IMG/VR virus record: IMGVR_UViG_3300022072_000047
Span: 1-37,507 of that record
Length of the DNA: 37,507 nucleotides
Source: a virus
Reading direction: 5' to 3' (one strand)
This document shows positions 1 to 37,507 of the stretch, in pieces. The notes under the pieces are model-generated. The model had not been told where the DNA came from. It worked only from the letters and a program-made list of their open reading frames with translations, and made no database searches. A program made the translations under genes and the position numbers. How positions within the stretch are numbered: the first letter of the stretch is position 1; each line of letters starts with the position of its first letter.

Positions 1-116
1 AAACATTAATAAACTGCTGCCGAGGATATATGACGGCTCTTTAAATATTTATTGTTGGTAACGGATTACGGCTATGATTAGTTGCGGGATTGAGAACGAA
101 ATTAAATAAATATACA

Positions 117-359
117 ATGAAAGCAGAAGAATATTTAAACAGAATTGAGAATAAAGGAATAGGCGATACTTTTACATATAGTCGAAAAGAAATGATTGTT
201 TTTGCTGAAAAATACTTTGAACATCGAGTAAATGAGATAAGTGATGCACATAATAAATTTTATAATGTAGCGTATAGTCTTTTAGAAAAAGCAGAAAGTG
301 GAGACTTTCACGTATTAAATGAAGCATTCGAATTAGTTGACAAACTACTAAACAAATAG
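117..359 (+). CDS. Small hypothetical protein (80 aa)
   Basis: I do not recognise a family. The frame is open from a TTG at 90, but the ATG at 117 follows an A/T-rich stretch typical of Bacteroidota translation starts and is preferred. The product is charged and probably mostly helical, with no signal peptide or membrane segment. It ends 4 bases before the next plus-strand gene, so the two are probably co-transcribed. These are the only two genes on the plus strand and they run against the rest of the phage. They could be early or host-takeover genes, but that is inference from orientation only. Confidence 0.6.
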   Translation: MKAEEYLNRIENKGIGDTFTYSRKEMIVFAEKYFEHRVNEISDAHNKFYNVAYSLLEKAESGDFHVLNEAFELVDKLLNK

Positions 360-363
360 AACT

Positions 364-615
364 ATGAAAGATGTAGCTCAACCAAAATCCCTAATTGAAT
401 TAACTAATTTCTGTAATGGAGAAGGTTATGATTTATTTCCCATAAAGGGAACTGTAACAGAAATAATAGACGGTAAAAAAACAATAATACCTACAGTCAG
501 GTGCATCGTTTTTAAGAATGATAAAAAACTAAAAGAAGGTGATAAAATATTCAGGTGCTGGATGGAATGTCAAAAAGAATCATATCAAAAGATTTATGAT
601 GCTCTCACCTTATAA
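364..615 (+). CDS. Small hypothetical protein (83 aa)
   Basis: Unrecognised. The ATG at 364 lies 4 bases after the preceding stop, which supports a two-gene operon. The predicted fold is mainly beta: a segment with FPIKGTVTEII, then a TVRCIVF strand and a charged turn, with a C-terminal helix. Three cysteines are present but no CxxC pair. The last 22 bases overlap the end of the helicase gene on the other strand, so the two transcripts converge. No signal peptide or membrane segment is visible. Confidence 0.6.
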   Translation: MKDVAQPKSLIELTNFCNGEGYDLFPIKGTVTEIIDGKKTIIPTVRCIVFKNDKKLKEGDKIFRCWMECQKESYQKIYDALTL

Positions 616-1826
616 TGCTTAGAAGTATAAGACTTCTTATTAAGAACAGATTTGTAAATACTATCCTCAAGGCCACCTTTAGCAAATATCCAATACATTT
701 TGTTAGAGGTTCGCTCTTTTGTTGTCATTCTATCTCTCCCTTGCCAATATGAAGTTGCTGAAAAATCAATATTAAACATCACTAAAAAATCAGCACTTGA
801 TAAAGAGATACCTTCTCTACCTGAGACAATCTGAAGAGCTATATTCTTATCTGTCTCGTTAAATTCACTTAAATCAGTAGTTAGAGTATCACCAAAAACA
901 TCCTGGAGCAACTCCAACTCCTTTGCGAACTTATAAAAAATAGCAATCTTAGAATTAGCGAAGTATTCTTTCACAAACACAGCTTTACTATTGTCGATTA
1001 TAATAGCTGATCCATCCTCTAATTTAACTGTTCCTGAATACATCTGATGAACTTTTTGCATAAGCTTAACAGAAGTGTCTCCAAGAATGACTCCACCTTT
1101 CTTACCTTCAATAACTAAATCTTTTTCCAAAGTTTTAACCATTTTATAAGTAATAGGTTTCATATCAACATGTAAAATATTCTCTTCAATTTTAGTGCTA
1201 AAACCAGACTCTTTTTGCGAATGAGTTATCATGTAATCGCTAATAACAGAATCTATACGGTCAATAATACCATTAGAGTAATCATTTGCTGTAAAACCGT
1301 TAGCTCTATAGACTTTTTTCTTCTCTACATATGTATTTGCCCACTTATAAAAATTAGTCTCCTTAAAAGGGCTTAAATCGCTTATCCAAAATTGGTGATA
1401 AATCTGAGAATAAGATTCAGGTGTAGGTGTTCCTGTTAGAAGTATTACTTTTTTACTACCTATAGCTTTTTTGAGGTTTTTTGTTCTTAACGAAGGTTTT
1501 GGAAATGCGCCAAAAGAATGTGATTCATCAATAATAAACAAATCCACATCAGACGTATCTGTTTTGTGGACTTGTTCGTAGTTGGTTATTATTATTTTGT
1601 AGTCAGGATTGAGTGAAAAGTAATCGTCGTGAATAGTTTTAGAAAGAACAACTTTTTTCTTTGTTAAAAAAAGAACTTTTTTTGCTTTTAATTCTTGAGC
1701 AATCCCTAGAGCAGTCAAAGTTTTCCCGGTCCGGACTTCCATTGCCAACATCACAATCCCTAGCCTATTTAAAATGTCTGTTCCTTTTAATATTATATTT
1801 TTCTGATAATCCCTGAAAACCAACAT
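594..1826 (-). CDS. SF2 (SNF2/DEAD-like) DNA helicase
   Basis: ATP-dependent SF2 helicase or translocase acting on DNA. The motifs are in canonical order: an N-terminal Q-like RDYQ at residues 5-8, Walker A VRTGKT at 31-36, DESH Walker B at 100-103, motif III TGTP at 131-134 and motif VI QGRDR near 362-366. At 410 aa it is a compact two-RecA-domain enzyme with no obvious extra nuclease or HNH domain. Phage proteins of this type are usually annotated as DNA helicase or SNF2-like and sit in replication modules, which matches the primase and DnaA-like genes upstream. It begins 3 bases after the lipoprotein gene stop. The exact role (replication restart, recombination or anti-defence) cannot be read from the sequence. 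Confidence 0.88.
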   Translation of the reverse strand: MLVFRDYQKNIILKGTDILNRLGIVMLAMEVRTGKTLTALGIAQELKAKKVLFLTKKKVVLSKTIHDDYFSLNPDYKIIITNYEQVHKTDTSDVDLFIIDESHSFGAFPKPSLRTKNLKKAIGSKKVILLTGTPTPESYSQIYHQFWISDLSPFKETNFYKWANTYVEKKKVYRANGFTANDYSNGIIDRIDSVISDYMITHSQKESGFSTKIEENILHVDMKPITYKMVKTLEKDLVIEGKKGGVILGDTSVKLMQKVHQMYSGTVKLEDGSAIIIDNSKAVFVKEYFANSKIAIFYKFAKELELLQDVFGDTLTTDLSEFNETDKNIALQIVSGREGISLSSADFLVMFNIDFSATSYWQGRDRMTTKERTSNKMYWIFAKGGLEDSIYKSVLNKKSYTSKHYKVRAS

Positions 1827-1829
1827 TTA

Positions 1830-2081
1830 CTATCTTAAAAAATTAAGTTCAGTATACTTATCCCTAACTACGCACCCATGGTCTGTACCAGCGTCATAAT
1901 AATCTTCATATATCTCTCTAATTATAGCGCTATCTATAGCTTGGTCATATGTGAGTTCTGTGTAAAGAACTTCCATTCTGAAGTGATTCAATAACTCCTC
2001 GCATCTAGTAAAATATGAATCATCGGTATCACATCCTAACAAAGATGTAATAGCTAATAATAATATAAATATTTTTTTCAT
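1830..2081 (-). CDS. Small lipoprotein (83 aa)
   Basis: The frame is open upstream to 2285, but the start is placed at the ATG at 2081 because a clear lipoprotein signal begins there: MKK, a hydrophobic core (IFILLLAITS) and the lipobox LLGC with the lipidated Cys at residue 17. The upstream extension is Arg-rich and overlaps another gene, so it is unlikely to be translated. The mature part is acidic, about 65 residues, with two further Cys that could pair. It would be anchored in a membrane facing the periplasm. Early phage lipoproteins sometimes block superinfection, but nothing here proves that. It sits just ahead of the SF2 helicase and just after a structured intergenic element. Confidence 0.7.
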   Translation of the reverse strand: MKKIFILLLAITSLLGCDTDDSYFTRCEELLNHFRMEVLYTELTYDQAIDSAIIREIYEDYYDAGTDHGCVVRDKYTELNFLR

Positions 2082-2104
2082 TTTGTTCTTGTTTATAATG
2101 TTAA

Positions 2105-2196
2105 TAAAAAAGGGTGGTGTTCGTCGCTGATCTGTCTCTCTTCGTCTAAAGTAAGGTAATTTCGAAACCCTTACTGCATTGGTACGATACCACCCA
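2105..2196 (-). ncRNA. Candidate structured intergenic RNA / attenuator
   Basis: The 122-bp gap between two minus-strand genes can fold on the minus strand. A closing stem pairs 2189-2195 with 2112-2118 (GGGTGGT with ACCACCC) and is followed directly by a U6 run (complement of 2106-2111), like an intrinsic terminator with a very long loop. Inside is a 7-bp hairpin (2150-2156 with 2169-2175). A second small hairpin, GGTA-CGA-TACC at 2181-2191, uses bases of the closing stem, so the two are mutually exclusive. That is the layout of an attenuator or a terminated small RNA. It has not been folded computationally. Confidence 0.4.
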
Positions 2197-2203
2197 TAAA
2201 AAA

Positions 2204-2413
2204 CTACTTCAAATCTTTTGTGTTTTCGTCGGTAAGAACGGCACCTCCTCTTAATCGATAACCAAGAATAAATGCTCTTATCCATAAAGGCTTTTTAATA
2301 CGGCCTTTTGCTGTAGCCGAGCGATATCCACCATAACCCATTCCTAGATACTTGTGAAAGTCAACACCTTTTAATTTGTGTTCTTTTAAAATTAACTTGA
2401 ATTCTTCTAACAT
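2204..2413 (-). CDS. Small HTH-like DNA-binding protein (69 aa)
   Basis: A short basic protein overlapping the end of the DnaA-like gene by 7 bases, so it is probably translationally coupled. The central stretch (FHKYLGMGYGGYRSATAK, then KKPLWIRAFILGYRL) has the helix-turn-helix look of small phage regulators of Bacteroidota, where a 'Y-R-S' recognition helix is followed by a Trp-containing helix. A Cro-like or replication-regulating role is plausible. I cannot assign a named family with certainty, and no dimerisation or ligand domain is present. Confidence 0.6.
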   Translation of the reverse strand: MLEEFKLILKEHKLKGVDFHKYLGMGYGGYRSATAKGRIKKPLWIRAFILGYRLRGGAVLTDENTKDLK

Positions 2414-2847
2414 AATTTTTGTATATTAAATTTGATTTGATTACACATTGAACTACCACTTAAAGGGATTGATAAAACTTTGACTCCTTTTAACCCAGCG
2501 TCTCTTCTTATTTCATATAACAAGTCTTCTTCTAATTCTTGTTCAATACCACCTAGTGATATAAAATCACCAATCTTTTTAAAACTATGTAGCACATTTG
2601 CATGCGTTTGATAATTTCCAGTTATATCACAGTAATACCTAGCTATGACTTCTAAATTCATGTGTTTCATGTCCAAAACTTTGCAACATAAGTACTGAAA
2701 CCATTGTCTAGGAGTAACCACTTCATGCTTTCTTGACTTAATGAAAAGGTCTTTTAAACCTATCTCAAAAGTATTACATACAGCTTCGTGAATAACCCCT
2801 AAAGTTTCCAAATTCTTATCACTTATTTTTTTTTTATTATTAGGCAT
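2407..2847 (-). CDS. DnaA domain IV-like replication protein
   Basis: Residues about 22-95 resemble the C-terminal DNA-binding domain of the replication initiator DnaA. There is a helix with FEIGLKDLFIKSRKHEVV, then TPRQWFQYLCCKVL matching the 'R-Q-x-A-M-Y-L' helix, then a recognition segment ending THANVLHSFKKI, where DnaA has DHTTVLHA...KI. No AAA+ ATPase domain is present, so this is a stand-alone DNA-binding module of 146 aa. It probably binds DnaA-box-like sites in the phage or host origin, either to recruit or to displace host DnaA. A perfect DnaA box lies about 50 bases upstream. Codons 5-8 contain an A10 run. It overlaps the next gene by 7 bases. Confidence 0.65.
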   Translation of the reverse strand: MPNNKKKISDKNLETLGVIHEAVCNTFEIGLKDLFIKSRKHEVVTPRQWFQYLCCKVLDMKHMNLEVIARYYCDITGNYQTHANVLHSFKKIGDFISLGGIEQELEEDLLYEIRRDAGLKGVKVLSIPLSGSSMCNQIKFNIQKLC

Positions 2848-2849
2848 AC

Positions 2850-3002
2850 CTACTTAAGTTCGTTATCTAAATTTGTTAAAATTTTTCTTAAATTCTCTTT
2901 ATCCACAATAGCTTCTACTAAAGAATTTTTGTGTTTAAATGATAATCTATAACTGTCATTAGTTATGTGAGTACACATAGATTCAATTGTTCCTTTTTCC
3001 AT
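2850..3002 (-). CDS. Very small protein (50 aa)
   Basis: A 50-codon frame starting at the ATG at 3002, which overlaps the stop of the upstream membrane-protein gene in a TAATG arrangement, and ending 2 bases before the DnaA-like start. This tight packing fills an otherwise empty 150-bp gap and is the main evidence that it is real. The product is MEKGTIESMC, a short beta-like part, then a basic/acidic helix ending TNLDNELK. There is no signal or membrane segment and the family is unknown. Confidence 0.6.
   Translation of the reverse strand: MEKGTIESMCTHITNDSYRLSFKHKNSLVEAIVDKENLRKILTNLDNELK
2899..2907 (+). promoter_or_regulatory. Perfect DnaA box (TTATCCACA)
   Basis: TTATCCACA matches the consensus high-affinity DnaA box exactly. 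It lies inside the 50-aa frame and just upstream of the DnaA-domain-IV-like gene, so autoregulation is conceivable. A second exact copy occurs at 20386-20394 inside a tail gene, so one copy by chance is quite possible. Confidence 0.3.
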
Positions 3003-3214
3003 TATCTTTTTATTTTAGCATTGGATGATATTTCAAGAATACCTCCGATTAATGATAAACACATTGCAAATAAATAACAGTAAGTAAAAAAACGATACAG
3101 GCCTAACGCTTCAGGATTTTTTCCTGTTATAACGTAAACTGTTAAAAACACAACCAATAAGATTGCTAAAAAATAAGATGAAATCTTGTAAATTAAATTC
3201 GGTAATTTTTCCAT
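3002..3214 (-). CDS. Small two-helix membrane protein (70 aa)
   Basis: Two hydrophobic helices at about residues 10-30 (SSYFLAILLVVFLTVYVI) and 42-60 (FTYCYLFAMCLSLIGGIL), separated by a short loop, with a positively charged C-terminal tail KIKR. It would sit in the inner membrane. It could be a superinfection-exclusion or accessory holin-like protein, but its place among replication genes argues against a lysis role. Family unknown. A TACATTTG element 28 bases before the ATG could give it its own promoter. Confidence 0.6.
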   Translation of the reverse strand: MEKLPNLIYKISSYFLAILLVVFLTVYVITGKNPEALGLYRFFTYCYLFAMCLSLIGGILEISSNAKIKR

Positions 3215-3241
3215 GTTTATAGGGTTTAAATTGTTTAGTTA

Positions 3242-3271
3242 CAAATGTACAATAAATGTTTGATATATCAG
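3242..3271 (-). promoter_or_regulatory. Putative Bacteroidota promoter
   Basis: On the minus strand TACATTTG (3249-3242) matches the -7 consensus TAnnTTTG. The -33 position, 19 bases upstream, has CTG in place of TTG. It lies in the 81-bp gap after the primase gene and 28 bases before the membrane-protein ATG. Confidence 0.35.
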
Positions 3272-3295
3272 ACATGTTTTTAATAAAAAACATTA

Positions 3296-5647
3296 CTAGA
3301 ATGAAACATCGTCTAATTCTTCTTCAGGAGCTGATCCTTCGCCTTTTAAAATCTTAAATTTACGAATACCACCATTCGTGTTGAATTCTCTATTCCATCC
3401 TTTAAAATCCAGATACATAGTAATCCATCTTCCGAACCATGCAGCCGTCATGTTTCTTCGCATTTCACGAATACCATCGTTATAGCTAGTCATTATTTCT
3501 TTAGTAGTGTAATACTTACTGTTTTTAAATTCAAAGTCGTTCTCACAAAAATCAAAGAAATCTTCAGAAGTATTGGCTATTATTTTCTTAGTTTTCCCTG
3601 TTTTTAATTCTGAATAAATCAAACCGCCTTTTAGATATTTCTGAATATTTGTCATCATATAGGTAAAGAATGAATTCCATTGAGATTCATGCCAACCACT
3701 AAAAAACAGTTTACCAAATTCATCAACTGGCTTAAACTTTTTAGAATAATGTCTAAACAACTCAATTTCAACTTTTCTAGCATCATGAGAGTCGCCAACC
3801 CCTGAAAGAATATAATTAGATGTAAACAATATCTTAGGACTCTGAGCAAAGGGTATTTCTATAGGTTGTAGGTTCTTTTTATTTAATGTAAGATTCCCGG
3901 TTATTATACTGAATAATGATTCAAACTTAAAAGTGCGTTCCATATCATCAAAACAGATAATATTATCATCAAGGTTAACTGTATCATAAGGAAATTGACC
4001 TTTATTATCAAACTCCTTCCCATTTAACGTTACTAATTTACGCATCTTACTAAGCGCTTGAGAAATTAATGTCTTACCAGTTCGGCCTGACGGATCATCG
4101 TTTAACGTTTCGTCGTAAAACACAATTGCTAAACCTTCATCTTCCTTCTTGTGGTTATTAAGCAAATACCCCATAGCGCATTCTATAGCTCTTCTTCTTT
4201 CTTCTTCTTTATGAGAAACATTATTAATAAATGTCTCAAAATCAGATTTCTTATCAGATAGATTAAAGTCATGAGGTATTATATTCTTCTTCCAAACAAA
4301 GCCACCTACATTAATATACTCTACAAATTCAATATCATCTTCAGTAACTTTTACTACATGATTTTGAAAAAACAAATAAGAAGTCTTTTCGTCGTCACGA
4401 AGCATTGCTAATTCTTTTGTAGCTAAAAGTGTAAGATAATTTTCTGTAAACTTAGCTGTTGACTTTGCAAAGAAATTATAAACCTTTATATCTACTTCTA
4501 GCACATGATTAAGAATAAAGTCTTTTATATTGACTTCATTAACTTCAGATATGATGTTATTATAAACCTTTACAAAGGTGAATTCTTTCTCGTTAAGCTG
4601 AACTTTATAAAACCCTCTATTCTCTAAAAATAATTTGAATTTATAATCATTTAATGATACTTTTCCATTCTTATCGATATCCCAGAACATAAGGTAATCG
4701 TCTTCGAAATCAAAATCCATTACGTCTTCAATTTCTTCAGAACTCAATCCTTTTCTAGTAAGCTCACGTTTAGCTTTGGCCGAACCTTTTTTTAGTATTC
4801 TCTCTGCTTCGTATATTTTATTATCATCAACAAGTGTTAATGTATCGAATTCATGAGTTAATTTGTAAGCACTATTTATTATAGAGCTAAGTTCTGACTC
4901 TTTTAATCCTGAAGAGTAAAAATCAAGAAAGAAACCAAGCGCTTCAGTCTTTGGCATGCCTGCACGATTTAACCCAGCAGCTAACTTAAAGAGATTATTA
5001 TTTCTTTCCCCAGCCTGGAGTGTGAACTTCTTGTTAAACCATTTTTGTATAACATCTACTTTTTCAGAAATATCTGTTATTTTAAAATAATCAGGATAAT
5101 TATTAGCTCTAGTAACTTCTGTAAATTCCTTCTTCAGAATCCAAACCTTAGAATCTTTGTTTATAAATAAGTCAGGGTCATAAGATTCATAACACACTCT
5201 AGATATATCTTTAGTCTTAGTGTCTAGTGTTGTATCAAAAGTTTCGCAAATCGCTTCATAGTACTTGGTATGGTTTTGTATTTCAGCCGGGACTTTAAAT
5301 ACAGCTTTAACTCCATTCCCTGAAGGACTAATAAATGCTGAGTAAATATATTCGTTTTCCTTTAAGCTATCTCTTAAAAATGTAGGATCGGCCACATCGT
5401 CGAAATCTAAACAAGCGAAGCCTGAATGCTTAATAATATTCTTTGCTGAACGATAAGAGAATTCTCCTGAGAAGCAAATGGATTTTAAACCCATTTTTAA
5501 TTCATTTCTTTTATCTTTTTCTTTTTGGTTCCTTATACTTTCAACTCTTGCCTTTGATGTACCTTTTCTAATATCTTCTAACACATCATCAACTTCTTTA
5601 AAGAATGGATTTTGAACATCCTTTATATTAGCGAATACTGTTATCAT
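3296..5647 (-). CDS. Primase-helicase: VirE_N/BT4734-like domain plus SF3 helicase
   Basis: A two-part replication protein. Residues about 1-170 match the VirE_N/BT4734-like region found with Bacteroidota mobile-element primases, with an acidic LDFDDV motif (80-85), SPSGNGVK (107-114) and a DISRVCYES motif near 147-155, as in prim-pol type catalytic cores. Residues about 470-660 form an SF3/D5-like helicase: Walker A GRTGKT (521-526), Walker B ICFDD (564-568) and motif C ILFTSN (606-611). It would synthesise primers and unwind the phage origin. It lies directly downstream, in the direction of transcription, of the AATACAGCA repeat region. The 783-aa length fits the family. No polymerase gene is visible. 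Confidence 0.85.
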   Translation of the reverse strand: MITVFANIKDVQNPFFKEVDDVLEDIRKGTSKARVESIRNQKEKDKRNELKMGLKSICFSGEFSYRSAKNIIKHSGFACLDFDDVADPTFLRDSLKENEYIYSAFISPSGNGVKAVFKVPAEIQNHTKYYEAICETFDTTLDTKTKDISRVCYESYDPDLFINKDSKVWILKKEFTEVTRANNYPDYFKITDISEKVDVIQKWFNKKFTLQAGERNNNLFKLAAGLNRAGMPKTEALGFFLDFYSSGLKESELSSIINSAYKLTHEFDTLTLVDDNKIYEAERILKKGSAKAKRELTRKGLSSEEIEDVMDFDFEDDYLMFWDIDKNGKVSLNDYKFKLFLENRGFYKVQLNEKEFTFVKVYNNIISEVNEVNIKDFILNHVLEVDIKVYNFFAKSTAKFTENYLTLLATKELAMLRDDEKTSYLFFQNHVVKVTEDDIEFVEYINVGGFVWKKNIIPHDFNLSDKKSDFETFINNVSHKEEERRRAIECAMGYLLNNHKKEDEGLAIVFYDETLNDDPSGRTGKTLISQALSKMRKLVTLNGKEFDNKGQFPYDTVNLDDNIICFDDMERTFKFESLFSIITGNLTLNKKNLQPIEIPFAQSPKILFTSNYILSGVGDSHDARKVEIELFRHYSKKFKPVDEFGKLFFSGWHESQWNSFFTYMMTNIQKYLKGGLIYSELKTGKTKKIIANTSEDFFDFCENDFEFKNSKYYTTKEIMTSYNDGIREMRRNMTAAWFGRWITMYLDFKGWNREFNTNGGIRKFKILKGEGSAPEEELDDVSF

Positions 5648-5650
5648 ATA

Positions 5651-5842
5651 TTATAGGTTTTTTAACTTTGCTTGGACATGAAGAAGCGTTCCTATAAACG
5701 AGTGTAGTTTTTTAATATCTAAATCAACAGAGATTTCATCTTTATTGTAGATATTTGTGATTTTACAGGTTTTTTCATCTGGATTCTCTAGAATTGATAT
5801 TTTAGAGTTTTGGTCGTAAAGACCCTGAAGAGTGTGTTTCAT
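5651..5842 (-). CDS. Small hypothetical protein (63 aa)
   Basis: First gene of the primase operon, ending 3 bases before the primase start. It is predicted to have a short beta-hairpin (KTCKITNIYNKDEISVDLD) and a C-terminal helix. No recognised motif. It starts 23 bases after a TATCTTTG element and beside the repeat array, so it is probably among the first products made from that region. A DNA-binding role is possible but unsupported. Confidence 0.6.
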   Translation of the reverse strand: MKHTLQGLYDQNSKISILENPDEKTCKITNIYNKDEISVDLDIKKLHSFIGTLLHVQAKLKNL

Positions 5843-5865
5843 ATAAATTATTTTAAGTTAAGTGA

Positions 5866-5873
5866 CAAAGATA
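5866..5873 (-). promoter_or_regulatory. Putative -7 element of the primase operon promoter
   Basis: TATCTTTG on the minus strand matches TAnnTTTG and lies 23 bases before the ATG at 5842. No clear TTTG is found at the -33 distance. The nearest AATACAGCA copies begin about 47 bases upstream and could act as activator or repressor sites. Confidence 0.4.
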
Positions 5874-5919
5874 ATACTTCTTGTTGGATAAATAAGACAT
5901 AATTTCTGTTTTATTTTAT

Positions 5920-6240
5920 AATACAGCATTCAGATAGTTAATACAGTATTATGTATAAAAACAATAACATTAATACAGCATAATACAGCATTTTATTTTT
6001 TTGCTGTATTGCCTTGCGACCAATGGTATAAATACTCTTCAGGGTTTCTTTGCAAATAATACAGCATTTTTTCAAATTCTGAGACAAAAAAATATTTTAC
6101 CTCTTTTTTATTATTCTATATGTAGTATAGGGTGTTTTTTGCTGTTTTACTGTATTATATAGGTCAACAGTCTGTGTATGTGATTGTTACCTTAAAACCT
6201 TGCTGTATTATTGCTGTATTATTCTTTTTTTTGCTGTATT
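5920..6240. repeat. AATACAGCA repeat array (iteron-like, candidate origin)
   Basis: About ten copies of a 9-bp unit lie in 320 bp of almost wholly non-coding DNA. Forward AATACAGCA copies: 5920, 5972, 5982 and 6058, plus AATACAGTA at 5940. Reverse TGCTGTATT copies: 6002, 6201, 6212 and 6232, plus a TACTGTATT-type copy near 6148. Copies at 5982-5990 and 6002-6010 form a perfect 9-bp inverted repeat with an 11-base, T-rich loop. Several spacings are near 10, 20 and 32 bp, i.e. whole helical turns. The surrounding DNA is very AT-rich. Position between the SSB-like and primase genes fits a replication origin or an operator cluster. The last copy lies within the 3' end of the 90-aa gene. Confidence 0.75.
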
Positions 6241-6491
6241 AAGTAATCCTCTTCTTTCTTTTTTTGCGCAGCTCTATACACAAAATCTGACATCTTCTTC
6301 TTTAACGCTGACTTCTTACTTACCATTTCACGGTATTGTTCGCTTTTCTCGTAGAGAGATTTAGTATCAGGTAACACCTGGTAATCAACAAGAGCTGATC
6401 CAAATGAATTAGCTAGAGCTTTAACAACAACATGCTCGTCTTCGTCGTTATTATCTATTTCTATCGTGAAATTTATTCTTCTTTTAGCCAC
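6219..6491 (-). CDS. Small basic hypothetical protein (90 aa)
   Basis: Starts with GTG at 6491, since no in-frame ATG precedes the conserved-looking N-terminus KRRINFTIEI. A short beta strand is followed by helices and a strongly basic, Gln/Lys-rich C-terminus (KKSALKKKMSDF, then QQKKE). The form recalls a small DNA-binding protein. It lies beside the AATACAGCA array and its last codons overlap one copy, so it is a candidate for binding that repeat. It stands alone between an intrinsic terminator upstream and the non-coding array downstream. Family unknown. Confidence 0.6.
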   Translation of the reverse strand: MAKRRINFTIEIDNNDEDEHVVVKALANSFGSALVDYQVLPDTKSLYEKSEQYREMVSKKSALKKKMSDFVYRAAQKKKEEDYLIQQKKE

Positions 6492-6504
6492 ATGTAAAGA
6501 TACA

Positions 6505-6533
6505 AAAACCCCCTAACATATAGTTAAGGGGTT
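6505..6533 (-). terminator. Intrinsic terminator after the SSB-like gene
   Basis: On the minus strand an 11-bp stem with one mismatch (6523-6533 with 6507-6517), a 5-base loop and then a run of U (complement of A at 6504-6508). It ends the transcript of the 224-aa gene and isolates the 90-aa gene. Confidence 0.75.
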
Positions 6534-6561
6534 GTGATAATTTGTAAACGATTTTAGTTGT

Positions 6562-7236
6562 TTAGAAATCTAATCCGTCTGTGGCTTCTTCTGACTCAAC
6601 AGCTTCAGCGCCAACAACTTCGATTTCTTTTGTACTTCTTGTATTTACAAATGCTTGTAGGATAGCTACAGCTTTATTAGCTAAAGCGTCTTCATCTTTT
6701 GTAACTTCCTTTCCTAGAGAGAATATTGGCATGGAGTAACTAACTGCTCCTTTTTTACCGTCTTCAGATTTAAGTATTTCAATCCAAGTATTATCGAATT
6801 GACCATTAAAGCCTTTATAGAATTCACTATACTTAGCAACAGCACTTCCTTTAAGCTGAATGTTCACTATTGAACCGTCTTCAAGCATAGCGTAAACGCT
6901 TCTGTGGTAAACACCACCAGCACTAGCGACTGTGTTTTTGATTTCTTTGTACATGCCTTCAGCAATATTCCCTTGTCCTTTGAAAGCTTTAACCGTCATC
7001 GGTTCTGAACCAATAGAGTAAACTTCATTAGAGAATATACCACTACCAGCTGAATCGCTCCAACCTTTAATGTTGTGATAATGTTCTAGGAATAAAAATT
7101 TGAAAGGCAATTCAACAGGAATGTTTACTTTTTGCGCTTTATCGTAATAAGAAAATCTTTTTTCCTTACTCTTCCATTCCAAGAACAATGTTGCTGGATT
7201 GGGATTTGCATTTTGTGGGCGGTCTAATCTTGCCAT
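6562..7236 (-). CDS. Putative single-stranded DNA-binding protein
   Basis: A 224-aa protein of a type seen in replication modules of Bacteroidota phages, including crAss-like ones, often annotated as SSB. The N-terminus carries NPATLFLEW, KRFSYYDK and a LPFKFLFLE segment, followed by GIFSNEV and PMTVKAFKG, giving a beta-rich (OB-like) body. The C-terminus is acidic and ends GLDF after an Ala/Glu-rich stretch, like the acidic, Phe-ending tails SSBs use to recruit partners. It would coat ssDNA during replication or recombination. It has its own promoter-like element about 127 bases upstream and its own terminator, consistent with high expression. The family name is from memory and was not checked by search. 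Confidence 0.55.
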   Translation of the reverse strand: MARLDRPQNANPNPATLFLEWKSKEKRFSYYDKAQKVNIPVELPFKFLFLEHYHNIKGWSDSAGSGIFSNEVYSIGSEPMTVKAFKGQGNIAEGMYKEIKNTVASAGGVYHRSVYAMLEDGSIVNIQLKGSAVAKYSEFYKGFNGQFDNTWIEILKSEDGKKGAVSYSMPIFSLGKEVTKDEDALANKAVAILQAFVNTRSTKEIEVVGAEAVESEEATDGLDF

Positions 7237-7362
7237 AATCTAATTAATTTTTGTTAATGCGTCTAAATTAAGAGGTAAACGCTTCCTCGATTAATGTCGT
7301 TATGTTGTTAAAATAATGCTTTTACATTTGGTTTTTTTAGTTGGTTAGTTTTATTGTGGATA

Positions 7363-7392
7363 CAAATATAGTTCTTTTATATTAAATAACAA
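7363..7392 (-). promoter_or_regulatory. Putative Bacteroidota promoter of the SSB-like gene
   Basis: On the minus strand TTG (7392-7390), 19 bases, then TATATTTG (7370-7363) fits the TTTG / TAnnTTTG pattern. It overlaps the end of the phosphoesterase gene and leaves a leader of about 120 bases before the ATG at 7236. Nothing else is seen in the 145-bp gap. Confidence 0.5.
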
Positions 7393-8653
7393 CCTCAAAT
7401 ACAGTTTTATTTATTTTTGTTTTTGATACTGATTTAGCATTATACGCTTCTAGTTCCTTAATGACAGAATATCCATTAACATCTTCAATGTTTTGAAGGT
7501 CTACGGATATTTTAGTAATCCTTCCGTCTCTACATAAATAATAGTTCTGAGCAGCGTATCCAAATAAGCCTAAAGCATTCTCGCTATAACTATTTGCTCC
7601 AACAGTAGAACCTGATCTTGCGTAAAAATCACCGATATTGGTTGCGTGAATGTGTCCACCAATCATGAATCTTATATTGTTTCCATTTAAAGCAAGTCTA
7701 CCTATACCTGATTGAGCATTCTTTTGCGTGTTAACCATTCCACTAATGTTATGGGCTAATAACCATTTACTATCGTCTACCGTTACTATTTCTTCTACTT
7801 TATCTACTCCACCCCAGGTAACACCTTCTATATTTGCTAAATCAAAAGCCTGACGAATTCCGTCCATAATCATGAAATCATAATTATCGCTTAGTCCTTC
7901 ATTACTAAATGGCATTTCTTTACCAACCCTACTCTCGTTCCCTAGAACAGAAACAATGGTCACTTCAAATCCTTGGTTCCTTACGTCTAAAATAGCTTGA
8001 GTTATTATATGACGCATTAAAGAAGTTGCTTTAGCTCTATTTGTAGAAGCTAAAAGCAGTTCGTCTAAACGTCTATCAGAGTTAAGTAAATCTCCGGTAA
8101 AGAACATCGCGACCTTCTTGTAGTTATCTTGCTTAAAATGTCTACAGGCCTCGCTAATATGTAATTTTAATCTCTTTGATAGGACATTGAAATCATATGT
8201 GTTGTGTGGTAAATCCACTAATTCATTTCCATGTAAATCTGTAATCTGTATAACACCAACTCCTGACGCACTTTTACTTTCATGAAGAGGTGTTAGTTTT
8301 ATTTTATTAAGTGCTTTTGCGTGTTTCTTGTAAACTTGTAATTGAGACTTAGCAAACTCACCTAAAGCATTTTCTATCCTTGCATGCTCTCTAAATGATT
8401 TGTTTGCTATTCTGTTCTGATCCATAGAACGCTGCTTACCTTTTGCTAACTTCACATTTTCGGTAACTAATTCTTTATCTGCATAATGCATTTTCATTAG
8501 CTTGTTGAATTGTGTTCTTATAGAGTCCTTGGTAGAGTCCATATTATACTTGTGTTTCAAGAATTTAGCCACGGCTGACATATTACCTGAAATCATTGGG
8601 TCTGTTTCGTAAAGCATTAAAGCTTCTTCAAAATACTCTTCGTTTTTAACCAT
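7382..8653 (-). CDS. Calcineurin-like metallophosphoesterase
   Basis: The catalytic half (residues about 130-345) has the metal-binding motifs in order: D-L-H at 139-141, G-D at 187-188, G-N-E at 238-240, H301 and G-G-H-I-H at 332-336. These define the calcineurin-like / SbcD-Mre11 fold, which hydrolyses phosphodiesters using two metal ions. The third motif reads GNES where GNHD is usual, so the His-Asp pair is replaced. The N-terminal 100 residues are helical, with a region resembling a DNA-binding HTH (AVAKFLKHKYNMDS, then SIRTQFNKL). A DNA end-processing nuclease or a nucleotide phosphodiesterase are both possible. It starts 3 bases after the secreted protein gene and lies between lysis and replication blocks. 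Confidence 0.75.
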   Translation of the reverse strand: MVKNEEYFEEALMLYETDPMISGNMSAVAKFLKHKYNMDSTKDSIRTQFNKLMKMHYADKELVTENVKLAKGKQRSMDQNRIANKSFREHARIENALGEFAKSQLQVYKKHAKALNKIKLTPLHESKSASGVGVIQITDLHGNELVDLPHNTYDFNVLSKRLKLHISEACRHFKQDNYKKVAMFFTGDLLNSDRRLDELLLASTNRAKATSLMRHIITQAILDVRNQGFEVTIVSVLGNESRVGKEMPFSNEGLSDNYDFMIMDGIRQAFDLANIEGVTWGGVDKVEEIVTVDDSKWLLAHNISGMVNTQKNAQSGIGRLALNGNNIRFMIGGHIHATNIGDFYARSGSTVGANSYSENALGLFGYAAQNYYLCRDGRITKISVDLQNIEDVNGYSVIKELEAYNAKSVSKTKINKTVFEVVI

Positions 8654-8656
8654 AAT

Positions 8657-9124
8657 TTATTTTAGTTTAATTCCTATTAATAAATTCATTCCTAATGTTT
8701 TTGAAAAGTTGTTATAATCAGCTATAGCTCCAACCCTTATGAAATTTTTCATTGTGTAATTCAGTCCAACACCATAACTATTGAATCCGTCTATGTTTGA
8801 TGATAATGTGAGGAATAACGAGCTAGGTTTAGAAAGTTTTTTATATAGATTTTCTTTTTCAATATACTTTTCTATTTGAGCGTCTTTATTGTTTAATTGG
8901 CTTTCATTATTCTTTTTTATAGATTCGAATAAAGCAATAAGCCTGGTTTGAGTAGCGCTAAGTTCTTGTAGATATTTGTTTTCTTCTAGAAGGATCGGAT
9001 AAGCTAATAATGTTGAAACTATTTCTTGTTTCTGCTCTTTATCAATTCCTTGTATGGGTATGGTTTGAGATAATGCTATCGAGTTTACGCTCAGAGTAAT
9101 CAATAACAATAGAAGGTACTTCAT
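8657..9124 (-). CDS. Secreted coiled-coil / beta protein, outer spanin-like partner
   Basis: A Sec signal peptide (MKYLLLLLITLSVNSIALSQ) is followed by a helical, coiled-coil stretch (about residues 30-98) and a C-terminal third of alternating strands (SLFLTLSSN, YGVGLNYTM, FIRVGAIADY, GMNLLIGIKLK) like the end of a small outer-membrane beta-barrel. There is no lipobox Cys. Its first 83 bases lie out of frame inside the preceding membrane/coiled-coil gene, exactly as Rz1 starts inside Rz. I infer an outer-membrane spanin-like function using barrel strands instead of a lipid anchor. It could instead be an unrelated secreted protein. Confidence 0.6.
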   Translation of the reverse strand: MKYLLLLLITLSVNSIALSQTIPIQGIDKEQKQEIVSTLLAYPILLEENKYLQELSATQTRLIALFESIKKNNESQLNNKDAQIEKYIEKENLYKKLSKPSSLFLTLSSNIDGFNSYGVGLNYTMKNFIRVGAIADYNNFSKTLGMNLLIGIKLK

Positions 9125-9368
9125 TTCGTTTCTGTTTGTAATAGCTTACAGTCTTGATTAGTTGTTTTTTATCCTCCTCATTTATAAATATTAATAATTC
9201 TAAGGAGTCTTTTTCTTTCTCAATCAATTGATTAACCTTGTCAATATCTTGTATCTCTTGAGTCAAAGATAGTATTTCTTTTCTGTACTTGTCTTCTTTT
9301 TGAAACTTAAACACAATAAAAGCCACTAATCCTGTGATAATCAGTAGCGTAATAAGGTTTTTTTTCAT
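9042..9368 (-). CDS. Inner-membrane spanin-like protein (Rz-like)
   Basis: An N-terminal membrane segment (residues 4-21, NLITLLIITGLVAFIVFK) is followed by a charged, Glu/Lys-rich coiled coil through about residue 75, the layout of Rz-type inner spanins. These link inner and outer membranes and fuse them in the last step of lysis. Its 3' end overlaps the start of a signal-peptide gene in another frame for 83 bases, the classic Rz/Rz1 arrangement. The ATG overlaps the stop of the upstream 99-aa gene (TAATG). Assigned by architecture and position only, because spanins show little sequence conservation. Confidence 0.6.
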   Translation of the reverse strand: MKKNLITLLIITGLVAFIVFKFQKEDKYRKEILSLTQEIQDIDKVNQLIEKEKDSLELLIFINEEDKKQLIKTVSYYKQKRNEVPSIVIDYSERKLDSIISNHTHTRN

Positions 9369-9667
9369 TATCCTATAAGCTCACCCCCTGTGTTTTGTCT
9401 TAGCCAGGATACAAGCAAATCAAAGCTTCCGAATTTAGTATCAGTTATGTCTAAAAACTCACCCCAAGGTATTTTCTCTGTTATGGCTTCATTACCCATA
9501 AAGAATTGAACTACTGTTGCATCGCCTTTTCCAGTTACTGTGTTAGGTGTTTTAAACCATACAGCTCTATACGGAGCGTTAACCTCTCGCCCATTAGTTG
9601 GGTCTTGACCAGAATATCTTATTGTTAAATAATTATCTACAATTTTTAATTTTTTATCTGTTGCCAT
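9368..9667 (-). CDS. Hypothetical protein (99 aa)
   Basis: A soluble, beta-rich small protein with no signal or membrane segment. It contains RAVWFKTPNTVTGKG and GNEAITEKIPWGEFLDI. Family unknown. It is coupled to the spanin-like gene by a TAATG overlap and follows the cupin gene after 31 bases, so it belongs to the lysis-region operon, though its role there is unclear. Confidence 0.6.
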   Translation of the reverse strand: MATDKKLKIVDNYLTIRYSGQDPTNGREVNAPYRAVWFKTPNTVTGKGDATVVQFFMGNEAITEKIPWGEFLDITDTKFGSFDLLVSWLRQNTGGELIG

Positions 9668-9698
9668 TTTATTTTTTTTTAAATATACGTTTATTTTA

Positions 9699-10166
9699 TC
9701 ACTTAGTAAAGGTAACTATTAAAAAACTATCCTTAAGTGCTATAGGAATATGTTTCTCGCTTTTTTTATATGTAACACTTTCTCCTTCGTTAAACGTTCT
9801 TCCAGATAAAGAATCAAACAAACACCCATATATTACTTGTGTAAGTTCTTGACAATCATCATGATAATGCCATCCGAATTCACCGTGTCTACACATCCTT
9901 GTTTGAAAGACCAATTTATTTAAAGAGGATTCAATTTTTCTTACTTGAACCTTATCGTTTAACTTAACGTCTTCATCTAAAGGAAACTTATCTAATTTGT
10001 CAAAATTTATTGGACTAGCGCTTTTTCCATTAAAACTACTAAGCATCTGGTCTAGCTCTAAGGACTCAGCGTAGAATTGTTTCATTGCTTTTAACCTAGC
10101 GTCTTTATTCAGTTTTACGGTTTTTCCGTAAAGGTCTTCTTGTATTTTTTTTTTAAGTTTATCCAT
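9699..10166 (-). CDS. Cupin-fold protein in the lysis block
   Basis: Residues 95-114 fit cupin motif 1 exactly: G, five residues, H100-x-H102, four residues, E107, six residues, G114. A motif-2-like stretch follows with a Gly near 128 and H139 (SEKHIPIA), giving a full metal-binding set of three His and a Glu. The N-terminal 90 residues are helical, Lys-rich and unlike cupins. Cupins bind a metal and act as small enzymes or sensors. The substrate here is unknown. It overlaps the upstream membrane/coiled-coil gene by 8 bases, so it is part of the lysis operon. Codons 5-8 contain an A10 run. Confidence 0.65.
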   Translation of the reverse strand: MDKLKKKIQEDLYGKTVKLNKDARLKAMKQFYAESLELDQMLSSFNGKSASPINFDKLDKFPLDEDVKLNDKVQVRKIESSLNKLVFQTRMCRHGEFGWHYHDDCQELTQVIYGCLFDSLSGRTFNEGESVTYKKSEKHIPIALKDSFLIVTFTK

Positions 10167-10440
10167 TTTTGTATTGGATTATCTCCTTAAGCTGATGAAA
10201 AACAATAGACCACTTTTCAGACATTGTTTGTACGTCTTTACTGTTCTCTTTGAGGTCGTTTTGGTGATCCTCAATAACTTTGTAAATCTTTTCGTCTTTA
10301 GCTTTAAGCTCCTTTTTAAGTAATGTTCTCTCGTATATCAAGAGTCCTATTACAGCGATTAAAAGGCCATACATTGTAATGTCTTTAATGCTTAATAATC
10401 GTTCAATAGTAGCTGGGTCTTGTAAAAAAAATAATAGCAT
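10159..10440 (-). CDS. Membrane-anchored coiled-coil protein (holin/spanin accessory)
   Basis: One strong membrane helix at about residues 23-40 (MYGLLIAVIGLLIYERT), with a weaker hydrophobic N-terminus (MLLFFL), then a charged coiled coil (LKKELKAKDEKIYKV) to the end. It lies 18 bases after the holin-like gene and overlaps the cupin gene by 8 bases. The architecture resembles small phage lysis accessories such as XhlA-type haemolysin proteins or a second spanin-like protein. The exact role is not decidable from the sequence. Confidence 0.6.
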   Translation of the reverse strand: MLLFFLQDPATIERLLSIKDITMYGLLIAVIGLLIYERTLLKKELKAKDEKIYKVIEDHQNDLKENSKDVQTMSEKWSIVFHQLKEIIQYKNG

Positions 10441-10458
10441 TGTTAGGGATGTGTGTTT

Positions 10459-10716
10459 TTATATACCGAAAATCGATAACGCTTTTTTCAATAGAGATTT
10501 TTCTCCGTCGATTATACCTTTTCTCACTAGTTCATTGTAAATAAATGTAGCTGCAACAACAATGGTTGTTATAACTGTAATGGTTCTATCGCTTAGTCCG
10601 ATTACCGATCCAAATTCGACAGTTGCGTCATTTATAATTGCCAATACCATAAGTATCGTTGCAAATACGCTGCTTTTAGGGTTTTCCGTGTCTACTACTA
10701 GTTTTCTTAATTTCAT
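10459..10716 (-). CDS. Holin-like protein (85 aa)
   Basis: Two hydrophobic helices (residues about 16-33, SSVFATILMVLAIINDA, and 46-62, ITVITTIVVAATFIYNEL) joined by a short loop, with a charged N-terminus and C-terminus, as in class II holins. Its ATG overlaps the endolysin stop (ATGA), so the two are translated together. A holin would form the inner-membrane lesions that set lysis time and release the endolysin, which has no signal peptide of its own. Assigned by topology and context. Confidence 0.65.
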   Translation of the reverse strand: MKLRKLVVDTENPKSSVFATILMVLAIINDATVEFGSVIGLSDRTITVITTIVVAATFIYNELVRKGIIDGEKSLLKKALSIFGI

Positions 10717-11267
10717 ACGTTAAATTTTTGTTTATATTTTTTTAATAATTGTGTTCTGTGTTCTAATCCGTTATATCCACCATTTATTCTTTTGGTAACC
10801 ATTTTTACATCATCATTATCAGCATAGTAGTTTAGATTTCTTTTCTTCCAAAACCATATAGCGCTAATCATAGCGTCAACTTCATCTAGTAATAAATCAG
10901 GATTATTAATGTAATCTATTCCTGTGTCCTCTGTGAGTTCTGTGTAATTAGCTTTTCCGGTTATTTGAATAAAGCCTCTACCTCTATACTTCCATCCGTC
11001 ACCTGACGCTTCATTACCATTATCCATTCTATTTGCGTATACTCTGTTGGCTATAGCTTCAGGGTTTCTAGCGTATTTTGTTGCCAGGCTTTTAGTGAAG
11101 TATTTTTTAAACACACGGATCAGAGCTGAAGCACTATAGTTTAAGTTTTCACTTACAGGCTTAAGATTGCTCTCATGCTCTAATTGAGCAAAAAAATGAG
11201 CTAGTCTTAAAGGTGTTGATATACCTTCTCTAGTCAATATAGTTTTATACTTTGTATGTAATGCCAT
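10713..11267 (-). CDS. Endolysin, glycoside hydrolase family 19
   Basis: Muralytic enzyme of the GH19 chitinase-like/lysozyme class. The start is placed at the ATG at 11267; the frame extends 3 codons to a TTG. The QLEHES motif near residues 28-33 carries the likely general acid Glu, and YRGRGFIQITGKANY is the family hallmark. Tyr/Asn-rich helices and KRINGGYNG follow. At 184 aa it is a bare catalytic domain without a cell-wall-binding repeat or signal peptide, so export should depend on the holin encoded next. It cuts peptidoglycan glycan strands at lysis. Confidence 0.88.
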   Translation of the reverse strand: MALHTKYKTILTREGISTPLRLAHFFAQLEHESNLKPVSENLNYSASALIRVFKKYFTKSLATKYARNPEAIANRVYANRMDNGNEASGDGWKYRGRGFIQITGKANYTELTEDTGIDYINNPDLLLDEVDAMISAIWFWKKRNLNYYADNDDVKMVTKRINGGYNGLEHRTQLLKKYKQKFNV

Positions 11268-11299
11268 TTTAAGCAAAAATAATGATTAATATCTATATA

Positions 11300-12793
11300 T
11301 TAGTTGTTAATAAGCTTTTTCTCACAAAAAGTCCTCCCATTAGAACTATACTGAATAAAATATATTCCAGAACTAAGGTATAGAGTATTTTCTACGTCAA
11401 TCCTTTGTCCAAGCATGTTAAAATACTTCACGTCTAGTTTGGTATCTAGTTCGGTATCTAGTTCGGTAATGGATAGTGATTTTTGAGGATATTTAGCAAA
11501 CCATGCTGGCGCTATATTCGGAAACTGAGATTCTAAATCTGAATCATACCACCAAGAATTAAACGCGAACATTGTTCCGTCTCTACTTATAGAAGCGTAT
11601 AATCCTTCTTCTCTAGATGGTATTCTATTTGCATTGGTTCTTAAAAAGTACTGCATATCGTTTGTATCATCATAATCTAAACGAATAGATATAATATCTT
11701 TAGATATAGCGTTATCCCTACTACAGCAGTTCTCTATAACATAAGCGTATCCTGGCCTGTTGGTATTAGTGCATGATATATAACCTCCATACAGCCCTCT
11801 TGCTAACCCATCGGCTCCAGTATCTTTGAATTTATAAACTGTTTCTCCGTCTCTAATTCTAGACATAATTAAAAAGGTATCATCATCTTCTGTCATGCAA
11901 TCGGCTGGGCATCCAGAAGCTCCGTCTTTATATCCAAGGTACACATCTTCCCCATAAATATCTAAACCCAAACCAGCATGTGCTTCGGTATAGTTTACTA
12001 CTCTGTAATTTGAAGGAGTGTCTCGTGTGTTGTCATATGCTACAATTGCGTTTCCATTCCAAGAATTTAATTCTAAGTTATCAAAATACGCTATAACAAA
12101 GTAATCCCCTGTCGGTGAAATAGATACCCAATCAATAATATTGTCGTTATCTATATCCATCCTAGAATGAATATTGCTAGGCTGATTAGGGTTGTCTCTA
12201 GTGTCTTCTAAATCCATAATGATAGCTTCGTAAGGAGAGCCTGAATATGGCGCTCTCTTAGTGGCTGTTATGGCCATGTATTTATCATCCCAACTTATTG
12301 TGCCTTCATTGTTTCCAAGACTGATATCCGTGTGAGTTTCTGTAAAGTCATGAAGCAAGTCTTCCGATCCATAAGGATTAGGGAAATACTGCGCTTTTAA
12401 AGAAACATCGTTACTATTTCTAAAGAAGACATATAGCAAGTCAGGATTAGTGTTTGACCAATAACCTCCGTTTTCAACTCCTATATGTATAATGTTAGAA
12501 GGGTTCGCGACTTCGACAAACCCATTGCCACTAAAGCTGCTAACAAATTTCATCCAAGTGTCATTAGCGTTATATACCGGTATTTTTGAATATTGTACAC
12601 TAAATCTTGATGCTCCGTTCGGAGCTATTCTTTGAATTAAAGCTCCTGTGTTTGGGTCTGTATATTCTTCGTTAATCTCAGGGGTGTAATTTGGAGTTTC
12701 TACATTACCCCAAGGATATGTATCTATGTTTAAAATCGCTGGATAATCCTGAGCAAATACACTAAACCCTAAAAGAATTAATAAATACTTCAT
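11300..12793 (-). CDS. Secreted beta-propeller-like protein with T9SS-type C-terminal sorting signal
   Basis: Start chosen at the ATG at 12793, where a signal peptide begins (MKYLLILLGFSVFAQ); an in-frame ATG also lies at 12826 behind an A-rich leader. The body (about 420 aa) has repeats of the type 'S.dG.y..f' (SISPTGDYFVIAYF, SISRDGTMFAFNSWW), suggesting a TolB/PD40-like beta-propeller, with several Cys pairs. After a repeated LDTELDTKLD linker comes a type A sorting-like tail: YFNMLGQRI, then LSSGIYFIQY, then a Lys-rich end. Such tails send proteins through the Bacteroidota type IX system to the cell surface. It sits between fibre genes and endolysin. Whether it binds sugar, cleaves capsule or blocks superinfection is unknown. 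Confidence 0.75.
   Translation of the reverse strand: MKYLLILLGFSVFAQDYPAILNIDTYPWGNVETPNYTPEINEEYTDPNTGALIQRIAPNGASRFSVQYSKIPVYNANDTWMKFVSSFSGNGFVEVANPSNIIHIGVENGGYWSNTNPDLLYVFFRNSNDVSLKAQYFPNPYGSEDLLHDFTETHTDISLGNNEGTISWDDKYMAITATKRAPYSGSPYEAIIMDLEDTRDNPNQPSNIHSRMDIDNDNIIDWVSISPTGDYFVIAYFDNLELNSWNGNAIVAYDNTRDTPSNYRVVNYTEAHAGLGLDIYGEDVYLGYKDGASGCPADCMTEDDDTFLIMSRIRDGETVYKFKDTGADGLARGLYGGYISCTNTNRPGYAYVIENCCSRDNAISKDIISIRLDYDDTNDMQYFLRTNANRIPSREEGLYASISRDGTMFAFNSWWYDSDLESQFPNIAPAWFAKYPQKSLSITELDTELDTKLDVKYFNMLGQRIDVENTLYLSSGIYFIQYSSNGRTFCEKKLINN
11433..11468 (-). repeat. Three 12-bp tandem repeats encoding an acidic linker
   Basis: Three 12-base units (TCTAGTTCGGTA on the plus strand, one with a base change) encode an LDTE/LDTK repeat that joins the propeller-like body to the sorting-like tail. 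The repeat is in frame, so copy-number change would only alter linker length. Confidence 0.8.
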
Positions 12794-12845
12794 AGTGCTA
12801 TTTCTACATCCTACTAAATTTTTCATGTTATTTATTATTTATTAT

Positions 12846-13358
12846 TTATATTCTAAATATTCTACGAGCGCCTCCTGGTACGTTAGGAACTTCTAACTCA
12901 GCCCACGAAACTGCTCCTCCTCGTCTATTTGCTCCTGGGCCACCTCCAGAAGCTGGAAAATCAACTCTTATTCTTAAATCTGTATAATCAGTAATACTAT
13001 TAGCTTCTCCTGCACTTAAAGTATATGCTAAAGTTACGAATCCTAACAAATCTGCGTTTGTTCCTAAAGTAGCAATTAAGGTTACTCCTTGATATAGATA
13101 CGCTGTTCCTGCTTGAGTATTACCATCTGTAGAGGGTGCTACGTTTGTATCTGATTTTCCCCAACGAACTCTAACTATATGACCTATTGCGCTTACAGGA
13201 TCAGTCACATCACTCAATCCACATTCGTAAACGGCTGTTGTATTATCATTTGAAGTTAAGTAATCAGCGTCACTAAAACTTACTTCGTCAATATCTGTAA
13301 AACCACCAACTATTTCAGTAGTGGTAATATCTGAATCTGGTCTACCGAATTGCGCCAT
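12846..13358 (-). CDS. Phage structural protein (MAQFGRP family)
   Basis: Begins MAQFGRPDSD and contains EVSFSDADYLTS, YECGLSDVTDP and ITDYTDLRIRV, ending in VSWAELEVP. This pattern recurs in small beta-sandwich proteins found among tail-fibre genes of many tailed phages. They are probably trimeric decoration or receptor-binding components at the tail tip, but no function is proven. The 170-aa length is typical. It starts 3 bases after the large fibre gene stop, so the two are probably co-translated. Confidence 0.65.
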   Translation of the reverse strand: MAQFGRPDSDITTTEIVGGFTDIDEVSFSDADYLTSNDNTTAVYECGLSDVTDPVSAIGHIVRVRWGKSDTNVAPSTDGNTQAGTAYLYQGVTLIATLGTNADLLGFVTLAYTLSAGEANSITDYTDLRIRVDFPASGGGPGANRRGGAVSWAELEVPNVPGGARRIFRI

Positions 13359-13361
13359 ATC

Positions 13362-15644
13362 TTATGAGTTTATGTAATATTCAACTGTTAGCGTTAATTC
13401 ATCTACCGTTCCGCTTACTGCGTTTATCTCAACCCAAAGCGCACTTTTCTCAACAGGTAAATTATTACTAAAAGCTGTTTGTTCTTGAAACGTTGTTGTA
13501 CTCGTTGTAACAACATCTGCTGCTGTTAAATCAGAACCTGCCGCACTTCTATCAAGAGCGTGTTTAATTCTCCAATCGACTGATGGGGTTGAACTTCCTC
13601 TTAAATTATGATAAACTGCCGCAATAGTAACTTTATCTCTAGCAAGCATTCCGAAAGAAATATCATCAGAAACCGCTGGGTTTTCTATTACTAAAGTAGC
13701 TGTCTGTAATCCTGTATGTATTTGATTTGTTCTACCCGCAATATTTGTAGAAATATTTGCATTTGTATTTATAATATTTAATTGATTTGTTCTTAACTCT
13801 ATTATTTTAGCAGCGTTATTTACTAATATTCTAGTGGCGTTACTTACTAAAGTAGTATCTCCTATTAATATATCTCCCCAAAGATTTTGCATTGTTATTT
13901 TAGTATTAGCCATATCAACAAAAACTTGAATGTTTTTACCACTAGCTACCTCTTCAGAAATTAATTGTACTCCACTAGCATTTGACTGCATTATCCCAAA
14001 ATGAAGTCCGCCTGCATCATATGTTTTTGCACTTATTTCATTCTTACTATCCCAAACTGTAAGCAAGGTTTGTAAACCTAAAAGTTTTGTATCTCCAAGA
14101 AGAACAGAGCCTCCTGCATCTATTGCGTTTAAATTAATTTGTTCGCCATTCGCATCAATATAAGCGGTAGTTGCATTATCCCCTATCATATAAGTTCTAC
14201 CTCCAAACATAACAATATTGCTATTGCCTTGTATTAACCTCAATAGATTAGATGCTTGGTTTAAGTTTATGTAACAAGCTGTTCCACTACTATTTCCTAC
14301 AAAAAACTCTTTAGTAGCATCATTCCAAATTAAATCAGCCGAAGCTCCAAAAGCACCTGCTTCATTATATTGAATCTGCGTGGTAGTACCTGCTGGCGAT
14401 GTTGCTGCTACTGGTGTGGTAATATCTAATAAGTCAAAATCAATCGCTGTTAATACTATTGTTCCTCCTACCCCTACTGTTTCAGGTAGCGATCCAACAT
14501 ATTGGTAAAGCTTTTCAGAACCACTTATCACACATGTAAAATAGTAAGTTGTTCCATCGGCAAGTAAGTTCTCCCAAGTAATCGTTGCAGGGTCTATAGC
14601 GTTTATATAATCCTCAATAGTAGAGGCTCCAATATCTCCTAAGTCAATATATTCAGAGGTTGCAGGTGGTGCTATAAAATTTGGTAATACAAAATATTCT
14701 CTTAGTATTAAATCATTTTCAGAAATTACACCATTTAAACTTGCGTTACCCCATGCTCCAAGAATATTATTTTTTGCGAAGTCATAATAATTACGCTGCA
14801 ACCTTGTAACACCTCCTACCTCAACAAAAATAAGTAAACTAAATTTTATTAATTGGTTGTTAGTTACAGTAAATCCTACCGTATTTATTGCTGATACAAT
14901 TTCAGTAAGTGTCGTTATACTTCCTAATGTTGCGTTTAATGCTGAAGAACCAAAATCTTGAACAAGATAGCCAGGTGTTTGTTGCGCTGGTATTGTTCCT
15001 GTAAAATTAACGATTGGGTTTTCAGGGTCTGTTGCATCAACAGTAATATCGGTTCCGGATTGCACACTATCTACTTGACCTCCTATTGTTCCTGTAAAAT
15101 TAACGATTGGGTTTTCAGGGTCTGTTGCATCAACAGTAATATCGGTTCCGGATTGCACACTATCTACTTGACCTCCTAATGTACCTGTAAAATTAACGAT
15201 TGGGTTAACAGGGTCTGTTGCATCAACAGTAATATCGGTTCCGGATTGCACACTATCTACTTGACCTGACCCTCCTCCACCTACAGGAGCGAATAACAAA
15301 CCGTCTCCACCTTCTGTGATTGAGTTGGACGGATCGCTACTGATTAAGTCAGCTATTACAACCTCTCCGTCCTCTCTAAAAGCTGGATATCCTAAGTTTA
15401 TTAGCCTTTGGAATAATAATATTCCTGAAGCAAAGCTCTCAACACCTCCTCCTGAAGAGTCATCAACTATACTTACTTCGCTATAAATCCAAGAACCTCT
15501 TTTAGCTCCATTGGGTTCTACTAACAATAAGTAGTCTCCATCGACTTTTGCTGTTAGTTTAGATAAACCAAAGACAAGACTACCGCTTTCTGTTGGATAG
15601 TGAAAGAAATTTTTATTACCTTTTTTTCTAATAGTTAATGCCAT
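13362..15644 (-). CDS. Tail fibre / tail-tip protein with 31-aa repeats
   Basis: A 760-aa fibre-type protein. Near residues 126-218 it carries three almost identical 31-residue repeats (QVDSVQSGTDITVDATDP, then NPIVNFTGT), a motif common in phage fibres. A TQIQYNEAGAFGASADLIW motif follows, also typical of fibre shafts, then many short beta repeats (NQLNIINTNANIST) like a beta-helix or triple-beta shaft. The C-terminal part is a beta-rich head ending in LTLTVEYYINS. Likely trimeric and involved in host recognition. No chaperone-type autoproteolytic domain is recognised. Confidence 0.75.
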   Translation of the reverse strand: MALTIRKKGNKNFFHYPTESGSLVFGLSKLTAKVDGDYLLLVEPNGAKRGSWIYSEVSIVDDSSGGGVESFASGILLFQRLINLGYPAFREDGEVVIADLISSDPSNSITEGGDGLLFAPVGGGGSGQVDSVQSGTDITVDATDPVNPIVNFTGTLGGQVDSVQSGTDITVDATDPENPIVNFTGTIGGQVDSVQSGTDITVDATDPENPIVNFTGTIPAQQTPGYLVQDFGSSALNATLGSITTLTEIVSAINTVGFTVTNNQLIKFSLLIFVEVGGVTRLQRNYYDFAKNNILGAWGNASLNGVISENDLILREYFVLPNFIAPPATSEYIDLGDIGASTIEDYINAIDPATITWENLLADGTTYYFTCVISGSEKLYQYVGSLPETVGVGGTIVLTAIDFDLLDITTPVAATSPAGTTTQIQYNEAGAFGASADLIWNDATKEFFVGNSSGTACYINLNQASNLLRLIQGNSNIVMFGGRTYMIGDNATTAYIDANGEQINLNAIDAGGSVLLGDTKLLGLQTLLTVWDSKNEISAKTYDAGGLHFGIMQSNASGVQLISEEVASGKNIQVFVDMANTKITMQNLWGDILIGDTTLVSNATRILVNNAAKIIELRTNQLNIINTNANISTNIAGRTNQIHTGLQTATLVIENPAVSDDISFGMLARDKVTIAAVYHNLRGSSTPSVDWRIKHALDRSAAGSDLTAADVVTTSTTTFQEQTAFSNNLPVEKSALWVEINAVSGTVDELTLTVEYYINS
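14992..15267 (-). repeat. Three 93-bp tandem repeats in the fibre gene
   Basis: Units start 93 bases apart (the same 10-mer begins at 15001, 15094 and 15187) and differ at only a few positions, mainly near the unit edges. The period is 31 codons, so the frame is kept. Near identity at the DNA level points to recent duplication or gene conversion. Confidence 0.9.
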
Positions 15645-15646
15645 AA

Positions 15647-16681
15647 TTATCTTGCTTTATGTGTTCTTGTTATTATATATCTAATGTCATAAACAGCTAT
15701 ATCTTCGTTTGTAGATAAAATCTTTACCGTTCCACCGTTTGCTTCCCATGTTCCTAAAGTGTAAGCGTCAAATGATTTTAAAAAATAATGTTCCACACCA
15801 CTTCCTTTTGATAAAGAGAATTCGCTTTCGTATATTTTACCAACAGCGCCACCGATATCTATACTTGTCTTTAACCTAGGGTCTGCTCCTACTCCTAAAG
15901 GTTTACAATGAAGTTCAATAGTTATATTAACACCGTCTCCATCCCTTCCTGTTATTACAGTTCCATCATAGAAAGTGTTTACATCAAGTGGTTTTTGTAG
16001 TTCATAAGAATTTAAAGCATCATTAGGCAGGGAAATCTCTACTCCATCAACTAGTGTTAATGGCGCACCTTCAGTATAAAGTGTGTCTGCATAATTACCC
16101 CAACCGGTATAGATGTTAAAAAGATTTCCTTGAGGTTTATTGTAGCTCGCTACAGCACCATCACCGTCTAACCTATTGGTGTCATGCAACATCATACCGT
16201 CAATAAACACGGTTTCACTAGCACCAACACCATTGGTAGCATCAAAAGTAAATGTAAAAGTTACAACATCACCTAGAAACAACACATATGGAATATCACT
16301 TACAAAACGATGCCATTCTTGATTTTCTGTAGTCGGCAATGCCCATGCTTGGGTGTCTATTAATATTCCGTTTACAAATATTTTAACGTTTCCTGTATAG
16401 TCGTCAGTAGCTGAAAGTCTATACATGTAAAAAGACAATAAACATCTACCAGCTTTTAGAGATATAATTGTGTCTTGTATACTATTAGAAACTGTTATAG
16501 GGTTCGCTAAGTCGGTATTTTGTATCTTCAAAGCTCTTTCTCCTTCAAAAACAAAGTCCTCTGAATGAATAGCGCTTCCTGTTCCTGATGGTACCGTCCA
16601 TGAGCCAGCGTTGTTAAACGCTAGGTATGGGTCTATTATGTTGTCGCTGTAATTAACTGCTTTTCTTGTAGTTTGTATCAT
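15647..16681 (-). CDS. Tail protein with carbohydrate-binding-like domain
   Basis: The N-terminal half (about residues 15-175) has the jelly-roll look of a carbohydrate-binding module: GSWTVPSGTG, FVFEGERALKIQN, then ISLKAGRCLLSFYMYRL, VKIFVNGILIDTQ and ETVFIDGMMLHD. The second half is also beta-rich, with GRDGDGVNITIELHC. It is compactly packed (2 bases from the fibre gene). A role in binding host surface glycans at the tail tip is inferred from fold and location. No catalytic motif is seen. Confidence 0.6.
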   Translation of the reverse strand: MIQTTRKAVNYSDNIIDPYLAFNNAGSWTVPSGTGSAIHSEDFVFEGERALKIQNTDLANPITVSNSIQDTIISLKAGRCLLSFYMYRLSATDDYTGNVKIFVNGILIDTQAWALPTTENQEWHRFVSDIPYVLFLGDVVTFTFTFDATNGVGASETVFIDGMMLHDTNRLDGDGAVASYNKPQGNLFNIYTGWGNYADTLYTEGAPLTLVDGVEISLPNDALNSYELQKPLDVNTFYDGTVITGRDGDGVNITIELHCKPLGVGADPRLKTSIDIGGAVGKIYESEFSLSKGSGVEHYFLKSFDAYTLGTWEANGGTVKILSTNEDIAVYDIRYIITRTHKAR

Positions 16682-16682
16682 C

Positions 16683-17189
16683 TTAGTTTAGTGTGTTATA
16701 TGTTATTTCAAATGTGGCTGTTTCACCAGCTCCGAAAGCGCCTCTTATAAATACATCTCCAGTGCTTAATAAAGTAATACCGACTTCCTCTGAAGTAAAT
16801 ACTGTTCTACCAACTCCATTTGCTATATAGTTCGAAAGGCCAAATATTGATAGTATGACATTACTATCTTGAACGAAACTAGTGTCGGCTTGGTTAATCG
16901 TGAATATAATTGGAGAAGTCTGTGACACACCGGAAACGTTTGTGGTCGCTCCTTTTATTGTAACTTGCCTTCCTATCTTTGTGATAATAGCATTGTAATC
17001 CATTATTGCATTGCTACCGGTTATGGTTCCTGTAGATTGTGTTTCAACTATTACTTCAGGGTATAGTGACTCTAAGACACTTTCTACTTCAGTATGTAGG
17101 AATTCTTCATGCTGTGCATGTGTTGTTAAACCAGCATTCAGCGTTAGCTGTGCTTGTATTTTTGCTTTAATCTCTGCTTTTGTTGCCAT
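16683..17189 (-). CDS. Small tail fibre / receptor-binding-like protein
   Basis: An N-terminal helical part (EIKAKIQAQL, then EFLHTEVESVLESLYP), typical of phage adsorption proteins that trimerise, is followed by about 110 residues of beta strands (TITGSNAIMDYNAII, RQVTIKGATTNVS, TGDVFIRGAFGAGE), resembling a small trimeric head domain. The arrangement suggests a receptor-binding tip or a fibre subunit. No specific family is recognised. Confidence 0.55.
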   Translation of the reverse strand: MATKAEIKAKIQAQLTLNAGLTTHAQHEEFLHTEVESVLESLYPEVIVETQSTGTITGSNAIMDYNAIITKIGRQVTIKGATTNVSGVSQTSPIIFTINQADTSFVQDSNVILSIFGLSNYIANGVGRTVFTSEEVGITLLSTGDVFIRGAFGAGETATFEITYNTLN

Positions 17190-17202
17190 AATTTATTATT
17201 AA

Positions 17203-19116
17203 TTAACTTTCTGTTCCAGCGCCTCCGTTATAGAGTGCTGTTATTTCTGCTTCTGTTACTTCGTAACCTTTCCATATTCTTAAAATGTCCATGTTACCCT
17301 GAAATTTATTATTTGTTAAACCACCGTTCTGATCTCCTATTTTTAGGAAATAACTTGTTAAAGGCATTCCGGTATAATTACCTTGTTCACTAGAACTCTC
17401 ACTTGCTGCCACATCGTTTATTCTCATTTTTAAACCACTTGCGTCACCACTACCGTCATAAGTAATAAATATCTGATTCCAAGCATTTGTAACCGTATTA
17501 CCATTGTCGCCACAAACCAAATAATTACCTGAATCTGTATAAGCATAGAAAGTCATCCACCCACTTTGGTAAATCATTTTATACTCCCCTTGGCCTGTGT
17601 TTTCGTAAAACTTATTTAAAGGCCTACCAAAAGACTGAAAGGGATATAACCAAATCTCTATAGAGAATGGGTCAGCTCCAAAACTTAATTGAGAAGACGA
17701 AGGAACATTTACACTTTGACCGTAAGCTCCATTGTAATTAAATCGATAACCTTTATCTATAACCCCAAGTTGATTAAGTTCTGGGGTGCCTTGTCCAGCC
17801 ACACCTTGTGTTAATGTTCCCTCATTACTATTAACACTACTATCCAAAGCAGTAGTTCCACTTAATTCGTTGAATTTGTAGAATAAAGATAAGTTGCTAG
17901 TTAAAGGGTTTAAGCAATCAACTAAGTATTCGTTATTATCGTAATTTGTTCCTTGATATTGACCGACAGAAAACACAAAACTCCATTGCGTGTCGTTTAC
18001 GATTCCAACATAAGGTATCCCTATCGCTGAAACTAATCCTGGAGACACTAAGATGTAGTAACTTCCGATAGAAGGTATGTCGTTTCCATCTCCAAAAACA
18101 TTAGGTATTGATAGTTGGTTACTAACAATAGTCATGTCTGCTTCGGTGTATGTCACTAGTGGTGTTATTGGAAGTGACCCAAGTGCGTCATATATCTTTA
18201 TTGTACCCACCCCTAATTCTACAGGCACATTGAAATTCATTTCTAAATTTGGGTCTACAGTACAAGTAGTATAAACAGAATCCATTGCGACTTGAGTGCT
18301 AACTAATGATAACCCACCTGAGAATATTTGATAGTCGTAAACATATATGTCAGATTCGTTTCTATACAAATTAAAACTAGCTCCAAACTGATTAGTTTTT
18401 CCGACCCTACCATTTTCTTTTATTAATGGATTGTTTGATACTCTTATATTATCGATGTAAATCTCGTCATGAGCAAACGTCTTCTTTAAAGCAGTATATG
18501 TTTGTAGGTCAATCCTTTCTAATACATAGTCATGAGCTGTTTTTTCTAGAAGCCTGTTAGAGATAGTGTTCCCGGTGGATATTTGAAAGTATTCACCAAC
18601 TTCGCTATTATCTATAACTCCTACATACTCGCAAAATATTCTGATAGATTGGTAGTAAGGTACTATTTGATAATCAATACCTTCTAGACTGTTAAAGTTT
18701 TTATAGTCAAATCTAATGGTTTTCTCTATGTTCTTATTAGTAATCTTTAATGGATTCGAATAGTAAGAATTATTATTTGTAGTGTTTGTTAGTTTAAGCA
18801 TTACAGCTCTACCGTGATAGTCAACGGTTAGATTTATATACTCTATAGCGCACTGGGTCACTCCCTTTGAGTCTGTGTATTGCTCTATAAACACGTTAGG
18901 AGTAACGTCATCTAAAACTTTTCCATCCCTATCAATAGTCTCTACTTTATATGTTCCGTTAAAAACAACTCCTGTAGCATTATTAGTTATCTGGAGATAG
19001 CTTTCTGTAGGAGATAACTGTACGCTAAAATGGTAAGCTATTTGCGTAGTCTTGTAATCACCTAAAGATAAAGCTTCGGCAAGCGTGTTATTTAATTTTA
19101 TAAAACTTCTATCCAT
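17203..19116 (-). CDS. Tail protein with C-terminal LamG/concanavalin-like domain
   Basis: A 637-aa tail-tip protein. The N-terminal ~400 residues are beta-rich, with Ig-like stretches (TYKVETIDRDGKVLDDV, VGTIKIYDALGSLPITPL). From about residue 405 there is a LamG-like jelly roll: LSLFYKFNELSGTTALDSS, FSIEIWLYPF, WNQIFITYDGSGDASG, LKMRINDVA, and the closing MDILRIWKGYEVTEAEI that is typical of LamG_3 domains. These bind sugars or proteins, so it is a likely adhesin. It is joined to the upstream gene by a TAATG overlap. Confidence 0.75.
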   Translation of the reverse strand: MDRSFIKLNNTLAEALSLGDYKTTQIAYHFSVQLSPTESYLQITNNATGVVFNGTYKVETIDRDGKVLDDVTPNVFIEQYTDSKGVTQCAIEYINLTVDYHGRAVMLKLTNTTNNNSYYSNPLKITNKNIEKTIRFDYKNFNSLEGIDYQIVPYYQSIRIFCEYVGVIDNSEVGEYFQISTGNTISNRLLEKTAHDYVLERIDLQTYTALKKTFAHDEIYIDNIRVSNNPLIKENGRVGKTNQFGASFNLYRNESDIYVYDYQIFSGGLSLVSTQVAMDSVYTTCTVDPNLEMNFNVPVELGVGTIKIYDALGSLPITPLVTYTEADMTIVSNQLSIPNVFGDGNDIPSIGSYYILVSPGLVSAIGIPYVGIVNDTQWSFVFSVGQYQGTNYDNNEYLVDCLNPLTSNLSLFYKFNELSGTTALDSSVNSNEGTLTQGVAGQGTPELNQLGVIDKGYRFNYNGAYGQSVNVPSSSQLSFGADPFSIEIWLYPFQSFGRPLNKFYENTGQGEYKMIYQSGWMTFYAYTDSGNYLVCGDNGNTVTNAWNQIFITYDGSGDASGLKMRINDVAASESSSEQGNYTGMPLTSYFLKIGDQNGGLTNNKFQGNMDILRIWKGYEVTEAEITALYNGGAGTES

Positions 19117-21857
19117 TATAAATCTGTTAATGCTTGAGCTAAATCCTCAACATTGGCAAAAGAAACACCATTTACTTTTACTTTGTCAAATTTAGTCAAA
19201 TTAATTATATTTACCGTGTTATTATCCTTAATAAGCAAATAATCTCCTGTTATATCCCAAAATATCTCAGGCAATATCTCTTGGTCGTAACCAACTTCGT
19301 TAATAACTATTAAGCTTCCTATTTTATCTATAGTTGTGAAGTCGCTCACACTCTTCTCTTCAGCGTATAATGTTAATACTTTTGTTTGCCAAACATATCC
19401 AAACTTAACAGGATATACCTTTATCATCGCTCCATTGTTGTTTTGAATTCTAAGAAAGCCACCCAAAGTAGCTTCGTCTTCGTATTTCTTAATGATATTT
19501 AGAGCCTCCTCATAATCAACGATTATAGGTAGTTCGTATATCTTAGGTGTTAGAATCTTAGGTTCTAAAGTATCTAACTTAATAGCTTCATTTTCCACAT
19601 ATACTATTCCGTCAGCTCCAAAACGAGTAAGTAGCTCACCATTACTTTCAAAGAAAGTATTTCTTATTGATTGAGTTATATAACTAGCAGCCGTATTAAT
19701 GTAGCTCTCCCAATGCTTCATGTTTCTTCTAATCGTGTAAAGAAGGTTGGAGAAGTTAGAAGGATTGTCAATATTTTCTATAAGCGAAAAACCTTCATCA
19801 GTTCTATTAGTGTATACTACGTCTGATAATGGATAACTTACATCTGTAAGAAAAGTTCCTATAAGACTTGGAGCGCCTGACAACTTAAGTATAGTTCTTT
19901 CTATTTCTATTACCGTGTATGTTCCTTCGTTATCATCGCTGTTTATAATAAAGGTATCACCTAAATTAAAGCCTAATAATCCCCAATCAAATGAAGAGTC
20001 ATTTAACAATTGAAGATTACCATCATCATCTACATTATGGATTAGGTTTTTAACAAATCCTCCTAATGTACCTGGTGCAATTTCTATAACATCTAATACT
20101 GATATTTTATTATCTGTATCTAGAGCTGTAGAATCTTTAGTGGCCTTCTTTCTTTGGAATTCAATCTTAAATGGATCGCGAATATCTGATATATTTATCT
20201 GCTTAGAATTCTGTACTTGTCTATTAGCTATACTCCATTGTGATTCCGTATGAACAGCGTCGATAGTGTTTAACTCGTCCTTGTCTTTTTCAAAATTCTT
20301 GTACTTAAAGTTGAATTCATTTATAGCATACCTTTCATTGAATCTAGACATAAATTCCTCGCTAGGAGCTAAAAAGAATCCACCATTATCCACATTGCTG
20401 TAGAAGTCATTGTATTGTCCTACATATGCTTCTTCAGGGTTTATTTGACAATCGGCATTTACTTCCATTAAGTTTTCTCTACGATCCTTATAGGTTATAT
20501 AAAATGGCTCGTCGTCTCTTTGTCTTATTAGATTACCACTAAAAGCAAATTGGTCGTAGAATTCTCCACCTACTTCCCATTTAGGAGCTGAAGTCTCTAA
20601 TCCTCCACTAGTGCTTTTAATTGCTTGCTTTAATAAATCAATATATCTAACACCTTTTATTACGCTGTCTATTGCAGTTGAGGTGTATGTAATTGTCTGT
20701 TCTCCAGACCTCCATACATATCCTGTAAGAATTCTTGTTAATTGAAGTATAATTGAAAGTCTTTCACCGTTTTCAATATCCGGCAAGGGTATAGATAGGT
20801 CTGTGATTGTGAGGTCGTATCTTTTTTGATTTGTTGCTGTAAAAACACCGGGAACACTATAAGATTCAATACCCATGTATTGAACATCCATTAGAGGGCT
20901 TGAGAAGTTTTGCATTGTAAAATCACTAGTGTAAGAAGGGGTGTTGCCCTCCTGTGTAGGGGTTTTAAATGCCCACATAAAAAGCTCTGCGTAATCATTT
21001 AGCCTCCAATTATCTTCTATGTTTTCATTAGTAGGTATATATAAGGATACGCGAACATCTTTATAGTTTAAAACTCCTTCTGTTAAAGTGTTTTTAGCAT
21101 CAATACAACCCATGTCATATCTGTTTTCAAAGATATATTGGTCAGAGGAACTTCCTGTAGTATAAAACCCTCTATCAATATAACTTAAATCATTTTCTAT
21201 GCCATTTATTATAACATTATTATAAGGGTTCACAAAATACCTTATATCATTTGGTGTGCCAAATTGATATGAGCCTACTTCTCCCTGTATTCCCCATAGA
21301 CTGCTCTGTGTAAAAGGCTTCGCTTTTAACAGTATTTTTTCAGAAGTCAAAGGCTCTATAGCCTCTCCATCTACGTTTAAATCACTAAAAACATCAACTT
21401 TTATGCTTTTTCTTCGTTTAATTATGGCTCTTTGCGTATCTTGTACAACTTTACACTTAAAATACGTTAGTTCATCAGTCTCAGAACCTTCAAAGTTCAA
21501 GACTCCTAATATAAATTCAACACCATTTCTTTCTAAGATATATTCGACTTCGCTTTCGAATCCAAAGTTTTTATAATACTCTAATATGAAAGGCAGTAAA
21601 TGGCCTAGCATATCCACTATAATTCCATTAGGTAATGTGTATGGTGTTTCTGCTGGCTCAAAATACCCTTTAATAAACTCTAAATCAATCTCGCTATTCA
21701 TGAAAGTCACATCCCTAGCATAACCGTCAGAGTTTTGTATGATATTAAACTCACTAGCATCAAACTTTACAGGCTCACTTATTTGTATTCTTCCTGTGTC
21801 GTCATTCTTGAAATTAAGAAAATGCGTAAATTCTTTATGTTCTATAGGATCGCTCAT
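19116..21857 (-). CDS. Tail-tip / baseplate hub-like protein (913 aa)
   Basis: A large, soluble, mixed alpha/beta protein directly after the tape measure gene, where distal-tail and hub proteins are normally encoded. The N-terminus (EFTHFLNFKND, then EPVKFDASEFNII, then HLLPFILEYYKNFGFE) resembles tail proteins of flavobacterial phages with no named function. No peptidase or lysozyme motif is seen. The ATG overlaps the tape measure stop by one base, and its own stop overlaps the next start, showing tight coupling. Function is inferred from position and size. Confidence 0.65.
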   Translation of the reverse strand: MSDPIEHKEFTHFLNFKNDDTGRIQISEPVKFDASEFNIIQNSDGYARDVTFMNSEIDLEFIKGYFEPAETPYTLPNGIIVDMLGHLLPFILEYYKNFGFESEVEYILERNGVEFILGVLNFEGSETDELTYFKCKVVQDTQRAIIKRRKSIKVDVFSDLNVDGEAIEPLTSEKILLKAKPFTQSSLWGIQGEVGSYQFGTPNDIRYFVNPYNNVIINGIENDLSYIDRGFYTTGSSSDQYIFENRYDMGCIDAKNTLTEGVLNYKDVRVSLYIPTNENIEDNWRLNDYAELFMWAFKTPTQEGNTPSYTSDFTMQNFSSPLMDVQYMGIESYSVPGVFTATNQKRYDLTITDLSIPLPDIENGERLSIILQLTRILTGYVWRSGEQTITYTSTAIDSVIKGVRYIDLLKQAIKSTSGGLETSAPKWEVGGEFYDQFAFSGNLIRQRDDEPFYITYKDRRENLMEVNADCQINPEEAYVGQYNDFYSNVDNGGFFLAPSEEFMSRFNERYAINEFNFKYKNFEKDKDELNTIDAVHTESQWSIANRQVQNSKQINISDIRDPFKIEFQRKKATKDSTALDTDNKISVLDVIEIAPGTLGGFVKNLIHNVDDDGNLQLLNDSSFDWGLLGFNLGDTFIINSDDNEGTYTVIEIERTILKLSGAPSLIGTFLTDVSYPLSDVVYTNRTDEGFSLIENIDNPSNFSNLLYTIRRNMKHWESYINTAASYITQSIRNTFFESNGELLTRFGADGIVYVENEAIKLDTLEPKILTPKIYELPIIVDYEEALNIIKKYEDEATLGGFLRIQNNNGAMIKVYPVKFGYVWQTKVLTLYAEEKSVSDFTTIDKIGSLIVINEVGYDQEILPEIFWDITGDYLLIKDNNTVNIINLTKFDKVKVNGVSFANVEDLAQALTDL

Positions 21858-24800
21858 TATACTCCTTTACCGGTTAATGTTAGAATGTTATTGTGCTTAT
21901 TAGTTGTTGTGTTTCCGTTCCTCATGCTTGTAGCAAAACCATTTTTATCTATATTTACAACAGACGTTTGTTTGTTGTTTACAGCCGATTTAAGAGACTT
22001 TAATTCTCTAACAACGGATTCATTAGAATTTCTCTGAACGTTCACTATAGGTGTAGCTGAGTTGTTCATGTTGTATGCAGTGATATCATTATCCATTAAC
22101 ACTCCACCAAGCTCTTCCTTAAAGTGTAACTCTCTAGATTTATAGATTTTATCACCACTTTCAAGATACCTCATATTGGCTTTGCTTTCACCGTAACTCT
22201 TTACGTTACCTTGTCTATCTGTGTGTACTTCAGGTCTTTTTTCATCTACCATTGCCCAACCTTCAGGAGCATTCATTGTACCTCTAAAATACTCAGGTAC
22301 TGATTGTGATGATATAGCTGCAATCTTTGCTACAGTAAGCCCAGCAATAACAGCAGTTAAGGCAATAGCGCCAGGATATCCTGGATTAGCCCATGCACCG
22401 ATAATAGCTTGCGCTCCATCAATATTCGCATTAAAAATAGCCTGTTGTTTTTTAGCTTTGGCCTCTCTAATTTGTATCTTCCTTTTTTTAGCTTCATACT
22501 GTCTATCAATCTCTTCTTGTGCTGAAGCTGATTCACCAGCAAATAATATCTTTATATCTCTTTCTCTTTCAAGGTTTTCGTATTCATCTTCAAATCCTTG
22601 ATTAGATAAATTTGAAATAAAGTTAAAAGCCTCTTGAGCCATTTCAGCAATTTGATTAAAATGGAAAGCAAACTTCTCTATTCCTTCTTCAGCAGCTCTC
22701 TCCATAACAGTCCACATGTTCTCCCATTGTCCTGTGATTTCGTTTAACTGAAAGTTATTAAACATTTCATTGAACGTATCAAGACCGGCTTCTGAGAACA
22801 CATCTCCAGCAAAACTATTAAAGAATTCCCTCATAGCATTACTTGCTGCCTCTATTCCTTTAGCGTCCTCACTATCAGGCATATTTAATTCAGAAATTTG
22901 AGCATTCAGGTTCGCGATATCATCAGAAATAGATGCAGCTTTTGCATACATACCCATGGCTTTTGCTTCTCGTCTAGCTGCTATTAACTTCTCTTTACTC
23001 ATTTCTAAATAATGGATCAACCCTTCTCTCTGTATCTCTTTAGTGAAATCAAGCATTTTTTTCTCAATTTTCTCTCTAGAAAGACCTTGAGATATAAGTC
23101 TGTTTCTCTCAGCAGTTATAGCGTTAGTTTGCCAAGTTGTCATTTTCTGTGTAGCAAGTCTTAAGTCTTCTAATTCGGCTGCGATATGTGTTTTTGTTAT
23201 GGTTTTAATTCTTTCTTGCCCAGCTAAGTTTATTGCTACTTTCTCCTTAACAAACTTTTTCTCTATTAGTTTTTTAGATTCAGCACCTCCTTTAGTGGTT
23301 TCTATACCATAATCCCTAATTAACTCAGCGAGTTTCGCTTCTTCTACGACAAGGAGTTCATTAGCTTCTAATCGCATTTTTAAAGATAAATCCGTGTTTT
23401 CAGTAAGCTCTTTTAGAGCATCTATATTGGTTTGTAAATAAATCTTGTCGAGTTCATGTTTAGCTTTAGACTCTTCATCCGTTCCTTTAGCTTTATTTAA
23501 CCGTTCCCATGCTTCCTTTTCTTTATTAAGCACATCAATCCTATCTAGAATATCCGGAGCTTCAGGAGCAATAGATTTTTGTCTTTCAGCCTCTATATCT
23601 TCTAAATCTTGAAGAACATCCTTGAGTTCTCTTCTGTCGGAAGTTTTAAGCTTCCCTTTATCGTTTTCTAACCTACCTATTATATCCTCGTAATCAAGCC
23701 AAGTCTGCTCGTAACCTTTTATGGTTGCTTTTACCTCTTCTAACCCTCTTTTTTCCATGATAGTTAATGGCCCAGGTTCATAATCCGCTGGTAGTGCCAC
23801 TCCGGTAACTGTTTTTGGATTTAAACCTCTTGTGCCACCTTCGTCTACGTTTATATATTTGTCTTCATCTTCTGCCGCATCATCAATAGTTTGCTGTACA
23901 GCTCTTTGCTTCTTCTCGATATATGCTATTTGTTCATCAATAATCTTGGCTTTAGCTTTATTTATCTCTAGTTCTGTTTTTGCTGCATCTATCTGTGCTT
24001 GGCTCCTATCTCTTATTTCTTTTATCTCCTTCTCCATCTTAGCAGTTCTTTTTGCAGCTTGTTTAGCCTCCCACTTATCACCGTCTTCAATTGCTTTGTT
24101 CAGGTTTCTTTGAGCTTTAGCTGATCCATCTAGTTCGTCTGAAAAAGAGATTAAAAGACCAATAGCAAGTGATAATGCTGAGATTAAAAGACCAATAGGA
24201 TTAGCCTTTGTAGCCACATTTAAAGCTATCATTTCTATCTTCGCTGCTCGTAATCCTCCTTTAAATAACGCTGTCGCTATAGTCATCGCTGTTGTAACAG
24301 CTACATAAGCTCTACTAGCAACGGTAAGACTAATCATTATCCCTTTATAAATAGCCCATGCTTTTATAGCTTGGTATATCCATTTTACTAAAGTGCCTAA
24401 ATTAGAAGCTATTCCGTCAATTATTCTCATTAAAGTTTCGGACACATAGTTATCCCTTCCAAAATCCTCTACCAATATAGTCCATGCGTTTGTTAGTCTA
24501 CTAACAGCGGCTTGTAGTGTTTCTACTTTATCAACAGTATTTAGTCCAAATGCAATCTCAACTTGTTCAGCAAATTTAGGAAGTACATCCTTAGTGATAA
24601 CCTCTCCTTTCTTCAGCATTTCATCAAGTTCCCTAGTGGTTACACCCATAGAGTTCGCCATAATATCCATAGCACCAGGAAGTCTTTCCCCTAACTGACG
24701 ACGAAGTTCCTCTGTCGTTATCTTACCCTTAGAAACCATTTGCTCTAACGCTAAGAATATACCTTGAAGTTCATCTTTTTTAAGACCAAGTACACCGGCA

Positions 24801-26047
24801 GCTTTAGTCATTGTTCCAAATATCCTTTGCGTTGCCATCGCTGTAAGACCAGCTTGTTGAGTTGCTGCTCTAAACTTAATGTATCTATTTGTTATAGTAA
24901 CTAAATCAGCACCATAAGCTTGAGCCGTAGTTCTAAGAAAACTAGTGGTTTGATGTAATTCATATGTATTTTTTATAACAGCTTCCATAGAGAATCTCAT
25001 GGAATCCAACTTCTTCGTTAAAGAAAAAGCATTCTTTATTAGGCCAGCAAATAATGTAGCACCTCCAATAAGTCCGAAAGCTGAAACCAAACTTCGCACC
25101 CCTCTCATAGCGCCTTTTAAGCCTGTGTTAGTAAACTTTTGTGTAGCCGAGTTTGCGTGGTTTATTCTATTTGTTAGCTTATCATATTCTTTTTGCGCTC
25201 TTCTAGTTGCTCTTGAGTTCTTTCCTTGAGTAGTCATCAAGTCTTGAAGAACTTTTTTAGCTTCTTTTTGCTTTTCGACCAACTTGTTGTATGGCCTGTT
25301 CATTTCAATATAAGCTGCTTTCTGCCTTTGTAATGCTTCTTTGTTTCTTTGTATAGCATCAGCTTCTTTTAGCTTATTCTGTACAGCTTTTTTTGAATTC
25401 GCTGCGTCTCTTGCTGAAGTTTTTTCCCATTCCTTATAATCTTCATTAAGCTTCTTTAAGGAATCACTAGTTCTACCAATAGCGTTAGCATCCTCCTTCA
25501 TTTGCGCTGTTACCTGACCAGATATACCTTTTTCTCTAGCTGTTTTTTGAGCTTTTATTAACGCATCTTCTTTATCATAATAAGCAACTATTTTATCATG
25601 TCTTTTCTTCTCTGCCTCAGACAATCCTTGTATAGCATTTTGATTTTTAGCAATGTTATTTAATCTAGCTTGTTCAGCAGCTATATCTTTTTTTACTAAA
25701 GCGTCTTGTTTTGTGTAATAATCAACTATTTTATCATGTCTCTTCTTTTCAGCAGCCGTTAAACCTACTACACTATTCTGGAATTTAGCAATATTTTCTA
25801 ACTTCTTTTGCCATAAAGAAGTCTCTTTAGAACCTTGTGAATTCACAGTATTCTGTAAAGACTTTAAAGCTCCTTCAAGTTCTTTTATTTTCGCAGTTTG
25901 ATTTTCAGCGCCTAACCCTTGTTGTGCGAATTGTTTTGCATTAGCATTAAGCTTAGTTATCGTATCGTTTAAAGCCAATACACCCTGTTCAATGGCTGAA
26001 ACCATTGCTAGTGCTGCGTCCTTCGATTCTTGAAAATTATTACCCAT
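21857..26047 (-). CDS. Tail tape measure protein
   Basis: At 1396 aa it is the largest gene of the window. The N-terminal ~310 residues are coiled coil, including two 38-residue repeats. Residues about 340-510 match the phage tape measure N-terminal region: TTAQAYGADLVTITNRY, RIFGTMTKAAGVLG, EQMVSKGKITTEELRRQLGE, RLPGAMDIMANSMGV. Hydrophobic stretches (NPIGLLISALSLAIGLLIS) could insert in the host membrane. The rest is coiled coil. Length sets tail length; at roughly 0.15 nm per residue this predicts a tail near 200 nm, which supports a long siphovirus tail. It overlaps the preceding gene by 8 bases. Confidence 0.92.
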   Translation of the reverse strand: MGNNFQESKDAALAMVSAIEQGVLALNDTITKLNANAKQFAQQGLGAENQTAKIKELEGALKSLQNTVNSQGSKETSLWQKKLENIAKFQNSVVGLTAAEKKRHDKIVDYYTKQDALVKKDIAAEQARLNNIAKNQNAIQGLSEAEKKRHDKIVAYYDKEDALIKAQKTAREKGISGQVTAQMKEDANAIGRTSDSLKKLNEDYKEWEKTSARDAANSKKAVQNKLKEADAIQRNKEALQRQKAAYIEMNRPYNKLVEKQKEAKKVLQDLMTTQGKNSRATRRAQKEYDKLTNRINHANSATQKFTNTGLKGAMRGVRSLVSAFGLIGGATLFAGLIKNAFSLTKKLDSMRFSMEAVIKNTYELHQTTSFLRTTAQAYGADLVTITNRYIKFRAATQQAGLTAMATQRIFGTMTKAAGVLGLKKDELQGIFLALEQMVSKGKITTEELRRQLGERLPGAMDIMANSMGVTTRELDEMLKKGEVITKDVLPKFAEQVEIAFGLNTVDKVETLQAAVSRLTNAWTILVEDFGRDNYVSETLMRIIDGIASNLGTLVKWIYQAIKAWAIYKGIMISLTVASRAYVAVTTAMTIATALFKGGLRAAKIEMIALNVATKANPIGLLISALSLAIGLLISFSDELDGSAKAQRNLNKAIEDGDKWEAKQAAKRTAKMEKEIKEIRDRSQAQIDAAKTELEINKAKAKIIDEQIAYIEKKQRAVQQTIDDAAEDEDKYINVDEGGTRGLNPKTVTGVALPADYEPGPLTIMEKRGLEEVKATIKGYEQTWLDYEDIIGRLENDKGKLKTSDRRELKDVLQDLEDIEAERQKSIAPEAPDILDRIDVLNKEKEAWERLNKAKGTDEESKAKHELDKIYLQTNIDALKELTENTDLSLKMRLEANELLVVEEAKLAELIRDYGIETTKGGAESKKLIEKKFVKEKVAINLAGQERIKTITKTHIAAELEDLRLATQKMTTWQTNAITAERNRLISQGLSREKIEKKMLDFTKEIQREGLIHYLEMSKEKLIAARREAKAMGMYAKAASISDDIANLNAQISELNMPDSEDAKGIEAASNAMREFFNSFAGDVFSEAGLDTFNEMFNNFQLNEITGQWENMWTVMERAAEEGIEKFAFHFNQIAEMAQEAFNFISNLSNQGFEDEYENLERERDIKILFAGESASAQEEIDRQYEAKKRKIQIREAKAKKQQAIFNANIDGAQAIIGAWANPGYPGAIALTAVIAGLTVAKIAAISSQSVPEYFRGTMNAPEGWAMVDEKRPEVHTDRQGNVKSYGESKANMRYLESGDKIYKSRELHFKEELGGVLMDNDITAYNMNNSATPIVNVQRNSNESVVRELKSLKSAVNNKQTSVVNIDKNGFATSMRNGNTTTNKHNNILTLTGKGV
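25550..25801 (-). repeat. Two 38-residue repeats in the tape measure N-terminus
   Basis: Residues 83-120 and 129-166 are close copies (both with AEKKRHDKIV, then a Tyr pair, then DALVKK or DALIKA). The DNA copies share long runs, so this is an internal duplication of 138 bp that would lengthen the coiled coil. Confidence 0.75.
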
Positions 26048-26660
26048 TTGATTTTCGTCTTTCTTCGTTAATTTCGTTAGCTATATTATTTATTTCTAGC
26101 CACTTCTTAACACTTGTAGTCTTGATATCGATGTTGTTCTTGCCTGTTATCTGTTCAAGTAGAACCGCTTGCTTTTCTATACTTGATTCTTCTCCGGCTA
26201 ATTCGTTTTCTTTTTGCAATTCCTTTAACTCGTCTAGCTTTATCCCTAGCTTATTTTCGCTAGATTTTCTTTGCTGTAGTAGTCTTTTTACTTCTACCAA
26301 CTTCTTTGCTTTACGATTCCACTTATAACCCCATTCGCCTAAAGCTTCTATGTAAACTTCTAAAGTTTCTTCATGCATCTCCCTCTCAAATATTTCCTTT
26401 AAAAACATACCTGATACTTCATACCTGGTCTGTAGGTAAACAACTTCAGACATTAGCTGATGATAGTATGCAACAGTATTATCATCTATCAGTTCAGCCC
26501 ATTCTTTTTTAATAGCTTGCCAGCGCTCGTTAGCGTTTTTAGGTATAGACACTTCGTTATATCCATCAAATTCAACCACTAAGTAGTTAAAGTCTTGTGA
26601 CTTGTAAATAATATCGAAATTGTAAATCGGTAAATCACTACAATCTTTGTATAAATTCAT
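26040..26660 (-). CDS. Tail assembly chaperone-like protein (206 aa)
   Basis: Occupies the slot just before the tape measure gene where tail assembly chaperones (the G/GT type) lie, and overlaps it by 8 bases. The N-terminal half is mixed alpha/beta (DIIYKSQDFNYLVVEFDG) and helical (RWQAIKKEWAELID). The C-terminal half is a charged coiled coil. I see no programmed frameshift or second frame, so it would be a single-product chaperone. Assignment is by position and composition. Its transcript appears to start from a promoter after the terminator at 26770. Confidence 0.5.
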   Translation of the reverse strand: MNLYKDCSDLPIYNFDIIYKSQDFNYLVVEFDGYNEVSIPKNANERWQAIKKEWAELIDDNTVAYYHQLMSEVVYLQTRYEVSGMFLKEIFEREMHEETLEVYIEALGEWGYKWNRKAKKLVEVKRLLQQRKSSENKLGIKLDELKELQKENELAGEESSIEKQAVLLEQITGKNNIDIKTTSVKKWLEINNIANEINEERRKSNG

Positions 26661-26689
26661 TTATATGTTTTTAGATTTTTAATATGACT

Positions 26690-26747
26690 TTCCTTCTAGG
26701 ATCGGAGGAATTGTAATCGGTGTAGTCCTTTCGTAAAAGGCGATTAC
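26690..26747 (-). ncRNA. Structured 5' leader of the tape-measure operon
   Basis: Predicted leader between the promoter at 26761 and the ATG at 26660. An outer 7-bp stem (26741-26747 with 26713-26719) stacks without a gap on one side on an inner 5-bp hairpin, 26736-26740 with 26727-26731, with a 4-base loop. The other side has a 7-base bulge. A further hairpin pairs 26706-26710 with 26690-26694. The stems are perfect. It could control translation or mRNA stability of the chaperone and tape measure genes. No known riboswitch is recognised and the structure was not folded computationally. Confidence 0.4.
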
Positions 26748-26760
26748 TTGGTAGCTTCAG

Positions 26761-26794
26761 CAAATATACAAAAAAATCCCTCAAGAACCACCAA
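26761..26794 (-). promoter_or_regulatory. Putative promoter directly after a terminator
   Basis: TATATTTG (26768-26761) matches TAnnTTTG. TTG at 26794-26792 is 23 bases upstream and lies inside the terminator hairpin. Transcription would begin near 26754 and give a leader of about 95 bases. Confidence 0.45.
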
Positions 26795-26800
26795 GAGGGA
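26769..26800 (-). terminator. Intrinsic terminator after the 159-aa gene
   Basis: A minus-strand hairpin with a GC-rich 6-bp stem (26795-26800 with 26777-26782), a 12-base loop and a run of U from 26776 down. It separates the 159-aa gene from the chaperone and tape measure genes. Confidence 0.8.
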
Positions 26801-26869
26801 TAAACAACTTTCAAAACCTTCCAAATGAAAAATACATAAGTGAAGTGACTGCTAAGATAGTAATTTATT

Positions 26870-27349
26870 TTAGAATTCAAGCATTTGCGCATTTATTTTA
26901 TTTAACAAGAAAGGCTCTATGATTTCAACGTTAACTTTATGATTATGTTTCTCAGTAAGGTCGAATATCTCTCCGTATATCGATTCAAGTAGTGATTGCT
27001 TACCTCTTACAGTACCAATATCATATGTAGATTCATTAACATTCACCGAGTCTAAGTACATGTTTTCAAAAGTTTCTCCTGTCCAGTAGAAGTTGTAAGC
27101 CATTCCTGGAGTTTTAGGAGTGTAAACATTTTGAGCTTCGGCAAATCTTTCAGTATCAGGAGCATATGTTCCGTCTCCATCAGCATGCTCTAAAGCCATG
27201 TCTAAGGAGTTTTTACCTTTGTTTAATTGGCCATATTTAACTAAATCAATAATCTCTTGCTTATTAGCAATAACAGCCTCTTTACCCCATTGAGGTATCA
27301 TTTTTTTTATATTCGCTAAGTTCTTTAGAACTTGTTCTGTAACATTCAT
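26870..27349 (-). CDS. Small tail/neck-region protein (159 aa)
   Basis: Start placed at the ATG at 27349; the frame runs up to a TTG at 27364 inside a terminator. It is lodged between the tail tube and tape measure genes and flanked by a terminator on each side, so it is an isolated cistron. It contains QLNKGKNSLDMALEHA and a PGMAYNFYWTGETFENMYL segment, reminiscent of small tail-associated proteins in Bacteroidota prophages where a 'TG-F' motif is conserved. Function unknown. A minor tail or tube-capping role is possible. Confidence 0.55.
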   Translation of the reverse strand: MNVTEQVLKNLANIKKMIPQWGKEAVIANKQEIIDLVKYGQLNKGKNSLDMALEHADGDGTYAPDTERFAEAQNVYTPKTPGMAYNFYWTGETFENMYLDSVNVNESTYDIGTVRGKQSLLESIYGEIFDLTEKHNHKVNVEIIEPFLLNKINAQMLEF

Positions 27350-27363
27350 AATGTAAAGGTACA

Positions 27364-27395
27364 AAAAAGCCTCTGAACTTAATCAAAGGCTTTTT
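27364..27395 (-). terminator. Intrinsic terminator after the tail tube gene
   Basis: A perfect 9-bp stem (27387-27395 with 27364-27372) with a 14-base loop and U run on the minus strand. A-runs on both sides make it potentially bidirectional. It would end or lower transcription after abundant head and tube proteins. Confidence 0.8.
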
Positions 27396-27418
27396 AAAAA
27401 TTCTACAATTAATTCGTA

Positions 27419-28345
27419 CTATACTGTTGTAGCACTAGCTAATTGAGACTGATATAAGTCAGTATCTTTTAAGATAACTGTATTGTTTTCTGCTGAATCA
27501 TATAATCGAATAGCGATTATGTCATTAGCAGCTAATGCAGCCACGGTAAACGTGTAAGTACCTTCTGGACTTTCAACAACTGTTTGAGATTCAGTAACAC
27601 CATTTCTAGTGATTAAGAAATCTGTTGTTAAACCACCAACCCATGCGTTTTGGTTTTGTTTAGACTTAGCATTAACAACAATAGTTGTTCCTAAATCAGC
27701 AGGCACAGCGTCGAACGTAAGAACAACTTCGTTGATACCGTCTTCTTTTTGAGGTTGGTAACCACTAAGTTCCTTCTGAGAAATATAAAGATAATCACGA
27801 TCTAACTCACCACGTTCAGTCATTTGAAAGCCTAAACCTTCTTTCTGACCAACTGAATCAGTAGGGAATGATAACTTCATTGCTTGTAACATACCTATCG
27901 TAAATCCTCTAAGACTTCCAGTAGTTGATTTTGTACCTAAGATGTTTCCATCCCTGTCCACAAATAACACGTTGTAAGCACCAAAACTATTTAAAGAGTG
28001 TAAAGCTGCGTGAAAAGCCATACCATTAATAAACGTAAGAGCGAACTCATACATACCTAATGTTGCTACTTGCTTGGTTCCGTCTTCTAAAGTTTCAATA
28101 ACATCTTCTGAAGAATTATCAGAGAATGTTTTAGCTCCTTTTAAGATAATTAAATTACCTTCAGCCTGTACTTCTTGTACGTAAGTCTGATCTAGTGTTC
28201 TCGCACCATCAAATTCAAATCCATCAGGAGTGAACCACAATGCTGTAGCTTTCTTGATAAATTGTTTGCATCCTTTCGTGCCTGTTCCGAAAACTGCACC
28301 AGCGCCACATAGCACTAAATTGTAAATTGTGTTTAATATTGCCAT
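27419..28345 (-). CDS. Major tail tube protein (probable)
   Basis: At 308 aa, it lies between the connector genes and the tape measure, where the tail tube gene is expected, and is followed by a strong terminator as is usual for abundant products. The N-terminal two thirds are mixed beta (FTPDGFEFDGARTLDQTYV, LIILKGAKTFSDNSSEDVI). From about residue 205 there is a separable beta-sandwich part (EVVLTFDAVPADLGTTIVV, GTYTFTVAALAANDIIAIR) like the Ig-like domains often found on tube proteins. Function is by position; no family signature is certain. Confidence 0.6.
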   Translation of the reverse strand: MAILNTIYNLVLCGAGAVFGTGTKGCKQFIKKATALWFTPDGFEFDGARTLDQTYVQEVQAEGNLIILKGAKTFSDNSSEDVIETLEDGTKQVATLGMYEFALTFINGMAFHAALHSLNSFGAYNVLFVDRDGNILGTKSTTGSLRGFTIGMLQAMKLSFPTDSVGQKEGLGFQMTERGELDRDYLYISQKELSGYQPQKEDGINEVVLTFDAVPADLGTTIVVNAKSKQNQNAWVGGLTTDFLITRNGVTESQTVVESPEGTYTFTVAALAANDIIAIRLYDSAENNTVILKDTDLYQSQLASATTV

Positions 28346-28346
28346 T

Positions 28347-28592
28347 TTATTTAACTTTTTGGGTGGCTTTCAGATATCTAAATCCTTCTGCCGTTAATTT
28401 TATTTTTTCGCCTTTCTCTTTCCAAACTTCACCTACTTTAAATCTACGAGTAACGGTGTATGATTTGGTTTTAGGAGAATCGACTTTCTTTGAAGTAACC
28501 ACGACTTCTGCCTGGTCTTCAGGTAAACTCTCAATAGCTACTAAGCTTTTCTGACGAGTGCCTTTTTTGTTTTTGCGTTCTATTTTATCCAT
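28347..28592 (-). CDS. Small hypothetical protein in the connector region (81 aa)
   Basis: A Lys-rich N-terminus (KIERKNKKGTRQK) is followed by about 50 residues of likely beta strands (SYTVTRRFKVGEVWKEKG) and LTAEGFRYLKATQK. It ends one base before the tail tube start and begins 9 bases after the next gene, so it belongs to the head-tail operon. The small beta domain could bind another connector protein. Family unknown. Confidence 0.6.
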   Translation of the reverse strand: MDKIERKNKKGTRQKSLVAIESLPEDQAEVVVTSKKVDSPKTKSYTVTRRFKVGEVWKEKGEKIKLTAEGFRYLKATQKVK

Positions 28593-28601
28593 TTCTTTTA
28601 T

Positions 28602-29153
28602 TTAACATTGCTCATTAATATAATAACTTAAATCCAGGTTAACACTAAAACAATGAAACGGTTGCGTATCACTTAGTCTAATTCCTGAAGTCTCAAAACC
28701 CTGAAAAACATTCTTAATCCCTTTAGTAATCCCTGTTATTTCAAACCTCTCAAACGCATTGTCACGCAATATAGCGATAACATCTTGTTGGATTTTTTGG
28801 TCTTCTCTTTCAGTTCCAGCATAAGCTTTCTCAAGGTCTAACATGAATACAACTTTAACTTCGGCAAGAAACTTATTCTCGTCCTTAGTCTTGTGTTGTT
28901 GATTCTCAATAAATGCGAATACCAATGAATAATCATCATCGTAATAAACATCTACATAGTCTCCTTTTGTTGCGTTATACCACTCTGGGTTAATAGCGTT
29001 AGAGTTTGCGTCCGAGCTATGCTCATTCCTATAGACTCTACCATAAGCTGAAATGTCACCTTGTACGCTCGCTGAAAGCAAATCATATAAAGTATTCTTG
29101 ATATTCTCGATATCAACATCTATGCCTAACGGATTAGTGAGACTATTGTTCAT
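28602..29153 (-). CDS. Tail terminator / neck-like protein (183 aa)
   Basis: In the order capsid, adaptor, this gene, tail tube, it occupies the tail-completion slot. Size and mixed alpha/beta pattern (NTLYDLLSASV, LVFAFIENQQHKTKD, KFLAEVKVVFMLDLEKAY, then FSVNLDLSYYI at the end) fit tail terminator proteins, which cap the tube and join it to the head. Overlaps the upstream adaptor gene by 11 bases. No diagnostic motif. Confidence 0.5.
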   Translation of the reverse strand: MNNSLTNPLGIDVDIENIKNTLYDLLSASVQGDISAYGRVYRNEHSSDANSNAINPEWYNATKGDYVDVYYDDDYSLVFAFIENQQHKTKDENKFLAEVKVVFMLDLEKAYAGTEREDQKIQQDVIAILRDNAFERFEITGITKGIKNVFQGFETSGIRLSDTQPFHCFSVNLDLSYYINEQC

Positions 29154-29748
29154 GAGTTATAGTTCCTGAGACTTGCCCTTTAGTTATTGTTTTTAATAGA
29201 TTTCTTTGTGTGCCAAACCTTCTTTGGACAGATTCAATTTCATATCCGTATCTAGTTGCAACACCTAACGTGTAATTGTAGTTTGCGCCTCTAATAGCAA
29301 ACTTGTTAGGAGCTGAACGAAATACATCATAATTTAATCTACCTAAGAATTCTTCGGTAAGACGTTTGATACCGTTCTTTCTTGGTGAAGTTGAAATCAA
29401 CTCCGAAATAACGATAACCATTCTCAATGAGATTGCCTTATCGAATCCTCTAGGGTATAACACTAGTAAGTTATCGTCTACAGTATCTCTTTCAAAACTA
29501 TCATTAAGAACTTGAGTAACAGCTTGCTTCTTAATAACTTCTAGATAAGTCTGAAAATCAGCCTCGCTTATACCAGCTATAGGTTGACATTCTAAAACGT
29601 TTTCTAGAGTTATAGCGCTGTGTTCATCCTGAAAGTTTGAACCACTTTCGGAAAGTACATTCTCGGCTGAAAGAGAGAAGTCTATTGTGCCGTCTTCCCT
29701 CCAACCGATTCGTTTAACTAGTTCTAATGATAGTTCTGTTAGAGTCAT
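29143..29748 (-). CDS. Head-tail adaptor protein (probable, 201 aa)
   Basis: Directly after the major capsid gene (2-base gap) and before the tail terminator-like gene, the normal place of head completion/adaptor proteins that bind the portal ring. Mostly helical in the first 130 residues (VIKKQAVTQVLNDSF, KAISLRMVIVISELISTS), then a C-terminal beta segment (YTLGVATRYGYEIESVQ). Assigned by synteny; no sequence signature seen. Confidence 0.5.
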   Translation of the reverse strand: MTLTELSLELVKRIGWREDGTIDFSLSAENVLSESGSNFQDEHSAITLENVLECQPIAGISEADFQTYLEVIKKQAVTQVLNDSFERDTVDDNLLVLYPRGFDKAISLRMVIVISELISTSPRKNGIKRLTEEFLGRLNYDVFRSAPNKFAIRGANYNYTLGVATRYGYEIESVQRRFGTQRNLLKTITKGQVSGTITHEQ

Positions 29749-29750
29749 AC

Positions 29751-30773
29751 TTATGAGTTAGCTTGAACTACTTTAAAGATATGAGTTTCTGTAGCTGAAT
29801 TCAACCAAGAACCTTCAATAGCGTATGTTAATGCTATTTCATACTCGTCAACAACATCCTGAACATTACCACCTGAAGCAGCCGTGTCAGCAACGTTACG
29901 TTTAACGTGCATATCTAAGTTAAATCCAAATGCTGGATCAACCATTGTTGTGAATAAACCTTCGTTTGCTCCAACACTACCAGTTCCTCTACGGTTTAAC
30001 GGTTCGTTCCAAGTAGTCATACCTACTAATCCTTGCTCCCACATGAACATTGTAGCATCTGCTCCAATAGCCATTTGAGGCTCTTCTACGACAGTAATAC
30101 CAGCTAATGAATATTCTGTGTTATCAGCATTAGTTCGTCCGTTAGAAGCTAACTTTCTGTAGTCAGCAGCCATACGTTGGTCACCAACAGCAACAGTATT
30201 CATTTTATTATACTTGTTTAAAGCTTGAGTCGACTTAGCATATTCAAACACCATGTCTTTATCAGCTAAAGCATTGTCGTATTGGTCATTCGTAACTTCA
30301 TCAAATACCATTAACCCATCAGCACCTACTTCAGAACGGTTAGTATTTAACCAGGCTAAATTCGCTGTAGATAAATCAGTATAAAGCGAAATAAGCTTGT
30401 TTTTGATTTCATGTTGTAAGATATCTTCATAAGATAATCTGTTCATGTCAGCTTGTTTCGTTGAAACTTTGAATGTTTGCGTCATTCGAACGTAAGTAAT
30501 ATCCTTAACAAAAGAATCCGGGAAAGCTGCTGCTGCGTGAGAAGCTGATTTTGCCGATCCTGAAGCTGTATAAACTCTAGTGTTTATATCAACCTTTGTT
30601 GGTTGGATATCAGATTGCTTCAGAGCGTTAAGGTTACGGAAAGTATCGTTTTCCCCAGCCAATAACAACCTTGTCGCTGAATGTTGGTAGTCTCTAAACT
30701 CCCCTTTGTCAATTAAATTATTACTAGCTTTTGTAATAGCAGCTAATAATTGCGTGTCTGTAAGATTCGCCAT
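29751..30773 (-). CDS. Major capsid protein
   Basis: 340 aa, the typical size of HK97-fold major capsid proteins, and placed between a scaffold-like gene and the connector genes. It has an Ala-rich N-terminal arm, a helical spine-like region (YEDILQHEIKNKLISLYTDL) and a C-terminal beta-rich domain (GLFTTMVDPAFGFNLDMHV, then DEYEIALTYAIEGSWLN). There is no obvious N-terminal delta/protease cleavage domain, in line with the separate scaffold gene upstream. Identified by synteny and composition rather than by motif. Confidence 0.75.
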   Translation of the reverse strand: MANLTDTQLLAAITKASNNLIDKGEFRDYQHSATRLLLAGENDTFRNLNALKQSDIQPTKVDINTRVYTASGSAKSASHAAAAFPDSFVKDITYVRMTQTFKVSTKQADMNRLSYEDILQHEIKNKLISLYTDLSTANLAWLNTNRSEVGADGLMVFDEVTNDQYDNALADKDMVFEYAKSTQALNKYNKMNTVAVGDQRMAADYRKLASNGRTNADNTEYSLAGITVVEEPQMAIGADATMFMWEQGLVGMTTWNEPLNRRGTGSVGANEGLFTTMVDPAFGFNLDMHVKRNVADTAASGGNVQDVVDEYEIALTYAIEGSWLNSATETHIFKVVQANS

Positions 30774-30782
30774 AACTTTTTA

Positions 30783-31586
30783 TTAGTTTAATATTTCAGG
30801 ATTCTCTTTTGCCATTTCTTTAAGTAGCGCATTGGCTTCTTCACTACCTACATTAATATTTTTCTCCTTAAGAATAGCTTCGTATTCAGCTAATGTAGAT
30901 GCTGTTTGACCTTCTTGGTTATTGCCACTTCCACCACCACGACCAGTAATCACCGGAGCTTTATCCCATCCTTTGCTGTTAACAAATCCTGCTACAGCTT
31001 CTGAAAGGGTTAAATCTTTTTCGCTAGTGTCTTTTAGCTTGTTCCCATTTTGGTAAATACCATCTTCTTTTACTTCATGCGATAAGAAAAATAAACTAGT
31101 GGCCTCACCTTTAGATAACCCTATTGCCTCGGCAAGATTCGGTATCATTGAAGTGACATCACTCTTAGTTGCATTCGTCTTCATTGTATTCTCAAGAGAA
31201 GAGTATTCAGTTTCTTTTTCAGCTATAATCCCTTGTAATTTGCTTATAGAAGTTTCCAACTCTTTTACTTGTGCATCAGGCTCTAATTTTGCGTCTTTAA
31301 GAATAAGAGCTTTAAAAGAATTCAAGAATCCATCACGGTCTTTTACCCTTTCAGGTAAACCGCCTTTGTCGCTTAAATCTTTAAAAAGCATTTCTCTTGA
31401 AGCAGTAGCTCCTTCGTCATACTTATCTTTACCTATGTTTGTCTTAATCTCGTCAACTTGAGACTGAGTAAACAATGTTGGTAATGTGATATTTTCATCT
31501 TCGTTTTCAGAAGACAAGGACTGTGCTAGTATCTTAGCGTCGATGCCAAGCGATAAAGCTAATGCATCTAGGACTTTTTTATTCAT
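30783..31586 (-). CDS. Capsid scaffold-like protein (267 aa)
   Basis: Directly before the major capsid gene (9-base gap), acidic and strongly helical with a central coiled coil (QVKELETSISKLQGIIAEK), as expected for a scaffolding protein that directs prohead assembly and is then removed. A Gly-rich linker (RGGGSGNN) leads to a C-terminal helical part (EYEAILKEKNINVGSEE) that could be the capsid-binding segment. No protease motif seen. Identification is by composition and position. Confidence 0.7.
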   Translation of the reverse strand: MNKKVLDALALSLGIDAKILAQSLSSENEDENITLPTLFTQSQVDEIKTNIGKDKYDEGATASREMLFKDLSDKGGLPERVKDRDGFLNSFKALILKDAKLEPDAQVKELETSISKLQGIIAEKETEYSSLENTMKTNATKSDVTSMIPNLAEAIGLSKGEATSLFFLSHEVKEDGIYQNGNKLKDTSEKDLTLSEAVAGFVNSKGWDKAPVITGRGGGSGNNQEGQTASTLAEYEAILKEKNINVGSEEANALLKEMAKENPEILN

Positions 31587-31589
31587 CTT

Positions 31590-31958
31590 TTATTCGTTTA
31601 TTTTTTCGGTTAACTTAATACCTCCCATTTGAGGGTGAGGTTGCTTCCCAAATTTCTCTGAATAAGCATTTCTTAATTCTTCAAGTTCAAGTTCAGTAAA
31701 CGTTGGAGCTGAAGCTGATTTAGCTTTTCCAGAAGTAGCTTCTTTTTTAGCTGTGTCTTTTTTAGCTGTTGGCTTTTGGTCTTCAGCTAAAATATAACGT
31801 CTTCGGTAAGCGTTTTTGTTACGATTCATTATTTCAGCTTCGTCTTTGGTTATAAAAACCCTTTTCTGAGTCTTCTCGCCTGTTTTTTTGCTAGTGTTTA
31901 GCAACGGAGTCCATTCTCCTCTGTGTAGTTCTTCTACAAGGAACTTAAATTGTTTCAT
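31590..31958 (-). CDS. Small protein between portal and scaffold (122 aa)
   Basis: A folded N-terminal 55 residues (FLVEELHRGEWTPLLNTSK), a low-complexity Lys/Ala/Thr/Ser linker (AKKDTAKKEATSGKAKS) and a C-terminal helical hook with ELEELRNAYSEKFGKQPH, then KLTEKI. The C-terminal pattern resembles short LEM/HeH-like DNA- or protein-binding helices found at the ends of other Bacteroidota phage proteins. It overlaps the portal gene by 14 bases and so is made with it. A capsid accessory role is likely but unproven. Confidence 0.55.
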   Translation of the reverse strand: MKQFKFLVEELHRGEWTPLLNTSKKTGEKTQKRVFITKDEAEIMNRNKNAYRRRYILAEDQKPTAKKDTAKKEATSGKAKSASAPTFTELELEELRNAYSEKFGKQPHPQMGGIKLTEKINE

Positions 31959-33660
31959 TTTGTTTAATTGTTTTATTGTTAATGTAATTGTTAAAATTCT
32001 CTGTTAACTCAGATATGTTTAGTAATGTTTTCTGAGCTTCTGTTAAGGACTGAAGCCAATCAGCATAGTATGCTTTCTTAATTTTATCCTGATCCGAAAG
32101 ACCAGCTAAAGATAGTATATCTTTTACACTTGAAGTAGGAAAAGGCTCTATTTTTGACAGTTTGTCTTGTTTTGATAACTCAACAGCGTCATTTTGATAC
32201 TCAGCGTCGAAATACTGCTTTCTCAAATCAAGTATAACAGCGTCTGACACGTTTTTTGTCACGGTGTCAGTATACTTTTTAAGTATATCATCAGGACTTT
32301 CTAAGATATATCTCATTCCGTAAGAAACAGAACTTTGATAAGAGTTATCCCTTAATACAACCTTTCCGAAACAATCTATCATAAACTTATGTAGTTTAGC
32401 AAATGTTTCAGACATATCTCTTAATCTGTCTTGTACTGGCTGTGCGTCTAAGAATCGACCAGTAGCCGTTTCTCTTTTACCACCTTGTTCGTAAGTTGTT
32501 CCCCACATAGACTGAAACATTCTATTTCTGTCTTTGTCCATCTTCTCTACATAGAATTTTGCTGTCTGTAAATCAGGACTAACAAATCCCATTAGATTAG
32601 GAGCTACTATTGGGTCGTCAACTTGAGGTAAAGGAACTACTGTTTCATCACTAGGATTAGTTCTAGTCTTAGCTCCACTACCACCACATGAACCACATGT
32701 AGTAGACTCAAATACATCAGGGTCTTCACCAGCTCCTTCGCTAATAAGCGTGTTCACCATTCCTTCTCCGTCACACCTGGTACATGCTTGAGCATAAGAC
32801 CAATATCTAGGATATAAGTGAGCTAAGTCGTGAACAGTACTTGTTGAAACAAGCCTAAGTAATGCATCAGCATCTTCTACTACATCAGCTATAATACTTT
32901 CAAAAACCTCGTAGTTAGGGTCTTTTTCATCACCTAATATACGAGCAGGCACAAAACCAAAGAAGTTATCCATTCTATCGGCAACTACCTCTACATATGT
33001 GCCTCCCTCATTAGTGAATATTCTATCAGTATACTTGTCTATTACTCTGTAGTATTTTTTCTCTTGTTGTATCTTTAAGTAGGATTCCCCTTGTTCGTTG
33101 TTGCCAAGATTTCTGTAAATCTGTTCATCAACCTCAGATAGCTTCTTTTTGTGAGATTCAAATATAATAGCTTCTACGTTATTCCCTTTGTTGGAATACC
33201 ATAGTATTTCTTCTGTATTAACAACATGAGTCTCTAGCTTACCTTCGTCATCTACGTCAATAAACAAAACACCATTAGGATCGATAACATATTGCTTCTT
33301 TACAACCTTCTTTAAGAATTTCTTGATATCAAGCACATCGGAAGTAGTGCTTATGCTAGATTTTAAAAGGTCTATTCCACCTTGATTTAGATTGTAAGAT
33401 ATGCTACCTCCTTTCGCTGTGAATATTTTATCAACCGGCCTTAGTATAAATGAGAAAAGAGAACGGTTTGATTTAACTAACTTCTCTCTTAATAATTTCT
33501 GTGCATGAGTTTCGTAGTCGTCCAGCTTAATAAGGAAGTCTGAAACCCCTTTTCCTGTAACATGCATTCGGTTTTTCTTAGCTCTTTTTCTAGAAAGTTT
33601 AATCTCCGGAGAGACACCCTTTTCTATTAGCTTAATAACCGTACTATTATCTAAAGTCAT
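31945..33660 (-). CDS. Portal protein with DnaJ-like CxxCxGxG insertion
   Basis: 571 aa, just downstream of the large terminase as in most tailed phages. The portal is a dodecameric ring at one capsid vertex through which DNA is pumped. The N-terminal ~280 residues are mixed, and the later part is helical (EKMDKDRNRMFQSMWGTTY, then LRDMSETFAKLHKFMIDCF), as in portal stems. At residues 293-300 and 322-329 there are two CxxCxGxG motifs (CTRCDGEG and CGSCGGSG) 29 residues apart, the zinc-binding pattern of the DnaJ central domain. They are well placed to bind one Zn. Codon use shows no break, so the insertion belongs to the gene. It overlaps the next gene by 14 bases. Confidence 0.75.
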   Translation of the reverse strand: MTLDNSTVIKLIEKGVSPEIKLSRKRAKKNRMHVTGKGVSDFLIKLDDYETHAQKLLREKLVKSNRSLFSFILRPVDKIFTAKGGSISYNLNQGGIDLLKSSISTTSDVLDIKKFLKKVVKKQYVIDPNGVLFIDVDDEGKLETHVVNTEEILWYSNKGNNVEAIIFESHKKKLSEVDEQIYRNLGNNEQGESYLKIQQEKKYYRVIDKYTDRIFTNEGGTYVEVVADRMDNFFGFVPARILGDEKDPNYEVFESIIADVVEDADALLRLVSTSTVHDLAHLYPRYWSYAQACTRCDGEGMVNTLISEGAGEDPDVFESTTCGSCGGSGAKTRTNPSDETVVPLPQVDDPIVAPNLMGFVSPDLQTAKFYVEKMDKDRNRMFQSMWGTTYEQGGKRETATGRFLDAQPVQDRLRDMSETFAKLHKFMIDCFGKVVLRDNSYQSSVSYGMRYILESPDDILKKYTDTVTKNVSDAVILDLRKQYFDAEYQNDAVELSKQDKLSKIEPFPTSSVKDILSLAGLSDQDKIKKAYYADWLQSLTEAQKTLLNISELTENFNNYINNKTIKQNETI

Positions 33661-33682
33661 TTATTTAAAATGTGTGTGTCAG

Positions 33683-33690
33683 CAAAGGTA
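33683..33690 (-). promoter_or_regulatory. Putative -7 element before the portal gene
   Basis: TACCTTTG on the minus strand matches TAnnTTTG, 23 bases before the portal ATG. No TTTG is found at the -33 distance, so confidence is low. It touches an AT-rich inverted repeat at 33689-33706. Confidence 0.3.
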
Positions 33691-33706
33691 TAGAATTTTT
33701 TCTATA
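33689..33706. repeat. Short palindrome before the portal gene
   Basis: TATAGAA (33689-33695), four T, TTCTATA (33700-33706): a perfect 7-bp inverted repeat within the 59-bp gap between terminase and portal genes. It overlaps the -7 element edge and could be an operator or a weak hairpin. Confidence 0.4.
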
Positions 33707-33719
33707 TAATAACACTATA

Positions 33720-35234
33720 TCACATATTTTCTCTTTTTCTAGAACCAAGGAAGCTTTTTTTAGTCTTAGCTATGTCAAACCAGGCTCTCATGAATAAAGC
33801 ATCCCTGTAATCAGGAGAACGTCCAATATCGCTCTTAATTTTACCTTTAGGCTTGCAATCTAGCTTAGTTCCATCCCTTTCATTAGGCACACTTTGTATC
33901 TGGGCCAACTCAACTTTGATATCAGTCTGTACCTTAGTGGTTAGGTCGCATCTAATATCGATTTCACCTTTATTTATCTGTTCTGCAAGGTAATACAAGC
34001 ATTGCACTTGTAAATTACGGTAGTTTGGAGTCTTTTCACCTTGTCGACCAACCCTAATAGCTTTAGCGTTATTTATGAATCCTTTTATACCACCAATGTC
34101 CACAACACCACCTCCGACACCATCAACATCTGCGATACACCGTAACTTAGGAACCTTGTACTTGTTTCTTAAGTATAAGATCGCGTGAGCGATATCTGTT
34201 ATCTTACTAAAGTCAAAAGTAAGAATTTCAACAGCAACCCATCCTTTCCATGCTATTATTACAGCTTTATCACTACCAAAACGAGCAACATCGGCTGTTA
34301 TGAAGTTTTTTCCTAAAGGAACATGGTCGTTTTCGAATATCGAGTCAATCATTTCCTGGTCAGCTAGTTGATATGGGTTATCTTCGTAATCCCAATTACC
34401 ATTAAATAGTCTTTCATACATAGCCTTGTCCTCATGAGCTTGCGCTCTTAAGTTGTCTATATAATCTTGCTCAATAAAAGGGTTTTCGGTAACTAAACAG
34501 TTTAAATAAGTCTTAACGATGGTCTTTTCTCGCTTATTCTCAATAGCAAGCTCTCCATTCTGATGCTTATCGTAAATATTTGTCTTAGCCCAATTCTGTT
34601 TTGGGTTACATGTGAGGAAAAACTTCTTTCTTAGTCCATATTTCTTATTGTGCTGACGGCCAATACGAGTTTGAAGTGTTTTAACAGCGTTTTCGTGTAT
34701 TTCACCAACTTCCTCTGCCCATCCACCAGTATATTCAGTAGAACCAATATCCTCGTAAAGTGGATCAGACGGCTTGTACTTAACCTCAATAAGATTTATA
34801 TGACTTCCGTTAGGGAAATCAATATAACCCTTGATAGAATTATAATTAAAATCCTCAATACCGTATTCCCGGCAAACCTTCTTGAATGTCTTTACAACAG
34901 AATCAGAAATATCCTTAATCTGATTACGAGCAATGAACCAGTTAGTATTTGGGTAAGCTAAACACGAAAACACAATCCAACAAACTCCTGTCCAAGACTT
35001 TGCTCCACCAGCAGCTCCCCCATAAAGGAATTGGTCATGAACCCTGTCTGTGAGTATCTCCAGAGCTTGTTTCTGTTTGTGATGGGTGGTTATTTCTCCC
35101 TCAGCAACCCCTGTCTCGCTATTCTGAGCTTCGCCCTTTACAATGAAATCGAAGTTGCCTTGTTTGAATAATTCAACCCTAACATCAATCGGTTTAATCG
35201 ACTGCGTTAAACTGTTAAACTTCTTTAAGTCCAT
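33720..35234 (-). CDS. terL: Terminase large subunit (packaging ATPase/nuclease)
   Basis: Start chosen at the ATG at 35234, 4 bases after the upstream stop. The frame extends to 35294 but that would overlap the upstream gene by 56 bases. ATPase half: a Walker A variant GGAAGGAKS (about residues 72-80), a Walker B with GGWAEEVGEI and a coupling motif FLTCNPK. Nuclease half (RNase H fold): ITADVARFGSDKA, CIADVDGVGGGVVD and DYRDALFMRAW supply the acidic metal-binding residues. It cuts concatemeric DNA and drives it through the portal. At 504 aa the size is usual. Confidence 0.92.
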   Translation of the reverse strand: MDLKKFNSLTQSIKPIDVRVELFKQGNFDFIVKGEAQNSETGVAEGEITTHHKQKQALEILTDRVHDQFLYGGAAGGAKSWTGVCWIVFSCLAYPNTNWFIARNQIKDISDSVVKTFKKVCREYGIEDFNYNSIKGYIDFPNGSHINLIEVKYKPSDPLYEDIGSTEYTGGWAEEVGEIHENAVKTLQTRIGRQHNKKYGLRKKFFLTCNPKQNWAKTNIYDKHQNGELAIENKREKTIVKTYLNCLVTENPFIEQDYIDNLRAQAHEDKAMYERLFNGNWDYEDNPYQLADQEMIDSIFENDHVPLGKNFITADVARFGSDKAVIIAWKGWVAVEILTFDFSKITDIAHAILYLRNKYKVPKLRCIADVDGVGGGVVDIGGIKGFINNAKAIRVGRQGEKTPNYRNLQVQCLYYLAEQINKGEIDIRCDLTTKVQTDIKVELAQIQSVPNERDGTKLDCKPKGKIKSDIGRSPDYRDALFMRAWFDIAKTKKSFLGSRKRENM

Positions 35235-35238
35235 TAAG

Positions 35239-35463
35239 TTATTTCTTAAAAGTCTTGTGTCTGTAAGTCTCGTCGATAGCTGGAGTTTTAGCATAATGCT
35301 TAGTCTCCATATCTTTGTGACGCTTTGTTATTCTTAAATGCTCGTCGTAATCAGCTAATTCCTGTTCTATTTGATGCTCATAAGCCTTTACCTTAAGCCC
35401 TATAAGAGCAAATACTGTAAATAAAAGCACTACTAATCCAATTCCAATCCATAAGTAAATCAT
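35239..35463 (-). CDS. Small membrane-anchored protein (74 aa)
   Basis: One N-terminal membrane helix (residues 3-25, YLWIGIGLVVLLFTVFALIG) followed by a charged helix (QIEQELADYDEHLRITKR) and a basic tail. It ends 4 bases before the large terminase start, so it is co-transcribed with it. Similar small membrane/coiled-coil proteins occur in lysis units, but a role here is unclear. Family unknown. Confidence 0.55.
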   Translation of the reverse strand: MIYLWIGIGLVVLLFTVFALIGLKVKAYEHQIEQELADYDEHLRITKRHKDMETKHYAKTPAIDETYRHKTFKK

Positions 35464-35542
35464 ATATCTGTTGTTTTAATTGTTATTCCATTAAATTGCT
35501 TAGTAACCAAGCGAAAAATAATATGTACAAGAACGTGTCCAC

Positions 35543-35725
35543 TTATTTTATCATAGTTTCTGAGCATAATTCACACTTCTTTTTGCAACCATTGTTTCCT
35601 ACAGCCTCTTCTAAGCAAATGTAATCAATACCGATTCTAGGCTTGCTTCGCTTTACCATTTCTTTAACTCGCTTAAAAGCGCAAAATACAGCTTGTAAAA
35701 TAGGGTGTTGTTCTTTTATTTTCAT
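35543..35725 (-). CDS. Small Cys-rich protein (60 aa)
   Basis: Start placed at the ATG at 35725; the frame is open to a TTG at 35749. The C-terminus has a cysteine cluster, C-x9-C-x3-C-x2-C (CLEEAVGNNGCKKKCELC), suitable for one zinc, after a basic helix (AFKRVKEMVKRSKP). It may be a small nucleic-acid-binding or adaptor protein. There are 79 bases to the next gene downstream and 81 to the one upstream, with no clear promoter. Family unknown. Confidence 0.45.
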   Translation of the reverse strand: MKIKEQHPILQAVFCAFKRVKEMVKRSKPRIGIDYICLEEAVGNNGCKKKCELCSETMIK

Positions 35726-35806
35726 ATCAGTCAAATTTTTCGCAATCAAAGATTAATAATAATAAATTTATACATATTCCTACACTTATAGAAGCTATAA
35801 ACATAC

Positions 35807-36031
35807 TTATCTGTTTTTGTACTGCTTAAACGAAATGCTCAAACATAAACTGTCGGCTTCTTTTTTTGTAACTTCCTTGTTGTTCACTTTGTACTTTCCG
35901 TAACGAGACAACTCAACGATTGTTCCAGGCTCTGCGCAAACAGTTACATAATTAATTGATTTCAATACGTCACAACTAAATGCTAACGTCATAACACATA
36001 CAAGTGCCGTAATAAGTTTTAATTTTTTCAT
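35807..36031 (-). CDS. Small lipoprotein (74 aa)
   Basis: N-terminal lipoprotein signal: MKKLK, a hydrophobic core (LITALVCVMTLAFS) and Cys20 in LAFSC. The mature part is about 54 residues with a short beta-like segment (VTVCAEPGTIVELSRYGKYKV). The ATG overlaps the small terminase stop (ATGA), so it is made together with packaging genes, although it is exported. It might modify the host envelope or block superinfection. No homology is recognised. Confidence 0.6.
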   Translation of the reverse strand: MKKLKLITALVCVMTLAFSCDVLKSINYVTVCAEPGTIVELSRYGKYKVNNKEVTKKEADSLCLSISFKQYKNR

Positions 36032-36633
36032 ATATCTATTGTTTCACTATTAGTATTCCCTCCTATTTGGTCTTGCATTAAAGTCAAAACCGTATTCAAT
36101 TGCTCTGGAGTAGCCTTGCTCAAATCCATAACAGGACTCTTTTGCATATTATCCATAGCATAATAACCTTGCATCTTATTCAAAATCTCCAAAGCCTTAA
36201 CCTTGCTTATTAACTTGACAACCATCTGCTCCTCAACAACATCATTGCCCTCGCGATCCGTATACTTCTTCTTCTTATGAGTGATACTCTCTATGCATTG
36301 CCTCGCCTCATGTGGTAAAGCTTTAAGCTCCTCCGGAGTAAGCGACAGATAATCAGTAGCGTCACTACGAAGCCAATGAACCAAATGCTGTACAACCTGC
36401 TCCTGCTCAACATTAATCAAGGATCGGATAGCCGTTCGCTTGTCGTCAAAGTAAACCTTGCCCTTCGGACTCTTTACCATTACCGAAAACATAGTGGCTG
36501 CCGACGAATCCTTTATATCAGGCTTGAACTTCTTAATAGCCTTTGTGCCATTGAATCCATTAACATAATACTCGTCTATAACCATCCGATTAAAAGACTC
36601 TACCGTATCACTAAGCGTTAATTCATCACTCAT
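36028..36633 (-). CDS. terS: Terminase small subunit
   Basis: 201 aa. The N-terminal region has the family pattern of an HTH followed by a spacing that ends in a '...V..SPKGKVYF' element: VNGFNGTKAIKKFKPDIKDS, ATMFSVMVKSPKGKVYF. The central part is helical (IRSLINVEQEQVVQHL), as needed for the oligomeric ring, and the acidic C-terminus ends ETIDI. It recognises the packaging site and loads the large subunit. Position one gene from the end and upstream of the large terminase, and family length, both fit. The repeat-rich DNA a short way upstream is the natural candidate for its binding site. Confidence 0.7.
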   Translation of the reverse strand: MSDELTLSDTVESFNRMVIDEYYVNGFNGTKAIKKFKPDIKDSSAATMFSVMVKSPKGKVYFDDKRTAIRSLINVEQEQVVQHLVHWLRSDATDYLSLTPEELKALPHEARQCIESITHKKKKYTDREGNDVVEEQMVVKLISKVKALEILNKMQGYYAMDNMQKSPVMDLSKATPEQLNTVLTLMQDQIGGNTNSETIDI

Positions 36634-36911
36634 ACCTTAAACTCCTTGTTAAACTCATTCATAAGCTCCTCTATGGTGATATTCAAATCTAAACCGTACT
36701 GTTCGCAAGTATTCTGAAATTGAACAATAACCTTCCTAGAAATACTACGATTAAAAGGTACCTTTAAATCTATCTTGTCCTTTAATGGAGCTGTTCTGAT
36801 GTGTTTTCTTCTCTTCCTTGGCTGTTTATTCCTCTTTTTGCGAGGAACCGGTCCAGGAGGCTTTCTATCCGATATTCTTAACATCTTTCTTCGACCTTCT
36901 AATCTTGCCAT
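36630..36911 (-). CDS. Small basic protein (93 aa), first gene of the late operon
   Basis: The N-terminal half is very basic and Arg/Lys/Pro-rich (RRKMLRIS, RKPPGPVPRKKRNKQPRKRR), followed by a helical acidic part (DLNITIEELMNEFNKEF). A nucleic-acid-binding role is likely, perhaps with the small terminase it is coupled to by an ATGA overlap. The ATG at 36911 lies only about 8 bases after the promoter -7 element, so the transcript may have no leader. An alternative ATG lies at 36884. Family unknown. Confidence 0.6.
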   Translation of the reverse strand: MARLEGRRKMLRISDRKPPGPVPRKKRNKQPRKRRKHIRTAPLKDKIDLKVPFNRSISRKVIVQFQNTCEQYGLDLNITIEELMNEFNKEFKV

Positions 36912-36918
36912 TCTGTCG

Positions 36919-36950
36919 CAAAGTTAATGCTTATTATAGTACTGTGCAAA
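36919..36950 (-). promoter_or_regulatory. Putative promoter of the late operon
   Basis: On the minus strand TTTG (36950-36947), 20 bases, then TAACTTTG (36926-36919): a full match to the Bacteroidota consensus TTTG-N19-20-TAnnTTTG. It lies immediately before the first gene of the packaging and head operon and is the best promoter match in the window. Confidence 0.7.
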
Positions 36951-37346
36951 TACAATGACAAAAAGTCACCATTGAGTCCGAAATTCCCCAAAAATTATTA
37001 TAGACGGTTGAAGCCCAGGCGACGGCAACCCCTTGGGGGTGACACGTTGTCATGTCACGTTGTCAGGTGTCATGTGCCAGGGTGTCATGTGCCAGGGTGT
37101 CATGTCCTCGAATCCCTGTGATAGCAAGGCTTCCCAAAGGTTGTCATGTTCTGGCTTGTCATCTTGTCAGGTTGTCATGTGACAGATCGTCACGTTGTCA
37201 GGTCAGGCTGTCATGACGTTGTGACATGGGCGCTGCAGCGATTTTAAGGTGCTTTTTAGAGTACTTTTTTGGCCATTGCAAGATAGCGCCAGTTATATAT
37301 TTAAGGCTCTTAGAAGCGCTTATTTGTACCTTGTTTCGCTGCTTTG
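36951..37346. repeat. Non-coding end with TGTCA-rich repeats
   Basis: No convincing gene lies between 36912 and the window end. From 37040 to 37226 the sequence TGTCA occurs 12 times and TGACA 3 times, often as TGTCATG. The 10-mer CACGTTGTCA is present at 37043, 37056 and 37191, and a 15-bp unit (TGTCATGTGCCAGGG) repeats at 37068-37102. The GC content rises well above that of the rest of the phage. It lies upstream of the terminase genes, so a packaging (pac/cos-like) or terminase-binding site is possible, as is host or other foreign DNA at a junction. Confidence 0.7.
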
Positions 37347-37507
37347 GGTGCATGGTATCAGGTGCATTGTATCAGGTGCATTGTATCAGGTGCATTGTAT
37401 CAGGTGCATTGTATCAGGTGCATTGTATCAGGTGCATTGTATCAGGTGCATTGTATCAGGTGCATTGTATCAGGTGCATTGTATCAGGTGCATTGTATCA
37501 GGTGCAT
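37347..37507. repeat. 14-bp tandem repeat running to the window end
   Basis: Eleven full copies of GGTGCATTGTATCA plus 7 bases, starting at 37347. The first copy has one base change and the rest are identical. The array continues past the window end, so the total number is unknown. 14 is not a multiple of 3, so it is not a simple coding repeat. It may mark a genome end or an assembly break. Confidence 0.95.

Follow-up and report, generated by a model that had tools for sequence, protein, structure and literature searches.

The gene at positions 11300..12793 (minus strand) of the window, a virus record of 37,507 bases, probably encodes a late cargo of the host type IX secretion system (T9SS). 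Its predicted architecture is that of a signal peptide, a secreted body and an added sorting module, and the two host address labels imply that the protein probably serves the virus by coating or altering the outside of the infected cell. The gene is real and lies where a previous sequence-only reading had placed it, but on the minus strand, in an open reading frame that extends from an ATG at 12826 to 11300 (508 aa). The second in-frame ATG at 12793, taken as the start by that reading, yields a protein of 497 aa with a clean, compact signal peptide, and this internal ATG, rather than the one at 12826, is the likely start codon.

The signal peptide that had been proposed was recovered at the N-terminus by inspection of the sequence and a regular-expression scan: MKYLLILLGFSVFA (12752..12793, minus strand) is a predicted Sec signal peptide that ends in Ala, with cleavage before a Gln at position +1, and obeys the Q-rule described for signal peptides of Bacteroidota (PMC5837995). 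The body, a probable beta-propeller, spans approximately residues 15–430 (11504..12751, minus strand), and the putative type-A-like T9SS C-terminal sorting domain (CTD), as delimited by profile matches and motifs, spans approximately residues 435–497 (11303..11491, minus strand). At the junction of the body and the sorting domain, a 12-bp unit repeated three times in tandem (11433..11468, minus strand) encodes an acidic linker, TELD-TELD-TKLD. The GC content and codon use of the gene are the same as those of its neighbours and of the phage, so that nothing marks it plainly as newly acquired or as joined in by the assembly; promoter-like matches were near chance.

The putative C-terminal sorting tail

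The C-terminus is as previously described, with VKYFNMLGQRI followed further downstream by LSSGIYFIQYSSNGRTFCEKKLINN, so that a type-A-like T9SS tail stands at the exact end of the protein. Profile searches, which had been suggested as a check, placed both TIGR04183 and PF18962 at this exact C-terminus, but both scored below their curated cut-offs. TIGR04183, the T9SS type A sorting domain, was the only NCBIfam match (E = 0.0022, residues 454–505 of 508; 18 bits against a curated cut-off of 23), and PF18962 was the best Pfam match (E = 0.0036, residues 458–506; 18 bits against a curated cut-off of 27); these E-values are corrected for 18,950 NCBIfam and 24,736 Pfam models, and the single-hypothesis E is ~1e-7. 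A six-frame search of the whole record recovered the sorting domain with E = 2.9e-5, and the same search gave no match at E <= 0.1 in any of 50 records of endolysin-related phages, a threshold at which sub-cut-off TIGR04183 matches were also found in control genomes without known T9SS (megabase search sizes). The positive controls scored above the cut-off; they comprised the records of two huge phages, a phage contig from faeces and plasmids of Bacteroidota.

Further statistics were obtained with models from independent loci. A model built from 14 independent CTDs, taken from the positive-control loci, ranked the cargo ORF first among 3,719 phage ORFs (E = 0.012), and with this model the tail scored 18.0 bits against 13.1 bits for the best of 20,000 shuffles, all of which were lower. 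Alignment of the tail with 12 CTDs by hhalign gave 94% (E = 1.5e-7), compared with <=2.6% for five control C-termini (three others from the window, one from a bacterial relative of the body and one from a related-phage fibre). By these measures, the C-terminus is significantly similar to real type A CTDs. That the resemblance is due to chance, or that host DNA was joined to the phage by assembly, is highly improbable: the gene is known from a single contig and no second viral copy was found in viral contigs, but the six-frame, decoy, shuffle and hhalign results speak against such an origin, as do a composition matching that of the neighbours and flanks that are both syntenic, in the same order, with Olleya phage Harreka_1.

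Type A tails are described by motifs A–E. Experiments single out D (GIY) and E (terminal lysines) as the most important, and a 22-residue segment at the end of one CTD, comprising motifs D and E, is enough for the secretion of GFP (PMC10202324). In the phage protein, motif A (YPNP) is absent or degenerate (YPQKSL, residues 435–440), and the hhalign alignment begins at profile column 19; motif B, the strand with G followed by Q, K or R, is present (KYFNMLGQRI), and motifs D (GIYFIQY) and E (CEKKLINN, with terminal Lys) are intact. The missing YPNP and the sub-cut-off scores, together with the adjoining endolysin gene, could indicate that the protein is exported by Sec with a divergent tail that is dead for T9SS and that it works only as a periplasmic protein, for instance in controlling lysis. 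We consider this quite unlikely, since the two motifs that are intact are those found to be required or sufficient in experiments (PMC10202324), and the last residues of the protein would be expected to decay without selection. We infer, rather, that the tail is functional as a T9SS sorting domain.

The body and its bacterial relatives

Homologues of the body, with 21–29% identity, were found as secreted proteins in 3 of the 392 genomes sampled from a single phylum, that of the genome of contig L002 and probably Planctomycetota; the search reached one genome first (29%) and two more with a two-row alignment. All three relatives (L125, L128 and the partial L127) stop near phage residue 430 without a CTD, the N-termini of L125 and L128 are signal-peptide-like by eye, and the CTD profile did not match the C-terminus of a bacterial body relative. 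Because the bacterial relatives end before the CTD, this domain appears to be a separate, added module. Searches with the full protein, two fragments and the alignment found no relative of the body in the phage, plasmid and viral-contig collections, and the body had no sequence match in NCBIfam, PHROG or the PDB and no Pfam match above the cut-off. A GH25 Pfam match (14 bits, E = 0.06) was rejected because its score is below the cut-off and it falls in the body, whose homologues are not GH25 proteins, and a match to a genome contig (L002) was spurious, comprising 21 residues antisense to another gene.

The beta-propeller fold that had been suggested for the body is plausible: a profile of the four body sequences found WD40 propellers as its best matches in the PDB, with weak E-values of 0.008–0.02, but no Pfam propeller family matched and internal repeats were not significant. 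Structure prediction, another check that had been put forward, was run with AlphaFold without relatives and gave no confident model for the full protein (pLDDT 30) or for the CTD alone (pLDDT 48). A beta-propeller is a likely fold for the body.

The bacterial relatives contain invariant His and Asp/Glu columns of the kind expected at a catalytic or metal-binding site, and their four invariant His correspond to H272, Y338, N387 and Y399 in the phage protein, which thus keeps one. A lead for the body was the PL22 oligogalacturonate-lyase-like propeller, which has metal-binding histidines; it was abandoned, as neither the phage protein nor its relatives matched a Pfam lyase model and the His are replaced. 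More broadly, no CAZy-type Pfam or NCBIfam family matched the phage body or the bacterial relatives above the cut-off. The loss of three of the four His favours binding over catalysis and makes the previously suggested modification of glycans less likely than binding; if the histidines form the site of the family, the phage body would be a binder more than an enzyme, a comparison drawn from few, distant sequences.

The invariant columns of the relatives, and the endoglucanase and GH39 protein among the published T9SS cargos of phages (PMC7468147), would suit a T9SS cargo that is itself an enzyme, that is, a secreted propeller with lyase or hydrolase activity against the polysaccharide of capsule or matrix, serving progeny release or host feeding. 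Given the Tyr, Asn and Tyr in place of His and the lack of a CAZy-type match, such an activity is unlikely, and enzymatic capsule loosening is nevertheless the main rival to receptor masking. At L128:2034-3395 (minus strand), a gene lying beside one of the bacterial relatives resembles by eye a pectate-lyase-type beta-helix protein, which hints at polysaccharide work for the body family. A family with bacterial relatives and altered candidate-site residues in the phage offers a handle on what phages aim at outside the cell.

Genomic setting and other exported phage proteins

The cargo gene is flanked by same-strand genes with short gaps on both sides, and its placement between fibre genes and a GH19 endolysin, as previously read, was borne out by family matches and by comparison with Harreka_1. 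The GH19-type endolysin (10713..11276, minus strand; PF00182, E = 1.5e-9; phrog_181 endolysin, E = 2e-79) lies 24 bases downstream and is 70% identical to that of Harreka_1; it is followed by a possible holin (10459-10716; weak Holin_SPP1 match, E = 0.015), with small membrane-like genes beyond. Upstream are a 170-aa protein (12846..13358, minus strand) that is unrelated to gp14, its positional counterpart in Harreka, a fibre-like protein (13362..15644, minus strand) that is homologous and syntenic with Harreka_1 gp13 (29%, E = 7e-27), and a tail/fibre-module protein (phrog_8270; 15647..16681, minus strand) that is syntenic with Harreka_1 gp12 (28%, E = 2e-18). In Harreka_1, two genes lie between the gp13 fibre and the endolysin; gp15 encodes a membrane-like protein of 123 aa. 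The flanks are therefore Harreka-like in order and strand but the contents differ, which points to a late region that is conserved except for one variable slot. The contiguous same-strand genes that run from the fibres to the lysis cassette support the late position of the cargo gene, which would accordingly be expressed late, as had been supposed.

The capsid and tape-measure proteins of the window have their closest matches in Polaribacter phages P12002L/S, with 79% and about 43% identity; TIGR04183 did not match in P12002L/S. Polaribacter, Olleya and Cellulophaga are the hosts of the nearest isolates and, judged from these similarities, the cargo gene sits inside the genome of a phage with a Bacteroidota host. 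Repeats were observed at two places in the window. Within a fibre gene, a 93-bp unit is repeated three times (14991-15267; 97%), and another contig (L003/L008), whose capsid and tail protein are identical to those of the window, breaks off within these repeats, near window position 15,100; a 14-bp repeat (37347-37507; 11.5 copies, 99% identical) reaches the end of the contig.

Proteins of 580–1117 aa with Q-rule signal peptides, e.g., MKKILFLLLITVASYG before Gln, were observed 5′ of the endolysin in eight related viral contigs (L028:3623-5365, L038:728-2518, L039:3778-5748, L045:3500-6118, L047:3501-5903, L050:3591-6422, L052:2906-5899 and L055:194-3547). Three of them are strong PHROG tail-fibre matches, and the others match beta-helix, GDSL or spike families. 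Signal peptides on tail fibres were unexpected, and a literature search gave no relevant report. As Q-rule signal peptides are found on tail fibres of related phages too, the signal peptide of the cargo protein alone is no proof of a non-virion role, and these fibre-like proteins in the same region, like the location of the gene in the fibre module, could be taken to mean that it encodes a virion component, namely a tail-module protein that is an accessory fibre or binds receptors and whose C-terminal likeness is a remnant or a fibre tip. This is quite unlikely, considering that the cargo protein has no PHROG tail match and no PHROG or Pfam fibre match, that its body is homologous to bacterial secreted proteins and not to phage fibres, and that neither the related-phage fibres nor the window's own fibres have a sorting domain.

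Smaller exported proteins were also seen. The window encodes, at 8657-9124 (minus strand), a second exported protein of this phage, 155 aa long, with the signal peptide MKYLLLLLITLSVNSIALS before Gln, a coiled middle and a C-terminus like a small outer-membrane strand set, with no family match. In related contigs, proteins of ~157 aa at L036:13510-13983 and L040:9876-10355 have Q-rule signal peptides and end in Phe, as small outer-membrane barrels do.

Proposed route and comparison with known systems

The sequence evidence suggests a route of three steps. In the first, the Q-rule Sec signal peptide would direct the protein to the periplasm; in the second, the host T9SS would recognise the type-A-like tail, whose first strands are divergent and whose GIY and terminal Lys-Lys are intact, and the protein would cross the outer membrane to be released or anchored. 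Export by Sec and subsequent movement by the host T9SS via the tail are, taken jointly, likely to our judgement. In the third step, the body may bind a glycan or receptor at the surface of the infected cell, most likely for masking receptors against competing phages or for stopping progeny from re-binding the dying cell. Receptor masking fits the late timing and the loss of the candidate site, and we put this exact role of the body, binding and masking at the surface, forward as a tentative possibility. The gene itself probably arrived by recombination into the variable slot that separates the fibre module from the endolysin. A wider and more speculative proposal, which we hold to be doubtful, is that flavophages keep a cassette slot, placed between fibre module and endolysin, for exports that bear host address tags, with a T9SS-displayed, non-catalytic propeller serving here as an extracellular receptor mask; if this is true, the propeller would coat the dying cell or free receptor, and progeny and rivals would be unable to bind.

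Phage-encoded T9SS cargo is not unprecedented (PMC7468147; PMC6949934), and what is new here is the body and the divergent tail. Cryophage carries three T9SS type A cargos, a case that its authors called a unique occurrence and for which they proposed that hijacking of the host T9SS serves to exclude superinfection or to compete (Bellas et al., 2020; PMC7468147). In both cases, genes in variable slots of a Bacteroidota phage carry a sorting domain of T9SS type A; by comparison of descriptions, Cryophage (MT820023) differs in its 76-kb circular genome and in its bodies, which are an endoglucanase, a GH39 protein and a PA14 protein. Cluster 2 of the BACON crAss-like phages encodes T9SS sorting-domain proteins (de Jonge et al., 2019; PMC6949934), which likewise lie near structural genes, but these are gut phages in which BACON domains are involved and the genes are sited by the head section. 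Huge uncultured phages of ~0.64 Mb (L018 and L019; LR745206 and LR756502) also have TIGR04183 domains above the curated cut-off. Phages of Porphyromonas gingivalis encode Q-rule secreted proteins that were proposed to modify the host envelope (PMC10367356); they resemble the present phage in having genes with Q-rule signal peptides, and that report names neither T9SS nor type IX.

At the level of domains, the tail agrees with the type A CTDs of PF18962/TIGR04183 in its C-terminal position, its motifs B, D and E and its companion signal peptide, and differs from members of these families in its degenerate motif A and its scores under the curated cut-offs. The bacterial family of L125, L128 and L127 shares the homologous body and, in L125 and L128, the signal-peptide-like N-terminus, but it lacks the CTD and keeps the four invariant His, compared with one in the phage protein. 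That phages use the type IX route has so far been proposed from sequence, and the new candidate adds the late operon of a small flavophage, in which a virus of marine flavobacteria would place both address labels in one protein, encoded just before the lysis gene.
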